A stretch of 64,000 nucleotides of DNA from Candidatus Treponema caballi (GTDB lineage: Bacteria; Spirochaetota; Spirochaetia; Treponematales; Treponemataceae). The notes under the pieces were generated by a model that had not been told where the DNA came from, did not search any database, and saw nothing but the letters and a program-made list of their open reading frames with translations. Positions within the stretch are counted from its first letter, which is position 1. Every line of letters starts with the position of its first letter. Shown in pieces: positions 1 to 64,000 of the stretch. The DNA is taken from assembly GCA_018066285.1 (NCBI GenBank), contig JAGHRS010000029.1, positions 1-64,000 of the forward strand. The letters run 5' to 3'. The translations under genes and the position numbers were made by a program.

Positions 1-97
1 TTTTTATTGCATATTACTTATAATTGCAGTATCTTCACATTACACAATTTGCAAAAAGTGTTTCTTGGTGTTTTTTTACTGGCTTTTGGAGGTTGTT

Positions 98-2188
98 ATG
101 TCCAGACGTTTTACACTTTTTGCATTACTCACAGCAGTTTGTCTGCTTTTCGCCAGCTGTGGCGCACTTTTTCTCAAAACTCCAGTTTCAAACAAAGGTT
201 CAATCGTAATTCCACTCCGTGCATCCGACCGTAAGGCAAGCAATCCGCTTGCAAGCAGTCCGCTTGAACTCTGCACACGTTTTGTATTCAGCATTGAAAA
301 TGCAAATTACAAAGGCACTGCAGAAGGTACTACTACAATCGAATTCGGCGAAATCCCGTTCGGCACCTACACACTGACAGGTACCGCATACGGCAAGCTC
401 AGCGAAGAAACAGGTGCACTGGAAGAGATAGTCGCAACCTGCAAGGTTGAAAATCTGGTCATCGACTCCCCAGAACCAAAAGCAGTAACAGCCACATTCG
501 TACTGTCAGAAGCAACCCTCATCTACTTCAACGGCTACGAAGTAGAAGAGACTGATGCTCAGGGCACGCCAATCACCGTAGTTTACACAGGCACCGACAA
601 GACCACAAAGATTTCCGAGACTGTAACGACAGAAATTCAGGGCATAACAACTACAACAGTCAAAGAATACGCATTTGACGCAGATGGAAATAATCAGAAG
701 ATAACGGTAAACGGTCTGGAGGAACTGTTCGTCGCTAAAGAAACTGTGACAGAACCACAGTCATCTGGAAATAAGATTACCGTAACGGAATATGACTATA
801 ATGCAGGTAATCCACAGGTTTCAAAGACAACAGTAACTGAGCCTGATGGAAAGAAGACTGTAAGCGAATTCAACCTGAACACCACAACACAAGGATGTTC
901 AAAGCGCGTTACCATTGAGGAAGGAAATACTACAACAGTTGATAAATATGCTTCAAACACAGCCGAAACACCGACAGACAGGGTTGTAACTACCATCGGA
1001 ACAACAGAAACAACAATTCTGACCTATGATCAGAGCAACATGACACATCCTGCTTCCAAGGCTGAAATCATTACAACAGGAAGCAACAAAGGTCAGAAAA
1101 CTGAGACAGAATACAACACTTCAATCGAGAAGCCAGTAAAGGAAACTGTAACAAGTCCGGATAACCACAAAACAGTTTCAACATTTGATTACTCTGTAAA
1201 TAATCAGACTACCACAACTACATATCAGACAGATTGGATTCCTGGAGGCGGCACATCAGGAAGTGCAACACAGGGAAATCCAGATACCAACCACATTGAA
1301 ATGACCGTCGAAAAGACAATGAGTGGATCGACTGTAACACAAACAAAAACATCGCTTTTCTCCTACTTTAATGATATCAATGCCAAAAATGTCAACGGAG
1401 AGGCTCAAATTCCTTTTGACACCGTAACTGTTGAAATAAGAAATTCGGTAGGAGAACTTACGTCTACACAGGTAACTACATATCAGTATGAAACCAATGG
1501 AATGCCAAAAAATATCATCACGGTAGATCCGTTTAACCCCTCCGTTGAGTTAGCCTTCCAGAAGTACACTTATAAGGATAATGGAACGCCAAATACAATT
1601 GCCACAAAAAATGAAGGTGAAGAACCTAAATATTTCTCATACAGACCGATTGGACTGAAAGTATATTCAGATACATCAATGACCTCAAGTCTCATCTTCG
1701 AAAGTACAGGAACTACTTTCTTTGAATGTCCTTGCGATAACAGTAATTTCGATAATCCAGACGCAAGTAAAATACCAGCAGAGACAATCGCTAAATATCT
1801 GGAAGATCATTATGTGCTCGTTGGAAATACAATCCAAAAAGAAAATGTATCTGGAAAAGATGAGGATGATTTGAACTTTATTACAACTGCACAAATTGAA
1901 GATGCTCATAATGCTACGTTTAAATACATCTTTAAGGTTAATTTCACTAGATTCCTTGAAACGGGTTGCTTTAAGAAGGGCGACATTGTCAGCGAAGGAA
2001 CAGGAGATGCTCAGTGCTTTTATTTGAAATGTTACCTGCACAACGATAAAGGAAGCTGTTCAAACTTCTGGGGCAGCAACTATAACTTCTCTACTGCAAA
2101 GAGTAAGTACATCATTACAACAACAAACTACGGTTGTGCAGATGATTCTGACTATCCTGGAGTTGGAAAAACGAATCCTATATTCTAA
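98..2188 (+). CDS. Repeat-rich surface lipoprotein (hypothetical)
   Basis: A 696-residue predicted lipoprotein of unknown function. The ATG at 98 follows a GGAGG at 88-92; an upstream in-frame TTG at 65 has no such site and would put extra residues before the signal peptide. The signal peptide ends in LLFASC with the lipidated Cys at residue 21. Residues about 175-380 hold some seven degenerate units of about 26 residues following T-V-T-E-x-x-G-x-K-T-x-T-E-Y/F-D/N, very rich in Thr and loosely like YD/RHS repeats. The last 150 residues are Cys-rich (CPCDNSNF, CYLHNDKGSC, YGCADDSD) and may be a separate disulfide-bonded domain. It stands alone and is followed by a hairpin terminator. Surface exposure is inferred. 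Confidence 0.8.
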   Translation: MSRRFTLFALLTAVCLLFASCGALFLKTPVSNKGSIVIPLRASDRKASNPLASSPLELCTRFVFSIENANYKGTAEGTTTIEFGEIPFGTYTLTGTAYGKLSEETGALEEIVATCKVENLVIDSPEPKAVTATFVLSEATLIYFNGYEVEETDAQGTPITVVYTGTDKTTKISETVTTEIQGITTTTVKEYAFDADGNNQKITVNGLEELFVAKETVTEPQSSGNKITVTEYDYNAGNPQVSKTTVTEPDGKKTVSEFNLNTTTQGCSKRVTIEEGNTTTVDKYASNTAETPTDRVVTTIGTTETTILTYDQSNMTHPASKAEIITTGSNKGQKTETEYNTSIEKPVKETVTSPDNHKTVSTFDYSVNNQTTTTTYQTDWIPGGGTSGSATQGNPDTNHIEMTVEKTMSGSTVTQTKTSLFSYFNDINAKNVNGEAQIPFDTVTVEIRNSVGELTSTQVTTYQYETNGMPKNIITVDPFNPSVELAFQKYTYKDNGTPNTIATKNEGEEPKYFSYRPIGLKVYSDTSMTSSLIFESTGTTFFECPCDNSNFDNPDASKIPAETIAKYLEDHYVLVGNTIQKENVSGKDEDDLNFITTAQIEDAHNATFKYIFKVNFTRFLETGCFKKGDIVSEGTGDAQCFYLKCYLHNDKGSCSNFWGSNYNFSTAKSKYIITTTNYGCADDSDYPGVGKTNPIF

Positions 2189-2199
2189 TTCTCTCCACA

Positions 2200-2223
2200 A
2201 AAGCCGGCCAGCCCGCCGGCTTT
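2200..2223 (+). terminator. Hairpin terminator of the repeat lipoprotein
   Basis: AAGCCGGC (2201-2208) pairs with GCCGGCTT (2215-2222) around a 6-nt loop, 12 nt after the stop codon. The 3' side has only a short T run, so the strength is uncertain. Confidence 0.6.
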
Positions 2224-2267
2224 GTGCACTAGCCCCCACCCCGTGCTCGCGCACTCGCACAAACTTG

Positions 2268-2600
2268 GCGCTTATAGAAGCGCGCTCAGCTGATGGCGCT
2301 TTTTAAATTGCAAATCAGCGTAAAATAGGCACATTTTTGCTGTTTTCACCTTTTTGTGCCTATGCGACATCATGGTATCCGGGACATCCCGCTTTTTCAG
2401 CAGTTGAGAGGGAGACTCTGGATGAAAACTCCCCCAAATGGCAGTTAATCTGAGTGTTTTGTACTCGCCATCCACGAGAAACGCAGTTTTCTTTCATGAA
2501 GCATAGGCACTTTGTCTGCAATTTCCGGGAAATGTGCCTATTTTTTCACGAAAAGCACTTTAAAAGCCGATTGGCGGGGTTTTAGGGGCAGCAGCCCCTA
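2268..2600. repeat. Structured non-coding element with four AGGCAC motifs in two inverted pairs
   Basis: This gene-free stretch carries ATAGGCAC at 2325-2332 and 2503-2510 and its complement GTGCCTAT at 2356-2363 and 2534-2541. Both neighbouring pairs are separated by exactly 23 nt. The outermost copies extend to a perfect 15-bp inverted repeat (2322-2336 and 2530-2544), and the inner ones to GTGCCTATGC/GCATAGGCAC. It is bracketed by hairpins GCGCTT-ATAG-AAGCGC (2268-2283) and TAGGGGC-AGCA-GCCCCTA (2583-2600). The nested symmetry looks like a small dispersed element or a multi-site protein-binding region. A short open frame crosses it on the minus strand, but I do not regard that as a gene. 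Confidence 0.5.
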
Positions 2601-2626
2601 GGCGTGGCGCCCCTTTGTATTTCCTC

Positions 2627-2655
2627 TTGACGAGACACACATATTCCGCTTTAAT
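2627..2655 (+). promoter_or_regulatory. Sigma-70 promoter of the his leader and hisG
   Basis: TTGACG (2627-2632), a 17-nt spacer and TTTAAT (2650-2655). The predicted start of transcription is near 2662, only a few nt before the leader-peptide ATG at 2665. Confidence 0.7.
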
Positions 2656-2664
2656 AATACTGTA

Positions 2665-2721
2665 ATGAGTTTAGTAATTATGCACGCACATCACCATCAT
2701 TCTCATGAGGTTTCCCAGTAA
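2665..2721 (+). CDS. hisL: Histidine-rich leader peptide of the his attenuator
   Basis: An 18-codon open frame from ATG 2665, with a second in-frame ATG at 2680, reads M-H-A-H-H-H-H-S-H-E-V-S-Q from the second start. Six of its last thirteen codons are His. It lies between a good promoter and a strong intrinsic terminator, directly ahead of hisG. This is the layout of a translation-coupled attenuator: ribosomes stalling at His codons would favour an antiterminator fold. The enteric his leader works this way, but this peptide has its own sequence. No Shine-Dalgarno site precedes either ATG, so the leader is probably translated from the very 5' end of the mRNA. Confidence 0.8.
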   Translation: MSLVIMHAHHHHSHEVSQ

Positions 2722-2764
2722 GCGGGGGTGTGCTTGACGTATATCCGGGTATCCTGGAAAAGAG

Positions 2765-2796
2765 AGCCGCTCTCCGCGTGAGAAGCGGCTTTTTTT
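2765..2796 (+). terminator. his attenuator hairpin
   Basis: AGCCGCTCTC (2765-2774) pairs with GAGAAGCGGCT (2780-2790) with one bulged base, followed by a run of seven T (2790-2796). GCGGGGG at 2722-2728, just past the leader stop codon, can pair with TCTCCGC at 2771-2777 (two G-U pairs) and so compete with the terminator. A ribosome finishing the leader would cover that segment; one stalled on the His codons would leave it free. Confidence 0.8.
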
Positions 2797-2864
2797 ATGT
2801 CATTTCCAGAAACTTGTTTCCCGAAAAGATGAGTTTCTGCCGATACTATATAGAGGAGTTTTTT

Positions 2865-3737
2865 ATGGAAAAGTTACGTATTCTGCTGGCTAAGGGCCGC
2901 ATCTATGATTCTGTGTACGCGTTGCTCAATGATGTGGGCATTACGCTGACGCTGCCCGACCGCACATACTTCCCGATTACAAATCAGGCTGACCTGACGT
3001 TTCAGGTTGTAAAGCCGCAGATTACGAGCGCGCTGCTCGCCCAGGATAAGGCCGATGTCGGTTTTTCAGGCAAGGACTGGGTGTACGAGAATGGCGTTCA
3101 GGATGAGCTTGAGGAAATCATGGATCTGGGATTTGACCCTGTCCGTATTGTTGCCGCCATCCCGGAAACGCGCGATTTCAAGGAGCTTATTTCAAAGCCG
3201 GTCACCATCGCGACTGAGTACCAGAACCTAAGCCGCAAGTGGGTTGATGAGAACAAGATTGACGGAAAGATTTTCCGCACCTGGGGAACAAGCGAGGGCT
3301 TCGTTCAAGATAACGACGAAGCACCAGCCCAGATTCTTATCGATAACACATCCACTGGTTCTTCACTCAAGGCAAACCGTCTTAAGATTGAGTGCACACT
3401 GATGGAATCAAGCACGCGCATGTACGCTTCTAAGAAAGCGCTCGCTGATCCGGAAAAGAAGCAGAAGATCATGGAGCTCAAGATGCTGTTCGAGGCTGTC
3501 CTCGCTGCACGCAACAAGGTCATGCTTGAAATGAACGTGGGACGCGCCCGCTTTGAGGAGCTCGTGAAGGGTCTGCCTTCCATGAAGAGCCCGACAATTT
3601 CTCCGCTTTATGGCGACGACGGCTATGCAATCAAGATTGCCGTTTCAAAGAGCGAGGTCCCGACACTGCTGCCAAAGCTCAAGGCTCTTGGTGCAACGGA
3701 TATTCTTGAATACGATTTACGCAAGGTTCTTCCGTAG
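2865..3737 (+). CDS. hisG: ATP phosphoribosyltransferase, long form (histidine biosynthesis step 1)
   Basis: A 290-residue protein starting at ATG 2865 after GAGGAG. The open frame runs upstream to 2730, but that part overlaps the attenuator and has no ribosome site. It begins MEKLRILLAKGRIYD, typical of HisG, and contains the PRPP-binding stretch around ILIDNTSTGSSLKAN. The C-terminal 75 residues (from about KGLPSMKSPTISPL) match the regulatory ACT-like domain of long HisG enzymes, which need no HisZ partner and are inhibited by histidine. The enzyme condenses ATP and PRPP to phosphoribosyl-ATP. It is followed after 8 nt by hisB and is under the His-leader attenuator. Confidence 0.93.
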   Translation: MEKLRILLAKGRIYDSVYALLNDVGITLTLPDRTYFPITNQADLTFQVVKPQITSALLAQDKADVGFSGKDWVYENGVQDELEEIMDLGFDPVRIVAAIPETRDFKELISKPVTIATEYQNLSRKWVDENKIDGKIFRTWGTSEGFVQDNDEAPAQILIDNTSTGSSLKANRLKIECTLMESSTRMYASKKALADPEKKQKIMELKMLFEAVLAARNKVMLEMNVGRARFEELVKGLPSMKSPTISPLYGDDGYAIKIAVSKSEVPTLLPKLKALGATDILEYDLRKVLP

Positions 3738-3745
3738 GAGGATGT

Positions 3746-4363
3746 ATGGCACGCACAGCAACGGTTACGAGAAATACTAAGGAAACGCAGATTACGCTGA
3801 CACTCAATCTGGATGGAAGTGGTAAGTGCGACGTGGAAAATCCGATCGGCTTTTTTGACCACATGCTGCAGGCTCTCTGCAAGCACGGACTGTTCGACCT
3901 TTCGGGCACGCTTAAAGGCGACCTTGAAGTTGACCAGCACCACCTGATTGAGGACACCGGCATTGCGCTGGGCGAATGTTTTGCAAAGGCACTCGGCGAC
4001 TGCGCGGGCATTTTCCGTTCAGGAAACTGCATCTACCCTATGGATGAGAGTCTGTGCCGTGCAGCCGTCGATTTTGGCGGCCGTCCGTATCTGGTCTGCG
4101 ACGCAGACCTCACTGGTATTCCGCTCGTCTCCATCGGACAGAACGGCAAAGAAGCAAGTTTCCAGACTGACTGCTTTGACGACTTCTGGCAGGGCTTTGT
4201 CAGCACGGCAAAGTGCAACCTGCACCTGGATACGCTCCGCGGCCGCAGCGACCACCACAAGATGGAAGGCCTGTTCAAGGCAGCAGCCCGTGCAATCCGC
4301 CAGGCGACTGAAATTGATGCACGCCGTAACGGTGCAATTCCGTCAACCAAAGGTGTTATATAA
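3746..4363 (+). CDS. hisB: Imidazoleglycerol-phosphate dehydratase
   Basis: A 205-residue monofunctional HisB with GGAGG just ahead of the ATG. The metal-binding motifs are intact: IGFFDHML near residues 33-40, DQHHLIEDTG near 69-78, MDES near 102 and RSDHHKMEGLFK near 166-177. It dehydrates imidazoleglycerol phosphate to imidazoleacetol phosphate with two Mn ions. It lies 8 nt after hisG in the same operon. The length fits the single-domain bacterial form without the phosphatase fusion of enterics. The other his genes are not in this window. Confidence 0.95.
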   Translation: MARTATVTRNTKETQITLTLNLDGSGKCDVENPIGFFDHMLQALCKHGLFDLSGTLKGDLEVDQHHLIEDTGIALGECFAKALGDCAGIFRSGNCIYPMDESLCRAAVDFGGRPYLVCDADLTGIPLVSIGQNGKEASFQTDCFDDFWQGFVSTAKCNLHLDTLRGRSDHHKMEGLFKAAARAIRQATEIDARRNGAIPSTKGVI

Positions 4364-4396
4364 TTACTACACTGACAGGGACAAAAGGAGTGACAC

Positions 4397-4825
4397 ATGA
4401 ACGAACTGAACAGAAAAGAAATAGATGATGTACAGGTGATTATCCGCCAGCTGCTGCCGCTCATTGATCAGGCTGAGGATCAGTTCCGCAGCGCAAGAAA
4501 CTGGGGAATCCTGGATATTCTTGGCGGTGGTACACTTGTTGATATCATCAAGCATACAAAACTCAATAAGGCCAGCAACTGCATGAACCAGATAAACTAT
4601 CTGCTTCACGACCTGCAGCGCGAACTGAAGGATGTAACCATTCCAACTGATTTCCAGATGAACACCGCTTCTTTTGCAACGCTCGCTGACTTCATGTTCG
4701 ACGGAATCCTGGCGGATGTGTACATGCAGTCAAAAATCGTCTCAAGTATGGAACAGGTTCAGGAACTGCGCCGCCGTCTGCTGATTCTTCAGGACAGGCT
4801 GAACCAGCTTGCAGCACGTTGCTAA
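4397..4825 (+). CDS. Conserved hypothetical protein, alpha-helical
   Basis: 142 residues, preceded by AAAGGAG at a good distance. The sequence is predicted mostly helical, with amphipathic stretches at both ends. The centre has a Gly patch with conserved flavour, ARNWGILDILGGGTLVDIIKHTK (residues about 32-54), which I recall from short uncharacterised Firmicutes and spirochaete proteins. It has no signal peptide or membrane segment. It follows hisB by 33 nt and may be read from the his operon, though nothing ties it to histidine synthesis. The function is not known. Confidence 0.75.
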   Translation: MNELNRKEIDDVQVIIRQLLPLIDQAEDQFRSARNWGILDILGGGTLVDIIKHTKLNKASNCMNQINYLLHDLQRELKDVTIPTDFQMNTASFATLADFMFDGILADVYMQSKIVSSMEQVQELRRRLLILQDRLNQLAARC

Positions 4826-4850
4826 CGGCGAGCTTTCATAAGCTGGAAGG

Positions 4851-5417
4851 CTATCGTGAGAGGGCGCGGCGGTATGTAACGTAGCGGTAAGCAAGCCCGC
4901 CCGCCGAGACGCCGCTTCCCGTCACTTCGCTTTCAATAAAACACGGCTGCACAAAAGCGACATTCACAGGCTGTCCACCAAGGGCAGCTTTTTTTATGTC
5001 CGGGAAGAAAGTGTCGCCGGCGATTTCGGCATCGATTTCCGTCAGATAAAGCACATCTGCGAACGGGAGCGCCGTTTCGTACAGCTGACCGCCGCCTGCA
5101 ATGAACACCGTTTTCTCAGGCGCAGCTTCCGCGGCGAGACGCAGCGCGTCTTCAAGAGATGCGGCATAAAGAAGGCCGTCGTCTGCATTCAAGGCCTGGG
5201 CGCCGCCGCGCTCTGCAGCAAGCGTTTTCGACACAACGATGGTGATGCGGCCCGGCAGCGGACGTCCGATTTCTTCAAAAGTGCGGCGCCCCATCACGAG
5301 AACGTGGCCCATCGTCAGTTCTTTAAAATGCTTCCTGTCCTCAGGGATATCCCATGGAATGCGCCCGTCAGCGCCGATTACGCCGTTACGCGCCACGGCT
5401 GCAATGAGCGCAATCAC
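4851..5417 (-). CDS. folA: Dihydrofolate reductase
   Basis: A 188-residue enzyme starting with GTG. It begins MIALIAAVARNGVIGADGRIPWDIPEDRKHFKELT, with the substrate-binding Trp and acidic region (PWDIPED), then VLVMGRRTFEEIGRPLPGR for NADPH binding and VFIAGGGQLYE. It reduces dihydrofolate to tetrahydrofolate. It is longer than the usual 160 residues because of an Ala-rich stretch around residues 70-95 and an extended C-terminus. The start overlaps the upstream HD gene by 4 nt (GTGA), so the two are probably translationally coupled. It is the last gene of the mscS-HD-folA operon. Confidence 0.9.
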   Translation of the reverse strand: MIALIAAVARNGVIGADGRIPWDIPEDRKHFKELTMGHVLVMGRRTFEEIGRPLPGRITIVVSKTLAAERGGAQALNADDGLLYAASLEDALRLAAEAAPEKTVFIAGGGQLYETALPFADVLYLTEIDAEIAGDTFFPDIKKAALGGQPVNVAFVQPCFIESEVTGSGVSAGGLAYRYVTYRRALSR

Positions 5418-6592
5418 CGCACGCCCCCTGCCTTAAAACTGTCACAGGCCTTATTGCGTACTTCGTTTTCTAAAGAAAGCGGAACAGCCCCGTACAGCGT
5501 GTCCTCAAAGGTGAGGAAGTCATTCACGTAAAGCGCGGCCTTGTCGGAAACACTTGCGATGCGGACTGCTTTCGGCGCGCCATCTGGCTGTACAAGCGGA
5601 TTGATGTAGCGCTGCTTCACTTTCATGCTGATGTTGAACGCATCAGGGAGCGGAAAGTCCACATGCTCGATGCGCTCCATCGTACGATACGTACGGTAGA
5701 GCTTCGAGAAGCGCGTATTCTCGAAGCGGGTCGCAGCTGTGTCAAAGCGCGCCATGACTTCGGCTTCGGAAAAGCGCATCGTGTCTTCTTCAGTGAGCAG
5801 ACCGAGCGCAATTGCTTCCTTAACGACTTCGGCCAGCAGCTGGAGACAGAGCTTATTTTCGTTCAGCTGCAGAATATGACCGATCAGGCAGAAATGAAGC
5901 GTATATTCCTCAGCTGCGGCTATCGTGCGGAACCCGAGCTCCGGCTGGCCGTCTTCGTTTTCAAGTACGGCAAGGTCATTATAGACGCGCTCTATCTCGT
6001 CAAACGTCCAGCTGCCGTCAAGGGCGAGGCCGGACGGAAACATGTACTCAAGTCTGTCTGCTGAAAGCTGCGGAATCTCGTTGTCGGCCACCGGATACTG
6101 ATGGTAGTCGGCCACCTGCTCTGGCGTCAGTCCATCCGCTTTAAGGAGGGCGGCGAGCGCTTTGTCCCGCTTTACAATGGCGGCATTGTCTTCTTCTGTT
6201 GCTTCCTGCTTGAGCGCGTCGCCCTTACGGAAGTCGGCCACATGACTGAACACAGGCGTCGAAATGTCATGAAGGAGACCTGCCAGCGTCTGAGCCTTGT
6301 CGCGCGTAAAATGCCACACGATGAGCGCGACTCCCAGGCTGTGGTCGTAGCGGCTGTAATAAAAGCGGTTCCTGTACAAACGCGTCCAGTCTGTGCCGCA
6401 AAGAAGGCCGACGCCCTTTAAACGCTGCATGAGAGGAAGAGCAAGGTACGGCTGTATCCATTCCGGAAACTCAGGCGAGAGAATCTTGAAATAACGCGCT
6501 TTGATTTCATCCTGCTTTTCCTTCTCATCCCCTTTTGCAGGATGTGCGGTCAGCATGTACTGCCAGTCGTACCTGTCGTAGAAGTTGCTCAA
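5414..6592 (-). CDS. HD-domain phosphohydrolase
   Basis: 392 residues, starting with TTG inside the end of mscS (TTGA overlap) after a GGGAG. The N-terminal half carries an HD metal site: RYDHSLGV with H84, LLHDISTPVFSHVAD with H108-D109, and a later SADRLEYMF that can supply the last Asp. The spacing recalls dGTPase and SAMHD1-like enzymes, which act on nucleotides, but the substrate here cannot be read from sequence. The position ahead of folA would suit a nucleotide or pterin role. The C-terminal half has no motif I recognise. Confidence 0.8.
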   Translation of the reverse strand: MSNFYDRYDWQYMLTAHPAKGDEKEKQDEIKARYFKILSPEFPEWIQPYLALPLMQRLKGVGLLCGTDWTRLYRNRFYYSRYDHSLGVALIVWHFTRDKAQTLAGLLHDISTPVFSHVADFRKGDALKQEATEEDNAAIVKRDKALAALLKADGLTPEQVADYHQYPVADNEIPQLSADRLEYMFPSGLALDGSWTFDEIERVYNDLAVLENEDGQPELGFRTIAAAEEYTLHFCLIGHILQLNENKLCLQLLAEVVKEAIALGLLTEEDTMRFSEAEVMARFDTAATRFENTRFSKLYRTYRTMERIEHVDFPLPDAFNISMKVKQRYINPLVQPDGAPKAVRIASVSDKAALYVNDFLTFEDTLYGAVPLSLENEVRNKACDSFKAGGVR

Positions 6593-7485
6593 GCTTCATC
6601 TCCCTGAGCATCGGCATTCACAAGATGCACATCCATCTGACTGATTGGAATGACTATGTTGTTTTCATCCAGCACTTTCTTTATGGCAATGTGGATGTCG
6701 TTTCTCGTCTTTGTGTAATCATCCGGCTTGAACCAGACCGCGACAACCATGTTGATTCCGCGTCCATCAAATCCATCGTACCAGACCGCAGGAGCCGGTT
6801 TCTTCACAACTGTCGGACACAGTTCGGGAGCTTTTGAAAGCACTTCAAGCGCCTTTTCCATGTCAGATGCGTAATCAATGCTGACCGGAATCGTCATGCG
6901 GCGCACTTTATGGTACGAGTTGTTTGTCAGGCAACTGTCTATAATCTTAGAACTGGGGATACGCACCATCTGATTGTCGTAGGTGTGCACCCTGATTGAA
7001 AGCAGCTTGATTTCATCAACGACGCCGGTAACGTCATCCACAATGATGGTGTCACCAACGTGAATGGACCCCTCGGAAATGACAAAGAGGCCGCTGATCA
7101 GATTGCTTACGGAAGTCTGTGCCGCAAAACCAAGCGCAATTCCGGCTATTCCTGCAGCGCCCCAGATTGCCGCAAGGTTAATACCGAACAGGCTCAGAAT
7201 ATAGAGGATTATGACCACATAAAAGAGATACTTAAGGGCGCGCTGCACCAGCTCAGAGCGGGCAGCCGGCAGCTTTTTCTCAGGAATTGAGCGTATCCCT
7301 TTGCGGATAAGCCGGTACGCTATCCAAATGATACATATAACAAGGAACGCACCAAGAGCCTTGAACAGCGTTTCCCAGGTCATCATCTGTTTGAACCAGC
7401 TTACAATGCCAGTTGTCTGCTTAACTATCGTCTCGTTTGCGGCACTGACTGCAGCACCGGAAATATCAATGAGCGTCTCTTCCAT
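6589..7485 (-). CDS. mscS: Small-conductance mechanosensitive channel
   Basis: 298 residues with about three membrane segments. The pore helix GAAGIAGIALGFAAQTSVSNLISGLFV (residues about 112-138) is the MscS signature, followed by the cytoplasmic beta domain (VGDTIIVDDVTGVVDEIKLLSIRV) and a mixed C-terminal domain. It opens under membrane tension to release solutes during osmotic downshock. It is first gene of a three-gene operon, coupled to the HD gene. There is no Shine-Dalgarno site before the ATG, and the -10 box ends 6 nt upstream, so translation probably starts at the mRNA 5' end. Confidence 0.92.
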   Translation of the reverse strand: MEETLIDISGAAVSAANETIVKQTTGIVSWFKQMMTWETLFKALGAFLVICIIWIAYRLIRKGIRSIPEKKLPAARSELVQRALKYLFYVVIILYILSLFGINLAAIWGAAGIAGIALGFAAQTSVSNLISGLFVISEGSIHVGDTIIVDDVTGVVDEIKLLSIRVHTYDNQMVRIPSSKIIDSCLTNNSYHKVRRMTIPVSIDYASDMEKALEVLSKAPELCPTVVKKPAPAVWYDGFDGRGINMVVAVWFKPDDYTKTRNDIHIAIKKVLDENNIVIPISQMDVHLVNADAQGDEA

Positions 7486-7491
7486 AGTTTA

Positions 7492-7520
7492 AATGTAATG
7501 GGGAATAAAGCGTGTGACAA
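7492..7520 (-). promoter_or_regulatory. Promoter of mscS-HD-folA (leaderless)
   Basis: Read on the minus strand: TTGTCA (7515-7520), a 17-nt spacer and TACATT (7492-7497). The gap to the mscS ATG is 6 nt, which places the expected +1 on the A of the start codon. Confidence 0.6.
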
Positions 7521-7535
7521 GAGGTCTGGAAAGGC

Positions 7536-7581
7536 AAAAAAAAAAGATGACACCTGTACTTGTGCGTGTACAGGTGCCATC
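7536..7581 (-). terminator. Terminator of the GH36/ABC operon
   Basis: On the minus strand GATGGCACCTGTAC (7568-7581) pairs with GTACAGGTGTCATC (7546-7559) with one G-U pair, followed by ten T. It ends about 10 nt past the stop of the last permease gene. Confidence 0.9.
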
Positions 7582-7591
7582 ACCCGGATAA

Positions 7592-8419
7592 TTACAGTTT
7601 AACGCCTGAAGTTGCAATACCTTCGATGAACTGTCTCTGGAACAATACATAGATGACAATCATCGGAACACTGGCAATAAGGGCAGCCATCATCAGTTCA
7701 GGATACTTCTGCTGATACTGACCGTTCATTTTTGCCAATGCACTGGCCAGCGTTGTCTTGTTACTGTCAGGACAGACAATCATTGGCCACATCAGGTCTT
7801 TATACGCAAAGACTGTTGTGAAGATACCGAGAGCTACAAGAGAGGATCTGGTAAGAGGAGCCATGATTCTGAGGAATGTCATTGGAATACTGCAGCCATC
7901 AAGACGTGCAGCTTCTTCCATATCTTTAGGGAGTCCCATATACGCCTGGCGGAGGAGGAATGTACCGAAGGCAGTAACGAGTCCCGGGAAAAGAAGACCA
8001 ATTGCCGTATTAGTAAGATGAAGCTTACTGACCATAATGTACTGAGGAATGATGAATACCTGTGTAGGAATCATCATCTGGAAAAGAACGATACCAAACA
8101 GGAAGTTCTTTCCCTTGAACTTAAGCCGGGCGAAAGCGTATCCGGCAAGAGAAGCTGTTGCGATAGCGCAGGCAACTCTGAGTGCAATCATGAGCAGCGT
8201 GTTTCCGTACAGTTTGACAAAGTCCATTGCCTGAATGACTTTTGTAAAGTTCTCAGTCTGCCATACAGCAGGAACAATAACGAACGGATCAACCTGCATT
8301 GTTTCAGCAGTTGTCTTGAATGCTGTCAGGAACATCCAGATGAACGGAATAATCATCAGAGCAGCCATGATGATGAGGAACCAGAAAATAAGTGTGTTAT
8401 TTACAGTGCTTTTCTTCAT
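7592..8419 (-). CDS. ABC sugar transporter permease, MalG type
   Basis: A 275-residue inner-membrane protein with six predicted helices. The start is ATG 8419 after AGGAGG; a longer frame from 8452 overlaps the preceding gene and lacks a ribosome site. The EAA loop that docks to the ATPase is clear: EEAARLDGCSIPMTFLRIMAPL, around residue 175. It belongs to the CUT1 family for oligosaccharides and pairs with the adjacent permease. No ATPase is encoded in the cluster, so a shared MsiK-type ATPase elsewhere is likely. Last gene of the operon. Confidence 0.9.
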   Translation of the reverse strand: MKKSTVNNTLIFWFLIIMAALMIIPFIWMFLTAFKTTAETMQVDPFVIVPAVWQTENFTKVIQAMDFVKLYGNTLLMIALRVACAIATASLAGYAFARLKFKGKNFLFGIVLFQMMIPTQVFIIPQYIMVSKLHLTNTAIGLLFPGLVTAFGTFLLRQAYMGLPKDMEEAARLDGCSIPMTFLRIMAPLTRSSLVALGIFTTVFAYKDLMWPMIVCPDSNKTTLASALAKMNGQYQQKYPELMMAALIASVPMIVIYVLFQRQFIEGIATSGVKL

Positions 8420-8433
8420 TTTCTCAGTCCCTC

Positions 8434-9324
8434 CTACTCGTAATGGACCCATTTTTTCTGGCCGATCAGCTGAATTACGGTCAGTATCATAGTGACTACC
8501 AGAAGCACTACGACTACTGTTGCACCGTATCCCTTCTTACTCTGTTCAAATGAATACTTGTAGAACAGATAAACAAGCGACTCCGTCTTTTTCAGAGCCG
8601 GATTGTTATAATTTATGACCATGTAGATGACATCAAATACCTGCATGGCGGCTATGATTCTTGTCGTAAGGACAAAGAAGATTGTTGGCGAAATCATCGG
8701 CAGCGTAATATGGAACAGCTGCTGACTTCCTGTTGCACCGTCAATGGACGCTGCTTCGTAAAAGTCTCTCGGTACTTCCTGAAGTCCAGCAAGAAGAAGG
8801 ACCATGTTGTAACCGAGAACTGACCAGATACCGATTACCGCTATTGAATAGATGGCAATAGATGGCTCAGTAATCCAGTTAATCTTTATACCAAGGATAT
8901 TGTTGATAAGTCCGAAATTGGAGTTATACAGCCATTTCCAGACCATAGCGACTGCAGCCGGAGCTACAACCATTGGAAGGAAGAATACCGTTCTGAAGAA
9001 CTCTCTTCCTCTGAATTTCCTGTTAAGGAATACTGCAAGAAGCAGTGCGAGAACAAAAGAAACAGGCACTTCAACAAGCGCGTATTTCAGTGTATTCCAC
9101 AAAGACTGCCAGACTTCGACATCGCCGAAGACTTTCTGGTAATTCTGGAATCCGACAAAAACGTTTCCTCTTCCAAAATCACCTGACTTGAAGAAACTCT
9201 GCCAAATTGTCTGGAAAATCGGGAAGATGTTCAGAACAAGCAGTCCTATAATAGTCGGGGCAACGAAAATCAAACCCCATTTCTGTTCGTTTCTTTCTCT
9301 TGGTGTTAATCTGCTCTTTCCCAC
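8434..9324 (-). CDS. ABC sugar transporter permease, MalF type
   Basis: 296 residues starting with GTG at 9324 after AAGGAGG. It has six predicted membrane helices after a charged N-terminus (RLTPRERNEQKWG). The EAA loop reads YEAASIDGATGSQQLFHITLPMI, near residue 190. This is the MalF/UgpA-type partner of the CUT1 permease pair. It follows the solute-binding gene by 91 nt that hold a strong stem-loop, and precedes the second permease by 14 nt. Confidence 0.9.
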   Translation of the reverse strand: MGKSRLTPRERNEQKWGLIFVAPTIIGLLVLNIFPIFQTIWQSFFKSGDFGRGNVFVGFQNYQKVFGDVEVWQSLWNTLKYALVEVPVSFVLALLLAVFLNRKFRGREFFRTVFFLPMVVAPAAVAMVWKWLYNSNFGLINNILGIKINWITEPSIAIYSIAVIGIWSVLGYNMVLLLAGLQEVPRDFYEAASIDGATGSQQLFHITLPMISPTIFFVLTTRIIAAMQVFDVIYMVINYNNPALKKTESLVYLFYKYSFEQSKKGYGATVVVVLLVVTMILTVIQLIGQKKWVHYE

Positions 9325-9350
9325 GAGTTTCCTCCTTGCTTTTTGTTAGA

Positions 9351-9386
9351 GAAGAAGAGCAACACCCGCACGTGCTGCTCTTCTTC
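9351..9386 (-). other. Intercistronic stem-loop after the binding-protein gene
   Basis: GAAGAAGAGCA (9351-9361) pairs perfectly with TGCTCTTCTTC (9376-9386) around 14 nt that can pair further (CAC/GTG). There is no T run on either strand, so it is more likely an RNA-stability or partial-termination element raising binding-protein output than a full terminator. Confidence 0.6.
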
Positions 9387-9415
9387 TGTATTTTTAATTA
9401 ATATGGATGAAAAAC

Positions 9416-10675
9416 TTACTCTTCTGCGAGAGCTTCGTTCATAGCTGCTGCAATGTCCTTACATACAGCTTCTGTTGACTTAGCTCCAGTCCATGCGTCC
9501 TTGAGCTTTTCTGTCATCATATCTTCCCAAACTACAGTGTTTCTTGAGTATGGGCGGAATACAAGCTTAGCATTCAGCATATCCATATGACCTGAAAGGT
9601 CGAAGCACTTAACACAGTTAACCCACTTGTCTGAGCATCCCTGGTAAGCAGCCATTGTTACACCAAGTTCAGCCTGCTTGATCTGAGCTTCTTTTGTACC
9701 GAGGTACTCAATCAGACTCCATGCAGCGTCAGTGTTCTTTCCGTTTGCAGCTGCAGCCCAACCAAGACCGTTGTAGATGGATACGCGGTCAGCAGGTGTC
9801 TTTGTGAATGGCAGAACAGCAACGTCACAGTTAGCTGCTGCGTATTCGTTGTCACGGTATCCGGCGAGCATCCATGAACCGTTGATTGACATAGCAACCT
9901 TTCCAGCGCAGAGCAGTTCGTTAGGAGCTGTCTCAGCAACTGTGTTGAGGTCTGGGCAAGCGCCAGCAGCGATCAGGTCTGTGAAGAGCTTGATAGCCTT
10001 GATTGTCTCTGGCTTATCCATACCTGAAGACTTCTTGTCATCGCTGATGACATAGCCACCCATTGAATAGATTGTGTTGTAGAAACCTTCCTGGTTGTTA
10101 CCTGGCTGGATTGCATATCCCCAGTGATTAGCATTTGTAAGCTTCTTTGCTGCTGCAGCGAAGTCATCCCATGTCCATGTTTCATCAGGATAAGCAACGC
10201 CCATTTCATCAAAGATTGTCTTGTTATACCACAGTGCGATTGTATCAATATCCTTTGGTACAGCGTACTGCTTGCCGTTTGACTGATACAGCTTTACGAT
10301 TCCTTCGTAGTAGTTGTTCAGGTCAATCTTGCTGCTCTTCTTGATCTTGCTTGTAAGATCGAGGAGAAGGTTGTTCTCCATGTACATCTGAGCAACATTT
10401 GAGTGCATCCAGAATACGTCTGGCAGTTCACCACCGGTTGCACCTGCTTCGAGCAGTGTCCAGTAGTTATTCCAGTCGATAACCTGGATAGTAGCCTTAA
10501 TTCCGGACTGTGCGCTCCATTCGTCTACTATCTGCTGAAGTCCTGGTCTCTGGCCTTCATCCCAGATTGTTACAGTCAATTCTTTTGGTGCAGCTGGTGC
10601 AGCTTCCTTCTTGCCTCCTGCAAATACGCAGGCGATGCACATAAGTGCAACGAGAACGGCGATCAGTTTTTTCAT
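9416..10675 (-). CDS. ABC sugar-binding protein (family 1)
   Basis: 419 residues from ATG 10675 after GGAGG. The signal sequence leads to IACVFAGGKKEAAP; Cys could be lipidated through a relaxed spirochaete lipobox, or cleavage could fall after VFA. The fold is that of extracellular family-1 binding proteins: LTVTIWDEGQRPGLQQIVDEW at the start, a clear PDVFWMHSN and DIDTIALWYNKTIFDEMG, and a Trp-rich GLGWAAAANGKN. It would capture a galactoside or related oligosaccharide for the two downstream permeases. It has its own predicted promoter with the motif shared with the GH36 gene. Confidence 0.92.
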   Translation of the reverse strand: MKKLIAVLVALMCIACVFAGGKKEAAPAAPKELTVTIWDEGQRPGLQQIVDEWSAQSGIKATIQVIDWNNYWTLLEAGATGGELPDVFWMHSNVAQMYMENNLLLDLTSKIKKSSKIDLNNYYEGIVKLYQSNGKQYAVPKDIDTIALWYNKTIFDEMGVAYPDETWTWDDFAAAAKKLTNANHWGYAIQPGNNQEGFYNTIYSMGGYVISDDKKSSGMDKPETIKAIKLFTDLIAAGACPDLNTVAETAPNELLCAGKVAMSINGSWMLAGYRDNEYAAANCDVAVLPFTKTPADRVSIYNGLGWAAAANGKNTDAAWSLIEYLGTKEAQIKQAELGVTMAAYQGCSDKWVNCVKCFDLSGHMDMLNAKLVFRPYSRNTVVWEDMMTEKLKDAWTGAKSTEAVCKDIAAAMNEALAEE

Positions 10676-10713
10676 AAGTAACCTCCTTTTGTTTGTTACC
10701 ATTTCCTATTTTG

Positions 10714-10719
10714 AGTGTA
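10714..10719 (-). promoter_or_regulatory. -10 box of the sugar-binding protein operon
   Basis: TACACT read on the minus strand, preceded by no good -35 sequence. A regulator motif at 10758-10777 lies exactly 38 nt upstream, the same spacing as at the GH36 promoter. Confidence 0.55.
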
Positions 10720-10757
10720 ACACCCACTTTTTCAGTTGTGGATGTTTTCTCGTGTTC

Positions 10758-10777
10758 TTTTTATGTCATTTTGTGAC
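10758..10777. promoter_or_regulatory. Candidate activator site A (TATGTCA-N4-GTGAC)
   Basis: 18 of 20 positions are identical to the site at 13055-13074. The core ATGTCA-TTTTG-TGACAT is a perfect inverted repeat here. It is the likely target of the nearby AraC-type regulator, although TGTGA half-sites are also used by CRP-family proteins. Confidence 0.6.
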
Positions 10778-10789
10778 ATCAGCTGGTTC

Positions 10790-12988
10790 CTATTCAGCCT
10801 CAATCACAGTGACAAACGACGCATAATCCTCTGAAACAGAGAATCCTTTTGCATAGAATTCCGCCAGAGTTATTCCCATATTCATCAATTCATCACCAAA
10901 ATACTGCTTTCCTTCCATCCTGTACTTCAGATCCGGATCAAGTCCGGCAAGTTTCAGGAAACCTGGAAGCGAATATACTTTGGCTCTCATACAATAGAAA
11001 CCGACAATTGCCTTTTTCTTATCTTCAGATACAACCATCCAGGCATTCTGCTCAGTCTCAAATGGAGAGCGCAGCCTGTAGAATGTACCAAACTGGATGA
11101 GTTCACGGTTCTGTTTCATAAACACAATCTGCTTTTTGACTTCCTGGAACTCTTCATCACTGATTTCGTTAAGGTCGAGCTCATAGCCGAATGTTCCAAA
11201 GTAAGCGACATTAGCGCGTGTTTCTATTGAAACCGTCCTTCCTGTCTGCTGATTCGGAACGGCAGATACGTGTGAACCGATTGAAACGATCGGATATCCA
11301 TAAGAAGAACCGTACTGTATCCGTATTCTGTCCATTGCGTCTGTATTGTCGGAACACCACGCCTGGGGAGCGTAATACAGCATGCCGGCATCAAAGCGGG
11401 CACCACCGGATGCACAGGATTCGAACAGGATGTCAGGAAAAGCTGTGCGGAGACGCTCGTACAGTGCATAAACACCCATGATATGCTTGTGGTAAATTGT
11501 ACCCTGCAGCTCTGCCGGCGCATCGTTGCTGTATACTTCTGTAAGGGATCTGTTCATATCCCATTTTATGTAACTGACCGGCGCATCCTTTAAAACCTTG
11601 CAGAGCATGGAATAAATAGCATCAACAACTTCCGGACGTGAGTAATCGAGAACAAGCTGATGCCGGCCCAAAGACGATTTCCGTCCAGGAGCTGACAGAA
11701 CCCAGTCAGGATGGCGTCTGTAAAGGTTGCTGTCCGGGTTCACCATTTCAGGCTCTATCCAGAAGCCGAAATCAAGGCCGAGTGCCTTCACTTTCTTTGC
11801 AAGGCCGGCAATGCCTTCTGGAAGCTTCTTTGGATTTTCGATCCAGTCGCCAAGTCCCGCGCTGTCATCATTGCGCTCACCAAACCAGCCGTCGTCAAGG
11901 ACAAAGAGCTCACAGCCCGCCTCCTTAGCCTTTTTCGCAATCTTCAGGATGCTCTGCTCGGTGAAATCCATGAACGTAGCTTCCCAGTTGTTGTTCAGAA
12001 TCGGGCGCGGGCGGTTTTTCCACTTTCCGCGGACAAGATTGTTGTTGTAGAGCTTGTGATAGGTCTGGCTCAAATCATTAAGGCCGCAATCGGTCATGGC
12101 AATAACGACTTCAGGCGTTTCAAAGCTCTCGCCTTTTTCAAGCGGCCACTCGAAACGGTCAGGGTTTATTCCCATCAGGATGCGGAGCCTGTCATGATTG
12201 TTTCCTTCTGCCTGTGCAATGAAGTTTCCGCTGTATACAAAGGAGAAACCGAATGCTTCTCCTGCAAAATCATCCGTACGAGGGCGTTTAATGATGATGA
12301 ACGGGTTCTGGTTGGCGCTCGATGTACCGCGCTTGCTTTCAATAAGCACCGTTCCCGTTGAGAGTTTCCTGACTTCTGGGATGCGCTCGCGTGCCCATCC
12401 GCCTGAGAACTGCATCCACTCATAATTCTGGTCGCTCAGGTCAAGGCAGCAGCTGAGCGCTTTCGTCAGCTTAACTCTTGGTGCGCCATTATTTTTGAAT
12501 GTTGCATGGCGGGCAATAACCGGATATCTGTCAAAAATGGTGTATGAAAGGATGAGCGTCATTTCCGCAACAGAATCGACAAGCTCAACCTCAAGCGTCA
12601 TTGCTTCTTTTTCATCTGCATATGTTGCAGGAAGACCATGAAGTGCTTCCTTTCCCTTACTGATTTTGTGGGATTTATATACAAACGAACTGACTCTTGA
12701 ACCATTCAACGTTTCAATTTCAAAAGCCTGCGTTCCAAAATCAGTCGTACCAAAAGACGGATATTCCTGGCGGTTGATTTCCATAGAATAGCTTTCAGTT
12801 GCCGGATCAACAGCAACATTAGGCATACCGACGCGAATCTGGATATATGACATGTCTTCCCTGTCATGAATCCGCTTTCCAAAATAGATTCCGGCCAGTT
12901 CACCGCTGGGAGAGATTCCGAATATATAACTGATTCTGTCATTAAACAGGTGGAATTGTCCTGATGTTTTATGCCAGATGATATCCAT
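10790..12988 (-). CDS. Alpha-galactosidase, GH36
   Basis: 732 residues with AAAGGAG before the ATG. It has the full GH36 layout: N-terminal beta-supersandwich (about 1-310), then a (beta/alpha)8 barrel with LFVLDDGWFGERNDD (371-385), FWIEPEMVNPDS, the nucleophile Asp477 in YIKWDMNR and the acid/base Asp547 in AWCSDNTDAMDR, then a C-terminal beta domain. It has no signal peptide, so it would split alpha-galactosides such as melibiose or raffinose in the cytoplasm after ABC import. It lies 114 nt upstream of the binding-protein gene with no terminator between, and divergent from the AraC gene. Confidence 0.95.
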   Translation of the reverse strand: MDIIWHKTSGQFHLFNDRISYIFGISPSGELAGIYFGKRIHDREDMSYIQIRVGMPNVAVDPATESYSMEINRQEYPSFGTTDFGTQAFEIETLNGSRVSSFVYKSHKISKGKEALHGLPATYADEKEAMTLEVELVDSVAEMTLILSYTIFDRYPVIARHATFKNNGAPRVKLTKALSCCLDLSDQNYEWMQFSGGWARERIPEVRKLSTGTVLIESKRGTSSANQNPFIIIKRPRTDDFAGEAFGFSFVYSGNFIAQAEGNNHDRLRILMGINPDRFEWPLEKGESFETPEVVIAMTDCGLNDLSQTYHKLYNNNLVRGKWKNRPRPILNNNWEATFMDFTEQSILKIAKKAKEAGCELFVLDDGWFGERNDDSAGLGDWIENPKKLPEGIAGLAKKVKALGLDFGFWIEPEMVNPDSNLYRRHPDWVLSAPGRKSSLGRHQLVLDYSRPEVVDAIYSMLCKVLKDAPVSYIKWDMNRSLTEVYSNDAPAELQGTIYHKHIMGVYALYERLRTAFPDILFESCASGGARFDAGMLYYAPQAWCSDNTDAMDRIRIQYGSSYGYPIVSIGSHVSAVPNQQTGRTVSIETRANVAYFGTFGYELDLNEISDEEFQEVKKQIVFMKQNRELIQFGTFYRLRSPFETEQNAWMVVSEDKKKAIVGFYCMRAKVYSLPGFLKLAGLDPDLKYRMEGKQYFGDELMNMGITLAEFYAKGFSVSEDYASFVTVIEAE

Positions 12989-13010
12989 GTATGACTCCTT
13001 TTACGGTTTC

Positions 13011-13016
13011 AGTATA
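13011..13016 (-). promoter_or_regulatory. -10 box of the GH36 gene
   Basis: TATACT on the minus strand, 22 nt before the start codon, with no convincing -35. The shared motif at 13055-13074 begins exactly 38 nt upstream, as it does for the binding-protein gene. Confidence 0.55.
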
Positions 13017-13054
13017 TGACCGTTATTTAAAGCCGAAAATGTTTTTTTTTGATT

Positions 13055-13074
13055 TTTTTATGTCAAATTGTGAC
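13055..13074. promoter_or_regulatory. Candidate activator site B (TATGTCA-N4-GTGAC)
   Basis: Near-copy of site A, located between the divergent GH36 and AraC genes. Its ATGTCA also falls at the -35 position of the AraC gene promoter, so one bound regulator could activate GH36 and restrain its own gene. Confidence 0.6.
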
Positions 13075-13082
13075 TAATGGTT

Positions 13083-13110
13083 TATAATGAACTTAAGTAT
13101 CACTTAAGTT
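13083..13110 (+). promoter_or_regulatory. araC-type gene promoter -10 and adjoining palindrome
   Basis: A perfect TATAAT (13083-13088) sits 17 nt from ATGTCA at 13060-13065. Immediately downstream is the inverted repeat AACTTAAGT-ATC-ACTTAAGTT (13090-13110), covering the predicted +1. That is a good place for a repressor or autoregulatory operator. Confidence 0.6.
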
Positions 13111-13123
13111 TCATGATAAGGAG

Positions 13124-14023
13124 GTGGCTGATCTGGCACAGGAACTGATAGGTTGCGATTTCTGCAAGTTCGTAAACTATGAAGATTCGGATGATTTTTA
13201 TCTGTATGAGCTTGGTACAAACAAGTGCGTACCACTGTATTCGTATTCTCATCTGGTAAGAAACAGAATTGTCATTCATTTTGTCGTCGCCGGAAAGGGA
13301 ACTGTCAAACTGAACGGGAAAAAGTATGAAGTTGGTCCTCACCAGATTTTCCTGATTCCTGATGGTATAAGAACAACGTATCAGGCAGATAAGAATGATC
13401 CCTGGGAATACATATGGCTGCATATCGGCGGACCGAAAATTCCGCTCATTCTGAAAGAAGCTGGACTTACTGCGGATAATCCTGTTTATGTTCCGGTAGC
13501 CTGCGCGGATAAGATTGAAGAACTGGCCAGAGATATGCTGAATAATTACACCAGACAGTATTTCTGCATCGGAAATCTCTACAAAATCTGCGACTACATG
13601 ATTGAGAATTCTCCTGCAAAAACGGATCAGAATGAAAAAAACACCCACCTGTACGTGAAGAATGTCATCTCATATATTCAGCTGAAGTACTCTGAGCCTG
13701 TCAAAATTGAGGATATAGCGGATGCAATCGGGCTTAACAGAAGTTACCTGACCCGTCTTTTCAAGGATGCGACAGGCTATTCACTGCAGGATTATCTTCT
13801 GACGTACCGGATGAAGATGGCTGCCAGAATGTTGGGCGAAAACACGCTGAGCGTAGCTGAAATTGCAGAATCCGTAGGCTATGGTGATACGTTTACGTTC
13901 TCAAAAGCATTCAAGCGCCATTTCGGAAAATCGCCGTCAGCTTTCCGCGGCGTAGATTACAGTGTCGCTACAGGAATGATTCCGCACAAAGCTGTCGTCA
14001 AGAAACCCGCAAAGAAAAAATAG
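13124..14023 (+). CDS. AraC-family transcriptional regulator
   Basis: 299 residues. The N-terminal half is a cupin-type sugar-sensing domain (IVIHFVVAGKGTVKLNGKKYEVGPHQIFLIPDG; YQADKNDPWEYIWLHIGG). The C-terminal 100 residues are a double helix-turn-helix: VKIEDIADAIGLNRSYLTRLFKDATG and LSVAEIAESVGYGDTFTFSKAFKRHFGKSPSAFR. It probably senses a galactoside and controls the divergent GH36 gene and the ABC operon. The GTG start at 13124 lies inside the AAGGAGG; the in-frame CTG at 13133 is better spaced, so the exact start is open. Confidence 0.9.
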   Translation: MADLAQELIGCDFCKFVNYEDSDDFYLYELGTNKCVPLYSYSHLVRNRIVIHFVVAGKGTVKLNGKKYEVGPHQIFLIPDGIRTTYQADKNDPWEYIWLHIGGPKIPLILKEAGLTADNPVYVPVACADKIEELARDMLNNYTRQYFCIGNLYKICDYMIENSPAKTDQNEKNTHLYVKNVISYIQLKYSEPVKIEDIADAIGLNRSYLTRLFKDATGYSLQDYLLTYRMKMAARMLGENTLSVAEIAESVGYGDTFTFSKAFKRHFGKSPSAFRGVDYSVATGMIPHKAVVKKPAKKK

Positions 14024-14038
14024 CAGTTCACGCCGCGT

Positions 14039-15280
14039 CTACTTACAACCGCCCACCGTACGTCCGCCCCATTCTTGCGAATGCTGCTTTTCCCATGCAA
14101 TTGCCGCGTCAAAATCTGCCTCGGGCGCACAGTTCTTCTCTATATTCAGCGCCATTCCGTGAAGCCGGCGCAGGCACTCTGACTTGTCGTTGTAGCCGAG
14201 CTTGCTTCTTTCAATGCTGTCGTGCAGAACGCGTATTGATTCGTCGTATACGTTAAGCGGAACCGGAAACGGATGGCCGTCCTTACCGCCGTGTGCAAAA
14301 GAAAAGCGCGCCGGATCAGTAAAGCGCGACGGCGTTCCATAGATAACCTCGCTTACAAGAGTGAGCGACTGCAGCGTGCGCGGACCAAGACCTGGCGTCA
14401 GAAGCAGGTTCTCAAATGAAGCAGGCGGCGTCTCGTACGCTGTCGCAAGCACGGCACCAAGACGCTTCAAGTCAACATCTTCGCGCCGCACTTCATGATG
14501 AGATGGCATGACGACACTTCTGGCAGCCTCAGCTTTTGAAAGCATAGTGCCGTCCTCCGCAGTGAAAAGCTCCAGCTGACCGGACATTTTTCCGCATTCC
14601 TTGATGATGCGCGACGGCTCTTCGTGCGCTATCTCAAGGATGGAACCACGCGTTTTATCTGCAGCGGAAGCCGTCAAATTCAGGATTTCACCCCTGTTTT
14701 CACCGACAACGCCGGCATGCGGTTCTTCAATAAAAGAGCGGAGCCCTTCTGAGCACCAGTGGTACCGCCGCGCTGTCTTTAAAAGAGGATTCATTCCCTG
14801 CTGGACGACAGTCCAGTCGCCTTCGCAGGTAAGGATGAAATTATGCTGATACAGCTGGAAGCCGTCCTGGACAGCGGTATTGTCAACTTTTGCAGTAAGC
14901 TTGCTGGCACGTACCAGTTCATCGCCATTGAGACCGGTCGCATCTGAAAGGAACATGAGCTCGTCAGGCGTGCGCCTGGAATACTTGCCCCGGCCGCCGC
15001 ACACAACAATGCCGAGTTCCTTTGCACGCGCGTTCAGGCCGCGTTTCAAAGCGTACATGACACTTGTAGTGATGCCGGAAGAATGCCAGTCCATGCCGAG
15101 CACTGCGCCCAGGGACTGAAACCACAGCGGGTCGCTCAGGCGCACCAGAACTTCTTTCCGGCCATAATTCATGATGAGGCTTTCTACTATAAGCGTGCCC
15201 ATGTCGCGCATGCGGTCAGCAAGCCACTTAGGCACTGTTCCCGTATGCAGCGGCAGGTCAGCGTGTCCTGTACTGCGCAT
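14039..15280 (-). CDS. DUF763 family protein with helix-hairpin-helix motif
   Basis: 413 residues from ATG 15280. It begins MRSTGHADLPLHTGTVPKWLADRM, the DUF763 signature, and keeps the conserved stretch KYSRRTPDELMFLSDATGLNGDELVRASKLTAKVDNTAVQDGFQLYQHNFI. LLTPGLGPRTLQSLTLVSEVIYG, near residue 285, is a helix-hairpin-helix typical of non-specific DNA binding. The family is shared by archaea and scattered bacteria and its reaction is not known; DNA binding is inferred from the motif. It has no Shine-Dalgarno site and a promoter 6 nt before the ATG, so its mRNA is probably leaderless. Confidence 0.85.
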   Translation of the reverse strand: MRSTGHADLPLHTGTVPKWLADRMRDMGTLIVESLIMNYGRKEVLVRLSDPLWFQSLGAVLGMDWHSSGITTSVMYALKRGLNARAKELGIVVCGGRGKYSRRTPDELMFLSDATGLNGDELVRASKLTAKVDNTAVQDGFQLYQHNFILTCEGDWTVVQQGMNPLLKTARRYHWCSEGLRSFIEEPHAGVVGENRGEILNLTASAADKTRGSILEIAHEEPSRIIKECGKMSGQLELFTAEDGTMLSKAEAARSVVMPSHHEVRREDVDLKRLGAVLATAYETPPASFENLLLTPGLGPRTLQSLTLVSEVIYGTPSRFTDPARFSFAHGGKDGHPFPVPLNVYDESIRVLHDSIERSKLGYNDKSECLRRLHGMALNIEKNCAPEADFDAAIAWEKQHSQEWGGRTVGGCK

Positions 15281-15286
15281 GATTTT

Positions 15287-15315
15287 ACTATACACCTGTA
15301 TTGTAAAGAAAGCAA
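15287..15315 (-). promoter_or_regulatory. Promoter of the DUF763 gene (leaderless)
   Basis: Minus strand: TTGCTT (15310-15315), 17 nt, TATAGT (15287-15292), then 6 nt to the ATG at 15280. Confidence 0.6.
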
Positions 15316-15318
15316 TGT

Positions 15319-15403
15319 GTCAAATTGACTCTAATGACATGTGCCAATATGATACAACTAACGCATTGTTGCATTTTGACACAATATTGCGTGTCATTTT
15401 GAC
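15319..15403. promoter_or_regulatory. Candidate upstream activator sites for the sigma-54 promoter
   Basis: GTCAAATTGAC (15319-15329) and GTCATTTTGAC (15393-15403) share GTCA-N3-TGAC and lie 74 nt apart, about seven helical turns. Between them is TGACAC-N8-GTGTCA (15377-15396), overlapping the second. They sit some 125-200 bp before the sigma-54 promoter, the normal distance for an enhancer-binding protein. Confidence 0.5.
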
Positions 15404-15516
15404 CCATCTACATCACTTTTTGAAGTATGTCCTGCCTGTTTTTTACGTCAGTTGTGGCTGTAAAAAGTAGTTTTTTGTCAATTCCCCACTTTTTTTTAAT
15501 CTTTTTTCCAAAAAAG

Positions 15517-15534
15517 TTGGCACGCCGTTTGCAA
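15517..15534 (+). promoter_or_regulatory. Sigma-54 promoter of hsp20
   Basis: TTGGCACG-CCGT-TTGCAA matches the RpoN consensus at every fixed position, and the GG (15519-15520) and GC (15531-15532) are separated by the required 10 nt. The +1 is expected near 15544, giving a leader of about 50 nt. Confidence 0.85.
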
Positions 15535-15593
15535 TATGATTTGTGTAAACAAAATGTGGAAAACAAAAATCCACAAGTTTGCAGGAGGCTATT

Positions 15594-16025
15594 ATGAACA
15601 CATTATCATTCTTCAATCCACGTTTCACATCAGATCTGTTTGATGTCATCGACCGCAACTTCGGCACTTTTGCAGATGAAACTACCGGCTCATTCATGCC
15701 ACGCGCAGACGTTATTGAAAAAAAAGACGCTTACGTCATCGACATGGAGCTGCCAGGCTTCGCTGAAGAGGACATCGCAATAGATCTTAAGGACAGGGTG
15801 CTTTCCATTGCATCTGCAAAGAAAGCTAAGGACGAAAAAAAGCCAGATGAGAACACCTGGCTTCTTAAGGAGCGTCACGCAATGAACTTCAACAGAAGTT
15901 TCACACTGCCTGATGACATTGATGCTGAGAATGTAGCTGCAAGCCTTAAGAATGGCGTGCTGACAATAAGCATTCCACGCAAGGCTGCATCTCAGACCCG
16001 CAGAATCACGCTGCAGAGCGCTTAA
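15594..16025 (+). CDS. Small heat-shock protein, Hsp20 family
   Basis: 143 residues from ATG 15594 after AGGAGG. It is an alpha-crystallin-type chaperone: N-terminal segment with SLFNP-like features (NTLSFFNPRFTSDLFDVIDR), crystallin domain from about residue 38 (PRADVIEKKDAYVIDMELPGFAEEDIAIDL) to 128, with the conserved NGVLTISIPRK. It holds unfolding proteins until ATP-dependent chaperones act. Control by sigma-54 is indicated by the promoter 60 nt upstream and is uncommon for this family. The stop codon lies only 2 nt from the convergent gene, so no terminator fits between them. Confidence 0.93.
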   Translation: MNTLSFFNPRFTSDLFDVIDRNFGTFADETTGSFMPRADVIEKKDAYVIDMELPGFAEEDIAIDLKDRVLSIASAKKAKDEKKPDENTWLLKERHAMNFNRSFTLPDDIDAENVAASLKNGVLTISIPRKAASQTRRITLQSA

Positions 16026-16027
16026 CG

Positions 16028-18922
16028 CTACATACGCAGGAAGTTCAGCTTCAGCGTGCAGTATATGCCGCCGTAGCTGAACTTCTGCTCACTCAGACTG
16101 TAATTGGCGGTAATACCGGCAGCGAGAGAATTATTACCAGTCTTGACGACAAGCTCTGCACCAGTGGTAAGGCTGTCATCAAGACTGAACGTTCCGTCAC
16201 CCGCACATGAAGCAAGAGCTTCTTCATAAATGCATAATCCAGCACAGTTCATTTCAAGACGACCGATAAAGTTCCATGGGTTTTCGCAGGAAACTGCCTT
16301 TCCGCCATGTTTCATGACTGATGCAGCTGAAGCGAAATCTGCCGGGGCATCAAGATAGCGGCCCTGAAGATAGAATCCAAACGCGAGGTCGTCTTTGCTG
16401 CCGCTCAGCAGATCAATATCTGCTTCTGCACCGTATATCATTTTGTCTTCACCGTTATCGTAACCGGCAATGGCAACAGCTGATGAAGAAATGAATAATC
16501 CCTTTGTTTTTGCCGCGTTCCAGCTTTCACTTTCAAGGCTCAGACCAGCAGAACCCTTAAGAATGTACTTCTTTTCCACATCATCAGTAACGGAGAAAGC
16601 TTCGTCATCTGAACGGAGAATACCGCCGACTACATTGGTGATGGTTGACAGGTTCAATGAAGAAAGCGGTTTTGATCTGTTGTAAAACGGAGTGCTGAAA
16701 CCTGCAAGAAGCAGATTTGCCTCAACAAGGTCATCTTCAACAGGAGTAATCTGACGGAGCACGTACAAGTCGTACACAGAATTGTTCAACTCTCCGGATA
16801 TACCAATGTCACCGGTAAAGTTCATGAGTGTCGGATAGAACATTGCGTCTGCTTCAAGCACATACATGCGTCCGGTCATCAGCGGTGTCATTCCCAGATA
16901 AATGCCACCAAAACCAAACGACAGACTTTCATCCGGCAGAGGAACAAAACTTACCATAGGCAGGCGGAGCAGCGTTTCAGGCTTAAGGACGAATCCCTTT
17001 TCGTTCTGCAACTCAGTTACCGGTTCGCGGACGTTTTCTGCATTAACCCACTGAGCCTTATCACGAGTCGTAAACTTCTGTTTATCACCGTTGGTATACG
17101 GATAGAAATTGTAGTCTTCCGCAAAATCGCCAAATGTAATGACTTTGCCTGGCATTGAAGGACCGTTCCAATCAGGAACTTTGCCCCACTGCTGTTTTGG
17201 CTTCATTTTGATGACATTGCCCGTTGACGCATATGAACCATAGTAGATGCCACGTGCATTCTTATATGCCCAGAGCGCTGCGACAGGATCTGCTACGACC
17301 GGAGTTGAAGAGAATGTTCCGTCGCCAGTATCGGTGACTTCGTATACTTCAAGACGGCCGCGGTCATTGCTGCAGTAAGTAAGAGAGCCGTCTTCGTTCC
17401 AGGTTGGATATGCCGGATCAACGATATCGCCTTCTCCATTTGCCACTATGGTCAGACAGGAAGCGTCATTTACACCGCGGGACTTGTCTTTCATGTCAAA
17501 GACGGCGACTGCTGCGCGGCCCTGCCCTGTACGGAGAAGGGCGACTTTGCTGCCATCTGCGCTGACAGCAGGGAATCCTATATCGTACAGCGGATCATCA
17601 AGAAGTGGTGTTACATTGCCCGTTTCAGTATCAATCTGGACAAGGCGCATATGAAGGCCTTTCTGCTCAATGGCAACAAGCGTGCTGCCGTCTCTGCTTA
17701 CTGAAGGCTGGAAGTAGGAAGAACCTTGAGTCAGCTGCGTAAGGCCTTCTTCGGCATTCCATCTGAAAATCTGATATTCAGTTTCCGGGCCCGGAGCGCG
17801 GTCTGCTCTCGTTATGGCAAGCGAAGCATAGACGTTTCTGTTCATGTCTGCTGTTACAGAATCAGCGTCTCCTGCTGAATTTGCTGAGAAGAGAATTGTC
17901 TCTTTTAATGTTGCCTCACCATTCTCAAGCTCTTCAAACAAAGATTCCCCGCTTGGAAGCGCAGGATTAAGAGAGACGACATCATTTCCGTTGTCATTTG
18001 AACGCAGGACAATCATGGTTCCGTCATCAAGAATGATGGCCGGCCTGTAATAATACGAATCAATTGGCGATATTGTCTTTCCTTCGGGAATAGCGCGTTC
18101 TGCAGCATATTTCTTTACAAGGCCGGTCTTTGCTTCCTGCCAGATCTGCTGGGCAGATTCTCCGGTAACGGCAAGAACAGCGTCTTCTAGAGAGCCCATA
18201 ACTTCACGATTACGTTCAATGTCGGCAAGAGTGTCCAGTCCCCAGCGGTCGGCAATGCTCCGCATCATGACGTAGCCATATACGTAAATCTGCCCAGCCG
18301 GTGGTTCTGCCTCAAGACCGATTTCACCATAATTAAGCAGGCTGCCTTCAAGAGCAGGTGCCTTGTAGTTCAGCTCAAAGTAAGGGCTCCGGCCGCGGCC
18401 AGCTTTTGAAAGCTCAGTCTCCAGCACTGTTGTAAGACCTTCAAGTTCCCATCCGTTGACCTGCTGTATATCCATCATCCTGAAAAAATTGCCGAATATA
18501 TCTGCAACTGGATTCTCTTTTCCTTCAAAAGAGCCATTAGCAGCATGAATCAGCTCGTGGGTAAACACATACTTTACCCAATCGTCACGAAACAGGAAAT
18601 CGTTCATAAGGAACGGCGTCGTAAACATTCCGATATTGATTACCGGTCCCCAATACGTGAACGCATTCACTGTGTTTGTACGGCCTGTTACAAAAACCGT
18701 TATTTTTTCCTGGGGAAGTGAATAGACTTCTGCTATTTTGTTCCAGGCTTCATCAGCAATTTTTGCATACGCCTCTGCCGCTTCTTTTGAAGCATCTTCG
18801 TAAACGAAGGTGAAATGGTCAGTTTCTGCCTGTTTCCAGCCAGTAAACTTCGGGTCAATGTCCGCCCAGAGTCCTGAAATAATCAGAACCCCAAACATAA
18901 GGACACAAACAATTTTTTTCAT
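16028..18922 (-). CDS. Exported zinc-protease/TolB-like propeller/outer-membrane barrel protein
   Basis: 964 residues with a signal peptide cleaved after about LWA (residue 20). Residues about 25-270 form a zinc peptidase-like domain with THELIHAANG (HExxH at 122-126) and nearby LEGLTTVLETEL that could give the third ligand. Residues about 290-590 are a TolB/WD40-like propeller (SRDGSTLVAIEQKGLHMRLVQID; SADGSKVALLRTGQ; NEDGSLTYCSNDRGRLEVYEV). From about 650 on, alternating aromatic and polar strands look like an outer-membrane barrel. Protease activity is inferred from the motif. The gene ends a minus-strand run of four genes and has AGGAG before its ATG. Confidence 0.8.
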   Translation of the reverse strand: MKKIVCVLMFGVLIISGLWADIDPKFTGWKQAETDHFTFVYEDASKEAAEAYAKIADEAWNKIAEVYSLPQEKITVFVTGRTNTVNAFTYWGPVINIGMFTTPFLMNDFLFRDDWVKYVFTHELIHAANGSFEGKENPVADIFGNFFRMMDIQQVNGWELEGLTTVLETELSKAGRGRSPYFELNYKAPALEGSLLNYGEIGLEAEPPAGQIYVYGYVMMRSIADRWGLDTLADIERNREVMGSLEDAVLAVTGESAQQIWQEAKTGLVKKYAAERAIPEGKTISPIDSYYYRPAIILDDGTMIVLRSNDNGNDVVSLNPALPSGESLFEELENGEATLKETILFSANSAGDADSVTADMNRNVYASLAITRADRAPGPETEYQIFRWNAEEGLTQLTQGSSYFQPSVSRDGSTLVAIEQKGLHMRLVQIDTETGNVTPLLDDPLYDIGFPAVSADGSKVALLRTGQGRAAVAVFDMKDKSRGVNDASCLTIVANGEGDIVDPAYPTWNEDGSLTYCSNDRGRLEVYEVTDTGDGTFSSTPVVADPVAALWAYKNARGIYYGSYASTGNVIKMKPKQQWGKVPDWNGPSMPGKVITFGDFAEDYNFYPYTNGDKQKFTTRDKAQWVNAENVREPVTELQNEKGFVLKPETLLRLPMVSFVPLPDESLSFGFGGIYLGMTPLMTGRMYVLEADAMFYPTLMNFTGDIGISGELNNSVYDLYVLRQITPVEDDLVEANLLLAGFSTPFYNRSKPLSSLNLSTITNVVGGILRSDDEAFSVTDDVEKKYILKGSAGLSLESESWNAAKTKGLFISSSAVAIAGYDNGEDKMIYGAEADIDLLSGSKDDLAFGFYLQGRYLDAPADFASAASVMKHGGKAVSCENPWNFIGRLEMNCAGLCIYEEALASCAGDGTFSLDDSLTTGAELVVKTGNNSLAAGITANYSLSEQKFSYGGIYCTLKLNFLRM

Positions 18923-18962
18923 TTTCTCTCTCCTGTGTATTTGGGAAAATAATTAATCCATA

Positions 18963-20129
18963 TTACACATACGGATCATCAATAGAAATAACACATAAGA
19001 CATCAGAAAAGCACACTTTTACCTGATGTCGGATTTCATCTGCGAGTTTCGCTTTCGTAAGCGTGCAGTCGTGCGGTCGTACAACATCAAAAATCAGATT
19101 TGTGTGCATTTTTCCCGGCACCATGCGGACATCGTGGAAAGACAAACCTGGAGCGACAGTCGGCATAATCTCAGATAAAGCGGCCTTACATTCAGCAAGC
19201 CGGGGGTTCTGTGTGTCGACAGGATCCATGTGAATTGTTGCATGGCAATTGAGCTTTTTCTTCAGATCAACTTCAGCATCATCCATAACTTCATGAAGGT
19301 CAAATACGTTCCGGTCACCGGGAACTTCCGCATGAACGGAAATCATCAGGCGGCCCGGGCCATAATCGTGCACGACGAGGTCATGGATATCCATAATCGG
19401 TTCGTGAGAAAGCATGATTTCCCTGATTTTATCGACAAGTTCCTTTTCAGGCGGCTGCCCGAGAAGCGGAGATACCGTTTCTTTTGCAGATTCCCAGCCC
19501 GCAAGAAAGATGAAGAGGGCCACCACAACGCCGGCAATGCCATCAACAGGCAGATCCGTATATGGCGCAACCAGTGTCGAGACAATGACGACCGCTGTGG
19601 AAATCATGTCTGAAAGACTGTCTTTTGCTGTTGCAGCCATTGAAACGGATGAAATCTTCTTCGCAACGCCATTGTTGTACACAAACATATAGAACTTAAT
19701 CAGAATAGCCGCGCCCATGACGATGAGCGGAATCAGACCGCCTTCCACCGGCTCCGGATTTCTGATTGCGTCAATTGAGGATGTCATAAGTTCAAAGCCC
19801 ATCAGGAAAATCAGGAACGTGATGATGAGGCCTGAGATATACTCAATACGGCCGAAACCAAACGGGTGTTCGGGATCAGGCTTGCGGCCCGCCAGTTTGA
19901 AGCCAAAGATAGACACGATTGAAGATCCCGCATCTGACAGGTTGTTGAACGCATCCGCTACCATAGCAATTGAACCGGAAATGGTTCCAAAAATGAACTT
20001 AAGGGCAAACATGACGACATTCAGGAAAATGCCAAATCCGCCACAAAGAACGCCGTACTTTTCCCTAACTTCAGGATTTGTGTAATCCTCAGGATTTTTG
20101 ATGAACAGTTTAGCAAGCAGTCTAATCAT
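18963..20129 (-). CDS. Cation diffusion facilitator metal exporter
   Basis: 388 residues, six predicted membrane helices and a cytoplasmic domain after about residue 215. The transport site reads NNLSD in helix 2 and DSLSD in helix 5, that is NxxxD/DxxxD instead of the DxxxD/HxxxD of zinc exporters such as YiiP; this pattern is known among Mn exporters of the family, so Mn is a fair guess. The C-terminal domain runs longer than usual, with a second ferredoxin-like half (PGLSFHDVRMVPGKMHTNLIFDVVRP). It starts directly after the stop of the preceding gene. Confidence 0.88.
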   Translation of the reverse strand: MIRLLAKLFIKNPEDYTNPEVREKYGVLCGGFGIFLNVVMFALKFIFGTISGSIAMVADAFNNLSDAGSSIVSIFGFKLAGRKPDPEHPFGFGRIEYISGLIITFLIFLMGFELMTSSIDAIRNPEPVEGGLIPLIVMGAAILIKFYMFVYNNGVAKKISSVSMAATAKDSLSDMISTAVVIVSTLVAPYTDLPVDGIAGVVVALFIFLAGWESAKETVSPLLGQPPEKELVDKIREIMLSHEPIMDIHDLVVHDYGPGRLMISVHAEVPGDRNVFDLHEVMDDAEVDLKKKLNCHATIHMDPVDTQNPRLAECKAALSEIMPTVAPGLSFHDVRMVPGKMHTNLIFDVVRPHDCTLTKAKLADEIRHQVKVCFSDVLCVISIDDPYV

Positions 20130-21038
20130 TTATTTTTCCTCTTCCGGCAATGATACCGGCTCATTCTCTTTTGTCAACTCCACGACAGGCGGCTTTTCGT
20201 CAGTCAGGAAAGACGCTCTTTCACCGTCTTTTGAAAGCAAAGACGCGGCATCAGCGTTAAGCGTACTGAATTGCTGCTTGAGCCCGTCAAGTGAGAAGTG
20301 CACATCAAATTCAAGCCACTGCAGTACGCCTGAAATGAATGCGCTCAACAGGTAGAGCGAGCCCGTAAAGCCCATGACGCTGTCTATTGAGCAGAGCCGC
20401 GTCACGCCCAGAATCAGGACGATGATCCAGATAATGCCTGCAACTTCCCTGATGCCGACCCAGGAAAGGCCGATTGCAACTATCAGAAGCGCCTGACAGC
20501 TCATGTTTATACCGGGGATAGGCAGCATTTCCTTATTGCACAGGATGTTCAGGAATGATGAGATGAACAGGACGTCGCCTGCAAGCATGACAAAACGCGA
20601 CGGTTTGCTGAACATGCGGCGCGGATTATTCCTGAGGATGACTGCCAGTAAAAGTAAAATGGCGAACAGCGTCGACATAAGCGACGGCGTAATGCTCGTA
20701 ATGAACTGTTCGTTCCATGACCAGAACAGAAACCTCTTGGTTATCGTTCCGGATATGTTGGTAAAGCTGATTATGATGGGAATGATGAGCAGAATGACAG
20801 CCCAGTTCGTACGGGATGAAAAGAACTTCTGTATCCGCCCGAATCCTGCAAGATACACGACCACCCCCAGAATAATGAGAACAGCGTTTATCAGCACAGT
20901 GTATAATCCGAAGACAGACAGCCCGATTTTGCAGAAACGCGCCGTCACTGCTATCATAAGCGCAACGATTATTACCTCATAGATGATGAAGCCCGGAAGG
21001 CTGCCCCTGTTTTTCTTTTCGCCAGATGATTTCTTCAT
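20130..21038 (-). CDS. Hypothetical polytopic membrane protein
   Basis: 302 residues from ATG 21038 after GAGGAGG. It has about eight predicted membrane helices between residues 16 and 250 (GFIIYEVIIVALMIAVTARF; VLINAVLIILGVVVYLAGF; NWAVILLIIPIIISF and others) and an acidic cytoplasmic tail ending SLPEEEK. I do not recognise a family. It abuts the CDF gene with no spacer and follows the exported-protein gene by 20 nt, so the three are probably cotranscribed. Confidence 0.75.
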   Translation of the reverse strand: MKKSSGEKKNRGSLPGFIIYEVIIVALMIAVTARFCKIGLSVFGLYTVLINAVLIILGVVVYLAGFGRIQKFFSSRTNWAVILLIIPIIISFTNISGTITKRFLFWSWNEQFITSITPSLMSTLFAILLLLAVILRNNPRRMFSKPSRFVMLAGDVLFISSFLNILCNKEMLPIPGINMSCQALLIVAIGLSWVGIREVAGIIWIIVLILGVTRLCSIDSVMGFTGSLYLLSAFISGVLQWLEFDVHFSLDGLKQQFSTLNADAASLLSKDGERASFLTDEKPPVVELTKENEPVSLPEEEK

Positions 21039-21058
21039 ATACTGCAACCTCCTCTTTC

Positions 21059-22099
21059 TCAGTCTACCCATGGCAGCCAGGAAAAATACCTGGACCAGAA
21101 GCTTTTCTCTGTCTTCCGTCCAGTTTCCACAGTTTCGTTACCAGCATCAGGCTGTTCCACCTCTCCATCTGAAGACGGCGTGGCTGTTGCAGGTTCCGCA
21201 GCATTCTGTGTCACCGCCTCAAACTCTTCTTCGTTTCTTGCTTTTTCAAAAGCAGAGGCGAATACCTGCGTCGTTGCTGAAAGCGCCGTCGAAATGCTTC
21301 CGAGTGCAGAAGAAACAAATTGTGCTGCCTTAGTTACGTCAACTTCCCGGTCAGATGCAGTAAATATAAGCATCAGATTTTCAGCATCAAAAACGAGGTT
21401 CTGCTTTGTAAAAACGCGCTGACCGTGTGAAATAAGTGATATATCCGCTGATTCGCTCTGCTTGATATCCAGAACGCCGTACTGCCCTTTTCCTATAGCA
21501 AGATCAGAAGAACGTGTCACACCGTCCTGCACCACACTGATATAATCAATCTGCTCACCGGTGTTGTTCACGATAATTGCAGAACAGGACTTTGCAGGCG
21601 GCTCATCATGCTTTTCGTTTCCGTACATGCCGAAGAACACTTCCACAATATCAATGGAAGACTGGGGCTCAAAGTCCTCTTCCGTAAAGACGAGTTTCTG
21701 CCACGACTGTGTGAACTGCTGGAACTCACCCTCTGCCAGAACATTTCCAAAATCATCCGTGATTATCTGTGAATACGTGTTCTTTTTGCTGAATTTGTGA
21801 CCACGACTATCATACAGCTCAAGTTTATACAGTCCCTGATTATCAAGAACGACAGATTTTGACTCGCCTGAACGAAGTATGAACGTCCGTCTGTCTGCCA
21901 ATTCCCATTTATCAGAGAGGATTTCCTTTCGTGTCAGCGACAGCGTCTGAAAATCAGCTTCCGTTTTGTTGACAATGGTAACGACAACATTTTTGATTTC
22001 AGAGGAATAGTTTTCAGAAACAATGACTTCCTGTTTTCCACGGGCAAAACAAAGAGCTGCCTCCATACAGAGCAGCAGACATATCAGTTGTCTTTTCAT
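21059..22099 (-). CDS. Hypothetical exported protein
   Basis: 346 residues from ATG 22099 after AGGAG; the longer frame from 22150 lacks a ribosome site. The signal sequence LICLLLCMEAALCFARGKQE resembles spirochaete lipoproteins, with Cys followed by FARGKQE. Two beta-rich repeats follow, both built on unfolding phrases such as KNVVVTIVNKTEADFQTLSL (about 35-54) and SCSAIIVNNTGEQIDYISVV (about 170-190), which suggests an internal duplication. The C-terminus is low-complexity and acidic and ends in the aromatic SFWSRYFSWLPWVD. First gene of a four-gene minus-strand run. Function unknown. Confidence 0.72.
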   Translation of the reverse strand: MKRQLICLLLCMEAALCFARGKQEVIVSENYSSEIKNVVVTIVNKTEADFQTLSLTRKEILSDKWELADRRTFILRSGESKSVVLDNQGLYKLELYDSRGHKFSKKNTYSQIITDDFGNVLAEGEFQQFTQSWQKLVFTEEDFEPQSSIDIVEVFFGMYGNEKHDEPPAKSCSAIIVNNTGEQIDYISVVQDGVTRSSDLAIGKGQYGVLDIKQSESADISLISHGQRVFTKQNLVFDAENLMLIFTASDREVDVTKAAQFVSSALGSISTALSATTQVFASAFEKARNEEEFEAVTQNAAEPATATPSSDGEVEQPDAGNETVETGRKTEKSFWSRYFSWLPWVD

Positions 22100-22171
22100 G
22101 AACGTCTCCTGAAAGAGAATCTTCTTTAAATATAACACATCAGAAGACATATTGCATACAAACGCCCTTTA

Positions 22172-22200
22172 TTGCACAGAAGATGCTGTTTGACTATACT
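22172..22200 (+). promoter_or_regulatory. Promoter of the SLC13/ArsB-type transporter
   Basis: TTGCAC (22172-22177), 17-nt spacer, TATACT (22195-22200), followed by a short leader with AGAGG before the ATG at 22229. Confidence 0.65.
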
Positions 22201-22228
22201 CTTTTTCATCCATATAAGAGGCTTTTTC

Positions 22229-23413
22229 ATGAAAAAAGTTGTATCTTTCATTAAAAAAGAGCCAGTCCTTTGTGCTGCCCTTATTCTGGCCCTTTTCGCC
22301 GTGATTTTTGTAAAGCCGGGTGTCTCACAGGTCACCGGCGCAATCGACTTCCGCGTTCTTTCACTGCTTTTCTCGCTGATGGCAATCATTCAGGCTTTCA
22401 GAAGCGTGAACGTACTGGACGCTTTCGCGGCATTTGTCCTTAAGGCCTGTCATACGGTACGGAGCCTGTTCCTTTCGCTGACAGCGCTCGTCTTTTTTTC
22501 TTCAATGGCAGTCACCAACGATGTGGCGCTGCTCACGTTTGTCCCGATTACACTCATCACATGCAGAAAAGCCCGGCTTTCTGAAAAGCAGATTGTGCTG
22601 CTCATCGTCATAGAAACACTGGCCGCAAACCTCGGCTCTTGCGTTACGCCAATGGGAAACCCGCAGAATCTGTTCCTGTTTTCCTACTACAATATGGATG
22701 GCGGCCAGTTCTTCCTTGAAACGCTGAAAATCGGCGTTCCGTCCCTGATACTGCTTGTTGCGCTTATCCTTGTGCTGACGCGCCGGACTGTCTCGCTTAC
22801 AACAGGAGCCGCCTCTCCCATCAGCCCGGTAAGAAGCCCGTGGCGCACCATCGTTTACACTGCGACACTCATCACAATTCTGCTTTCTGTGTTCCGCGTA
22901 CTCGACTACAAAGTTTCTCTTGCAGTAACGGTCATTGTTCTCGCAGTATGCAACTGGCGGCTTTTCGCAAAAGTGGACTATTCGCTGCTGCTCACTTTCA
23001 CCGGATTCTTCATCTTTACGGGAACCATTTCCTCTGTTCCGGCAGTCTCAGAGACTCTCAGCCGGCTCCTGAAAACGCCGCTTTCAAGCTACATCACGGC
23101 AATAGCAGCGAGCCAGATCATCAGCAACGTTCCAGCCGCCCTGCTTCTTTCAGGATTTACGGAGAACGCACAGGCTCTGCTGCTCGGTGTCAATGTCGGT
23201 GGTCTCGGTACGCTGATTGCATCTCTTGCAAGCGTCATCTCGTTCAAACTGTACGCAGCAGATCACGAACGCGTTTTGGCAGCAGCATCCACTGCAGAAA
23301 TAGCGCCCTCTGACAAAAGCGAAAAAAAAGACAGCGTGTCTTACTTCGCTGTCTTCTCACTGATGAATGTGCTTTTTCTTGTGGTGCTCGGCATCCTCGT
23401 GTGGCTTCTGTAG
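22229..23413 (+). CDS. Anion transporter, ArsB/NhaD/CitM superfamily
   Basis: 394 residues, about eleven predicted membrane helices. The hallmark of the superfamily is AVTNDVALLTFVPIT (residues about 95-110) and AANLGSCVTPMGNPQNLFLFSYY (about 132-155), matched in the second half by SNVPAALLLSGFTENAQALLLGVNVGGLGTLIASLASVISF. Such proteins carry dicarboxylates, citrate, sulfate or arsenite; the substrate cannot be read from this sequence. It stands alone, divergent from the minus-strand run, with its own promoter. Confidence 0.85.
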   Translation: MKKVVSFIKKEPVLCAALILALFAVIFVKPGVSQVTGAIDFRVLSLLFSLMAIIQAFRSVNVLDAFAAFVLKACHTVRSLFLSLTALVFFSSMAVTNDVALLTFVPITLITCRKARLSEKQIVLLIVIETLAANLGSCVTPMGNPQNLFLFSYYNMDGGQFFLETLKIGVPSLILLVALILVLTRRTVSLTTGAASPISPVRSPWRTIVYTATLITILLSVFRVLDYKVSLAVTVIVLAVCNWRLFAKVDYSLLLTFTGFFIFTGTISSVPAVSETLSRLLKTPLSSYITAIAASQIISNVPAALLLSGFTENAQALLLGVNVGGLGTLIASLASVISFKLYAADHERVLAAASTAEIAPSDKSEKKDSVSYFAVFSLMNVLFLVVLGILVWLL

Positions 23414-23443
23414 AAAATGCACAGGCACGTAATTTACTGATTA

Positions 23444-23929
23444 TCAGTTTTTCGGGCGCTTGGAAAGTGTCGGACGCTGAGTAGATGTATCACTTTCTGA
23501 AGCAGTCGTTGAAGTTTTTCCTGCGTCAGGATTTACGGAACGCGTTGCAGATGATGCAGCTTGTTTCGATGCTTCTGCAGCTGCTTTCTCTGCAGCTATT
23601 TCTTCTTCGCTTACGGGCTTATCCGTCAGATATGCGGCATTCACATATCCTTCCGCGCTTTCATCAACTGAAGCAATCTTGTACCATCCGTCATGACTGA
23701 TTTTATCCGTCACAACCTTGTCATTCCGATGAAGAACAGTCACAACAGAAGTATCCGCACCAGGTCCCTTACGGACATTCAATCCATCTGAGGCGATGTA
23801 CATGTAGAATTTCTGTACACTGTCCGGCTTATATCCGGAATTTGCCGTTTCTTCTTTTTCTGAAACAAAACAACCTGTCAGAGTCAAAAGAAAAATTGTC
23901 AATAAAATGAGAACATGTCTCTTTTTCAT
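23444..23929 (-). CDS. SH3-domain lipoprotein
   Basis: 161 residues with a clear lipoprotein signal (LLTLTGC, Cys20). Residues about 42-105 are a bacterial SH3 domain (YIASDGLNVRKGPGADTSVVTVLHRNDKVVTDKISHDGWYKIASVDESAEGYVNAAYL), a fold that often binds cell-wall peptides. The tail (107-161) is a low-complexity Ala/Ser/Thr linker. The -10 box lies 10 nt before the ATG and there is no Shine-Dalgarno site. It shares a promoter region with the divergent gene at 23997. Confidence 0.85.
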   Translation of the reverse strand: MKKRHVLILLTIFLLTLTGCFVSEKEETANSGYKPDSVQKFYMYIASDGLNVRKGPGADTSVVTVLHRNDKVVTDKISHDGWYKIASVDESAEGYVNAAYLTDKPVSEEEIAAEKAAAEASKQAASSATRSVNPDAGKTSTTASESDTSTQRPTLSKRPKN

Positions 23930-23939
23930 AATAACGATA

Positions 23940-23990
23940 ATTTTATATCCTCATGCGGAAGGTGTCAAATTATTATTCTTCTGATACACT
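23940..23990. promoter_or_regulatory. Overlapping divergent promoters
   Basis: Minus strand: TTGACA (23963-23968), 17 nt, TAAAAT (23940-23945). Plus strand: GTGTCA (23962-23967), 17 nt, TACACT (23985-23990). The two -35 boxes use the same bases, so only one polymerase can bind at a time. Confidence 0.65.
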
Positions 23991-23996
23991 ATTATT

Positions 23997-24584
23997 ATGG
24001 ATGAAGAGGAAACAGCCTTCAGCACGGAAAAATTCACGGAAATTGCAGCGCATCTGCTTAATCTGCCGCAGCGCCTGTGGCAACCTGAAAACGAAAAGTT
24101 TGCCCTGCTCGTGAAACTGCTTGTCTCTGAAAGTTTCCACAAAAATCCGCGATATGCACAGGCTGTAGATCACCTCTTGTCGGCGGACGGGCTCTGCGGC
24201 GGAAAGCGGATTGTCGCTGTTTCTGAAACGCTTTCTCAGACGGAGAATCCGGGAGATAAGCCCGGACAGCGTTCCCGCTTCACCGCGAAAGTTGATCACG
24301 AGACAATCCGCACCAATATAGTCACTTCAGGCCATATAAGCCGCATTCAGCCATCTCCTTCAAGAAAGGAACTGCTCACGTATTTCTACAACGCGCTTTC
24401 AAACTACGTGAGCTGCTTTCAGGGAACGGCCATCTACAACCGCGCAGGCATCCAGAACATGCTGCGCGTTGCAGGCTCATACTTCGATGACCTGGACGCA
24501 CTGCTGGCCGGCCGCCTTCAGACGCAGAACCAGCTGCAGATTTTCCGCGGTTTGCTCGATTCTGTGATTGACGATTTGTATTAA
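23997..24584 (+). CDS. Hypothetical protein
   Basis: 195 residues, soluble, mostly helical at both ends, with a Gly/Ser/Arg-rich middle (residues about 62-115). No motif I recognise. The ATG is 6 nt after a TACACT -10 box with no ribosome site, so a leaderless mRNA is likely. It ends convergently with the next gene on the minus strand, their stop codons overlapping within one TTAA. Confidence 0.65.
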   Translation: MDEEETAFSTEKFTEIAAHLLNLPQRLWQPENEKFALLVKLLVSESFHKNPRYAQAVDHLLSADGLCGGKRIVAVSETLSQTENPGDKPGQRSRFTAKVDHETIRTNIVTSGHISRIQPSPSRKELLTYFYNALSNYVSCFQGTAIYNRAGIQNMLRVAGSYFDDLDALLAGRLQTQNQLQIFRGLLDSVIDDLY

Positions 24585-25870
24585 AAGAATTCGCAGGTTT
24601 CAAGAAATTCAAGGAAAGCGCTGCTTGATTCTTCCCATATTGCTTCACAGGAATCAAGTAATATGAAATGAGCCGTCGTTCCTTTGAACCGTGTGTACAT
24701 GGGCATGGCACGGAAATACTTCACGCCACCTTCTCTCGATGTTCCACTTGCATTGATATCAAAAGGCTTTTCAAAGGCACAGTCACCATCAGGATCATAT
24801 TCGCTTTCAACCAATACCGCATATCCATGGGCACCGCCACATTCCGTATATCGGGATGGTTCTTTCAGTTCATACACACGAATACCAGGTATATCCGGAA
24901 ACAGCTGCACTTCAGACACAGACGAATAGTCCTGACGGACAGACTCGAACGTATCAGCAGCTGAACAAACCGGGTACGATGGCGTAAGTTCATCAATAAG
25001 CAGCACTGAATAGGTAATATTCCTGCCGTCTTTCGATATCGGTGCTGAATTAAACACCTCAGTATGTTTAACAACAGTAAGTCCAGACTGATTAAGCGTC
25101 CATTCCTCATCCGGGGAATACCATATGCCGTACAGTTTTGACAGCTTACCATTCATACCATTTCTTTCATGAAACTGGAAAATATAATCACTTACGATAG
25201 AGTCCACATCATTCATGTTATATTCAGGAAGGAGATTGAGGACGTTCCGGTACATCTGATTATTACCAATATCGTAACCGGAATAGAGCGCGTATGTATC
25301 AAACGCATGCTTTGCACTTGAAGGCATCATTGCCTGATACAATATGTTACCGTAATCCCAAAATAAATCAGGAACAAGAGCGTTCTCAGGAATCTGATCA
25401 AGAATGTAGCGGAAACAGTCAACAGCTTCTATGCTTTTGCAGGCATTACCCAGAAAAGTACCTAAAAACCATTTATAGCGGTAATCGCGCTCAGGCAGCG
25501 TTTCAATTGCAAGATAGTTCTCTTTGGTAACTTCAAAAAAACCAGGCTCATCAAAATTGTACAGGAAGTCTGAAATAACCGCTTTCAACAGCAGATATTC
25601 CTGATTTTCCGCATCTTCATGTTCGCAAAGCTTTCCATACAAAGTACGCAAAACAGCTGCAACATCTGATTTCGGCGTCGGATTATTCCATGCATCATCT
25701 GAAACCCACCACCGCATTGCATTCTGATTGAGAAGTACATAATTCAGTTCATCGCTGAATGCATTCATGTTTTTTATTGCATTAAGGTTGATATACCTTA
25801 CATCCGCAGAAAAAAGGGCACCCCCCATAACGGCAAGAAGGACAAGAATAACAAATACTTTTTTTACCAT
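24581..25870 (-). CDS. Hypothetical exported protein with helical-repeat N-terminal half
   Basis: 429 residues with a cleavable signal (VLLAVMGGALFSA, cleavage about residue 22) and GGGAG before the ATG. Residues about 65-235 look like paired helices of the TPR kind (EDAENQEYLLLKAVISDFLYNF; WFLGTFLGNACKSIEAVDCFRYILDQIPENALVPDLFWDYGNILYQAM). Residues about 235-429 are beta-rich, with GIWYSPDEEWTLNQSGLTVVKH, and may be a substrate- or partner-binding domain. Likely periplasmic. Stop codon overlaps that of the convergent gene. Confidence 0.7.
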   Translation of the reverse strand: MVKKVFVILVLLAVMGGALFSADVRYINLNAIKNMNAFSDELNYVLLNQNAMRWWVSDDAWNNPTPKSDVAAVLRTLYGKLCEHEDAENQEYLLLKAVISDFLYNFDEPGFFEVTKENYLAIETLPERDYRYKWFLGTFLGNACKSIEAVDCFRYILDQIPENALVPDLFWDYGNILYQAMMPSSAKHAFDTYALYSGYDIGNNQMYRNVLNLLPEYNMNDVDSIVSDYIFQFHERNGMNGKLSKLYGIWYSPDEEWTLNQSGLTVVKHTEVFNSAPISKDGRNITYSVLLIDELTPSYPVCSAADTFESVRQDYSSVSEVQLFPDIPGIRVYELKEPSRYTECGGAHGYAVLVESEYDPDGDCAFEKPFDINASGTSREGGVKYFRAMPMYTRFKGTTAHFILLDSCEAIWEESSSAFLEFLETCEFF

Positions 25871-25953
25871 ACATAAACTCCCGGAAAAGAAAAATAACGT
25901 TTTCCGGAAGCTTATGCAATAGAAAAGACAGGACTTTTTTTGTCCAATCAGTC

Positions 25954-26970
25954 TTAGTCAGCGTATCCGTTAGGATTGTTAGACTGCCATCTCCAGCTGT
26001 CTTCGCACATCTCTTTAATACCGCGCTCAGCTTTCCAGCCAAGTTCACGCTCTGCCTTTGCCGGATCTGCATAACACGTCGCAATGTCACCAGGACGGCG
26101 TGGCTTTATGACGTACGGTACCTTTACGCCGGTTGCAGCCTCAAAGTTCTTGACGATATCGAGAACAGAATAGCCCTGACCAGTGCCCAGGTTATAGATG
26201 CAGAGACCTGCCTTTTCCTCAATCTTTTTCAGCGCCTTAACGTGGCCGACAGCAAGGTCAACAACATGGATGTAGTCGCGGACACCTGTTCCGTCATGCG
26301 TGTCGTAATCGTTGCCGAATATGCCGAGTTCCTTGAGCTTTCCGACAGCAACCTGCGTTACATACGGCATCAGATTGTTGGGAATACCGTTCGGGTTTTC
26401 TCCCATTGTTCCTGACTTGTGCGCGCCAATCGGGTTGAAGTATCTGAGCAGGATGACGTTCCATTCTGGGTCTGCTTTCTGAATGTCGGACAGAATCTGC
26501 TCCAGCATTGATTTTGTCCAGCCGTACGGATTGGTGCACTGTCCTTTCGGGCATTCTTCCGTAATCGGGATAAAAGCTGGGTCACCATACACAGTAGCTG
26601 ATGAAGAGAAGATGATGTTCTTGCATCCATGCTGTCTCATGACATCAACAAGCGTCAGTGTTCCCGCAATATTGTTCTGGTAATATTCCCATGGCTTTGC
26701 AACAGATTCGCCAACTGCCTTGAGCCCGGCAAAATGGATGACAGAATCAATCTTTTCAGCGTCGAATACTTTGTTCAAAGCATCGCGGTCAAGAATGTCT
26801 GCCTTATAAAAAGGGACCTTCTTTCCGGTAATTTTCTGTACGCGCTCAAGTGACTTTTCGCTTGAATTAACGAGATTATCAAGAACGACGACGTCATAGC
26901 CGGCATTCTGAAGTTCAACAACCGTGTGGCTTCCGATAAATCCGGCACCACCAGTAACTAAAATAGCCAT
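25954..26970 (-). CDS. galE: UDP-glucose 4-epimerase
   Basis: 338 residues, full length. [18 protein letters not shown] (residues 7-24) binds [13 protein letters not shown] carries the catalytic Ser, and [12 protein letters not shown] carries the Tyr/Lys pair. It interconverts UDP-galactose and UDP-glucose, closing the Leloir pathway for galactose set free by the galactosidases in this window. AAAGGAG precedes the ATG. It is a single gene, divergent from an AraC-type regulator, and its predicted promoter overlaps a perfect inverted repeat at 27024-27042. Confidence 0.95.
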
Positions 26971-27023
26971 ATCATTCTCCTTTAAAGCCCCCCGCGGCTT
27001 CTTATGTTTTCATACTAGCATCA

Positions 27024-27042
27024 GATATGCACGCTGCATATC
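27024..27042. promoter_or_regulatory. Candidate operator between galE and the AraC gene
   Basis: GATATGCA-CGC-TGCATATC, a perfect 8-bp inverted repeat with a 3-nt centre. For galE on the minus strand it covers the -35 position of an extended -10 promoter (TGCTAGTAT). A further GATATG half-site lies at 27058-27063. Confidence 0.5.
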
Positions 27043-27080
27043 GTTTTATGTTTACTCGATATGTAATTTTGTTGCATTTT

Positions 27081-27090
27081 CTGCTATACT
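27081..27090 (+). promoter_or_regulatory. Extended -10 promoter of the second AraC gene
   Basis: TGC-TATACT with the hexamer at 27085-27090 and the ATG 9 nt downstream at 27100. There is no Shine-Dalgarno site. Confidence 0.55.
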
Positions 27091-27099
27091 GAACGCATA

Positions 27100-28356
27100 A
27101 TGACTGATGTACTTGAATCACAGCTGAAACGATACCCCGCCACAAGTGTACTGATTATCGGGGAAGACGCAGAAGAAGACGTCGCAGCCTTTATTCCGAA
27201 AGACAAGTACAAAGCGGTCAGCGTCATCAACACGAAGAAGGAACAGGTCGTCATTCCGAACCTGCCGCAGCGGGATCTTCTTATTTCACATATACGCCTC
27301 GAAAAAATGGGGTACGGCTTTTTCCTCAATGTAGTCAGCAAAGTGAAGCCGCAATTTGTCTGCTGCAGTTTTTATGCTGAAAATCAGGGAGGAATCAATG
27401 AAGACACCCTTTCCTCCCGTCTTCTGGAATATGCTTACGAACTGTTCAACCATAACGAATATACGCTGCCGGACGGGAAAACGCTCATCCAGCTGGATTA
27501 TGTCGTTTCAAGTACGGTTTCAACTGCATCAGCCCCGTTCAAAGCGTCGTACAAGACTGCCGGCAAAGAGCTGATGTCTCTTTCCGTCTACAACGTAGGC
27601 TTTCAGAAATGTGAGCCGCTCTATCAGTGGGGACCGGGCATCCGCGACCACTATCTCATCCATTACATCATTTCAGGAAGCGGAACATACGTATGCGGAA
27701 ACAAGGAGTATCATCTTTCAGCCGGCGACTGCTTCCTCGCCTACCCTAACCGCGAAATCACCTATTACGCCGACAAGACTGATCCCTGGGAGTATGCGTG
27801 GATTGGCTTCAACGGCCCTGACGCCAGCCTGATTCTCGGCGCGACAGATTTCACTCAGGATGCGCCATATATCCGGAACGAGCCGCAGGGTTCCCGCATT
27901 GAAGAACTGATTCACGCTGTCTGCGATGCACGCGGAAACGGATTCACCAGCACAATCCAGATGACGGGTCACCTGTATGAGCTGTTGGCCCTGTTCGTCA
28001 ATGATGCGGGAACAGAACCCGTTCATTCCGTAGCGCAACTTTATGTAAAGCACGCTGTTGAATACATTGTGGAAAACTATTCGTATCCTATAAGCATTGA
28101 GGATATAGCTTCTTACATAGGAGTCAGCCGGAGCCAGCTTTTCCGGTGCTTTCAGTCCGTGCTCGGCGTTTCGCCAAAAGAATACCTGACTGAGTACCGC
28201 ATCAAGCAGGCATGCCGTCTGCTCGAAGATTCCTCGTTTTCCATGAACGCCATCGCAAACTCGCTAGGCTTTGACAACAGCCTGTACTTTTCAAAGGCGT
28301 TCCGGAAAGTTAAGGGCGTCTCACCAAGCGAATACAGAAGTGAACACAGAAAGTAA
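27100..28356 (+). CDS. AraC-family regulator with N-terminal extension
   Basis: 418 residues, about 120 more than the AraC protein at 13124. Residues about 150-290 are the cupin sensing domain (HYLIHYIISGSGTYVCGNKEYHLSAGDCFLAYP; YYADKTDPWEYAWIGFNG) and 310-415 the double helix-turn-helix (ISIEDIASYIGVSRSQLFRCFQSVLGVSPKEYL; FSMNAIANSLGFDNSLYFSKAFRKVKGVSPSEYR). Residues 1-140 (SVLIIGEDAEEDVAAFIPKDKYKAVSVI...) are alternating beta and alpha and may be a worn receiver- or nucleotide-type domain; I cannot assign it. Divergent from galE, so a role in galactose control is plausible. Confidence 0.88.
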   Translation: MTDVLESQLKRYPATSVLIIGEDAEEDVAAFIPKDKYKAVSVINTKKEQVVIPNLPQRDLLISHIRLEKMGYGFFLNVVSKVKPQFVCCSFYAENQGGINEDTLSSRLLEYAYELFNHNEYTLPDGKTLIQLDYVVSSTVSTASAPFKASYKTAGKELMSLSVYNVGFQKCEPLYQWGPGIRDHYLIHYIISGSGTYVCGNKEYHLSAGDCFLAYPNREITYYADKTDPWEYAWIGFNGPDASLILGATDFTQDAPYIRNEPQGSRIEELIHAVCDARGNGFTSTIQMTGHLYELLALFVNDAGTEPVHSVAQLYVKHAVEYIVENYSYPISIEDIASYIGVSRSQLFRCFQSVLGVSPKEYLTEYRIKQACRLLEDSSFSMNAIANSLGFDNSLYFSKAFRKVKGVSPSEYRSEHRK

Positions 28357-28369
28357 GCAGCCAGGGCAG

Positions 28370-28403
28370 AAAAAAAGCCCCTGCACTTTGTCAGCACAGG
28401 GGC
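28370..28403 (-). terminator. Terminator of the pyruvate oxidoreductase gene
   Basis: On the minus strand GCCCCTG (28397-28403) pairs with CAGGGGC (28377-28383) around 13 nt, followed by seven T. A second hairpin CAGGAGA/TCTCCTG lies closer to the gene at 28441-28462. Confidence 0.85.
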
Positions 28404-28470
28404 CTTTATGTCTTCCGGCGAACCGGAAAGACTGACCTATCAGGAGAAGTCTCCCTCTCCTGAATCAATC

Positions 28471-31400
28471 TTACTTATAGAGCTCTACCAGCTTCAGCAG
28501 GTGTTCGTAGCGTGCAATAGCTGTCTCTTCGTTTCTCTTGAAGAGGGCTTCTGCGCGATCCGGGAACTTGCGTGTCAGTGAAGAGTAGCGTGTCTCGTTG
28601 GCAAGGAATGCCTGGTAAGAACCATCGCCTGGCTTTGAAGTCAGTGTGAATGGGTTCTTGCCTTCTGCCTTGAGAGCAGGGTTGAAGCTGAACAGGTTCC
28701 AGTATCCAGCTGCAACAGCAGCCTTCATCTCATCCTGGCAGTGGTTCATACCGCCCTTAACACCATGGAGTTCGCAAGGAGCGTATCCGATGATGAGGGA
28801 TGGACCATTGTAAGCTTCAGCTTCCTTAATAGCCTTGAGTGCCTGTGCTGGGTTTGCACCAAGAGCAATCTGTGCTACGTAAACGTAACCATAGCTCATA
28901 GCAATTTCAGCGAGGCTCTTCTTGCTGATTTCCTTTCCGGCAGCAGCGAACTGGCAGACTTCACCGATGTTAGAAGCCTTAGATGCCTGTCCACCTGTAT
29001 TTGAGTACATTTCTGTATCGAATACCATGACGTTGACGTTTTCGCCAGAAGCGAGAACGTGGTCGAGTCCGCCGTAACCGATATCATAGGCCCAGCCGTC
29101 ACCACCCATAATCCAGACTGACTTCTTGTTGAGGTAGTCCTTCTTCTCAAGAATTTCATCCTTGCAGCTGCAGTCGAGTTTCTCGAGTTCAGCAATGAGT
29201 GCCTTTGTTGGCTCTACGTTACCAAGTGTGCTGTCTTTTGTTTCCATGAACTTGGCGATTGCATCCTTGAGTGATGCAGATGCCTTGTCACCAGCTGCAA
29301 TCTCATTGAGTTTTTCGATGAGATTGTTGCGGATGAACTTCTGTCCCATGTACATACCAAGACCATGCTCAGCATTGTCTTCGAACAGTGAGTTAGCCCA
29401 AGCCGGACCCTTCTTAGAATCCTTGTTGATTGTGTAAGGACATGTAGCAGCTGGACCACCCCAGATTGAAGAACAACCTGTTGCGTTAGAGATGAACATG
29501 TTCTCACCAAAGAGCTGTGTAATCAGGCGGGCATATGATGTTTCAGCACAACCTGCGCATGAGCCTGAGAACTCAAGCAGAGGCTGGTTGAACTGGCTGC
29601 CCTTGACTGTATCTTCGTTGATACCAGCGTCTGTCTTCTTTGAGACGTTCTTGACGAGGTAGTTCCATACTGGCTGCTCTTCAATGCGGCTTTCCTGTGG
29701 AACCATTTCGATAGCCTTTGTAGGACATACAGTGACACACTCGCCGCATCCCATACAATCGAGAGGAGATACAGACATTGTGTACTTGTATGCTGTTGGC
29801 TTCGGCTTTGTATCAACTGCAACGAGTCCTGCAGGAGCTGCCTTGATTTCTGCGTCTGAAAGCAGGTATGGGCGGATTGTTGCGTGTGAACATACGAATG
29901 CACAGTTGTTACACTGGATACACTTTGTTGCGTCCCACTTTGGAACGTTAACAGCTGTACCGCGCTTCTCGTATGCTGAAGCACCGAGTTCGAACTGGCC
30001 GTCTGCGCAATCCTTGAATGCTGAAACTGGAAGTGAATCACCGTCCATCAGGGCGATTGGGTTCATCAGCTTCTCGACCATTTCTACAGTCTTTGCCTCG
30101 CCTTCGAGCTTAGCCTTTGGAGCATCTGCCGGTGGGTTAGCCCATGAAGCAGGAACTTCAACCTTGTGGAGTGCACCAGCACCCTGGTCGATAGCCTGGC
30201 AGTTCATGTCTACGACTTCCTGGCCCTTCTTGCTGAACTTGGCAACAACCTTTTCCTTCATGTACTTGACTGCTTCTTCTGCTGGAAGAACGTTAGCAAG
30301 TTTGAAGAATGCTGACTGAAGAACTGTTGAAGTTCTCTTGCCAAGACCAATCTTTGTTGCGATGTCTACAGCGTCGATTGTGTAAACTGTGATGTTGTTG
30401 TCAGCAATGTACTTCTTTGCAGCTGCTGGCAGGTTCTTGTCGAGTTCTGCATCATCCCACTGACAGTTGATGAGGAATGTACCGCCCTTCTTAACATCCT
30501 GAACCATCTTGTATCCCTTGAGGATATATGACTGGTTATGGCATGCTACGAAGTCTGCCTGGTTGATGTAGTAAGGTGACTTGATCGGTTTATCACCGAA
30601 GCGCAGGTGAGAAATTGTGATACCACCTGTCTTCTTTGAGTCATACTGGAAGTATGCCTGGATGAACTTGTCTGTGTGATCACCAATGATCTTTGTTGAG
30701 TCCTTGTTGGCACCAACAGTACCATCACCACCGATACCCCAGAACTTGCATTCTACAGTACCTTCAGCTGCCGTGATTGGAGCTGGCTTAACTTCTGGCA
30801 GTGAGAGGTTTGTAACATCATCGGTAATACCGAGTGTGAAACGTGCCTTAGGAGCATCTTTTGCGAGCTCTGTGAATACAGCGAATACGCTTGACGGCGG
30901 AGTATCCTTTGAACCCAGACCGTAGCGGCCACCGCAGAGCTTGATGTCTGCGAGACCTGCTTCGCGCAGTGTTGTTGCAACATCGAGGAAGAGTGGCTCA
31001 CCGAGTGAACCTGGTTCCTTTGTACGGTCGAGAACAGCGAGCTTCTTGCATGTCTTTGGCAGAACCTTGAGGAATGCTTCAGAAACCCATGGGCGGTACA
31101 GGCGTACCTTGATGAGACCGACTTTCTCGCCCTTCTTGTTCAGGTAGTCGATGACTTCTTCTGCAACGTCGCAGAATGAACCCATTGCAACGATTACGCG
31201 GTCTGCATCAGCAGCACCGTAGTAGTTGAACAGGTCGTAGTTTGTACCCAGCTTTGCGTTGATCTTAGCCATGTACTTCTTAACAGTCTCTGGCAGGTCA
31301 AGGTAAGCTGTGTTACATGCTTCGCGGTGCTGGAAGAAAACGTCTCCGTTTTCGTGTGAACCGCGCATAGCAGGATGATTAGGATTGAGAGCGTGTGCGC

Positions 31401-32010
31401 GGAAAGCCTTTACAGCATCCATGTTGCACATATCTTTCAGATCTGCATAATCCCATGTCTCAATCTTCTGGATTTCGTGTGATGTGCGGAATCCGTCGAA
31501 GAAGTTCAGGAATGGAACCTTTCCTTCGATAGCTGCAAGGTGAGCTACTGGAGCGAGGTCCATGACTTCCTGTGGGTTTGATTCAGCGAGCATTGCAAAA
31601 CCAGTCTGGCGGCAAGCATAAACGTCACTGTGGTCACCAAAGATGTTCAGAGACTGTGAAGCAACACAGCGTGCTGAAACATGGAAAACACCAGGGAGCT
31701 GCTCACCGGCAATCTTGTACATGTTCGGAATCATCAGGAGAAGACCCTGAGATGCGGTGAATGTTGTGGTAAGAGCACCAGCAGCAAGTGAACCGTGAAC
31801 GGTACCTGCAGCACCGGCTTCAGACTCCATTTCAATAACTTTTGTCTGTGAGCCGAAGATGTTCTTCTGACCGTTTGCTGACCACTGGTCAACAAAGTCC
31901 GCCATTGGAGATGACGGGGTGATAGGGTAAATACCTGCAACTTCGGTAAAGGCGTATGCTACATGAGCGGCGGCCTGGTTACCATCCATTGACATCTTTT
32001 TTCTGGACAT
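28471..32010 (-). CDS. nifJ: Pyruvate:ferredoxin (flavodoxin) oxidoreductase
   Basis: 1179 residues, the full single-chain form, after TAGGAGG. Domains in order: pyrimidine-binding thiamine domain (GNQAAAHVAYAFTEVAGIYPITPSSPMAD), the gamma/CoA domains, two ferredoxin-type [4Fe-4S] sites (CIQCNNCAFVCSHATIRP and CMGCGECVTVCPTKAIEMVP, near 690 and 745), then the thiamine-PP domain with further Cys (GSCAGCAETSYARL) and GDGWAYDIGYGGLDHVLASGENVNVMVFDTEMYSNTGG. It oxidises pyruvate to acetyl-CoA and CO2 and reduces ferredoxin. It is the central step of anaerobic sugar breakdown and a strong sign of a fermentative host. Transcribed alone with its own terminator. Confidence 0.97.
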   Translation of the reverse strand: MSRKKMSMDGNQAAAHVAYAFTEVAGIYPITPSSPMADFVDQWSANGQKNIFGSQTKVIEMESEAGAAGTVHGSLAAGALTTTFTASQGLLLMIPNMYKIAGEQLPGVFHVSARCVASQSLNIFGDHSDVYACRQTGFAMLAESNPQEVMDLAPVAHLAAIEGKVPFLNFFDGFRTSHEIQKIETWDYADLKDMCNMDAVKAFRAHALNPNHPAMRGSHENGDVFFQHREACNTAYLDLPETVKKYMAKINAKLGTNYDLFNYYGAADADRVIVAMGSFCDVAEEVIDYLNKKGEKVGLIKVRLYRPWVSEAFLKVLPKTCKKLAVLDRTKEPGSLGEPLFLDVATTLREAGLADIKLCGGRYGLGSKDTPPSSVFAVFTELAKDAPKARFTLGITDDVTNLSLPEVKPAPITAAEGTVECKFWGIGGDGTVGANKDSTKIIGDHTDKFIQAYFQYDSKKTGGITISHLRFGDKPIKSPYYINQADFVACHNQSYILKGYKMVQDVKKGGTFLINCQWDDAELDKNLPAAAKKYIADNNITVYTIDAVDIATKIGLGKRTSTVLQSAFFKLANVLPAEEAVKYMKEKVVAKFSKKGQEVVDMNCQAIDQGAGALHKVEVPASWANPPADAPKAKLEGEAKTVEMVEKLMNPIALMDGDSLPVSAFKDCADGQFELGASAYEKRGTAVNVPKWDATKCIQCNNCAFVCSHATIRPYLLSDAEIKAAPAGLVAVDTKPKPTAYKYTMSVSPLDCMGCGECVTVCPTKAIEMVPQESRIEEQPVWNYLVKNVSKKTDAGINEDTVKGSQFNQPLLEFSGSCAGCAETSYARLITQLFGENMFISNATGCSSIWGGPAATCPYTINKDSKKGPAWANSLFEDNAEHGLGMYMGQKFIRNNLIEKLNEIAAGDKASASLKDAIAKFMETKDSTLGNVEPTKALIAELEKLDCSCKDEILEKKDYLNKKSVWIMGGDGWAYDIGYGGLDHVLASGENVNVMVFDTEMYSNTGGQASKASNIGEVCQFAAAGKEISKKSLAEIAMSYGYVYVAQIALGANPAQALKAIKEAEAYNGPSLIIGYAPCELHGVKGGMNHCQDEMKAAVAAGYWNLFSFNPALKAEGKNPFTLTSKPGDGSYQAFLANETRYSSLTRKFPDRAEALFKRNEETAIARYEHLLKLVELYK

Positions 32011-32166
32011 TATGTCCTCCTATAAAAAATATTAGAAATCGCAGACTCCCGGAACATGTGGCAAAAGCCGACACGTATGGGAATTTTAGATTTAAAATAG
32101 TCTACTATAAAGAATACAATTATCTATCGATTTCTTCAAGGGAGAATTTTTTATCGGATTCGAATT

Positions 32167-32805
32167 TTACGCTGCATGACGCATTCCAGCCCCATATTCG
32201 AGCATGGCACGGAGCTTCTGTTCAGCCCGGGCCATGACATTGCTCACGGTAGTGCGGGTTGTGCCAAGAGCAAGCGCAATTTCGCGGAGGCTCATCCCGG
32301 TTTCAAGCTGGTTTCCGAGGTTGTAGTAATTTTTCAGGATAAACTGCTCCCTCTCATCCAGACGGCGGATGCAGCGGTACAGCTGTTCTGAGTACATCCT
32401 TTCAACAGCCTCTTCTTCAGCATCTTCCGCAGCCGGAAGCAAATCACCGAGAGAGCAGGTGTTGCCGTCTGCATCATGGCCGAAAGGCTTATCCATGCTG
32501 GTCACATGGATGACACTGTTCTTAGGCTTATATGTCATGCCATCACCGTTTTCCTTGATGACGTCATTGAATGTGTTGCGGAGCCAGGGAAAAATGAACG
32601 TGGAAAACTTCGCGCGGGTTGCGTCATAATCAGATACTTTCTTCAGAAGTGTTTCCCATCCAGCCTGAAGGCAATCCTGATAGAGGTCTTCCGGAACATG
32701 GAATGATTCACATGCCTTAACCACGAGGCCATAATTGGCTTCTGCGAAGGCAATCTGCTCTTCTGAGAGAGTGTTTTCTGTGAATGTTGTGTTTGTTGTT
32801 TTCAT
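32167..32805 (-). CDS. Small sigma-70-type RNA polymerase sigma factor
   Basis: 212 residues with AAGGAG before the ATG. Region 2 spans about 24-95, with DLYQDCLQAGWETLLKKVSDYDATRAKFSTFIFPWLRNTFNDVI, matching the core-binding and -10-reading helices. Region 4 spans about 142-200, with LDEREQFILKNYYNLG and the helix-turn-helix MSLREIALALGTTRTTVSNVMARAEQKLR. Regions 1 and 3 are missing or very short, so it is an alternative factor, close in build to the SigF/SigB or RpoE-like groups. No anti-sigma gene is adjacent. It lies 156 nt upstream of nifJ with no clear terminator between. Confidence 0.85.
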   Translation of the reverse strand: MKTTNTTFTENTLSEEQIAFAEANYGLVVKACESFHVPEDLYQDCLQAGWETLLKKVSDYDATRAKFSTFIFPWLRNTFNDVIKENGDGMTYKPKNSVIHVTSMDKPFGHDADGNTCSLGDLLPAAEDAEEEAVERMYSEQLYRCIRRLDEREQFILKNYYNLGNQLETGMSLREIALALGTTRTTVSNVMARAEQKLRAMLEYGAGMRHAA

Positions 32806-32863
32806 ACGTCTAATCTCCTTACTGGTAAAAATGTCAGTTTACAATTCACTATAAGAAAGTCAC

Positions 32864-32882
32864 CGGGACATATGTTGTCCCG
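32864..32882. promoter_or_regulatory. Candidate operator between the sigma-factor and SDR genes
   Basis: CGGGACA-TATGT-TGTCCCG, a perfect 7-bp inverted repeat with a 5-nt centre. It overlaps a second one, TTGTC-CC-GACAA (32875-32886). It lies between the divergent promoters. Confidence 0.45.
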
Positions 32883-32893
32883 ACAACAGAAAT

Positions 32894-32922
32894 TTGCGTC
32901 AAATTTCAATCAGTGCTATGCT
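32894..32922 (+). promoter_or_regulatory. Promoter of the SDR gene (leaderless)
   Basis: TTGCGT (32894-32899), 17 nt, TGC-TATGCT with the hexamer at 32917-32922, then exactly 6 nt to the ATG at 32929. The +1 would be the A of the start codon. Confidence 0.6.
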
Positions 32923-32928
32923 TTTGCT

Positions 32929-33645
32929 ATGAATTATGCTTTGGTTACCGGCGCAGACCATGGTGTTGGTCTTGCCCTTGTCACAAATCTTCTTGCACGC
33001 GGATGGACCGTACTCGCCTGCAGGCTGAACCCGTCTGAAAAGCAGGTTGATGCCCTGAAGGCAGAATACGCTGATACGCTCGCAATCATTGAGCTTGATG
33101 TCTCAAAAGATGAGTCTGTTTCTAACATGGCCAGCATGGCTGCCTCCCTTGTCCCGCATCTTGATCTGGTAATCAACAACGCAGGCATACTCGGTGACAT
33201 GGAAAAAGAATTTGGTGAAGACATTGACTTCAACCAGATCCTCACAATTTTTAACGTGAACGCAGTGGGACCCCTCCGTGTCTCAAATGCGCTTTCAGCT
33301 CTTGTAATGAAAAGTACGCTTAAGACGATTGTTGACATATCGTCAGAAGCTGGCAGCATCCACGACTGCTACCGGGTCGGATGGTGGGGCTACGGCATGT
33401 CTAAAGCCGCGAACAACATGCAGGGCGCGCTCGTTTACAACAATATCCGCGATAAAGGCGGGCGGGTGATTCAGATGCATCCGGGATGGGTCAAGTCGCT
33501 CATAAAAGGCTTTTATGAGGACGAAGCTGACATCACACCAGACGAGTCTGCCAAAGGGATACTTCACACGGTGCTCGATACTGAGCTGCCCGTGGAGGAG
33601 CGGCCGCTGTTCCTGACGTATCAGGGAGAGCGTCTTCCGTGGTGA
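32929..33645 (+). CDS. Short-chain dehydrogenase/reductase
   Basis: 238 residues from ATG 32929; an upstream ATG at 32872 lies in the promoter. It begins MNYALVTGADHGVGLALVTNLLARGW, the TGxxxGxG NAD(P) site, then LDLVINNAGILG (NNAG), and ISSEAGSIHDCYRVGWWGYGMSKAANN with the catalytic Ser and YxxxK. The substrate is unknown. It has no partner genes and divergent control with the sigma factor. It has no Shine-Dalgarno site. Confidence 0.88.
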   Translation: MNYALVTGADHGVGLALVTNLLARGWTVLACRLNPSEKQVDALKAEYADTLAIIELDVSKDESVSNMASMAASLVPHLDLVINNAGILGDMEKEFGEDIDFNQILTIFNVNAVGPLRVSNALSALVMKSTLKTIVDISSEAGSIHDCYRVGWWGYGMSKAANNMQGALVYNNIRDKGGRVIQMHPGWVKSLIKGFYEDEADITPDESAKGILHTVLDTELPVEERPLFLTYQGERLPW

Positions 33646-33717
33646 CTTATTCAGGGGCGATAATAATATAGAAACAAAGTTTAAAAAAGCACAAAAAAAA
33701 GCATAAATTTTTAAAAG

Positions 33718-33756
33718 TTTTCGTAAAATATTGCTACTTTTCGTAAGATAATGCTA
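33718..33756. repeat. Two tandem copies of a 19-bp sequence
   Basis: TTTTCGTAAAATATTGCTA (33718-33736) and TTTTCGTAAGATAATGCTA (33738-33756) differ at two positions and repeat with a 20-nt period. They lie in the 174-nt gap between convergent genes, next to a terminator. The rest of that gap is A/T-rich with nothing I can name. Confidence 0.55.
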
Positions 33757-33767
33757 ATTCAGCGCAT

Positions 33768-33795
33768 AAAAAAACCCGGCACCTTAATGCCGGGT
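33768..33795 (-). terminator. Terminator of the LPP20-like lipoprotein gene
   Basis: On the minus strand ACCCGGCA (33788-33795) pairs with TGCCGGGT (33774-33781) around a 6-nt loop, followed by seven T. Confidence 0.9.
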
Positions 33796-33819
33796 CTTCT
33801 TTATCTGAGATTACTCAGA

Positions 33820-34500
33820 TTAGTCAACATTAGTGAACAATCTTACATCTTCATTTTCAAGATCTGCATTAATGTAAGACTTGAGGAGTTCATCCTGTCC
33901 ACCAGCAAAAGATTCATCAAGTGCTTTCTGATAAAGATCTTCGTCCATAGCGAAAACAACCAGATATGTGTACTTGTAGTCGTAATCTTTTTCTGACTTA
34001 GCTTTCTTTACGCCAACCTTAAGAGTGCGTGTTCTTGTCCAATAATCTGTTACCTTGTCCAGACCTGTTAATGTCAGATTTGTCATGCGTTCAGAAAGCT
34101 CTGTTACAGCCTTATCTTTCTCTGCCTCTGTAGCTTTCATGTCTGCTTTAATCTTGTCACCAATTGTCTGCTTAATACCTGATGCAATCTGTGAGCGGCC
34201 ATCAATCTGGTCTGTCCACAGCTTGAGCATATCAAGGTCCTGTCCATCATTCTGAAGAACCCAGACTTTCTGTCCGTCAAGACTCAGAGCCTTCTGAACT
34301 GCCTTAAGGTTTCCATCTGAAGCATCAATAACCCAGCCAGGGATGTTTGAACCAAAAGCCTGTCCCTTGTAATCAATGATTTCAGGCTTGTTAGTACCGA
34401 GATCAACTCCTGTACCCTGAATATCAGCTGCTGTTGATGTGCAGGAAACAAAAAGAACTGCTGCCATAAGAACGGCAAGAATAACCATGATCTTCTTCAT
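33820..34500 (-). CDS. LPP20-like lipoprotein
   Basis: 226 residues with lipobox VLFVSC (Cys20) and GGAGG before the ATG. The opening IPGWVIDASDGNLKAVQKALSLDGQKVWVLQNDGQDLDMLKLWTDQIDGRSQIA is of the LPP20/DUF-lipoprotein kind, in which a short phrase ending in PxW is followed by a repeated alpha/beta unit. The rest is charged and helical. Such lipoproteins often accompany LpoB/CsgG-like proteins, as here, where the divergent operon begins 170 nt away. A good promoter stands upstream. Its exact role is not known. Confidence 0.75.
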   Translation of the reverse strand: MKKIMVILAVLMAAVLFVSCTSTAADIQGTGVDLGTNKPEIIDYKGQAFGSNIPGWVIDASDGNLKAVQKALSLDGQKVWVLQNDGQDLDMLKLWTDQIDGRSQIASGIKQTIGDKIKADMKATEAEKDKAVTELSERMTNLTLTGLDKVTDYWTRTRTLKVGVKKAKSEKDYDYKYTYLVVFAMDEDLYQKALDESFAGGQDELLKSYINADLENEDVRLFTNVD

Positions 34501-34539
34501 GTGATAAATTCCTCCAAAGAATTTCTGTTAGTTGTTAAG

Positions 34540-34568
34540 AATGTAACACCCGTAATGCCAAAATGCAA
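34540..34568 (-). promoter_or_regulatory. Promoter of the LPP20-like lipoprotein gene
   Basis: Minus strand: TTGCAT (34563-34568), 17 nt, TGT-TACATT with the hexamer at 34540-34545. Confidence 0.6.
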
Positions 34569-34670
34569 CACTATTTTTTAAGATTTTGAAGAAAAAATAA
34601 TTATTTATCTAATCTGTGAGTTTTTTTCTATTATTTCTCCAAAAAAAACGCTATACTCTTCTATAAACTT

Positions 34671-37097
34671 ATGAAAACAATTCGCAGATTCTTATTAGCA
34701 CTGATTTGTATCTCTGCTGTCACCATGCTTTCCGCAAGTGACTATTACACAGGAAGAGGACAGGAAGACAAAAGCTTTTTCATGCTTGAACCTGTCATGA
34801 AGAATGTTGATGCTGGCGAAAGGGCCTGGCTGCCTTCAGCAATTTCATCACCATTAAAATCAAACCTGAAGCTCTATACCGGTATGACACCTGTCAACTT
34901 TGAAAACACGGCAAAGATTCAGGAAATCCAGAAGAAAGTTGAATCTGGCGCCTACGATGCAGCAAGTGCAGTCGTTGAGGCCGGAAAACTTCAGGATGCA
35001 AACTACGGTGTATTCGTTGTCGTTACAAAGACAGGCAGCACGTATCAGCTGGCAGTAAGTATAACAAACCTTACGACAGGCCGTGAAGAAGCAACTGCAG
35101 CCATCAGCAACATCACAAAGGCTACTGACCTTCAGGAAGCGGCAATCTACGCGGCAATAATCAAACTCGCACCACAGCTTGGCGTTAAGCTTACAGCACT
35201 CGGTACGTACACACTTTCAAACAGTTCAGACGGCTCTCTTGATGAGCAGATTAACCTCGCAAAACAGGAAGCAGCCAGCTATCAGGCTACAATTGATGCA
35301 TTGAACAGGGAACTTGCCGGCTTTAACAGTGCCAGTGCACTTACTGACCAGGAAGTTCTCGCAAAGAAAGCTGCGGCTGAAACTGAAAAGCAGCTTTATG
35401 AACAGCGCCAGCTGGCTGCACAGCAGAAAGCAGAAAGGCTGCTCGAACAGAAGCAGAAAGCTGATGCCGAAGCGATGGCTGCCTCTGCACGTTCTGCAGA
35501 AGCAACACAGAAGCTCGGCCAGCTGTCATCTCAGGCAGAGGAAATTGCTGCTCAGGTCCGTGCAAAGCAGAACAAGTCGCTTTCTGTTGAAGACCGCATC
35601 ACCATCATCGAAAACAAAAAAGCTGCTTATATGCGCATCGTACAGCAGGTTGAAGATGAGGCAGAATCATACAGAAAGCAGGCTGAAATTGATTATCAGG
35701 CAGGATACGTTGATCCGGACGATCCAGAGAACTATCCGCCTGCGTATTATGTAAACGGTGTATTCAATGCTCAATACAGGCAGATGATAATCAATGAAAA
35801 CATTGACCGTAAGCAAAGCCTGCAGAGTGAAGCAGAAAAGAACATAAAGGCTGCACGCAGCGCAACAGAAGAGACGCTTTCAACACTGCTTTCAGAAATC
35901 AAATCTGATTTGAAGTCCCTTTCTGAAGATACATTCACCCTTTCATCTCTTGAATATCCGGAAATATTCAGTGTCTCATCCTATGATACAAACAGTTATT
36001 CATGGAATTCTGAGATTGTTTTCACTATGTTCCAGGGTTCATGTCCAATAGAAAGCCTCACCCTTTCTTATGAAGATGTCACGGGAGAACCTCTGCCAAC
36101 CCTCAGGACACGCGCTGACTTTGATTCTTATGCAGCTACTTATGACATCTATGACGCTATGTTCCGTATGGGAACACCGTTCCTGACACTTGAAATGGAT
36201 TATTCAGTTACCCCAGATGATGATGATCATCCTTCCAATTATTTCATCAACCTCAACAGCTATAAACTCATCAGGACAACTGATAATAAAGTGCTTAAAA
36301 AGGGCTCATTCATTGATGGCGGGCTGGAACTGCAGTTCTACCCCATCACAGATATGAGGTCAACAGGCGAGACAGTTTCTGTAAACGCATCCCGCGAGGC
36401 AGAGAAGAAACACGCTGCAAATGCAAGGGCTGAAGCCGCACGCAGGGAAGAAGCAGAAAGAAAAGCCGCACAGAAGGAACTCGACTACTATTTGCAGCCT
36501 GAACTGGGATACGGACCGGGAATCTGGGCTGCGGGAACATACTCCTCTGGTGCGGGTTCCGGCATAGGCTTTGATGCCGGTCTTGACCTGAAGTTCCCGG
36601 GCTTCAGCCTGAATATGGGAGTTCACTCAATTCCAACTGCAGCAGAAACCTCAATCATCTCCATTGATTTCGGTTTCCTGCGTGACAAGGAAATCAATCT
36701 GCTGGGAAAAAAGAGCTATTGGTATTGGGGCGCCCAGATTGGACCTGGTCTCTTTTCACCATATCAGACCAGCAACTCAACAGGAACTTCAAGCAGCAGT
36801 TCATCCACCGGTTACACAATCACAGGAATTCAGTTGTCTAATGGTTCGTCCAGTTCTTCATCCTCATACAGTTCTTCAAGTTCGTACAACGCTAGTGAAT
36901 TAGATGCAGGTTTCTCAATTTCAATGAATGCAGGACTCTTTTTCCCGTTGAATTACAATGTAGCTATAAAAACTCAATACTCCGTACAGCTTTTTGGCTT
37001 GGGAGATGAAACCTACTGGTATGACAGATTCTCTGTAGGTTTAGCTTTCTTCCTGCTTGAAGGCGAAAGCGCAGATGATTTCTGGGGAGAATGGTAA
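34671..37097 (+). CDS. Large envelope protein, module 1 (LpoB/CsgG-like head, coiled coil, barrel-like tail)
   Basis: 808 residues with a signal peptide cleaved after about ML-SAS (residue 22). Three parts can be seen. Residues about 25-195 are an alpha/beta domain ending AAIYAAIIKLAPQLGVKLTALGTYTL, whose layout recalls the LpoB/CsgG fold. Residues about 200-420 are coiled coil (EKQLYEQRQLAAQQKAERLLEQKQK...). The last 200 (from PELGYGPGIWAAGTYSS) alternate aromatic and small residues like a barrel and hold a Ser-rich loop. About three quarters of residues 30-330 match the protein at 38817, but the tail does not. A TATACT box is 13 nt before the ATG and there is no ribosome site. Function unknown. 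Confidence 0.75.
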   Translation: MKTIRRFLLALICISAVTMLSASDYYTGRGQEDKSFFMLEPVMKNVDAGERAWLPSAISSPLKSNLKLYTGMTPVNFENTAKIQEIQKKVESGAYDAASAVVEAGKLQDANYGVFVVVTKTGSTYQLAVSITNLTTGREEATAAISNITKATDLQEAAIYAAIIKLAPQLGVKLTALGTYTLSNSSDGSLDEQINLAKQEAASYQATIDALNRELAGFNSASALTDQEVLAKKAAAETEKQLYEQRQLAAQQKAERLLEQKQKADAEAMAASARSAEATQKLGQLSSQAEEIAAQVRAKQNKSLSVEDRITIIENKKAAYMRIVQQVEDEAESYRKQAEIDYQAGYVDPDDPENYPPAYYVNGVFNAQYRQMIINENIDRKQSLQSEAEKNIKAARSATEETLSTLLSEIKSDLKSLSEDTFTLSSLEYPEIFSVSSYDTNSYSWNSEIVFTMFQGSCPIESLTLSYEDVTGEPLPTLRTRADFDSYAATYDIYDAMFRMGTPFLTLEMDYSVTPDDDDHPSNYFINLNSYKLIRTTDNKVLKKGSFIDGGLELQFYPITDMRSTGETVSVNASREAEKKHAANARAEAARREEAERKAAQKELDYYLQPELGYGPGIWAAGTYSSGAGSGIGFDAGLDLKFPGFSLNMGVHSIPTAAETSIISIDFGFLRDKEINLLGKKSYWYWGAQIGPGLFSPYQTSNSTGTSSSSSSTGYTITGIQLSNGSSSSSSSYSSSSSYNASELDAGFSISMNAGLFFPLNYNVAIKTQYSVQLFGLGDETYWYDRFSVGLAFFLLEGESADDFWGEW

Positions 37098-37098
37098 C

Positions 37099-37791
37099 AT
37101 GAAAAAGACATTTTACAGAATAACAGTATTACTTGTTACAGGAGCTTTACTTCTTTCACTTTCTGGCTGTGGCGCTCTCCTTAACGGAGATAAACAGCTG
37201 ACAAATGACAAACTGGTATCTTCTGACAGTTCAAGCAGCAGCTCAAGCTCAAGCAGTGGCAGCAATTCTGTCAACAGCACCCAAGCTACATTACAGCTGA
37301 TCAATGTGTATAAACTTACAGATGCATCTGACACATCCACACTTTGGATAACCTTCTCTCCGTATTCATCATCATATGCATTTCTATTACCATTACAGTC
37401 TAACGGAAACAACTCGTATTCGGTAATGGGTGGCTCTAATTCCAACAGTAATTCATACAGACAAAGAATATCTATACCTTCAAATGGATATGCCAGCTTT
37501 ACCAACACTACTCTGAGAGATGCATATATTATCATCAAGGAAAACAACAGTACATTTAATGTTGACGCATTCTCAAATATTATCCGCAAAGAAAATGTCA
37601 AACAATTCGATGCTTCAAGTTCTTCAAATCTGTCAGTCTTTACCGGGTATACCTATTCATCAAATACATCTTCCACATTAAGTTCACAACCATCAAGCTC
37701 ACACAGTACTTGTACTTCCTCTTACAAGTATCTCTGGGTAAATCTCGACAACAAGGTCTGGGTTAATCTGGGAAATGTTTACAACAACTAA
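37099..37791 (+). CDS. Ser-rich small lipoprotein, module 1
   Basis: 230 residues from ATG 37099, one nt after the preceding stop. The lipobox is LLSLSGC (Cys22), followed by GALLNGDKQ and a run of about 14 Ser with few interruptions. The mature part is beta-rich and Ser/Asn-rich, and ends in KYLWVNLDNKVWVNLG, a motif shared with the lipoprotein at 41091 (RLWINLNNKAWICLG). The pairing with a large paralogous protein in both modules suggests that they work together at the outer membrane. Confidence 0.78.
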   Translation: MKKTFYRITVLLVTGALLLSLSGCGALLNGDKQLTNDKLVSSDSSSSSSSSSSGSNSVNSTQATLQLINVYKLTDASDTSTLWITFSPYSSSYAFLLPLQSNGNNSYSVMGGSNSNSNSYRQRISIPSNGYASFTNTTLRDAYIIIKENNSTFNVDAFSNIIRKENVKQFDASSSSNLSVFTGYTYSSNTSSTLSSQPSSSHSTCTSSYKYLWVNLDNKVWVNLGNVYNN

Positions 37792-37815
37792 GACCTTTTC
37801 ATGGAGCCAATATAT

Positions 37816-38802
37816 ATGAAGAAACTTTTCACAACTGCAGCAATTGCGCTTATCATTCTCACACTTACCGCCTGTGCTTCAACGCCAAAGCAGGAGCCTG
37901 CTCCCGCGTGGATGCCTGAATCAGAAGCAGCTTTCCCACGTGCAGATTTCATCGCACAGCTTGGTGAAGGCGCTTCTGAAGCAGATGCCCAGACACAGGC
38001 TGTTCAGGCACTTTCACGCTATATCAGTACGACTGTTGAAGCAAACCTGACTGCACTCAAGACAACTGATTCGTTCGACTACACAAATCTGGTAGAACTT
38101 ACCTCTCATGTTGATATGTACGGTCTTCAGCTTACTGAAGGATGGCTTCAGGTCGACAAGAACAAATGGTATGCCGTTGCATACATCAACCGTGATGAAG
38201 CATGGGAACAGTACGTACCTGTCATCGACCAGGCAAAACGCGAGTTCTACGCTTTCTATGACAAGGCAGAAGCAGAAGCTGAACCACTTATCGCCTATCA
38301 GTACCTGACAGCCGCATGGAACGCACGCCTGCCATTCCTGACAGCACTTGAAACAGGCCGTCTCATATCACCAGAACACGAAAAAGCTTACGATGCAGAC
38401 CGTGAAGTAATCGCAGCGATTCCAGCACAGCAGAAGGCGATTTACACAAACGCAACGCTTCTGCTTGACGTTACCGGAGACTCATCCAACACAGTGACTT
38501 CCTGCCTTTCCAGCGTCTTCTCAAATCTTGGCTTCACGGTTTCCAAGCGCGGAATTTACACACTTGAAGCTTACATTGATGACAACGCAGAAACTGACGG
38601 CGAGCTGACACTCGTCTATCCGTCACTGGAGCTCATTCTCTCAAATAAAGATGGCCGCGTCATCTTCAACTGGTCATGCGCCCTTGGCAAATCTGCAGCT
38701 TACTCGCTCGATAAAGCACGGCAGCGCGGCCTTGCAGCCCTGACAGATACAATCAACGCTGAAGTTGCAGCTGCTTTCAATGAAGCCATAAAAGAAAACT
38801 GA
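37816..38802 (+). CDS. LPP20-family lipoprotein with C-terminal CsgG-like half
   Basis: 328 residues from ATG 37816, GGAG at a proper distance; lipobox LTLTAC (Cys20). Residues about 35-130 are LPP20-like (AWMPESEAAFPRADFIAQLGEGASEADAQTQAVQALSRYISTTVEANL; VDKNKWYAVAYINRDEAW). The second half (about 215-328: ATLLLDVTGDSSNTVTSCLSSVFSNLGFTVSKRGIYTLEAYIDD) resembles the small nucleotide-like domains of LpoB and CsgG. It separates the two duplicated modules and may anchor or open both. Confidence 0.78.
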   Translation: MKKLFTTAAIALIILTLTACASTPKQEPAPAWMPESEAAFPRADFIAQLGEGASEADAQTQAVQALSRYISTTVEANLTALKTTDSFDYTNLVELTSHVDMYGLQLTEGWLQVDKNKWYAVAYINRDEAWEQYVPVIDQAKREFYAFYDKAEAEAEPLIAYQYLTAAWNARLPFLTALETGRLISPEHEKAYDADREVIAAIPAQQKAIYTNATLLLDVTGDSSNTVTSCLSSVFSNLGFTVSKRGIYTLEAYIDDNAETDGELTLVYPSLELILSNKDGRVIFNWSCALGKSAAYSLDKARQRGLAALTDTINAEVAAAFNEAIKEN

Positions 38803-38816
38803 TATATAGGACAAGT

Positions 38817-41078
38817 ATGAAAAAGTATTTCAAAAAATGTTTTTTTCTTTGCCTGTTGTTTATTTCTTTCTCAACTGGCATTCAGGCAAGTGAATATTAC
38901 AAAGGGAATGGACAGGAATCAAAAAACTTTTTCATGCTTGATCCAGTCATGAAAAATGTAGGTGAAGTTGAAAGAGCCTGGCTTCCGTCCGCAGTATCCT
39001 CTCCCCTGAAAACTAATTTGAAACTTTTCACCGGTATGGTTTCGGTGAACTTCGAAAACACAGCAAAGATTCAGGAGATTCAGAAAAAAGTCGAATCTGG
39101 CGCATATGATGCATCAAATGCAATCATAGAAGCAGGAAAGCTGCAGGATGCAGATTATGGTGTATTCACCACCATCACTAAAACCGGAAACTCCTATCAG
39201 CTTGCTATAAGCATAACAAACCTTACAACAGGACGCGAAGAAGCAACCGCTACTATAAGCAATATCATTAAAGAAACTGATTTGCAAGATTCAGCCATCA
39301 ATGCAGCAATTATTCAATTAGCGCCACAACTGGGAGTTGAACTTACCGTACTCGGATTATACACACTTTCAAGTTCTTCAGACGCGTCTCTCGCGGAGCA
39401 GATAAGTCTTGCCAGCCAGGAAGCTGCAAGTTACCAGGCCACAATTGATGCACTGAACAAACAGCTTGCTGATTTCAACAATGCGAATGCCCTGACTGAC
39501 CAGGAAATACTTGCTCAAAAAGCTGCCGTAGAGGCAGATAAACAACTTTTTGAACAGCGCCAGATAGCAGCCCGGCAGAAAGCTCAGCGTCTTCAGGAAC
39601 AGAAGAAAAAAGCTGACGAAGAAGCAATGGCCGCAAAAGCGCGTTCATCTGAAGCAACAAAAAAGCTGGGAGAACTTTCCTCTCAGGCTGAAGAAATTGC
39701 TGCACAGGTGCGGACAAAGCAATTACAATTGCTGTCTGCAGAAGAACGGGTTACCCTTATTGAAAATAAAAAAGCTGCATACATGAGGATATACAATCAG
39801 GTATCCGCAGAAATTGCTTCAGCCAGAACAAAAGCTGAAAATGAATATCAAGAAGGATATAAAGACCCGGAAAATCCGGATAATTATGTCTCAGGCACTT
39901 ATTCAAACGGAAAGTTTGATCCGGTCTATCATCAAATGCTTGTAGATGGTAATGAACAGTTAAGGAAAGAAATAGATCTGGAAACCGATACGTATATTGC
40001 AAATCTGTATTCTTCCACAAATCCTATTCTGGAATCTCTTTTAGAAGAGATAAAAGAAGATTTGGCCTCTTTATCAAAAACGACTTTCACACTTTCATCC
40101 CTGGCACATCCGGAAATATTCAATATTTCCTCTTACAATGTTGAATCACATTCATGGACAACAGATATTTCTCTTACCCTTTTCAACAAGATGCAGGTAA
40201 TCAAAACACAAGAGTTCTCCTATAAACTGATAACCGGCGAGCATCTGCCTTCCACAATAGAAGAATATAATGATTATGCGGCAACATATGATATCTACGA
40301 TGCTATGTTCCGTATGAACGTACCATTCCTCACATTTGAAATTGACTATGTCATTGAACCTGACAGTGATAATCATCCCTCTTCCTATTTTGTAGTTCCT
40401 CTGTCTTACCGGTTAATCCGGACATCTGACAATACTATAATTGATAATCAGAACCTGCCGGATAATCCGTTGTCTGTACAATATGCACTTCCCACTGATA
40501 TGCAAATTCTGGACCAGCCGCTCACCCAGAATGAAAGAAGAACTAAAGAGGAAAAAGCTCAGCAGGAAGAGCGGGAAAAAAAGGAAAGAGCACTCGCTTT
40601 GGATATGCAGCCCAATATTGCATCTGGTCCGTGGGGTGCATTTACCATGTCACAGGGTGCAGGTGAAGGAATTGGATTTGAAGCAGGTCTATGGAGTGAT
40701 AATAAAGCATCTTGTTTCAATACGTATCTTTCTTCCCTCCCGGTAGAATCGACCAATCTTATTCTGATTAGTTCTGATCTGTATATAGATAAAAGAATTA
40801 ATTTGATTTGGAAAAAGTTTTTCGTTTCTTATGGTGGCGGAATAGGGATAGCCTTCACCCCTCTTAAAATGGGAACCATTATGGTTAATGATGACGAGCT
40901 CTATACATTTTCAAAGTCATCATCAGATCTGAAAATAGGGTTCACGTACTCAGGAACTGTTGCCTTTCATATACCGTTAGCAGAAAAACTGACTCTTTTC
41001 GGGAAATATACACTGCGCGCAATTAAATTCCATGAAAGGTTCTGGTACGATACATTCTCAATTGGAATTATTCTGTAA
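38817..41078 (+). CDS. Large envelope protein, module 2 (paralogue of 34671-37097)
   Basis: 753 residues with signal peptide (SFSTGIQAS) and AGGA before the ATG. The head and coiled coil (residues about 25-330) match the first module closely, including runs such as FENTAKIQEIQKKVESGAYDA and LGELSSQAEEIAAQVR. The tail differs: it lacks the Ser-rich loop and is shorter. The shared middle segment DIYDAMFRMN/G-PFLT-E-DY is present in both. It lies 14 nt after the LPP20-family gene and 12 nt before a small lipoprotein, mirroring module 1. Conserved head and diverged tail suggest one common partner and two different outward faces. Confidence 0.75.
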   Translation: MKKYFKKCFFLCLLFISFSTGIQASEYYKGNGQESKNFFMLDPVMKNVGEVERAWLPSAVSSPLKTNLKLFTGMVSVNFENTAKIQEIQKKVESGAYDASNAIIEAGKLQDADYGVFTTITKTGNSYQLAISITNLTTGREEATATISNIIKETDLQDSAINAAIIQLAPQLGVELTVLGLYTLSSSSDASLAEQISLASQEAASYQATIDALNKQLADFNNANALTDQEILAQKAAVEADKQLFEQRQIAARQKAQRLQEQKKKADEEAMAAKARSSEATKKLGELSSQAEEIAAQVRTKQLQLLSAEERVTLIENKKAAYMRIYNQVSAEIASARTKAENEYQEGYKDPENPDNYVSGTYSNGKFDPVYHQMLVDGNEQLRKEIDLETDTYIANLYSSTNPILESLLEEIKEDLASLSKTTFTLSSLAHPEIFNISSYNVESHSWTTDISLTLFNKMQVIKTQEFSYKLITGEHLPSTIEEYNDYAATYDIYDAMFRMNVPFLTFEIDYVIEPDSDNHPSSYFVVPLSYRLIRTSDNTIIDNQNLPDNPLSVQYALPTDMQILDQPLTQNERRTKEEKAQQEEREKKERALALDMQPNIASGPWGAFTMSQGAGEGIGFEAGLWSDNKASCFNTYLSSLPVESTNLILISSDLYIDKRINLIWKKFFVSYGGGIGIAFTPLKMGTIMVNDDELYTFSKSSSDLKIGFTYSGTVAFHIPLAEKLTLFGKYTLRAIKFHERFWYDTFSIGIIL

Positions 41079-41090
41079 AGGAGCACCACA

Positions 41091-41693
41091 ATGAAAAAGA
41101 TATTGATACTTCTTATTACATCTTTTCTTCTTCTTTGTACAGGTTGTGCTGATTTCCTTAATGATGGCAACACAATGACCCTGCAAGACTGTCCGGGTGC
41201 TCTTGAACCAAAGATTGAAGGTTTTTCAATGTACCTCCTCAACCAAAAGGATGCGACAAGCGGGAGATTGTACTGGACAAATACAACGACCTACCCGAAT
41301 AACCTGTATATTTACTCCCTGAATAAAAAGAACGGAGTATATAAAGAAAAAGACGCCTTTTCTGTAGGAAATTCCAGTTCTACCATCCACCATTTAAGCA
41401 ATCCTTTTTCGGAATCTGAACTTGCGGATGGATACATTATAGTCCACAGAATATACCGTACTGATTCTGAATATTGGGAATATGATCTTTCAAGAATTGT
41501 AAAGAAAGATGAAATTGCCATTATAAAAGCAGGAGATCCTTCCACCTGGCCTGCCGACAGCGTATTGACCAATACCGGTTCAGTCTGGGATGAACAGACA
41601 CAAACGCCTCAACCATCACAAACTGAAACAAACAACCGTCTTTGGATTAATCTCAATAATAAGGCATGGATTTGTCTGGGTAGAACAGAATAA
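41091..41693 (+). CDS. Small lipoprotein, module 2
   Basis: 200 residues; AAAGGAG before the ATG; lipobox LLLCTGC (Cys19). The body is beta-rich with no known motif, and ends RLWINLNNKAWICLG, matching the end of the lipoprotein at 37099. It lacks the Ser run of its counterpart. It follows the second large protein by 12 nt and is followed after 21 nt by an ABC ATPase. Confidence 0.75.
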   Translation: MKKILILLITSFLLLCTGCADFLNDGNTMTLQDCPGALEPKIEGFSMYLLNQKDATSGRLYWTNTTTYPNNLYIYSLNKKNGVYKEKDAFSVGNSSSTIHHLSNPFSESELADGYIIVHRIYRTDSEYWEYDLSRIVKKDEIAIIKAGDPSTWPADSVLTNTGSVWDEQTQTPQPSQTETNNRLWINLNNKAWICLGRTE

Positions 41694-41714
41694 TAATTAC
41701 AGGAAAAATACAAT

Positions 41715-42578
41715 ATGAACTTTCTTTCTTTTGACAACGTTAGCTACACATATCCGGAGATTGGCGAGATTGAGACCGATGAAAACGGTCAGCCAATCCT
41801 GAACCAGCCTGTGTTCGACTTTTTTACAGCCGAACTGCCAGCGGGCTTTACCAGCCTGATTGGACCAAACGCAAGCGGAAAGTCTACTTTCCTGCTGCTT
41901 GCTGGCGGCCGCGTCACTCCTCAGCAGGGAAAGGTCCTGCTTTTCGGCGAAGACATTTCTCACGCTACTCCCGAAAAGCGCGATGAGCTCGCCAGTTTCA
42001 TCTTCCAGAACATGGAGTTTGAAACAGACGATCCTGTCGGCCCGCTGCTCGAACAGGTGTTCAGCAACGGCTTTTTCAAAGCGGGTTCCTCAAAAAAGGC
42101 AAAAGACGTCAAGCTCAGCGCATCATTCTACAATGATGTGCTGAAAATCTTTGAACTTGGCGGCATCATGGACAGAAAGCTCAACGGCATATCCAAGGGC
42201 GAAATGCAGCGGGTACTTATGGCGTTCAGCGTATTATACGGCTCGCGTTCCGTCTTCATGGACGAACCGATGTTTGCCATGGAAGACGAGCAGAAGCACA
42301 GCGCAATGCAGTTCCTGCGCGACTTCAGCATCAGCACAGGCACGCCTGTCTGGATAGCGATGCACGAGCTTGAGCTGTCAAAGAAGTATGCAGAAAACGT
42401 CGCGTTGTTCTTCCCGAACAGAGACATTGATTTTGGAAGTCCTGCCGAAGTGCTTACAAAAGACGCGCTTGAAACAGCATATGGCGTGCCGGCAGCAATG
42501 CTCCGTGACACCGAAGCGCTCAACAGAAAGTCACTGAAGGAAGCAGCCGACGCGCTTAAAGCACAGAATCAGCAGTAA
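41715..42578 (+). CDS. Orphan ABC transporter ATP-binding protein
   Basis: 287 residues. Walker A GPNASGKST (about 52-60), Q-loop FQNME, a signature that departs from LSGGQ (NGISKGEMQRVLMA), Walker B SVFMDEPMFAMED and the switch His in AMHELELS. About 30 extra residues sit between Q-loop and signature (SNGFFKAGSSKKAKDVKLSASFY). No permease lies next to it. Being in line with the envelope modules, 21 nt after module 2, it may energise export or assembly of these proteins, but that is inference. Confidence 0.85.
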   Translation: MNFLSFDNVSYTYPEIGEIETDENGQPILNQPVFDFFTAELPAGFTSLIGPNASGKSTFLLLAGGRVTPQQGKVLLFGEDISHATPEKRDELASFIFQNMEFETDDPVGPLLEQVFSNGFFKAGSSKKAKDVKLSASFYNDVLKIFELGGIMDRKLNGISKGEMQRVLMAFSVLYGSRSVFMDEPMFAMEDEQKHSAMQFLRDFSISTGTPVWIAMHELELSKKYAENVALFFPNRDIDFGSPAEVLTKDALETAYGVPAAMLRDTEALNRKSLKEAADALKAQNQQ

Positions 42579-42597
42579 AAACTGACTCGAGGATCAG

Positions 42598-44514
42598 TTA
42601 ATTATCTGTACGCAGATTCAGAGGCGCCCACTCATCCATATCCGGCAGTTTATACATCAGAGTGCCATCAAGGGTAAAGGCTATTTTTCCGTTTTTCGCA
42701 ATGTCACTCACTTTTTTAGAAACTGATGTCGAGTTGTAAAACTGAGGTGATTTCAGAACAAGCCTGGTCGTATATGGGGAAAGATGGTCACGGACTACAC
42801 TCTGGTCAACCTCAAGAAAGGCTCCGGAAAAAGTAAGGCCATACGTTGAATCTGGAAGCTGAATCTGATACGTACCAGCAAGAGATGATTCAAATGACTT
42901 AATCGAACCATTTGTATTAAGTTCAAGTTCCACTTCTATGTTTCTGCCTGAAAGCATGCCTGGAAGTGTATCAGGCAACCAGCACTTTCCCCAGAACTTG
43001 AGAGACGTTTTAGTAAACTCCATGCCATCCGGAGAAAAAGTCAAACCGCACAAATCACCCGGTCCATTGAACGGATAACTGTAACCAACAATTTCAGCAG
43101 TTCCATCATATTTCACAGACAGTGCGTTGTATAGGGAAAGTCCGGTCACGATGCAGTTCTGAGGCACTCCTATGGATACATCTGAAAGAGTAAAACTATC
43201 TTTGTCCTGTGAGCTGTAATCTGCTGAAAAAGTGAATCCGCCAAAGTACATGTAATCAAACATGCCGTAATAGTATTCATCCGGATCAAGAACGACAGAG
43301 CCGTCTGGATTGAGCGTCATGGAACCATATTCAACTCCCCCGGAGAAAGGTTCAGGAAAACCACCATACAGAATACCCTGGAAACTGTCATCAAGAGTAA
43401 TGTTTGTCATGTAATCATATGGACCAAATGCATGTACCCTGATTGGACCATAAAAACTAATACCACCTTCCACTTCCGGTTCTTCATCAACATTGAAAAG
43501 AGTCATCTTTCCTACCGGGATAGACCTGCCATCATACAATAGTTCAACTTCACCAAAATCCAGATAGACATATTCGTCAACCAGGTCGCTATCAACATAT
43601 GTATGTAATCCATGCCCCTTGAAAGAGAATCCCCATACATTAAATGTAAAGGCCGTATCAGGTTCATCAATATAAACATATTCACTATAGCAGTCCATGA
43701 GCATTTTGTTGGATGTGCCTGTCAATTTCAACTCAGGATACTCAAACTCACCTTTAAGTATCATTTCCTCATCTTCCCATTCAACATAAGAAACGTGACA
43801 GACTGTTCCGTTTATGTCATAGGAGTGTTTCTCTTTACACGGAGTATAAGAAAGAATGTTTCCATTCCAGTCAAAGGTGACTTTGCCTGCCTTTATCAGC
43901 GTTGAGTCTTCATCCGGATATGTTGAGGAATTGAATGAGTAAAACTCAAAATCATTGCACACAACAATACGGCCATCCGGAGTGTTTTCCAGATATGCAT
44001 CAAGCAGCGAAAAATTAATCTGGCCTTCATGACAGGCATATGTATTATCTTCTATATTATTGTTGCAGATACCTGTGACAAACGTACCGTCACTTTTCAT
44101 GAGTACATCATCAAAACTGAGCCAGATATCACCTGCAAGATCATCACCTAGATTAATGATGTCCGCGCATCCATGAAGTCCATCCGCTTTCAGTTCCATG
44201 GCATAAAAGGTAATGCACATGTCATCTTCGTAATAATCGAGAAATGCCGTGTACTCCTTTGTTCCGGCCGCTGTAGTATAATAGAAGTAATTCAGATCAA
44301 TTTCGGCGTCTGTGTCCATTGCCTCAAAAAAAGGCAGGACATCACGAACCACAGTTTCATACTGCGCCTGGTATTCATTTTTCTTTTTAATAAAGTCTTT
44401 ATCTTCCTGCAATGAATAGACGATTTCATCCCATGTCTGATAGCTGTTTTCTTCTTTTGCAAAAAGAGACACTGCATTTATACAAAGCAGTACGAGTAAC
44501 AATACTTTTTTCAT
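42598..44514 (-). CDS. Hypothetical exported beta-rich protein
   Basis: 638 residues with signal peptide (INAVSLFA, cleavage about residue 20). After a helical N-terminal stretch (NSYQTWDEIVYSLQEDKDFIKKKNEYQAQYETVV) it is made of repeating short strands, many ending in G-x-I/V-x-F/Y, with much Tyr and Asp and few Lys. The pattern fits a beta-helix or long beta-sheet. It is transcribed alone, convergent with the ABC ATPase gene, from a promoter with TTGATA (44581-44586), 18 nt and TATAGT (44557-44562). The short leader carries a hairpin close to the AGGTGG. Function unknown. Confidence 0.7.
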   Translation of the reverse strand: MKKVLLLVLLCINAVSLFAKEENSYQTWDEIVYSLQEDKDFIKKKNEYQAQYETVVRDVLPFFEAMDTDAEIDLNYFYYTTAAGTKEYTAFLDYYEDDMCITFYAMELKADGLHGCADIINLGDDLAGDIWLSFDDVLMKSDGTFVTGICNNNIEDNTYACHEGQINFSLLDAYLENTPDGRIVVCNDFEFYSFNSSTYPDEDSTLIKAGKVTFDWNGNILSYTPCKEKHSYDINGTVCHVSYVEWEDEEMILKGEFEYPELKLTGTSNKMLMDCYSEYVYIDEPDTAFTFNVWGFSFKGHGLHTYVDSDLVDEYVYLDFGEVELLYDGRSIPVGKMTLFNVDEEPEVEGGISFYGPIRVHAFGPYDYMTNITLDDSFQGILYGGFPEPFSGGVEYGSMTLNPDGSVVLDPDEYYYGMFDYMYFGGFTFSADYSSQDKDSFTLSDVSIGVPQNCIVTGLSLYNALSVKYDGTAEIVGYSYPFNGPGDLCGLTFSPDGMEFTKTSLKFWGKCWLPDTLPGMLSGRNIEVELELNTNGSIKSFESSLAGTYQIQLPDSTYGLTFSGAFLEVDQSVVRDHLSPYTTRLVLKSPQFYNSTSVSKKVSDIAKNGKIAFTLDGTLMYKLPDMDEWAPLNLRTDN

Positions 44515-44521
44515 AATTCCA

Positions 44522-44551
44522 CCTGTAACACCACACGTTTCGTGTGACAGG
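44522..44551 (-). other. 5'-leader hairpin of the beta-rich protein gene
   Basis: CACACG (44532-44537) pairs with CGTGTG (44541-44546), extended by CCTGT (44522-44526)/ACAGG (44547-44551) past a 5-nt bulge. The predicted +1 is about 44550, so the hairpin is the very 5' end of the mRNA and partly covers the ribosome-binding site. Confidence 0.5.
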
Positions 44552-44582
44552 CGCTTACTATAACATCAATCTGCAGGTTATA

Positions 44583-45599
44583 TCAATCGATACGACTGAC
44601 GGAATCGCGCTCAACAAGGCTTACAGGGAAAAGGACATTTTGCACATCAACAGGCTCTCCGCGGATAAGTTTCATCAGCATGGAAACAGCACAGCATCCT
44701 TTTTCGCGAATGTCCTGATGAACGGTCGTGAGGCGCGGTGCTACAATCCGGGAAAGCAGATTGTCATCGAATCCGGTAATGGAAAAACGGCCCGGAATGG
44801 AAATGCCTTCACCGGTGAAGTACAATACTGCGTCCACAGCGTTGTAGTCAGAGCTGAACATTAATGCCGTATAAGGAGTAGACAGAAGTGTTTCATATTG
44901 AACATGACGCTCTTCCCTGTTTTTGGAAATATACATGCGTTCAACAGTCGCTCCTTCCATTCCGGATTCTGCAACTGCTTCCTGCACTCCGAGATAGCGG
45001 TAGGTGTCACCTCCGCTGCTGTCTGGAGCATACGTAAGGAAGAGGATGCGCGAATGGCCCATGGAAAGCAGATATTTTGCCATTTCATAAGCGCCCGCTT
45101 TATCTTCCGTACCAGAGTTGTAGTATGTCAGACCGTCGTCTTCAAAGTAACAGTCTATGGTAACAAGCGGAATATTTGAACTTAGCTTGATTTTACGGCA
45201 GACATTCTGAGGAGCCCACAGCATGATTAATCCGTCAAGTTTCCAGGTGGCAACAAGGCGCAGGACTTCATCCGGATCAGTTGTGGAAAAAACCATCATA
45301 TAATAGCCGGCTGCGTGTATGTCTTTTTCAAGAATACCAAGCATGGAAGCGAGGAACGGATCTTCAAGTGTCGTTTCATTTGTTCGCGGTGACATAAACG
45401 AAACTACACCGATAATGCGCGAACTGTTATGCGCCATAATGACAGCTGCCATATTTGTCGCATAGTTTTCTTCCTGCAATATCTTCTTTACTTTTTCAAG
45501 CGTCTCTGGTGAAACTTTGGCATCACGCCCATGGATGACGTTTGAAACGGTTGTCGGACTTACACCGGCTTTTTGAGCAATCTGCTTTATTGTACTCAT
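44583..45599 (-). CDS. LacI-family transcriptional regulator
   Basis: 338 residues. The N-terminal DNA-binding domain is complete (TIKQIAQKAGVSPTTVSNVIHGRDAKVSPETLEKVKKIL), and residues about 58-338 are a periplasmic-binding-like effector domain (RIIGVVSFMSPRTNETTLEDPFLASMLGILEKDIHAAGYYMMVFST). It most likely represses the GH4/ABC genes that follow on the same strand upstream; a matching palindrome lies at their promoter. A GTGACA-17-GATAAT promoter ends 8 nt before the ATG with only a poorly spaced AGGCGG, so the mRNA has little or no leader. Confidence 0.9.
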   Translation of the reverse strand: MSTIKQIAQKAGVSPTTVSNVIHGRDAKVSPETLEKVKKILQEENYATNMAAVIMAHNSSRIIGVVSFMSPRTNETTLEDPFLASMLGILEKDIHAAGYYMMVFSTTDPDEVLRLVATWKLDGLIMLWAPQNVCRKIKLSSNIPLVTIDCYFEDDGLTYYNSGTEDKAGAYEMAKYLLSMGHSRILFLTYAPDSSGGDTYRYLGVQEAVAESGMEGATVERMYISKNREERHVQYETLLSTPYTALMFSSDYNAVDAVLYFTGEGISIPGRFSITGFDDNLLSRIVAPRLTTVHQDIREKGCCAVSMLMKLIRGEPVDVQNVLFPVSLVERDSVSRID

Positions 45600-45607
45600 G
45601 TCCGCCT

Positions 45608-45636
45608 ATTATCGCAGAAAACGTGCAAAATGTCAC
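45608..45636 (-). promoter_or_regulatory. Promoter of the lacI-type gene
   Basis: Minus strand: GTGACA (45631-45636), 17-nt spacer (45614-45630), GATAAT (45608-45613). One arm of a long inverted repeat fills the spacer. Confidence 0.6.
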
Positions 45637-45658
45637 AGACATCCTGCACGTTTTCTGC
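45614..45658. repeat. 45-nt hairpin between GH4 operon end and lacI-type gene
   Basis: GCAGAAAACGTGCA (45614-45627) and TGCACGTTTTCTGC (45645-45658) are a perfect 14-bp inverted repeat. Inside it ATGTC-ACA-GACAT makes a further 5 bp. It could stop transcription of the GH4 operon, whose stop codon is at 45665, although there is no T run. It also covers the promoter of the lacI-type gene. Confidence 0.7.
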
Positions 45659-45664
45659 TTTCGT

Positions 45665-47020
45665 TTATTTCAGATAATCAAGCCATGGTGACTGCAGTGC
45701 AATCATGCGGTCAAGCATCGGCTCAAGATTACGTGTCTGGTGAACCACCGGACTTGCAAGCATTGCCTGGATGGCCAGGTCCTTGCTCTTGTGGATGACA
45801 GCTTCTGCAGTAAGGTCATAGACGCTGCTGTAGTTGCGGAGCATTGCAAGATAGCCCTTTGGTACATTGCGGATCGGAATTCCATTAACACCGTTCTTGT
45901 CGATGATTGCAGGAACTTCAACAGCAATCCAGTCTGGAAGATCTTCAATCGTTCCGTTGTTCTGCAGGTTGACTGCAGACTCTTCGTAGCCTTCATTTCC
46001 AAGGATGCCGTCGATGATCGGGATGACGCGTTCTGCTGTATACAGATTGATCTTGTGGTCCACTTTCTGCTGCAGCATAAGCTTGTATGCATCGTAGAAA
46101 TCAAGAATTCCGCGGTGATCAACAACATCCCATGCCCATCCGAGATACTCGCCGAAATGACTGTCTGTCGTAATTGGCAGGAGCTTGTATTTTTCAAGCA
46201 TGAACTTGACGATCTTTCTGTCAGCCCACTCGTAGTTGCTCTTTTCAGCACCGTTATCCTTGTAGAACTGCTCAGATTCGTTAATCTCGCCTGTTTCGCG
46301 GTATCTGTCGAGAATGTCGCTGTAACCCGGCTCATGCAGGAAGAAACCAGGAGCGTTCTTCAGTACATCCGGATACAGATCCTTGCCGTTACGCTTATCC
46401 TTTACTTCAAGCATGCAGCTGAAATGGTTCAGACCGGCAGCCTTGAAGTAAATATCTTCAAGGTTCATGTTCAGCATGCGTGGCAGCCAGCGGCTCAGCC
46501 AGCCGATTTCATGACACATACCGACAAACTTTGCCTGTGGGAAAGCCCGCTTTACTGTAGTACAGATTGCGGTCATCGGGTTTGAATAGTTAAAGATCCA
46601 GGCATTTGGACAGATTTCCATAGCATCTTTAACGATTTCCAGGATTGGCGGAATGATGCGTAATGCATGGAACAGACCGCCTGGTCCTCCGTTTTCACCA
46701 TAGACCTGGTTAATACCGTATTCGAGCGGAACTTTCCAGTCGTCATCCCAAAGCTGGAAGCGGTTTCCAACTTCGATTGATGAAATGATGAAATCTGCTC
46801 CCTTGAAAGCAGCCTTTCTGTCTGTTGTCGCAGAAACTTTGAAGTTCAGTTTATTCTGAGCAATGCAAGCCTCTGCAGACTTCAGTACATCCTTCAGTGT
46901 TTCTGCATTTATATCGAGAAGCGTGACTTCACTGCCTTCAAGAGTCTTACTGCAGAAAATATCTCCCAGGGTGCCACAACCAAACTGAGCACTACCGGCT
47001 CCAACTAATACAATTTTCAT
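45665..47020 (-). CDS. Glycoside hydrolase family 4 (alpha-galactosidase/alpha-glucosidase type)
   Basis: 451 residues from ATG 47020 after GGAGG; the frame is open to 47266 but without a start site. It begins MKIVLVGAGSAQFGCGTLGDIF, the NAD-binding signature of GH4, with the metal/catalytic motifs NYSNPMTAICT, GMCHEIGWLSRWLP and AAGLNHFSCM. GH4 enzymes use NAD and Mn to oxidise C3 and release sugar; the CHE(I) motif puts it with enzymes acting on unphosphorylated alpha-glycosides, not with the 6-phospho group. Cytoplasmic. Last gene of its ABC operon. Confidence 0.88.
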   Translation of the reverse strand: MKIVLVGAGSAQFGCGTLGDIFCSKTLEGSEVTLLDINAETLKDVLKSAEACIAQNKLNFKVSATTDRKAAFKGADFIISSIEVGNRFQLWDDDWKVPLEYGINQVYGENGGPGGLFHALRIIPPILEIVKDAMEICPNAWIFNYSNPMTAICTTVKRAFPQAKFVGMCHEIGWLSRWLPRMLNMNLEDIYFKAAGLNHFSCMLEVKDKRNGKDLYPDVLKNAPGFFLHEPGYSDILDRYRETGEINESEQFYKDNGAEKSNYEWADRKIVKFMLEKYKLLPITTDSHFGEYLGWAWDVVDHRGILDFYDAYKLMLQQKVDHKINLYTAERVIPIIDGILGNEGYEESAVNLQNNGTIEDLPDWIAVEVPAIIDKNGVNGIPIRNVPKGYLAMLRNYSSVYDLTAEAVIHKSKDLAIQAMLASPVVHQTRNLEPMLDRMIALQSPWLDYLK

Positions 47021-47052
47021 TTTTTTCCTCCAAAAAAAAAACAAGTATTGTT

Positions 47053-47925
47053 TTATTTTATTGCGCCATCTACCATTCCCTTGATGATGTACTTCTGCGC
47101 AAACAAGTACAGCACAATGATTGGTATCATGGCTATTAATGTCGATGTAAGGATTAAATCCCACTGCTTCAGGTACGCACCCGCAAAAGCGGTTACCGCA
47201 ATCGGGATTGTCTGAACTGCTCCGTTTGAACCAAGTACAAGAACCGGAAGCAGATAGTCGTTCCATATCCAGATGCCGTTCAGGATGAGGACGGTGACGA
47301 TAATCGGCTGAAGAAGCGGGAATACAATCTGGAAGAACGTTCGTGCCTGTCCGCAGCCGTCAATAGTAGCTGATTCTTCAAGTTCATACGGAATGTTCTT
47401 GATGAAGCCATGGAACACGAATATTGAGAGCGGACAGCCAAAGCCGAGGTACGCGAACACAATTCCCGTATAGGAGCTGATCAGCGGGATGTGCAGGAAG
47501 TTGCCAAGGATACGCAGCCAGCGTACCAGTGGATACATGAGTACCTGAAACGGAATGACCATAGCGGCAACGAATGCCATGAAAAGGAACGTTGACCATT
47601 TCTTCTGTTCGTTTCTAACCAGAACCCATGCACACATTGATGAGAACAACACGATTATCAGCAGTGAAAGGACGGTGATAATGGCACTGTCTCCAAATGC
47701 ACCGATATAGTCTACGGTTTTGTTTGAAAAAATCAGGTGTATGTTGGTAAAGAGCTGGCCCCAGTGTTCAGGCATGGCAATTGCATTGAAAATGATTTCC
47801 TTTGAGGTTTTGCATGAATTGATGAACACCATAGCAAACGGAAAGATAAAGATTATAAACAGGACAATTGCAACAGCTTCCAGAACAAGGGAGCGTGTAT
47901 AATGTGTATTGATATTCTTCTTCAT
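47053..47925 (-). CDS. ABC sugar transporter permease, MalG type (second system)
   Basis: 290 residues with six predicted helices and GGAG before the ATG. The EAA loop reads ELEESATIDGCGQARTFFQIVFPLLQP, near residue 190. It is one nt after the partner permease. It shares the CUT1 family with the permease at 7592 but is only distantly like it, so the two systems were not formed by a recent local duplication. Confidence 0.9.
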   Translation of the reverse strand: MKKNINTHYTRSLVLEAVAIVLFIIFIFPFAMVFINSCKTSKEIIFNAIAMPEHWGQLFTNIHLIFSNKTVDYIGAFGDSAIITVLSLLIIVLFSSMCAWVLVRNEQKKWSTFLFMAFVAAMVIPFQVLMYPLVRWLRILGNFLHIPLISSYTGIVFAYLGFGCPLSIFVFHGFIKNIPYELEESATIDGCGQARTFFQIVFPLLQPIIVTVLILNGIWIWNDYLLPVLVLGSNGAVQTIPIAVTAFAGAYLKQWDLILTSTLIAMIPIIVLYLFAQKYIIKGMVDGAIK

Positions 47926-47926
47926 A

Positions 47927-48814
47927 TTACATCTCCACTTCTTTTTTCTTGTTCACTGATACCTGAATCAGTGAGAAAACTACCAGGACAACAAACAGAA
48001 CAACTGCCTTTGCCTGTGCTTCCGCCATCTTATTGGATGAAGCTGTATTGAATATATTCATTGCGAGAAGCTGACTGGCTTTTACCGGTTTATCCATGAA
48101 ACGTGTTGCCGGTCCGCCGTTTGTCAGCGTAAAGTTCATATCAAACTGCTTAAACGATGTTGTAAGCGTAAGGAACAGCGAGATGGTGAATGCATTTGCC
48201 ATCATCGGAATAAGTATTTTTATGATGCGGGTGAAATAATTAGCACCGTCAACCTGAGCTGCTTCCATAAGGGAAGACGGAATGCTCTGAATTGATGCTA
48301 CATAAATGAGCATGATGTAGCCTGAATACTGCCAGGTGTTTACCAGAGACATCATCCAGATAACCGTGCTCGGTTTACTGAGGAGTGATGCCTGAAGGAA
48401 AGGGATTTCCCAGGCATTACCAAAAGAAACCAGAATCTGGTTGAAAATGAACTGCCAGATATAACCTAAGACGATACCACCAATAAGGTATGGAACAAAG
48501 AAGCCTGCCCTGTAGAAGTTTCTGAAGCGGACTTTGCTTGTTACCAGTAATGAAAGCAGGAAACTCACTATGTTGACTGCAATAACGTTGATTACGGTAT
48601 ATAAAACCGTTATACCCATTGAGTAGATGAAGTCAGGTGTAGAAAACAGTTTCGCGAAGTTTTTGAAACCTACAAAATGAACTGTGGTATTAACGCCATT
48701 CCAGTCTGTCATTGAATAATACAAACCAAAAAAGAAGGGAATAATAATTACCATCACAAAGGCAATGACACAAGGGGCCAGAAATAATATCGTTACAAGC
48801 CTGTTCTTTTTCAT
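47927..48814 (-). CDS. ABC sugar transporter permease, MalF type (second system)
   Basis: 295 residues from ATG 48814 after AGGAG; the frame from 48829 is less likely. Six predicted helices (LVTILFLAPCVIAFVMVIIIPFFFGLYY at the start). The EAA loop is LMEAAQVDGANYFTRIIKILIPMM, near residue 195. It pairs with the permease one nt downstream. No ATPase is encoded in this operon either. Confidence 0.9.
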   Translation of the reverse strand: MKKNRLVTILFLAPCVIAFVMVIIIPFFFGLYYSMTDWNGVNTTVHFVGFKNFAKLFSTPDFIYSMGITVLYTVINVIAVNIVSFLLSLLVTSKVRFRNFYRAGFFVPYLIGGIVLGYIWQFIFNQILVSFGNAWEIPFLQASLLSKPSTVIWMMSLVNTWQYSGYIMLIYVASIQSIPSSLMEAAQVDGANYFTRIIKILIPMMANAFTISLFLTLTTSFKQFDMNFTLTNGGPATRFMDKPVKASQLLAMNIFNTASSNKMAEAQAKAVVLFVVLVVFSLIQVSVNKKKEVEM

Positions 48815-48844
48815 TGTAATCTCCTGCACAAATCAGTAACTGAA

Positions 48845-48880
48845 AGCCGCCACACACGCGCCATACCATGCATGGCGGCT
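48845..48880 (-). other. Intercistronic stem-loop after the second binding-protein gene
   Basis: AGCCGCCA (48845-48852) pairs with TGGCGGCT (48873-48880) around 20 nt that can fold further. It sits where the stem-loop of the first system sits, between binding-protein and first permease genes, and has no T run. Confidence 0.6.
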
Positions 48881-48893
48881 AAGTTAATGAGGA

Positions 48894-50165
48894 TTATCTG
48901 TTATTCGGGATATCTGCAACAGCTTCCTTCATATCAGCGACGAACTGGTCGATGTCATCAGGATTCTGTGCAAACAGATCGAAAATAGGACCAAATACGT
49001 TCTGGCCATATCCATCCGGGAGCATTCCGAAGAATACACCGTAGTTGCCACCCTTAGCATTTGCTTCCATAAGAGCCTGGCTCAGCTGTCCGCTTGGCTT
49101 GAGTGTGACAGACTTGAAAGCAGGAATCATACCAGCCTTGTTAACGATGTAGTCATGTCCTTCCTTTGTTGTAGCCATTGCAGTCAGGAATGCCTTTGCT
49201 GCTTCAGCGTTCGGGCTCTGGCTGTTAACGCAGAACCAGCTTGGAGCAAACAGATACAGACCTGTTTCTTCAGTCTCGAGCCATGCATGTGGTGCATAAC
49301 CGACCTCGAAGTCCATACCGAGCTGCTGGAGGTTAGGATCAACCCAGTTACCCTGATGCAGGAACGCTGTCTTGCCCTGTACGAAAGAACCAACCTGGTC
49401 ATCATAGCTTCCGTTTACAAGGATGTTCTGGTCTGAGTACTTGTAGATGAGCTGCAGGTACTTAGCATATTCTCTGAATGTCTTTTCATCGAGCTTTCCG
49501 TTCAGAGCATCATCGATACGTGTTGTATCATTGAAATCGAGTCCGCCACCCCAGTAACATGCGAGGTTATGCTGGGCTGCAACCCACCACATACCGCCTG
49601 CTACAGAAGCACCCATTGAAACTACAGCATCAATGCCGAGTTCTGCCTTCTTTGAATCAAGAATCTTGAAAGCCTTCTCATATGCAGAACGTGTTGTCAG
49701 AGTTGAAGGATCAATACCTGCTTTTGCAAGGATTTCCTTGTTATATGCAAATCCGTAACCTTCAATTGCGATTGGGAAACCGACAACCTTTCCATCCTGA
49801 ACCATTGCGAGGTCAGTATCAGCAACCCAAGGCTGATCACTCAAATCTGCAATGTAATCTTTCCAAAGGTTGTAACCGCCAACACCTTCGATAATGAAGA
49901 TATCTGGCATCTGACCAGCCTGAGCCTTTGCCTTGAGAGATCCACCGTAGTCTCCGCCACCACCAAGTGTCTCAACAGTAACGGTTACACCATTTGCAGC
50001 AGAATATGCAGCTGCATATTCATCAATAGCATCCTTGATCTCAACTTTGTGCTGGAAAATCTGCACTGTTGGAGTTGCAGACTTTGATTCCTTTTTTCCG
50101 CCTGCTACACACACAGAAACAGCCAGAAGAAGACAAAGCATTACAGAAATAGCCTTTTTCATCAT
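48894..50165 (-). CDS. ABC sugar-binding protein (second system)
   Basis: 423 residues with GGAGG 4 nt before the ATG (a second ATG follows at once). The signal sequence leads into VSVCVAGGKKESKS, like the other binding protein here. The body has the family-1 layout: TVQIFQHKVEIKDAIDEYAAAY, PDIFIIEG, VGFPIAIEGYGFAYNKEILAKAGIDPSTL and WVDPNLQQLGMDFEVGYAPHAW. It would deliver an oligosaccharide to the permeases just downstream. It is the first gene of the LacI-controlled operon, with a strong promoter and a palindrome in the 5' leader. Confidence 0.92.
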   Translation of the reverse strand: MMKKAISVMLCLLLAVSVCVAGGKKESKSATPTVQIFQHKVEIKDAIDEYAAAYSAANGVTVTVETLGGGGDYGGSLKAKAQAGQMPDIFIIEGVGGYNLWKDYIADLSDQPWVADTDLAMVQDGKVVGFPIAIEGYGFAYNKEILAKAGIDPSTLTTRSAYEKAFKILDSKKAELGIDAVVSMGASVAGGMWWVAAQHNLACYWGGGLDFNDTTRIDDALNGKLDEKTFREYAKYLQLIYKYSDQNILVNGSYDDQVGSFVQGKTAFLHQGNWVDPNLQQLGMDFEVGYAPHAWLETEETGLYLFAPSWFCVNSQSPNAEAAKAFLTAMATTKEGHDYIVNKAGMIPAFKSVTLKPSGQLSQALMEANAKGGNYGVFFGMLPDGYGQNVFGPIFDLFAQNPDDIDQFVADMKEAVADIPNNR

Positions 50166-50210
50166 TTTTCCTCCTTACTTTCAAAAAGAGGAATAAGTTT
50201 CGTTTTTCTT

Positions 50211-50226
50211 GGTGTTACGTAACACC
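50211..50226. promoter_or_regulatory. LacI-type operator
   Basis: GGTGTTACGTAACACC is a perfect 16-bp palindrome with the central CG typical of LacI-family operators. It covers about +4 to +19 of the predicted transcript of the second ABC operon. Confidence 0.75.
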
Positions 50227-50236
50227 TAATATGTGC

Positions 50237-50266
50237 ATAATAAACCCGGTTTTTTAAAGCTGTCAA
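50237..50266 (-). promoter_or_regulatory. Promoter of the second ABC/GH4 operon
   Basis: Minus strand: TTGACA (50261-50266), 18 nt, TATTAT (50237-50242). The leader of about 65 nt contains the palindromic operator. Confidence 0.75.
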
Positions 50267-50277
50267 GCAAAATTTTT

Positions 50278-50325
50278 AAAAAAAATCCGCTAAATCATTA
50301 CTGTATAAAGTAATCTAGCGGATTT
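50278..50325 (-). terminator. Terminator of the mnmE/M29 operon
   Basis: On the minus strand AAATCCGCTA (50316-50325) pairs with TAGCGGATTT (50283-50292), with an inner ATTAC/GTAAT stem, and T residues follow. It is about 22 nt past the peptidase stop. Confidence 0.85.
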
Positions 50326-50346
50326 ATAAGGAAGGAAAAGCCTTTT

Positions 50347-51483
50347 TTATATCTTCAACACGCCGTTTTCTTCAACGGTAAACGTGCTGCCGTCCTCGTA
50401 AGTAATGACGATTGTCGGGTCGCGGACAACACCATCCAGATGGATGAACGTGTCAGCGTCGTTGTCGTAGTTTGCGCCGACTGCAAAGTGGCATGTGTGG
50501 AACGCCTTCTCGTCCTCGAGCATGTTGCCGTTTATTGTTGCTGCCGGGTTAAGCCCGATACCGAGCTCGCCGATGTGGCGTGAGTTTCTGAAGAATGCAT
50601 CCGCTTTTTCAGCGCTGAACGTACCGTCCGCTTTCATGGCAAGCGACTTCTGCTCGCTCGCGGTGATGGACGCAAGCAGTTTTCCGGCATCGCTTTCAGG
50701 CGACGGCGGGTTTGAGTGAGCGTCGTAGACTGCTGATATATAGCCGTCAGTGAAATCGCAGATGATCGGTTCGGTAATGATGCCGTCGGGAATGTCGGCA
50801 TAGCTCATTGAGCCGTCGTACACAATGCGTCCCTTACAGCTGGCAATCTCCGGGCTGATGAAAACTTCGCCCGCGGGAATGTTGCCGCCCTTGCCGCCTT
50901 TGGTGAAATCGCCGTTGTCATCAAACGGCTTCCGTCCCTTTACACCGAACGTAATGTCGGTGCCTGCAGGGGCGGTAACATGGACGGACACAGCATTTTC
51001 AAAGCGTACAGAAAGGTCTTTGCAGCGTTTCTGAAGCAGCGCGTAGTCAATGTTTGCCGTGCGCGCGAACATGTCGATGGTGACGCCCGGAGTCCAGACA
51101 CCACGGAGTGTCTTTGTAGCATCCATCTGGTAATCGAAGATGTGGTTGAATTCCTGACCCTCAAAAACATACGGATGAGCCATCGCCTCTTCATCCTTGC
51201 CGATTTTGTCAGCTGAGATGGAAAGAATGATTTCGGGATTTGTCTTGAACGCCGCGATGACTGCCTTGTCGGCAAAATCAAGCAGCGACTTCTGCTTCTG
51301 GATGATGACGACAGGTTCGCCGCCATACTCAACAGCGGCGTCGTACAGCGCCATGCTGACTGCCATTACATCCTTTTTCGGATTTGTAACGATGAGCACA
51401 CGCTCACCTTTCTTCATGCCGCATACATCACGGATGACCGTGCGCGCGCCTTCCGTAATCTCATCCGGATAAAATTCTGCCAT
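50347..51483 (-). CDS. M29-family aminopeptidase
   Basis: 378 residues with AGAGG before the ATG. It matches the thermophilic/AmpS metallopeptidase family: N-terminal alpha/beta domain (MKKGERVLIVTNPKKDVMAVSMALYDAAVEYGGEPVVII) and a C-terminal metal domain with GNIPAGEVFISPE, IGELGIGLNPAATINGNMLEDEKAFHTCHFAVGANYDND and FIHLDGVVRDPTI, which hold the Glu, His and Asp ligands. It would release N-terminal residues from peptides in the cytoplasm. It follows mnmE by 8 nt and ends the operon. Confidence 0.85.
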   Translation of the reverse strand: MAEFYPDEITEGARTVIRDVCGMKKGERVLIVTNPKKDVMAVSMALYDAAVEYGGEPVVIIQKQKSLLDFADKAVIAAFKTNPEIILSISADKIGKDEEAMAHPYVFEGQEFNHIFDYQMDATKTLRGVWTPGVTIDMFARTANIDYALLQKRCKDLSVRFENAVSVHVTAPAGTDITFGVKGRKPFDDNGDFTKGGKGGNIPAGEVFISPEIASCKGRIVYDGSMSYADIPDGIITEPIICDFTDGYISAVYDAHSNPPSPESDAGKLLASITASEQKSLAMKADGTFSAEKADAFFRNSRHIGELGIGLNPAATINGNMLEDEKAFHTCHFAVGANYDNDADTFIHLDGVVRDPTIVITYEDGSTFTVEENGVLKI

Positions 51484-51491
51484 ATTACCTC

Positions 51492-53045
51492 TTACTTGCC
51501 CACACAGAAGCGGGCGAAGATGTTTTCAAGAATGTCGTCGGGGCTCGTTTCGCCAGTGATTTCAGCAAGCGCATCAAGTGCGTCCTCAATGTCCTGGACG
51601 ACGGCGTCGAGGCCGAGCCCTGTGTCAGCGTCAGGTGAAATGACTTCAAGTGCGTGGTTGAGCGAATCAAGTGCTTCATCTACCGACGCCTTCTGCCGTG
51701 CAGAGCCAAGTCCCGCCTGCTGCCGGCTTGTGCTCACCTGCTTTGAAAGCAGCTCGTGGACGCCGTTCATCAGCTCAGGGATACCCTCGCCTGTTTTAGC
51801 GCTGATACGCACCTGGGGAACGTGCGCGAGTACGCTTTTGAGCGCGTTGTCGGCTGCGTTTTCAAAAGCGTCGCCTGCTGATAAGGCAGCGTCCGCCTTC
51901 AAGGCAGCGGGCGCTTTCGTTGCATCCGCAACATCGCACTTATTCCAGACAAGGACCATGCAGCTTTCAAGACCCCGGCTTCCAGAAGCATCGTTGGCAG
52001 ACAAGGCAGTACCGGCTTTCAAGACCTGAGGGGCTGCCAGCCGCTTCAGATTAGCGATATCGTCAGGAAGCAACCCCGCGCCCGCATCTGCAAGGTACAG
52101 CACGATGTCTGCATCTTCGGCGAGGTCAAGAGAACGCTCAACGCCAGACTGCTCAATAACATCGTCTGACTGGCGGAGTCCTGCAGTATCAAAAAGGCGG
52201 GCGGGAATGCCGCCGAAACTAACCCAGCTTTCTATCCAGTCGCGGGTGGTGCCTTCTATGTCGGAGACAATCGCCCGCTCTTCTTTCAAAAGCAGATTGA
52301 ACAGGCTGGACTTGCCTGCATTGGTGCGGCCCGCAAGAACGATGCGCACACCGTCCTGATACAGCTTCTCGCCAGCCCACGTGTCTGCAAGGCGGGAAAG
52401 TGCATCGCGGGCTTCAATAAGTTCTGCCGGGTCAAAGGCGTCTGCTATTGTTTCCTCATCTTCCGGATACTCGATTTCTGCCTCGATTGAAGCAGTGGTT
52501 CTTATAAGCAGGCCTTTTACCCGGGCCAGTTCGTCAAACAGCGCCCCGGAAAGGCGTCCTGCAGCCCGGCTCCGGCTTTCGTCGGTGCGTGAGTCTATAA
52601 TTTCGCGGATAGCTTCAGCGCGAGTCAGATCGGTCTTGCCGTTGACGTACGCTCTGAAAGAAAACTCGCCACGTTCAGCCGCGCGGAATCCGTTTTTCAA
52701 AAGCAGCCTGTACACAGCCATGACCGGGGCGGTGCCGCCGTGACAGGAGATTTCCACCATGTCCTCGCCGGTAAAGCTTTTGGGGGCGCGGTACACGCTG
52801 AGCATGACCTCGTCTATGCGCGCGGCGTCTGCCTTGCAAGCAGCTGATGCCTGTTTTTCCGGGTCGACAATCCAGCCGTAGAGCAGAGTGTAGCCGGCAG
52901 CTTTTTTCAGCGCTTCAGGTCGTGAAAAAACGTGAGAAACAAGTTCTATGCAGCCTTTACCGCTCGTCCTTATGACAGCGAGTGCAGATGGCGCAAGTGC
53001 TGTTGCAATGGCGGCTATCGGTTCTTCCGGAGTGTAACTGCTCAT
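51492..53045 (-). CDS. mnmE: tRNA uridine-5-carboxymethylaminomethyl modification GTPase
   Basis: 517 residues, about 60 more than usual. The N-terminal folate-binding domain, helical domain and inserted G domain are all present: GRTNAGKSSLF (G1), DIEGTTRD (G2), DTAGL (G3), NKCD (G4), SAKTGEG (G5), and the catalytic C-terminal FCVGK. With MnmG it modifies the wobble uridine of several tRNAs. The extra length comes from Ala-rich inserts on both sides of G4, each with K-A-x-x-A-L-S-A-x-D-A. The ATG overlaps the end of the PAP2 gene (ATGA). Confidence 0.95.
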   Translation of the reverse strand: MSSYTPEEPIAAIATALAPSALAVIRTSGKGCIELVSHVFSRPEALKKAAGYTLLYGWIVDPEKQASAACKADAARIDEVMLSVYRAPKSFTGEDMVEISCHGGTAPVMAVYRLLLKNGFRAAERGEFSFRAYVNGKTDLTRAEAIREIIDSRTDESRSRAAGRLSGALFDELARVKGLLIRTTASIEAEIEYPEDEETIADAFDPAELIEARDALSRLADTWAGEKLYQDGVRIVLAGRTNAGKSSLFNLLLKEERAIVSDIEGTTRDWIESWVSFGGIPARLFDTAGLRQSDDVIEQSGVERSLDLAEDADIVLYLADAGAGLLPDDIANLKRLAAPQVLKAGTALSANDASGSRGLESCMVLVWNKCDVADATKAPAALKADAALSAGDAFENAADNALKSVLAHVPQVRISAKTGEGIPELMNGVHELLSKQVSTSRQQAGLGSARQKASVDEALDSLNHALEVISPDADTGLGLDAVVQDIEDALDALAEITGETSPDDILENIFARFCVGK

Positions 53046-53965
53046 TCAGCAGCGCCTTCCGGAACAGAGGAAGCTTTTGCAGATTCACCAAGCCCGAGTT
53101 TTATGAAAACGAGCGGTGAAACGTACAGAGCCATGAAACAGGTAACCAGGTATCTGATGAAACGGAACAGCGCACGGAGTTCTCCTTCTGAAGGGAAGAA
53201 CAGTTTCATCAGCAGGTATGGTACCAGTGTAATCGCTGCGCCAAGCAGAAAACGAAGCACTTTCTGCTTTATTGTTCCCTTTGAAGCATCAAAACCGCCC
53301 TGTTTTTCCAGCAGGATACAGCCGAGTTCCAGTCCGAAAAAACCACCTGTCATGCTTGAATCAACGTTATCAAGCAGCAGGAGAAGATACGTCACAAGCG
53401 CTGCTATAAGAATGCGGTACGAAGTACGGAGCCCTGAAAGTTTTACATCTATCTGGTCTAAGAAGAGAACAACGAAAAGCGCAACCATGTAACCCAGACA
53501 AAGGCCACTGAGCACATCCGTCGGGTAGTGGACGCCGACATAACAGCGGGAAACGCCTATGAAAAGCGGCACAACCGCGGCAACCACGATACGCACCCAG
53601 CGCTTCCATTTTTTCTCGACAACGCCCATGACAGGGAACACCGCCGCCGCGCCTGCCGAGTGACCGGATGGTGTTGACCATGATGATTCTGTTGCAAGAC
53701 CTACTGAAGGGTCACGTGTATATGGGCGCGGAACACACAGACGGTTCTTTATGCCGGTGACGAGCGCCTGGGTAAAAAGCAGGGAAAAGCCCATTTTGCG
53801 GGCTTTTCTGTAATCAACACAAAAAGCGTAGAATAAAAGAATGACAATATATATCGGTGAGTTGAAAACAACATGAATGAACTTACCAAGCACATCCAGA
53901 GGTGCACAACGTATTGTCTGAATCGCGCGGATTACCTGTAATCCCCATTCATAAATATCTTCCAT
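53042..53965 (-). CDS. PAP2-family membrane phosphatase
   Basis: 307 residues, about eight predicted membrane helices, AGGAG before the ATG. The three phosphatase motifs are in order: KNRLCVPRP (about residue 73), PSGHS (about 99) and SRCYVGVHYPTD (about 137-148). Enzymes of this type remove phosphate from undecaprenyl pyrophosphate, phosphatidate or similar lipids. A long C-terminal half with four more helices and LEKQGGFDASKGTIKQK is unusual for a PAP2 protein. Third from last in the operon that runs from 56166 to 50347. Confidence 0.88.
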   Translation of the reverse strand: MEDIYEWGLQVIRAIQTIRCAPLDVLGKFIHVVFNSPIYIVILLFYAFCVDYRKARKMGFSLLFTQALVTGIKNRLCVPRPYTRDPSVGLATESSWSTPSGHSAGAAAVFPVMGVVEKKWKRWVRIVVAAVVPLFIGVSRCYVGVHYPTDVLSGLCLGYMVALFVVLFLDQIDVKLSGLRTSYRILIAALVTYLLLLLDNVDSSMTGGFFGLELGCILLEKQGGFDASKGTIKQKVLRFLLGAAITLVPYLLMKLFFPSEGELRALFRFIRYLVTCFMALYVSPLVFIKLGLGESAKASSVPEGAAE

Positions 53966-53982
53966 CTTTTTCTCCTGAATTT

Positions 53983-56166
53983 TTACCCGAACGGATATGG
54001 TGTATCTCCCGGGTCAGGGAATATGTCGCCATATCTGCCCGAGTTATTCCAGTACATGTAGCCATGGTTCACAGAATCACGCACTCCATATACCTCACGT
54101 TTTACATAATCCTCATCATAATACTGTTTATCATAGGACACGCCAAGATAAAATGCCTGAACCCACGGGCGGATGATGACCTTATTCCGTCCAATAACGG
54201 TATTGCGCCATGTTCCGTAATAATAGACACGGTACGGCCGTTCAATGACCGGCGTATACGTCAGGAATGTCTGCTCAAAGTGACTCGGATAGAACATCGG
54301 GCAGATGACATCAACGTAGTTTGAGAGAAGTTCTACATCCTGACCGGTACGGGCGCCGCTTCTGTACCATCCGTTTGCACCGTATATATCGATGCTGATT
54401 GGCGCGTGTATGTTTTCGCGGGCATAAGAAAGGAATGACATGAGCGCACTTTCCTTATCCATTCCCGGGTCTTTCCAGCTGTAGCGGGCATCATTCAGGT
54501 TGAGGCCATCCGTCGGGAAGCGGATGTAATCAAACTGGATTTCATCAAATCCGCGTGAAATAAGTTCGTTAGCAATGGCAACGTTGTACTGCCAGATTTC
54601 CTCACAGTACGGATCGCACCAGTATTCGTCGTAGTAGCTGATACCGCCCTCATCGTTGTGGTAGTTGCTGACACCAAGCCAGGAACCGCCGTTCACATCT
54701 TTTACAGCGTACTGTCCCTTATCATAGCGCCAGAGATTCTTATCCTTGAAGGATACAATGCGCGCAATCAGATAGAGCCCCGCTTCCTTACACTGCGGGA
54801 CAAAATCCTCAAGATCAATGGCGTACATGCTCGACTGCGCCTTTTCGTTAATCCAGTCGTCTTTTGAGATGTACCGGAGCCAGCCTGCGTCATCCTTCAT
54901 ATCGATGACAATGGAATCAAGCTTGTTTTCCGTGCAGATATCTATGAACTCCTGAGCGTAATCACGCTTATATGCCTGTCCGGCAGGAACATAGAGCGAC
55001 TTTCTGTTATCTGCGACAGCTTCATACGGACTGGCTGATTTCGTCATATCAAGCATCCACAGTTCGCTGAACGCAAGCGCCTGACCAAATCCTGTCGCTT
55101 CCGCCGGAATCCACATGCACTGCGGATCAGAGCCCTGTATTCTCGCAAGAACACGCCATTCTGCAGCTGATTCAGGTGCGCCCATAAACATATGTGTATC
55201 CAGATTGAAGGAACCAAAGCCGTTCGGGCGGACATACAGCAGGCGGTTTCCGGCAAGAGTCAGGCTGTCAATCGAAGAGATTTCCATGCTGTCTTTACCA
55301 AGAAGAACGCCTTCTTTCTTATCCCAATCAAGTTTGTATACACCCGGCATGAATGAATTGCTGATGTACACTTCCGTGACAAGCTTTCCTTCTGCATTCA
55401 GGCGGCTGGTAGTCAGGATTTCCGCAAGTTCATCCGGAGACGCCTGTGTCTTCATGACCTCAAAACCTGCCTCTATATCTGTCCAGACAGGCTTTTTTGC
55501 ATTTGGGGAGTAATATGAAAGACCATAAATTGAGTGACTCAGGAATACGACCAGTTCCGTTTCATCCGGATTTCCCGCCACAGGCATTTCTGCAACAGCA
55601 ACAGCTTTCGCACCGTTCGTTCTGGCTGAAAAACCAATGCTTTTCCAGGTACGTCCGGCATCATAACTAAGATACACTTCGTCTTTTGTAGTCGTAACAA
55701 GGATATCCGGATTTGAAGGGTCGGACTGCAGATCTTTCAGCTGTGCTGTCTGCTTTTTAAATGTTTTGTCTTCACCATCGTATTCTTTGATGGTCAGGAC
55801 AGGAAGTCCTTCGTTACGAGGTTCAAAAGAAGTGAGGTCAGATGAGGTGTATATGCCTTCAGAAGTGAGGAAAAACCATGAATCTTGAGTTTTCAGCAGT
55901 TTATAGACTGCTCCGCCTGTCCACAGAGGAACCATTTTTCCCCCGTGCATTGTATAAAGACCTGTTGATGTTCCAACAAGAGTATTTTCCCAGATAAACG
56001 GATTGGCTGTTTCCACAGTTTCATCTGCTTTTGCCGTATCTGTTTCAAGCAGCGGAATGGTTACTTTCCTGTGAATCTGAAACTGTCCCTGAGCATCCGA
56101 AAGGAACATTGGAATACTGATACACAGCAGCAAAACTGCTGAGATTTTGATGAGTCGACACTTCAT
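53983..56166 (-). CDS. Exported protein with sensor-like propeller and DUF4015 glycosidase-like domain
   Basis: 727 residues with signal peptide (LLLCISIPMFLSDAQG). Residues about 50-370 have BNR/sialidase-like repeats (TTTKDEVYLSYDAGRTWKSIGF, FFLTSEGIYTSSDLTSF), fitting a propeller. Residues about 385-727 match the DUF4015 putative glycosidase: DSIVIDMKDDAGWLRYIS, YLIARIVSFKD, GFDEIQFDYIRFPTDG, ISIDIYGANGW and DVICPMFYPSHFE, a barrel with probable acidic catalytic residues. No substrate is known. The GATACT box 6 nt before the ATG and the lack of a ribosome site suggest a leaderless mRNA. First gene of its operon. Confidence 0.82.
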   Translation of the reverse strand: MKCRLIKISAVLLLCISIPMFLSDAQGQFQIHRKVTIPLLETDTAKADETVETANPFIWENTLVGTSTGLYTMHGGKMVPLWTGGAVYKLLKTQDSWFFLTSEGIYTSSDLTSFEPRNEGLPVLTIKEYDGEDKTFKKQTAQLKDLQSDPSNPDILVTTTKDEVYLSYDAGRTWKSIGFSARTNGAKAVAVAEMPVAGNPDETELVVFLSHSIYGLSYYSPNAKKPVWTDIEAGFEVMKTQASPDELAEILTTSRLNAEGKLVTEVYISNSFMPGVYKLDWDKKEGVLLGKDSMEISSIDSLTLAGNRLLYVRPNGFGSFNLDTHMFMGAPESAAEWRVLARIQGSDPQCMWIPAEATGFGQALAFSELWMLDMTKSASPYEAVADNRKSLYVPAGQAYKRDYAQEFIDICTENKLDSIVIDMKDDAGWLRYISKDDWINEKAQSSMYAIDLEDFVPQCKEAGLYLIARIVSFKDKNLWRYDKGQYAVKDVNGGSWLGVSNYHNDEGGISYYDEYWCDPYCEEIWQYNVAIANELISRGFDEIQFDYIRFPTDGLNLNDARYSWKDPGMDKESALMSFLSYARENIHAPISIDIYGANGWYRSGARTGQDVELLSNYVDVICPMFYPSHFEQTFLTYTPVIERPYRVYYYGTWRNTVIGRNKVIIRPWVQAFYLGVSYDKQYYDEDYVKREVYGVRDSVNHGYMYWNNSGRYGDIFPDPGDTPYPFG

Positions 56167-56224
56167 ACGTTCAGTATCGGATTTTTTTAATGCGGGCTAC
56201 ACTGTTATAAATGCAAAATTCTGC

Positions 56225-56230
56225 TATAAT
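56225..56230 (+). promoter_or_regulatory. Extended -10 box of pfk (leaderless)
   Basis: TGC-TATAAT with the hexamer at 56225-56230, 7 nt before the ATG at 56238. The -35 region is poor and there is no Shine-Dalgarno site. Confidence 0.6.
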
Positions 56231-56237
56231 TTATGAC

Positions 56238-57323
56238 ATGCAAGACTCTGCTGTAAAACGTTTTGGAATTCTGACATCTGGCGGCGACTGCCCCGGACTT
56301 AACGCCGCAATCCGCGGTGTGTGCCGTACTGCAATGGATGAATACGGCATGCAGGCAATCGGTATTGAAGAAGGTTACCGCGGTCTTATAGAAGGGCGTG
56401 CTCATGAACTGGGCAGAGATGCTTTTGCGGGAATCCTCACCCGGGGCGGTACCATTCTTGGCACATCACGTGAAAAACCGTTCAAAATGACTGAAGTTGA
56501 TCCTGAAACCGGAAGAACAGCTGTTGAATCAATCAAATACAACTACAAGCAGTGGGGACTTGATGCGCTCGTCATCCTCGGCGGAAACGGCACCAATTCT
56601 ACAGGCGCGCTTCTTGCCCGCGAAGGCCTCAACGTCATCGGTCTTCCAAAAACCATAGACAACGATATCGCTGAAACTGAAATAACATTTGGCTTTCACA
56701 CCGCCGTTTCAGTTGCTACCGAAGCAATTGACCGCCTGCACACAACAGCGCACAGTCACAGTCGCATTATGATTATTGAAGTCATGGGCCACAAAGCAGG
56801 ATGGCTTGGCTTATACGCAGGAATTGCAGGCGGCGGTGACGTCATTCTCCTGCCTGAAATCCCCTATAATATTGACCCTATTGCAAAGCATATAAAACAG
56901 CGCAAGGAAGACGGACACCCGTTCTCCATTGTTGTCGTCGCAGAAGGTGCACTTTCAAAAGAAGAAGCGCTTCTTGAAAAGAAAGAGCTTAAGAAGCGAC
57001 GTGCCGAAATGCCGTATTCCATAGCGTACCGTGTTGCCAAAGAGCTTGAAAGTGCTACTGGTCTTGAGTCACGCGTCACCGTGCTCGGTTATCTGCAACG
57101 CGGAGGAACGCCTGTTCCGTATGACCGTGTTCTTGCAACTCAGTTCGGCACGTATGCTGCACACATGCTTGCAAAGGGCGATTTCAGCAAGCTCGTTGCC
57201 CTTCAGAACGGCGTGCCGGTTGGCGTTCCCTTAGAAAAAATCGCCGGAAAAATCAAAAGAGTTCCCTTAGATCATCCGCTGCTTATGTCAGCCCGCGAAG
57301 TCGGAACCTGCTTCGGAGACTGA
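56238..57323 (+). CDS. pfkA: 6-phosphofructokinase
   Basis: 361 residues from ATG 56238. GILTSGGDCPGLNAAIRG starts the phosphate-donor site; PKTIDNDI carries the catalytic Asp; MGHKAGWLGLYAG and LGYLQRGGTPVPYDR bind fructose 6-phosphate. The donor loop reads GGNGT: Gly at the position that favours ATP, but Asn where E. coli has Asp103. Lys in PKTIDND is found in PPi enzymes and in the mixed group III ATP enzymes. I expect ATP use, though the pair of residues is not the common one. Forms an operon with the FMN-enzyme gene. Confidence 0.92.
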   Translation: MQDSAVKRFGILTSGGDCPGLNAAIRGVCRTAMDEYGMQAIGIEEGYRGLIEGRAHELGRDAFAGILTRGGTILGTSREKPFKMTEVDPETGRTAVESIKYNYKQWGLDALVILGGNGTNSTGALLAREGLNVIGLPKTIDNDIAETEITFGFHTAVSVATEAIDRLHTTAHSHSRIMIIEVMGHKAGWLGLYAGIAGGGDVILLPEIPYNIDPIAKHIKQRKEDGHPFSIVVVAEGALSKEEALLEKKELKKRRAEMPYSIAYRVAKELESATGLESRVTVLGYLQRGGTPVPYDRVLATQFGTYAAHMLAKGDFSKLVALQNGVPVGVPLEKIAGKIKRVPLDHPLLMSAREVGTCFGD

Positions 57324-57324
57324 C

Positions 57325-58248
57325 ATGCCTCAGACAAAGAACTTTAAATGTCACTTCTGCCCGGAATGCCTGGGCAACGGATGTGTTGGAGAAATGCCCG
57401 GAATGGGCGGCTTTGACAACAGCATCAACTTTCAGCTGAACTGCATCAACTGGCTGCATCTTGAGGCAAAACTCAGCCGCAAGGGCCTTTTGCGCCCCGA
57501 AACAGAGGATGAAATTCCCCTGCCTGCAATCCGCCTGGCTCCGCTTACCGGAGGCGTCGAGAACATCGGCTACGAGTCAGAGCGTATGTTCTACTTCGAC
57601 ATGCTCCGCTCGGCATATCTTGCCGGCATAAAGCTTTCCATAGGCGACGGCTGTCCTGACGAAAAGCTGCTTTCAGGCATTCTCGCCATACGCTCGCTAC
57701 GCACTGAGTTCCACGACATAGACAAAGACATTAAGGGCGCAGTCTTCATTAAGCCCTATCCGGATGACAAACTCCTTGAACGGATGGAATGGTCGCGCGA
57801 AGTTGCTGAGATAATCGGCGTCGACATTGATTCATTCAACATCGTCACCATGAGGAACCTTGTCTCTCTTGAACAGAAGAGCGCGGAACAGCTGATAAAG
57901 CTTAAGAAAGCCGCAAAGGTACCGTTTGCCATTAAAGGCATTTTCACCAGAAACGACATTGAGCTCGTGAAGGAAGTGCGCCCGGACATTGCCGTCATCT
58001 CCAATCATGGCGGCCGTGTCGAAAACCGGATTGGAAGCACGGCAAGCTTCCTTTCTGAACATGGCGAAGAAATCAGGAACTACTGCGGCGAACTCTGGAT
58101 AGACGGTGGCATCAGGCGTCACAACGACCTTCTTGCAGCCGGTTACTACGGCGTAAAAGAAGTCTTGGTAGGCCGCCCGCTCATATCCGCATTGTGCCAC
58201 GGCGGCACGGATGAAGTCGCAGCAATCGCCCGCAAGCTCGCGCACTGA
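57325..58248 (+). CDS. FMN-dependent alpha-hydroxy-acid dehydrogenase-like protein
   Basis: 307 residues, one nt after pfk. The C-terminal half has the FMN-enzyme features: PFAIKGIFTRNDIELV (catalytic Lys region), AVISNHGGRVENR (His and Arg for substrate) and LWIDGGIRRHNDLLAAGYYGVKEVLVGRPLI (FMN phosphate). The N-terminus is not the usual one: residues 8-22 hold four Cys in CHFCPECLGNGC, a possible metal or Fe-S site. The family oxidises lactate or similar acids, or isomerises isopentenyl diphosphate; this one cannot be placed. Cotranscription with pfk suggests carbohydrate metabolism. Confidence 0.8.
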   Translation: MPQTKNFKCHFCPECLGNGCVGEMPGMGGFDNSINFQLNCINWLHLEAKLSRKGLLRPETEDEIPLPAIRLAPLTGGVENIGYESERMFYFDMLRSAYLAGIKLSIGDGCPDEKLLSGILAIRSLRTEFHDIDKDIKGAVFIKPYPDDKLLERMEWSREVAEIIGVDIDSFNIVTMRNLVSLEQKSAEQLIKLKKAAKVPFAIKGIFTRNDIELVKEVRPDIAVISNHGGRVENRIGSTASFLSEHGEEIRNYCGELWIDGGIRRHNDLLAAGYYGVKEVLVGRPLISALCHGGTDEVAAIARKLAH

Positions 58249-58287
58249 GTTTTTTTTCTTTTTCACACAAATTCTGAATTCTCGTGC

Positions 58288-58293
58288 TATTAT
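58288..58293 (+). promoter_or_regulatory. Extended -10 box of the glycerol operon
   Basis: TGC-TATTAT with the hexamer at 58288-58293. The expected leader of about 60 nt has AAGGAG before the GTG start; I see no riboswitch in it. Confidence 0.4.
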
Positions 58294-58360
58294 ATACGTT
58301 GACGCTTAGCCGTCTGGTCTGCGTCACAGCGGGCATTTCCGCATCTATAAGGAGAATTCT

Positions 58361-59854
58361 GTGGAAAAAAAGTACATCATAGCCCTTGATCAGGGAACAA
58401 CATCATCTCGTGCCATTGTGTACGACAAGAACGCACATCCGCTTGGCTCAAAGCAGAAGGAATTCACACAGTTTTTCCCTCAGCCGGGCTGGGTTGAGCA
58501 CGACGCTGAAGAACTGTTCAAGTGTCAGCTTGAAGTAATGCAGATGCTGCTTATTGAGAAAGAAATCAAGATGGACGAGATTGCTGCCATCGGTATCACC
58601 AACCAGAGAGAAACAGTCGTCCTCTGGGATAAAAAGACAGGCAAGCCTGTGTACCACGCGATTGTCTGGCAGTGCAGAAGAACGGCGGCACTTTGTGAAC
58701 AGCTCATGAAAGACGGATATGAGGATGTCATCCGCGAGAAGACAGGACTGCTTATCGACGCCTATTTCTCTGGCACCAAAATCAAATGGATCCTGGACAA
58801 CGTGCCGGGGCTCCGTGAGCGTGCAAAGAACGGTGAAATTCTTGCAGGAACAATTGATACGTGGCTTATCTGGAAGCTTTCAGGTGGCGCGCGTCACGTA
58901 ACGGATGTGACAAACGCAAGCCGCACCATGCTGTATAACATCTACCAGCTCGACTGGGATAATGACCTTCTGAAGCTGCTCGACATTCCGCGCTGCATGC
59001 TGCCTGAAGTCCGCGATTCAAGCGAGATTTACTGCAACACAGACTCTGATGTGTGCGGCTTCACCGTTCCGATTGCATCAGCCATCGGTGACCAGCAGTC
59101 AGCACTTTTCGGTCAGGGCTGTTTCGAGAAAGGCGACGCCAAGAACACATACGGAACAGGCTGCTTCATGCTCATGAACACGGGAACAAAGCCCGTTTAT
59201 TCAAAACGTCTCTTAACAACGATCGCGCTCGGCATGAACGGAGAAATCCAGTACGCGCTTGAAGGAAGCGTCTTTATCGGCGGCGCTGTCATTAAGTGGC
59301 TGCGTGATGAAGTCAAACTGATTTCATCTGCTCCGGAAATTGATAGGGAAGCAGAGAGCGTTCCTGATACAAACGGCGTGTACCTGGTGCCTGCGTTTGT
59401 CGGACTGGGAACACCTTATTGGGACATGTATGCGCGCGGAACGATTGTCGGTCTGACACGCGGAGCTGGAAAAGCGCACATCTGCCGCGCCGCCCTTGAA
59501 GGCATTGCATACGAAGTGCGTGACGTGCTCGACTGCATGATTGAAGACTCTGGCGCTGATATAAACGTGCTGAACGTTGACGGCGGCGCATGTGTCAGCA
59601 ACATCATGATGCAGTTTGAGTCTGACATCATGAACGTACCAGTCTGCAGGCCTAAAAACGTTGAGACGACAGCGCTCGGGGCGGCCTATCTTGCAGGACT
59701 TGCCACAGGTTTCTGGAAGAGCAAGAAGGAAATTCTTGAACGACGCGAGACTGATAAACTCTTTACGCCTTCAATGGACGAAGAAAAACGGAATAAACTG
59801 TACGCAGGCTGGAAGCGCGCCGTTGAGCGTTCCCGTGCCTGGGAGGAGGAATAA
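58361..59854 (+). CDS. glpK: Glycerol kinase
   Basis: 497 residues, starting with GTG after AAGGAG. The sequence follows the FGGY kinase plan: [18 protein letters not shown] (ATP phosphate loop), [77 protein letters not shown] and the C-terminal [18 protein letters not shown]. It makes glycerol 3-phosphate. First gene of a four-gene operon; its stop overlaps the next start (TAATG). No glycerol channel gene is nearby. Confidence 0.97.
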
Positions 59855-61317
59855 TGATATACGATGTTGCCATCATTGGTGCCGGAATAATCGGCGCTTC
59901 AATTGCGCGGGAACTTTCGCGCTATAAACTGCAGGTGTGCATGCTTGAAAAAGCAGACGACGTTTCCTGCGGCACATCAAAAGCAAACTCAGGCATTATC
60001 CACGCAGGATACGACCCTGAGCCGGGTTCCCTCATGGCAAAGCTTAATGTTGAAGGTTGCGCCATGTACCCGGAATGGGCTGAGCAGCTGCATTTTGACT
60101 ACAAGAACATAGGTTCACTTGTTGTCGGCTTCTGTGACGAAGACATGGCGCACATCAAGAAACTGTACGAGCGCGGTCTTAAGAACGGAGTACCCGGCAT
60201 GAAGATCATCGACCGGGATGGGCTTGTGAAACTGGAGCCTAACATCAGCGAGAACGCGGTCGGTGCGCTTTTAGCAACGTCAGCAGGTATCATCAGCCCG
60301 TACATGGCGACATGGGCTATTGCTGAGAACGCTGTCATAAACGGCGTAAAGCTCTTTGTTGAAAACGAAGTACACGGCATCACCGGCCCCGAAGAAAACG
60401 CGGATAAGCTCTGGGTTCTTCACACAGGACAGGGCGACATTCAGGCAAAGTGCGTCATCAACGCAGCGGGCCTGTACGCAGACACTATCAGCAAGATGGC
60501 GGGCGCACGCGACTTTGTGATCAAGCCACGTCGCGGTGAATACTTCCTGCTCGACAGCAACTGCACGAGTCTTGCACACCACACGCTGTTCCAGACACCT
60601 GATGCCATGGGAAAGGGCGTTCTCGTCACTCCGACAGTCGACGGCAACATCCTCGTAGGCCCTTCAGCCGGAGATGGCTCTCCTAAGGACAACACAGCAA
60701 CAACAAGAAGCGGCCAGGATCTGATTTTCGACAAGGGCGAAAAGACCATTCCTAACATTCCGCGCAGAAACATCATCAACTCGTTCGCAGGCATCCGCGC
60801 CATCGCTTACAATGCAGACGGCACGCCGGTGAACGACTTCATTATAGAAGAAGACGCCAACAAGAAGGGCTTCATCAACGTTGCGGGCATCTGTTCACCA
60901 GGCCTGACGGCAGCACCGGCAATCGGCGTCTATGTCACAAAGCTCGTTGAAAAAGCAGGCATCGCGCTCGTCCCGAACAAGGACTTCATCGCCGTCCGTA
61001 AGGGCATTGAGTCTTTCAAGAACGCAACGGCTGAGCGCAAGGAACAGCTCATTGAAGAAGATCCGCTGTACGGCCGCATCATCTGCCGCTGCGAAATGAT
61101 TACCGAGGCAGAGATTGTCCGCGCAATCAAGTCACCTGTAGGCGCACGCGACCTTGATGGCGTCAAGCGGCGGACAAGAGCCGGCATGGGACGATGCCAG
61201 GGCGGTTTCTGTTCACCACGCGTCACCGACATCATAAGCCGCGAGCGTGGCATTGAAATGACGAGCGTCACCAAGAACGGCGGCTGTTCGTACATCCTCA
61301 ATTCAAAGACGAGATAA
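59854..61317 (+). CDS. glpA: FAD-dependent glycerol-3-phosphate dehydrogenase-like protein with BFD-type iron-sulfur domain
   Basis: 487 residues. DVAIIGAGIIGASIARELSRY (residues 4-24) binds FAD, CGTSKANSGIIHAGYDPEPGS follows, and NVAGICSPGLTAAPAIGVYV closes the DAO fold at about 350. The C-terminal 90 residues are a [2Fe-2S] BFD-like domain with CRCE and CQGGFC. This architecture matches the anaerobic GlpA subunit. It would oxidise glycerol 3-phosphate to dihydroxyacetone phosphate and hand electrons to the partners encoded next. Starts inside the glpK stop codon. Confidence 0.85.
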   Translation: MIYDVAIIGAGIIGASIARELSRYKLQVCMLEKADDVSCGTSKANSGIIHAGYDPEPGSLMAKLNVEGCAMYPEWAEQLHFDYKNIGSLVVGFCDEDMAHIKKLYERGLKNGVPGMKIIDRDGLVKLEPNISENAVGALLATSAGIISPYMATWAIAENAVINGVKLFVENEVHGITGPEENADKLWVLHTGQGDIQAKCVINAAGLYADTISKMAGARDFVIKPRRGEYFLLDSNCTSLAHHTLFQTPDAMGKGVLVTPTVDGNILVGPSAGDGSPKDNTATTRSGQDLIFDKGEKTIPNIPRRNIINSFAGIRAIAYNADGTPVNDFIIEEDANKKGFINVAGICSPGLTAAPAIGVYVTKLVEKAGIALVPNKDFIAVRKGIESFKNATAERKEQLIEEDPLYGRIICRCEMITEAEIVRAIKSPVGARDLDGVKRRTRAGMGRCQGGFCSPRVTDIISRERGIEMTSVTKNGGCSYILNSKTR

Positions 61318-61330
61318 GGAAGGCAGAGTT

Positions 61331-62629
61331 ATGGCACAGACAAAACTTGAATACGACATCGTCATAGTTGGTGGCGGCCCTGCCGGTCTTGCAGCCGCTG
61401 TTGCAGCAAAAAAAGCAGGAACTGATAAAATCCTGATCCTCGAGCGTGATACACGCCTTGGCGGCATCCTGCTACAGTGCATCCACAACGGATTCGGCCT
61501 GCACCACTTCGGCGAAGAGCTTACCGGACCTGAATATGCGGGCCGCTTCGTAGATGAGGTGAAAGAGCTTGGCATTGAGTACAAGACAGACACCATGGTT
61601 CTTGAAATTGCAGCACCAAAGGATTCACCAGTCCGTCAGGTTACGGCAATCAATACAAAAGACGGCCTCATGCTGATTGACGCAAAAGCGGTCATCCTCG
61701 CGATGGGCTGCCGTGAGCGCACCCGTGGCGCCCTCGTCATTCCAGGCACACGCCCCGCCGGCATATTCACTGCAGGCTCAATCCAGCGGTTCGTCAACAT
61801 TGACGGCTACCTGCCGGGAAAGAAGGTCGTCATCCTGGGCTCCGGCGATATCGGCCTTATCATGGCACGCCGCCTGACACTGGAAGGAGCTGAGGTAAAG
61901 CTCATCTGCGAGCTCATGCCGTTCAGCGCAGGCCTTACACGCAACATCGTACAGTGTGTCGAGAACTTCAACATTCCGCTTAAGTTCAGCCACACAATCA
62001 CTGAGATTCACGGAAAGGAGCGCGTTGAAGGCGTTACCGTCGCGGCTGTCGACAAAAACAGAAAACCGATTCCGGGCACGGAAGAGTTCGTTGAATGCGA
62101 TACGCTCCTGCTTTCAGTCGGTCTGATTCCTGAAAACGAGCTTTCAACAGGCGCCGGCGTTGCCATCGATTCAAGCACGTCAGGTCCGGTTGTCAACGAG
62201 CACATGGAAACGTCTGTCGACGGCATCTTTGCATGCGGCAACACCGTTCACGTTCACGACCTTGTCGACTTCGTAACTGCAGAAAGCTTACGCGCCGGCG
62301 AGAATGCGGCTAAGTTCGTGCAGGGCTACAAGCCTAAGAACCCGCAGCACATCACGCTTCGTCCGGGAAACCGCGTACGCTACACCGTGCCCCAGTTCTT
62401 TGAGTCAAACGAAAGCGACTCGAACGTTTCGATTATGTTCCGTCCGACGGATGTATACCGCGGCGTCACCATCACCGTATACAGCAACAACGAGCGCATC
62501 AAATCGATGAAGAAGAAGATTGTGCGCCCGGGTGAAATGCAGGTTGTCGAGCTCACACCAGAACAGCTGGCTAAGGTAAAGGACAACGTAACCGTGGCAA
62601 TTGAGATTCCAGAGGAGGATGTAGAGTAA
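61331..62629 (+). CDS. NAD(P)/FAD-dependent oxidoreductase (glycerol cluster)
   Basis: 432 residues with two Rossmann sites: YDIVIVGGGPAGLAAAVAAKKAG (FAD) and KKVVILGSGDIGLIMARRLTLEGAEV (NAD(P)H). LGGILLQCIHNGFGLHHFGEELTGPEY is typical of the partner proteins in glpA-like clusters. The Cys patch CGNTVHVHDL closes the FAD domain. It probably shuttles electrons between the GlpA-like protein and pyridine nucleotide. Its stop overlaps the DUF1667 start (TAATG). Confidence 0.88.
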   Translation: MAQTKLEYDIVIVGGGPAGLAAAVAAKKAGTDKILILERDTRLGGILLQCIHNGFGLHHFGEELTGPEYAGRFVDEVKELGIEYKTDTMVLEIAAPKDSPVRQVTAINTKDGLMLIDAKAVILAMGCRERTRGALVIPGTRPAGIFTAGSIQRFVNIDGYLPGKKVVILGSGDIGLIMARRLTLEGAEVKLICELMPFSAGLTRNIVQCVENFNIPLKFSHTITEIHGKERVEGVTVAAVDKNRKPIPGTEEFVECDTLLLSVGLIPENELSTGAGVAIDSSTSGPVVNEHMETSVDGIFACGNTVHVHDLVDFVTAESLRAGENAAKFVQGYKPKNPQHITLRPGNRVRYTVPQFFESNESDSNVSIMFRPTDVYRGVTITVYSNNERIKSMKKKIVRPGEMQVVELTPEQLAKVKDNVTVAIEIPEEDVE

Positions 62630-63021
62630 TGGCAGACGTAGTAACTGAAACAAAATCAATGACATGCATCATCTGTCCTATGGGATGCACCATGGAAGTC
62701 ACGACAGAGGATGATGGCGTTCAGAAAAAGGTCGTCAAAATCGTGGACAACAACTGTCCGCGCGGACCTGAATACGTGAAGAAGGAGCTTCTGAACCCGA
62801 CACGCACGCTTACCACAACGATTGAGGTCACCGGCGGAAAGCAGGTGCTCGTTCCGGTAAAGACGAAGGGTGAAGTTCCAAAGGCCCAGCTCATGAACTG
62901 CATGCAGGTCATCCGCCGCGCGTGTGTTGCAGCACCGGTAAAGCACGGGGATATCCTGATACACGACATCCTGGGCTCAGGCGTCAACGTCATCGCTTGC
63001 GCAGATGTGGAAAAACTGTAA
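62629..63021 (+). CDS. DUF1667 Cys-rich protein of the glycerol cluster
   Basis: 130 residues. It has CIICPMGCTMEVT (about residues 13-25) and NNCPRGPEY (about 44-52), four Cys that could bind an Fe-S cluster or metal, the DUF1667 hallmark. The family nearly always lies after glpA-like and FAD oxidoreductase genes, as here, and is thought to be a small electron-carrying subunit replacing GlpC. The reaction is not proven. Soluble; no signal. Confidence 0.88.
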   Translation: MADVVTETKSMTCIICPMGCTMEVTTEDDGVQKKVVKIVDNNCPRGPEYVKKELLNPTRTLTTTIEVTGGKQVLVPVKTKGEVPKAQLMNCMQVIRRACVAAPVKHGDILIHDILGSGVNVIACADVEKL

Positions 63022-63024
63022 AAT
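62997..63024 (+). promoter_or_regulatory. Promoter of the EamA gene (near-leaderless)
   Basis: TTGCGC (62997-63002), 16 nt, TAAAAT (63019-63024), inside the end of the DUF1667 gene; the ATG follows after 9 nt. Confidence 0.45.
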
Positions 63025-63033
63025 AACCAGGTA

Positions 63034-63930
63034 ATGACCTGGATTTTACTTGTTTTACTCTACGGGCTTCTTAAAGGGGCCCGTGAAATCGCTAAAAAGA
63101 AAGCAATGGAGACGAACTCCGTCATGGAGGTTCTTGTCGTCTACACATTGCTTTCTTTTTTATTTGTCATTCCTCAGGCACCGGAAGCAGGCGGCGTTAC
63201 CGCGCAACAGCTTGCTTTCATCGCGCTCAAGTCTTTTGTCATCTTCCTCGCATGGATATGCAGTTTCCGCTCGCTTAAGAAGCTGCCCGTAAGCCTTTTC
63301 GGCATTCTTGATCTGTCGCGCGTGCTTTTTGCGACGTTCTTTGGCGCCGTCATCCTGGGCGAAGATATGGGGCCGTGGCAGGTCGCCGGACTCATCGTCG
63401 TATGCGCGGGCCTCGTCATGCTGAAGTTCCGCCCCCGGAAAGCGGGCAACGCGCAAAAAGCGGATGGTGCCCTGACTGCAGACCCAGCGCCCGCACAGGA
63501 AACCGCGCCCGCCACAACGCTCTACGTCATCCTCGCGCTTCTGTCGTGCATGCTGAACGCCGTTTCAGGCTTCCTCGACAAAGTACTCATGAAAGACATC
63601 ACGAGCGCGCAGCTCCAGTTCTGGTACATGCTCTTCCTCATATCCTTCTACCTGATATACGTACTCGTCACGCGCGAGAAAATCCGTTCATCCGTGTGGA
63701 AAAACTGGTGGGTCTGGCTGCTCGCCATCATGTTCGTAATCGGCGACAAGGCACTGTTCGTCGCGAACGGCTATCCGGAAAGCAAAATCACCGTCATGAC
63801 GCTCATCAAGCAGAGCGGCTGCATCGTCGCAATTCTGGGCGGCAAGTTCATCTTCAAGGAGAAGAACACCACCTGGCGCCTGATATGCGCACTCGTAATT
63901 ATTGCGGGAATCGTGATGGGTGTGGTTTAA
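63034..63930 (+). CDS. EamA/DMT-family transporter
   Basis: 298 residues, about ten predicted membrane helices in two EamA repeats (LLVLLYGLLKGAREIAKKKAMETNS; LYVILALLSCMLNAVSGFLDKVLMKDITSAQ). They are joined by a hydrophilic loop (residues about 136-164) with QKADGALTADPAPAQE. Such proteins move amino acids, nucleotide sugars or other metabolites; the substrate is unknown. It is 12 nt after the DUF1667 gene, with only a weak CAGG before the ATG. Confidence 0.85.
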   Translation: MTWILLVLLYGLLKGAREIAKKKAMETNSVMEVLVVYTLLSFLFVIPQAPEAGGVTAQQLAFIALKSFVIFLAWICSFRSLKKLPVSLFGILDLSRVLFATFFGAVILGEDMGPWQVAGLIVVCAGLVMLKFRPRKAGNAQKADGALTADPAPAQETAPATTLYVILALLSCMLNAVSGFLDKVLMKDITSAQLQFWYMLFLISFYLIYVLVTREKIRSSVWKNWWVWLLAIMFVIGDKALFVANGYPESKITVMTLIKQSGCIVAILGGKFIFKEKNTTWRLICALVIIAGIVMGVV

Positions 63931-63948
63931 TAAAGGAAGGAGATTTTC

Positions 63949-64000
63949 ATGGCAGATTCAGATACCCCATTCTGGGCAAAAGACATTCCAGAAGGTGCAT
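63949..64000 (+). CDS. Start of an unidentified gene, cut by the window end
   Basis: ATG at 63949 after GGAAGGAG, 18 nt past the EamA stop. Seventeen codons are visible (MADSDTPFWAKDIPEGA). Too little to identify; the strong ribosome site supports a real gene. Confidence 0.6.
   Translation, partial: MADSDTPFWAKDIPEGA

Follow-up and report, generated by a model that had tools for sequence, protein, structure and literature searches.

The his locus and its surroundings

We analyzed a 64,000-nucleotide stretch of DNA from Candidatus Treponema caballi, referred to here as the window. Near one end it carries the histidine-synthesis genes hisG and hisB, both identified by curated NCBIfam models, with hisG as the first gene of the operon. 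Between positions 2627 and 2864 lie a putative promoter (TTGACG-N17-TTTAAT, 2627-2655, with a spacer of 17 nt), a short open reading frame (ORF) rich in His codons that ends at a TAA stop codon (2719-2721), and an intrinsic terminator whose run of seven T residues covers 2790-2796 (Table 1). The initial annotation had described a promoter, a His-rich leader, and a strong terminator in front of hisG, and every element that it described is present in the sequence. A simple scan with strict consensus rules listed neither the promoter nor the terminator of this locus. The promoter was missed because the -10 box TTTAAT has no A at its second position, and the terminator because its stem carries a one-base bulge; we called the promoter from its conservation in relatives and the terminator from folding.

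The region 5' of the his promoter contains nested inverted repeats (2301-2565). The arms of the outer repeat, each of 36 nt (2301-2336 and 2530-2565), are 75% complementary, with a perfect match over the core AAATAGGCACATTT; the arms of the inner repeat lie at 2356-2370 and 2496-2510. Of the loci compared, only that of the window carried the core. The repeats have the appearance of a small mobile or palindromic element. Further upstream, a 707-aa ORF (65-2188) encodes a Thr-rich, repetitive protein with a lipoprotein-like N terminus (LLFASCG), for which no NCBIfam match was obtained.

Table 1. Coordinates of the features of the his leader and operon in the window
Feature	Position	Strand	Basis or remark
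-35 box TTGACG of the his promoter	2627-2632	+	read from the sequence
-10 box TTTAAT	2650-2655	+	3' end 9 nt before leader ATG 2665
Leader ORF, MSLVIMHAHHHHSHEVSQ-stop	2665-2721	+	18 codons, 6 His; no Shine-Dalgarno sequence; probably leaderless
Segment 1, His-codon stretch; pairs with segment 2 when free of ribosomes	2679-2697	+	folding
Segment 2, directly after the stop codon; partner is segment 1 or segment 3	2722-2735	+	folding, duplex test, covariation
Small hairpin separating segments 2 and 3; can form in either state	2744-2758	+	folding
Intrinsic terminator (3:4)	2759-2796	+	16-pair stem, one bulge, 5-nt loop, -20.3 kcal/mol
Segment 3, 5' arm and loop of the terminator; antiterminator partner of segment 2	2764-2777	+	folding, covariation
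GAGGAG, Shine-Dalgarno sequence of hisG	2853-2858	+	read from the sequence
hisG, ATP phosphoribosyltransferase, long form, 290 aa	2865-3737	+	TIGR00070 and TIGR03455 above cut-off
hisB, imidazoleglycerol-phosphate dehydratase	3746-4363	+	NF002111 above cut-off; 8 nt after hisG

The His-rich leader is kept in front of hisG

Among the 614 short ATG ORFs (8-40 aa) of the 64-kb window, only two, one of which is the leader, have at least four His codons within nine. A search for His-rich leaders upstream of hisG in other spirochaetes, which the initial annotation had proposed as a check, found them in many genomes. Of seven same-genus genomes, six carry hisG, and all six have the leader before it. 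Outside the genus, the leader was present in 16 of the 30 genomes sampled from the rest of the family, in 17 of the 30 sampled from the rest of the order (7/7 of those in f2 and 3/3 in f4), and at 4 of 70 further loci of the class and phylum, three in f12 and one in f22. The initial annotation had named relatives lacking His codons at this place as evidence against its proposal. Such relatives occur only in some lineages: the leader is absent from the many loci examined in g4 (a large genus of rumen and gut Treponema), though the HisG proteins there are ~80% identical, whereas the same-genus genomes that have hisG all keep it. The absence from the rumen Treponema of g4 fits loss or absence in a lineage and not a refutation of the locus in the window.

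The leader peptides of the genus are MSLVIMHAHHHHSHEVSQ (window), MNLVLFHAHHHYSHGKSA, MNLVLFHAHHHYSHWVSF, MNLVILHLHHHHSHYCK, MNLVHLHAHHHHSHHEAIR, and MTSVRLHAHHHHSHHKGR, and the motif M[NS]LVxxH[AL]HHH[HY]SH is kept in most of the genomes. The HisG proteins encoded behind this same leader are of two types, with ~82-86% (L001-L004) and 62% (L005-L006) identity to the HisG of the window, suggesting that leader and enzyme were not simply co-transferred as one block. A possible explanation is replacement of the hisG gene under a conserved switch.

A pattern combining the promoter with a His run matched once, at the known leader, in each of the six same-genus genomes with hisG, and it had no match in the same-genus genome without hisG. 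The extra matches of this pattern, one in the genome of the window itself and four in G004, did not have the layout of a leader. Pattern searches for further His leaders elsewhere in the genomes gave only the hisG leaders and chance-looking matches, and when the genus was searched for leaders of other amino acids, neither ilvB-like nor leuA-like genes were preceded by a clear Leu, Ile, or Trp leader. PF04715, the N-terminal domain of trpE, had no match in the genome to which the window belongs.

Mutually exclusive pairings in the leader RNA

The leader RNA folds better than its dinucleotide shuffles (z = -3.8, 0/200). The initial annotation had called for folding with the leader ORF free or covered, and when we folded the RNA with a ribosome placed at the stall and stop positions, the terminator arm switched partners as predicted. 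In the ribosome-free fold, the His codons are the partner of segment 2, and the RNA adopts the terminator structure. The terminator is also obtained with a ribosome at the stop codon (A-site 2719), which covers the RNA to ~2731 and so hides segment 2. A ribosome stalled on the His codons (A-site 2689-2704) leaves segment 2 free, and the exposed sequence, as far as the terminator loop, then folds as the 2:3 antiterminator with -26.5 kcal/mol. The initial annotation had paired 2722-2728 with 2771-2777 of the terminator arm; the switch pairing itself held, whereas its extent did not, since the predicted helix is made of 13 pairs instead of 7, formed by 2722-2730 and 2732-2735 with 2764-2770 and 2772-2777.

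At full length, the terminator structure (-32.5 kcal/mol) is 6 kcal/mol better than the antiterminator structure (-26.5 kcal/mol). This difference implies that the switch must be kinetic, the antiterminator winning by forming before the terminator, and kinetic switching is also a feature of known attenuators. All 21 leaders of the family have an intrinsic terminator at their 3' side, and hairpins similar to the small one between segments 2 and 3 are present in several relatives. The fold of the window shows another hairpin, of 13 pairs, in the interval from the terminator to hisG (2806-2838). As this whole stretch is missing from relatives such as L003, the hairpin does not belong to the conserved switch.

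The switch was compared with chance by counting the bases of the terminator arm and loop that are paired upstream in the stalled state, minus those so paired with the ribosome at the stop codon, and by repeating the count on 60 shuffles of the linker. Over the 21 family leaders the mean difference was 8.8 nt, as against 2.6 +/- 0.6 in the shuffles (maximum 4.1); for the window leader alone, it was 8.8 nt as against -0.4 +/- 3.2. Nineteen more distant leaders gave a weaker effect in the same direction (4.4 vs. 2.6 +/- 0.7, maximum 4.2), and four of the distant leaders (L193, L197, L199, and L201) showed no predicted switch or a reversed one when folded singly. The 1:2 duplex was better than in shuffles over the 21 leaders (Fisher p = 1.7e-5, from sequences that are related and not independent), and segment 2 of the window had a better partner in its own segment 3 than in any of 20 foreign ones.

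Covariation in the 2:3 helix pointed the same way. In five same-genus sequences, the core of eight pairs is intact in 40 of 40 cells, whereas controls slid out of register are 40-70% paired, and three of the eight pairs carry changes on both sides. Given the small set, the manually chosen register, and the removal of one bulged base from two of the sequences, we regard the count as supportive rather than decisive.

Other readings of the locus

The initial annotation had begun the leader at the ATG at 2680, with thirteen codons, and one may ask whether the same attenuator is translated from there, the mRNA then having a short 5' UTR. This ATG is present in the window and would give a compact 13-codon peptide, but the equivalent codon in five same-genus relatives is TTT, TTT, CTT, TTG, and CTG, whereas ATG 2665 and the N/S-L-V that follows it are retained in most of them. 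Because the codon at 2680 encodes Phe or Leu in all the other leaders of the genus, we take the conserved ATG at 2665, and hence an ORF of 18 codons, to be the true leader. A start at 2680, which could not draw on a Shine-Dalgarno (SD) sequence any more than one at 2665 since neither ATG is preceded by one, appears improbable.

We give even less weight to a function of the peptide itself, for example in metal binding, with a terminator that merely ends a small gene. The sequence HHHHSH does resemble Ni/Zn sites, and HAHHH[HY]SH is strongly conserved within the genus; beyond the genus, however, only the His run persists (MKFSVHHVHHHF, MTVRTVHHHHHVF, and MNRIFAALGHHHHH), the leader is tied to hisG, and its His codons pair with a segment of the switch. 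It is just as hard to believe that the operon responds to another sensor of histidine or tRNA and that the short ORF is incidental. T-boxes and HisR-type repressors control his genes in Firmicutes (PMC9413887), but no Rfam family reached its gathering score in the window, and neither a T-box nor the His_leader family (RF00514) was among the matches up to E = 10 in 2500-3000. Such a sensor would also leave the conserved His ORF and its stall/stop switch unexplained.

A putative leaderless-type promoter

With ATG 2665 as the start of the leader, the transcription start is expected at ~2662-2665, that is, at the leader start codon or no more than ~3 bases from it. A -35 box of the form TTGACA, TTGACC, or TTGACG lies at the equivalent place, 16-18 nt 5' of the -10 box, in nearly all leaders found, and the best -35/-10 pair ends 6-10 nt 5' of the leader start in 36 of the 39 correctly placed leaders, which were gathered across the family, order, and class. 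Two leaders (L172 and L173) that were mislocated in the leader table were left out of the 39; read by eye, they have 6 and 7 nt from the -10 box to the ATG. The three exceptions include at least two (L192 and L199) in which, again by eye, an in-frame ATG further upstream would restore the spacing. A motif resembling an SD sequence precedes only 1 of the 39 leaders vs. 21 of 21 hisG starts. Together, the spacing and the rarity of SD-like motifs strongly suggest a leaderless-type layout, in which transcription would start at or near the leader start codon, and the leader ORF is probably translated from a leaderless mRNA. That the leader has no SD site had been correctly pointed out in the initial annotation, and this layout is the likely reason.

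Such promoters may not be confined to the his operon. A genome-wide search for leaderless-type promoters (a -35 box, a -10 box, and an ATG 5-9 nt further on) gave 39 sites vs. 15 in reversed controls, a 2.6-fold excess, and some of these sites begin ordinary-looking ORFs, such as those of HTH proteins and an IspE-like protein. These data suggest that leaderless mRNAs may be common in Candidatus Treponema caballi. A published prediction places leaderless genes, at low frequency, in 6 of 18 genomes of Spirochaetes (PMC3160421).

A model for histidine-dependent attenuation

The locus combines a short ORF rich in His codons (6 of 18) before a histidine-synthesis operon, an intrinsic terminator between this leader and the first structural gene, and, according to computed folding and covariation, an antiterminator that is incompatible with the terminator and becomes accessible when the ribosome stalls but is hidden when it has finished. 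It is very probable, judging from these features, that hisG and hisB are controlled by a ribosome-mediated transcription attenuator. The ribosome-stalling histidine attenuator proposed in the initial annotation is supported by the conservation of the leader before hisG, by the predicted geometry at the stall and stop positions, and by the covarying 2:3 helix.

We propose that transcription starts at ATG 2665 or within a few bases of it and that the ribosome enters at the very 5' end of the RNA. When His-tRNA is charged, the ribosome would reach the stop codon and cover segment 2 (2722-2731), so that segments 3 and 4 pair as the terminator and the transcript ends near 2796. When charged His-tRNA is scarce, the ribosome would stall on the His codons and cover segment 1; segment 2, left free, would form the antiterminator with segment 3 (2722-2735 and 2764-2777, respectively) while segment 4 is still to be transcribed, and RNA polymerase would continue into hisG. 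Without any translation of the leader, segments 1 and 2 would pair, and termination would be the default.

On a wider scale, we think it fairly likely that these leaders form an ancient, class-wide family of spirochaete his attenuators on leaderless leader mRNAs. In such a family, the promoter would be fused to the start codon, the 5' end would itself be the site where ribosomes load, and the first ribosome would be tightly coupled to RNA polymerase; the family would have persisted despite drift of the leader peptide and RNA and, within one genus, across two divergent types of hisG.

Comparison with known attenuators

Ribosome-stalling attenuation is known from Proteobacteria, Actinobacteria, and some Firmicutes, and the leaders described here would extend it to a phylum for which no report of a his attenuator was found in the literature searched, the coverage of which was incomplete. 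They offer ~40 natural variants of one switch. Initiation that keeps pace with RNA polymerase is a step that every attenuator needs, and because almost all of these leaders are apparently leaderless, the pace of 70S initiation at a bare 5' AUG relative to RNA polymerase becomes testable. The leaders could also be used as an RNA family in annotation and could mark histidine-regulated operons in uncultured treponemes.

In the proteobacterial his attenuator, the position of the ribosome decides between terminator and antiterminator (PMC3896937). The treponeme leader resembles hisL of E. coli and Salmonella (RF00514) in its short His-rich ORF, alternative hairpins, and intrinsic terminator before hisG. 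It differs from hisL in its compact 1:2 / 2:3 / 3:4 scheme, where segment 2 adjoins the stop codon, in having no SD sequence and abutting the -10 box, and in not being matched by the RF00514 model. The initial annotation had noted that this type of attenuation is best known from Proteobacteria, which understates its range, for his attenuators have already been predicted in Firmicutes, namely in the Bacillus cereus group, Peptostreptococcaceae, and Erysipelotrichales (PMC9413887), and a bacillar His leader precedes hisZ/hisS* (PMC2965389). As far as the consulted parts of these two papers go, the Firmicute systems, which were described independently, likewise have leaders with His codons and a terminator/antiterminator pair outside Proteobacteria, but they belong to another phylum; the same parts report no leaderless layout and do not mention spirochaetes.

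Leaderless leader peptides themselves have precedents in trpL of Sinorhizobium meliloti (PMC7298713) and, as discussed, in ilvBNC of Corynebacterium glutamicum (PMC11857589), where the mRNA of the leader ORF begins, or is treated as beginning, at the start codon. Unlike these, the leader described here serves another amino acid, histidine, in another phylum, and its layout, deduced from sequence, recurs across the class. Taken together, these comparisons suggest, as the best reading, that the treponeme leader is a new, leaderless, and spirochaete-wide variant of the known ribosome-mediated his attenuation.

Follow-up and report, generated by a model that had tools for sequence, protein, structure and literature searches.

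Enhancers of the NtrC and NorR type are inverted repeats with a short spacer and a 7-3-7 geometry, and lie about 100-250 nt upstream of −24/−12 promoter elements. Among described systems, the closest to the locus reported here is the Rrp2-RpoN-RpoS pathway of Borrelia burgdorferi, in which an Rrp2-type enhancer-binding protein (EBP) is encoded beside a kinase gene and sigma-54 drives the expression of a sigma-70-family factor, as would be the case in the treponemes. Borrelia rpoS is activated without an enhancer (PMC3037356), whereas the treponeme genes described below, hsp20 and the sigma factor gene SIG1, carry conserved enhancer arrays and are chaperone and stress targets. The EBP of Treponema denticola has been described as unstudied (PMC12070737). 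Small heat-shock genes are usually controlled by sigma-32, HrcA or CtsR, as the first-pass annotation of this DNA stated. As a general rule this holds; nevertheless, one small heat-shock gene, E. coli ibpB, had already been reported to have a sigma-54 promoter (Kuczynska-Wisnik 2001, as cited in PMC4316790). The ibpB operon is mainly sigma-32 dependent, whereas the treponeme hsp20 has an enhancer array and a wiring that extends across much of the phylum.

The window, a 64-kb stretch of contig JAGHRS010000029.1, comes from Candidatus Treponema caballi, whose genome is 2.9 Mb and 99.8% complete; the named hsp20 relatives belong to Treponemataceae and Spirochaetaceae. The hsp20 gene (15594-16025, + strand) encodes 143 aa with an alpha-crystallin/HSP20 domain (Pfam PF00011, 4.2e-26). 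Upstream of it on the + strand is the −24/−12 element TGGCACGCCGTTTGCA (15518-15533; TGGCACG-CCGT-TTGCA), which matches the sigma-54 consensus at 12/12 positions. The GG at 15519-15520 and the GC at 15531-15532 are separated by 10 nt, and the ATG at 15594 lies 60 nt after the end of the element, exactly as the first-pass annotation had described. Transcription would be predicted to start near 15544 (+ strand), and a likely ribosome-binding site, AGGAGG, is present at 15583-15588 on the same strand. Neither a heat-shock sigma promoter nor a CIRCE promoter was recognized at hsp20. A sigma-70-like match, TTGACT-N17-TATGAT, overlaps the palindrome array described below, with 1.3 such matches expected by chance.

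When the window was searched for TGGCACGNNNNTTGCW with at most one mismatch, one match was found in 64 kb, the hsp20 element itself, compared to 0.8 matches expected in shuffles of the window. The looser pattern TGGCAYNNNNNTTGCW gave 12 matches genome-wide compared to 9 for the reversed control, the genome-wide statistics being drawn from pattern searches. Since both counts are near chance, the case must stand on conservation. The hsp20 match is weak by the window alone, and it is conservation that lifts it, as a predicted sigma-54 promoter, above chance.

At 32 loci of the family and order, a few of them from the same genomes, the highest-scoring site was taken from the 300 nt preceding hsp20. 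A sigma-54 site of at least 10/12 was found at 32/32 loci and of at least 11/12 at 29/32, while 10/12 was reached by 1.7% of dinucleotide-preserving shuffles and never on the opposite strand. In a second set, 31 of 32 further upstream regions reached at least 10/12, the exception being a second hsp20 copy in genome G023, which brings the two sets of the order to 63/64. Across the scans of hsp20 and of the two sigma factor genes SIG1 and SIG2, shuffle rates were 1.1-1.8%, and the opposite strand gave 0, 0 and 1 sites. The conserved promoter is not simply unchanged DNA because its distance to the hsp20 ATG varies among relatives. Beyond the order, hsp20 genes of phylum families f6, f8, f11, f26 and f29 carry both a sigma-54 site and a palindrome; the sampled hsp20 genes of families f14, f25, f33 and f42 were found without this combination. 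A general bacterial trait was rejected as an explanation, as only 5/72 loci (L047-L118), nearly all from other phyla, reached at least 11/12. In a Borrelia-like genome, which has a 0.9-Mb chromosome and low GC, an hsp20-like gene (L361 match 6194-6580, G153:C1) has TGGTATGGTTTTTGCA (10/12) a short distance upstream of its start; the gene is absent from two sister genomes.

The divergent neighbor of hsp20 is a DUF763 gene (14039-15295, − strand; Pfam PF05559), with only some 20 nt between its start and the first palindrome. Conservation owed to this neighbor was considered and discarded: DUF763 occurs at only 1/32 hsp20 loci, that of the window itself, and therefore the promoter-palindrome module belongs to hsp20.

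The repeat GTCA-N3-TGAC occurs exactly twice in the window, at 15319-15329 and 15393-15403. The two copies are 74 nt apart (7.05 turns at 10.5), and from their centers it is 194 and 120 nt to the −24 element downstream, close to the distance of about 125-200 bp given in the first-pass annotation. The proposal that these repeats stand seven helical turns apart holds for the outer pair; it skipped two weaker middle copies, and the unit is a four-copy array of a 17-bp palindrome, TGTRTCA-N3-TGAYACA, of which GTCA-N3-TGAC is the core. The copies, about 24 nt apart, start at 15316, 15340, 15367 and 15390 (spacings of 24, 27 and 23). Copy 1, TGTGTCAAATTGACTCT (15316-15332), contains the previously noted GTCAAATTGAC at 15319-15329 and scored 19.7 with the position weight matrix (PWM), compared to a shuffle 90% quantile of 4.4. 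Copy 2, TGTGCCAATATGATACA (15340-15356; one mismatch to TGTRTCANNNTGAYACA), and copy 3, TGTTGCATTTTGACACA (15367-15383), are the two that had been passed over, and copy 4, CGTGTCATTTTGACCCA (15390-15406), contains GTCATTTTGAC at 15393-15403.

In the cross-validation, the PWM was trained on SIG1 promoters only or on hsp20 promoters only, with the 99% shuffle level as threshold. The SIG1-trained PWM placed 32/32 hsp20 regions above threshold, and the hsp20-trained PWM 27/30 SIG1 regions. The pitch of adjacent palindromes differs by promoter, being 23-24 nt in 17 pairs at hsp20 and exactly 40 nt in 27 pairs at SIG1. Exact palindromes were found at 20 sites in 59 genomes compared to 2 for the reversed control. 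By coordinates, 15 of the 20 lie upstream of hsp20 or SIG1, and a 16th, at a contig end in G012, stands before the start of a SIG1 gene that has a sigma-54 site of its own. Palindromes at G000:C73 and G006:C79 were considered unrelated, one being inside an ORF and the other intergenic without a sigma-54 site. The predicted upstream activator sites at hsp20 are this cross-validated palindrome array. The treponeme palindrome shares the inverted-repeat 7-3-7 geometry and the upstream placement of NtrC/NorR-type enhancers, but its half-site is TGTRTCA and not the TGCACCA of NtrC, and its arrays differ in their promoter-specific 24- or 40-nt pitch, their putative EBP and their targets.

SIG1 (C4:23155-23991; 279 aa) is RpoD-like with regions 1.2, 2, 3 and 4, and is divergent from groES in many genomes. 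An upstream sigma-54 site of at least 10/12 was present in 29/30 genomes and then in 20/21 further genomes; the −24 element of SIG1 in G020 is degenerate (TAGCAT, 9/12). A second sigma-70-family gene, SIG2 (C5:114768-115589, 274 aa; L144:3703-4593, G000:C5:114702-115593), has an upstream sigma-54 site of at least 10/12 in 22/22. No palindrome was found at SIG2 with either the SIG1- or the hsp20-trained PWM (0/22), which ruled out its membership of the same palindrome regulon. In a maximum-likelihood tree, SIG2 and Borrelia RpoS were grouped (100/99), on a Borrelia branch so long that the program issued a warning, and SIG2 scores below the NCBIfam RpoS cut-off. SIG1 formed a separate clade on the RpoD side, not with RpoS, and RpoD itself stood apart. 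The same scan detected TGGCACGATTTTTGCG upstream of Borrelia-like rpoS, resembling the treponeme sigma-54 sites, and no palindrome there. This result is in line with the published finding that Rrp2 activates rpoS without an enhancer (PMC3037356), and Borrelia-like rpoS serves as a positive control of the scan. In the 1.1-Mb genome G025, which is without hsp20, a SIG1 relative (L250:1164-2027; G025:C1:1104663-1105526) keeps TGGCATGATATTTGCT (11/12) 80 nt before the match start, with no palindrome seen upstream. We take the gene order of G025 to be T. pallidum-like.

The rpoN gene, whose absence would have refuted the reading of the first-pass annotation, is present in the host genome (TIGR02395, 320.7 bits over the cut-off). 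Together with the conservation of both the promoter and the repeats upstream of hsp20 in related species, this supports the sigma-54 control of hsp20 that the first-pass annotation had predicted. It had also placed the activator gene outside the window, and the three strong sigma-54 AAA+ EBP genes of the host genome are indeed all located elsewhere. EBP1 (G000:C47:80094-81611; L141:2095-3615) has a GAF-AAA+-HTH, NorR/NifA-like architecture with GAFTDA in place of GAFTGA. EBP2 (G000:C63:58869-60215; 449 aa) is a response regulator-AAA+-Fis HTH (HTH_8) protein with GAFTGA and an adjacent histidine kinase gene. EBP3 (C66, L143:3517-4692) has an AAA+ domain with GAFTNA and no recognized HTH, and was missed by the Walker A pattern used. 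EBP2 is thus the only EBP of the host genome with both GAFTGA and an HTH, and was found in 45/45 good genomes; across genomes its loop reads GAFTGA, GSFTGA or GAYTGA, and its recognition helix shows hardly any variation. It is 54% identical over 449 aa to the Rrp2 of the Borrelia-like genome, compared to 42-44% for EBP1 and EBP3 when only the AAA+ region is aligned, and the recognition helix of Borrelia-like Rrp2 also reads GRKTLH. By pairwise identity, EBP2 is the predicted orthologue of Borrelia Rrp2. An identification of EBP2 as AtcR was set aside, because in the literature AtcR belongs to the LytTR regulators and Rrp2 is the T. denticola EBP for sigma-54. By elimination and conservation, the activator that recognizes the palindrome is most likely this Rrp2-type EBP2.

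Palindromes were also found near rrp2 itself, in only two genera. G020 and G027 each have an exact palindrome 25-26 nt ahead of murG (L268:4392 and L273:3948), the head of a murG-cvpA-holB-kinase-rrp2 operon, and in G008 a degenerate palindrome precedes the murG operon. This arrangement suggests Rrp2 autoregulation in lineages of the G020/G027 type only.

Taken together, we consider it probable, with considerable confidence, that hsp20 is served by a real sigma-54 promoter and a palindrome array, most likely bound by an Rrp2-type activator that would also drive SIG1. In such a circuit, the histidine kinase encoded beside EBP2 would phosphorylate the Rrp2-type regulator, which would bind the TGTRTCA-N3-TGAYACA array 120-194 nt upstream of the hsp20 promoter, loop to RNA polymerase-sigma-54 and open the promoter at 15518-15533. 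The same activator, at palindromes of 40-nt pitch, would drive the RpoD-like SIG1, and one signal would then increase the expression of a holdase chaperone directly and, by way of SIG1, that of other stress genes. The sigma-54 promoter of SIG2 would operate without a palindrome, as that of Borrelia rpoS. The shared enhancer and promoter at hsp20 and SIG1 point to a conserved and previously undescribed stress circuit that would be related to Borrelia RpoN-RpoS.

A different activator for the same promoter and enhancer, the GAF-type EBP1 sensing a small molecule or the redox state, is unlikely. It would be consistent with the GAF-AAA+-HTH architecture of EBP1, with its presence in 40/45 good genomes, and with the GTCA-N3-TGAC core, which is presumably similar to that of NorR sites in E. 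coli. However, in three genomes that are 95-99% complete (G018, G028 and G035) the only strong matches were EBP2 and a short EBP, with no EBP1 in the census, yet these genomes keep palindromes at SIG1 and sigma-54 sites. Moreover, GAFTDA replaces GAFTGA in EBP1 in nearly all genomes read. Variants of EBP1 that carry GAFTDA may nevertheless retain activity, so the case against it is not absolute. The system does not look like a NorR regulon: EBP1 scores 368 bits where the NorR cut-off is 476, and the targets are hsp20 and a sigma factor, not nitric-oxide genes. An EBP1-like gene (42% identity) in G017 (G017:C26:13670-15052), possibly a degenerate activator, fell short of 1e-30 with the sigma-54 activator model.

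It is quite improbable that the palindromes bind a regulator other than an EBP, such as a BosR/Fur-like activator or a stress repressor, with the EBP acting from solution. Such an arrangement has a parallel in Borrelia, where BosR binds upstream of rpoS and Rrp2 needs no enhancer (PMC3037356), and would be in line with the lack of an HTH in EBP3 and with palindromes that lie 25-82 nt from groES in two genomes, G000 and G006. In contrast, nearly every sigma-54 site has its array 116-280 nt upstream, a distance from which a repressor would not usually act, and only EBP2 matches the palindrome in its distribution and conserved recognition helix. In other genomes 73-226 nt or more separate the palindromes from groES, with no fixed position, and a role of the palindrome as a groES operator was rejected. 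A chance match, with hsp20 served by an ordinary sigma-70 promoter, could appeal to the single match expected in the window and to the sigma-70-like sequence, but is extremely improbable and in practice already refuted by the comparative data, namely near-invariant conservation across many genera and families at variable distance and an independently cross-validated upstream motif.

Expression data from T. denticola fit the preferred Rrp2-sigma-54 circuit. In arrays, the sigma factor TDE0937 was induced 2.8-, 21.8- and 14.0-fold by heat, oxygen and osmotic downshift, respectively, and Hsp20 TDE1029 was induced 9.5-, 8.5- and 6.7-fold (PMC2965109); the text of that paper makes no mention of RpoN. 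TDE0937, whose locus number is near that of groES (TDE0934), is the likely SIG1 counterpart from its annotation and this locus number. By its annotation, TDE1029 is the likely orthologue of the window's hsp20. The T. denticola kinase Hpk2 is reported to autophosphorylate more under anaerobic conditions (PMC12070737). A simple path from oxygen to Hpk2 to phosphorylated Rrp2 does not fit, because Hpk2 favors anaerobic conditions and hsp20 and TDE0937 are induced by oxygen.

Among papers available without subscription, none was found that had described hsp20, SIG1 or SIG2 of treponemes as controlled by sigma-54, and the literature on hsp20 with sigma-54 in Desulfovibrio and Geobacter yielded no clear precedent. 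The new elements are an enhancer array that hsp20 and SIG1 have in common but with a pitch specific to each promoter, the connection with an alternative and an RpoS-like sigma factor, the predicted assignment to Rrp2 and the breadth across the phylum. Somewhat tentatively, and at slightly less than even confidence, we propose that Rrp2-sigma-54 is the ancestral stress switch of Spirochaetota, in which enhancer arrays set off the expression of hsp20 and of one or two alternative sigma factors. The RpoN-RpoS cascade that serves virulence in Borrelia would then be a derived remnant without enhancers, and G025 would keep only the sigma-factor branch.

These findings give treponeme RpoN and Rrp2 a possible role and offer a mechanism by which Hsp20 and TDE0937 would be induced together, as McHardy et al. 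had observed without explaining it (PMC2965109). The palindrome becomes a predicted Rrp2 site, for Borrelia Rrp2 as well, in which the GRKTLH helix is retained though its known target is without a site. Over much of the phylum, small heat-shock control would pass through an enhancer-dependent switch and not through sigma-32, HrcA or CtsR. The findings also suggest a route by which the RpoN-RpoS cascade may have originated.
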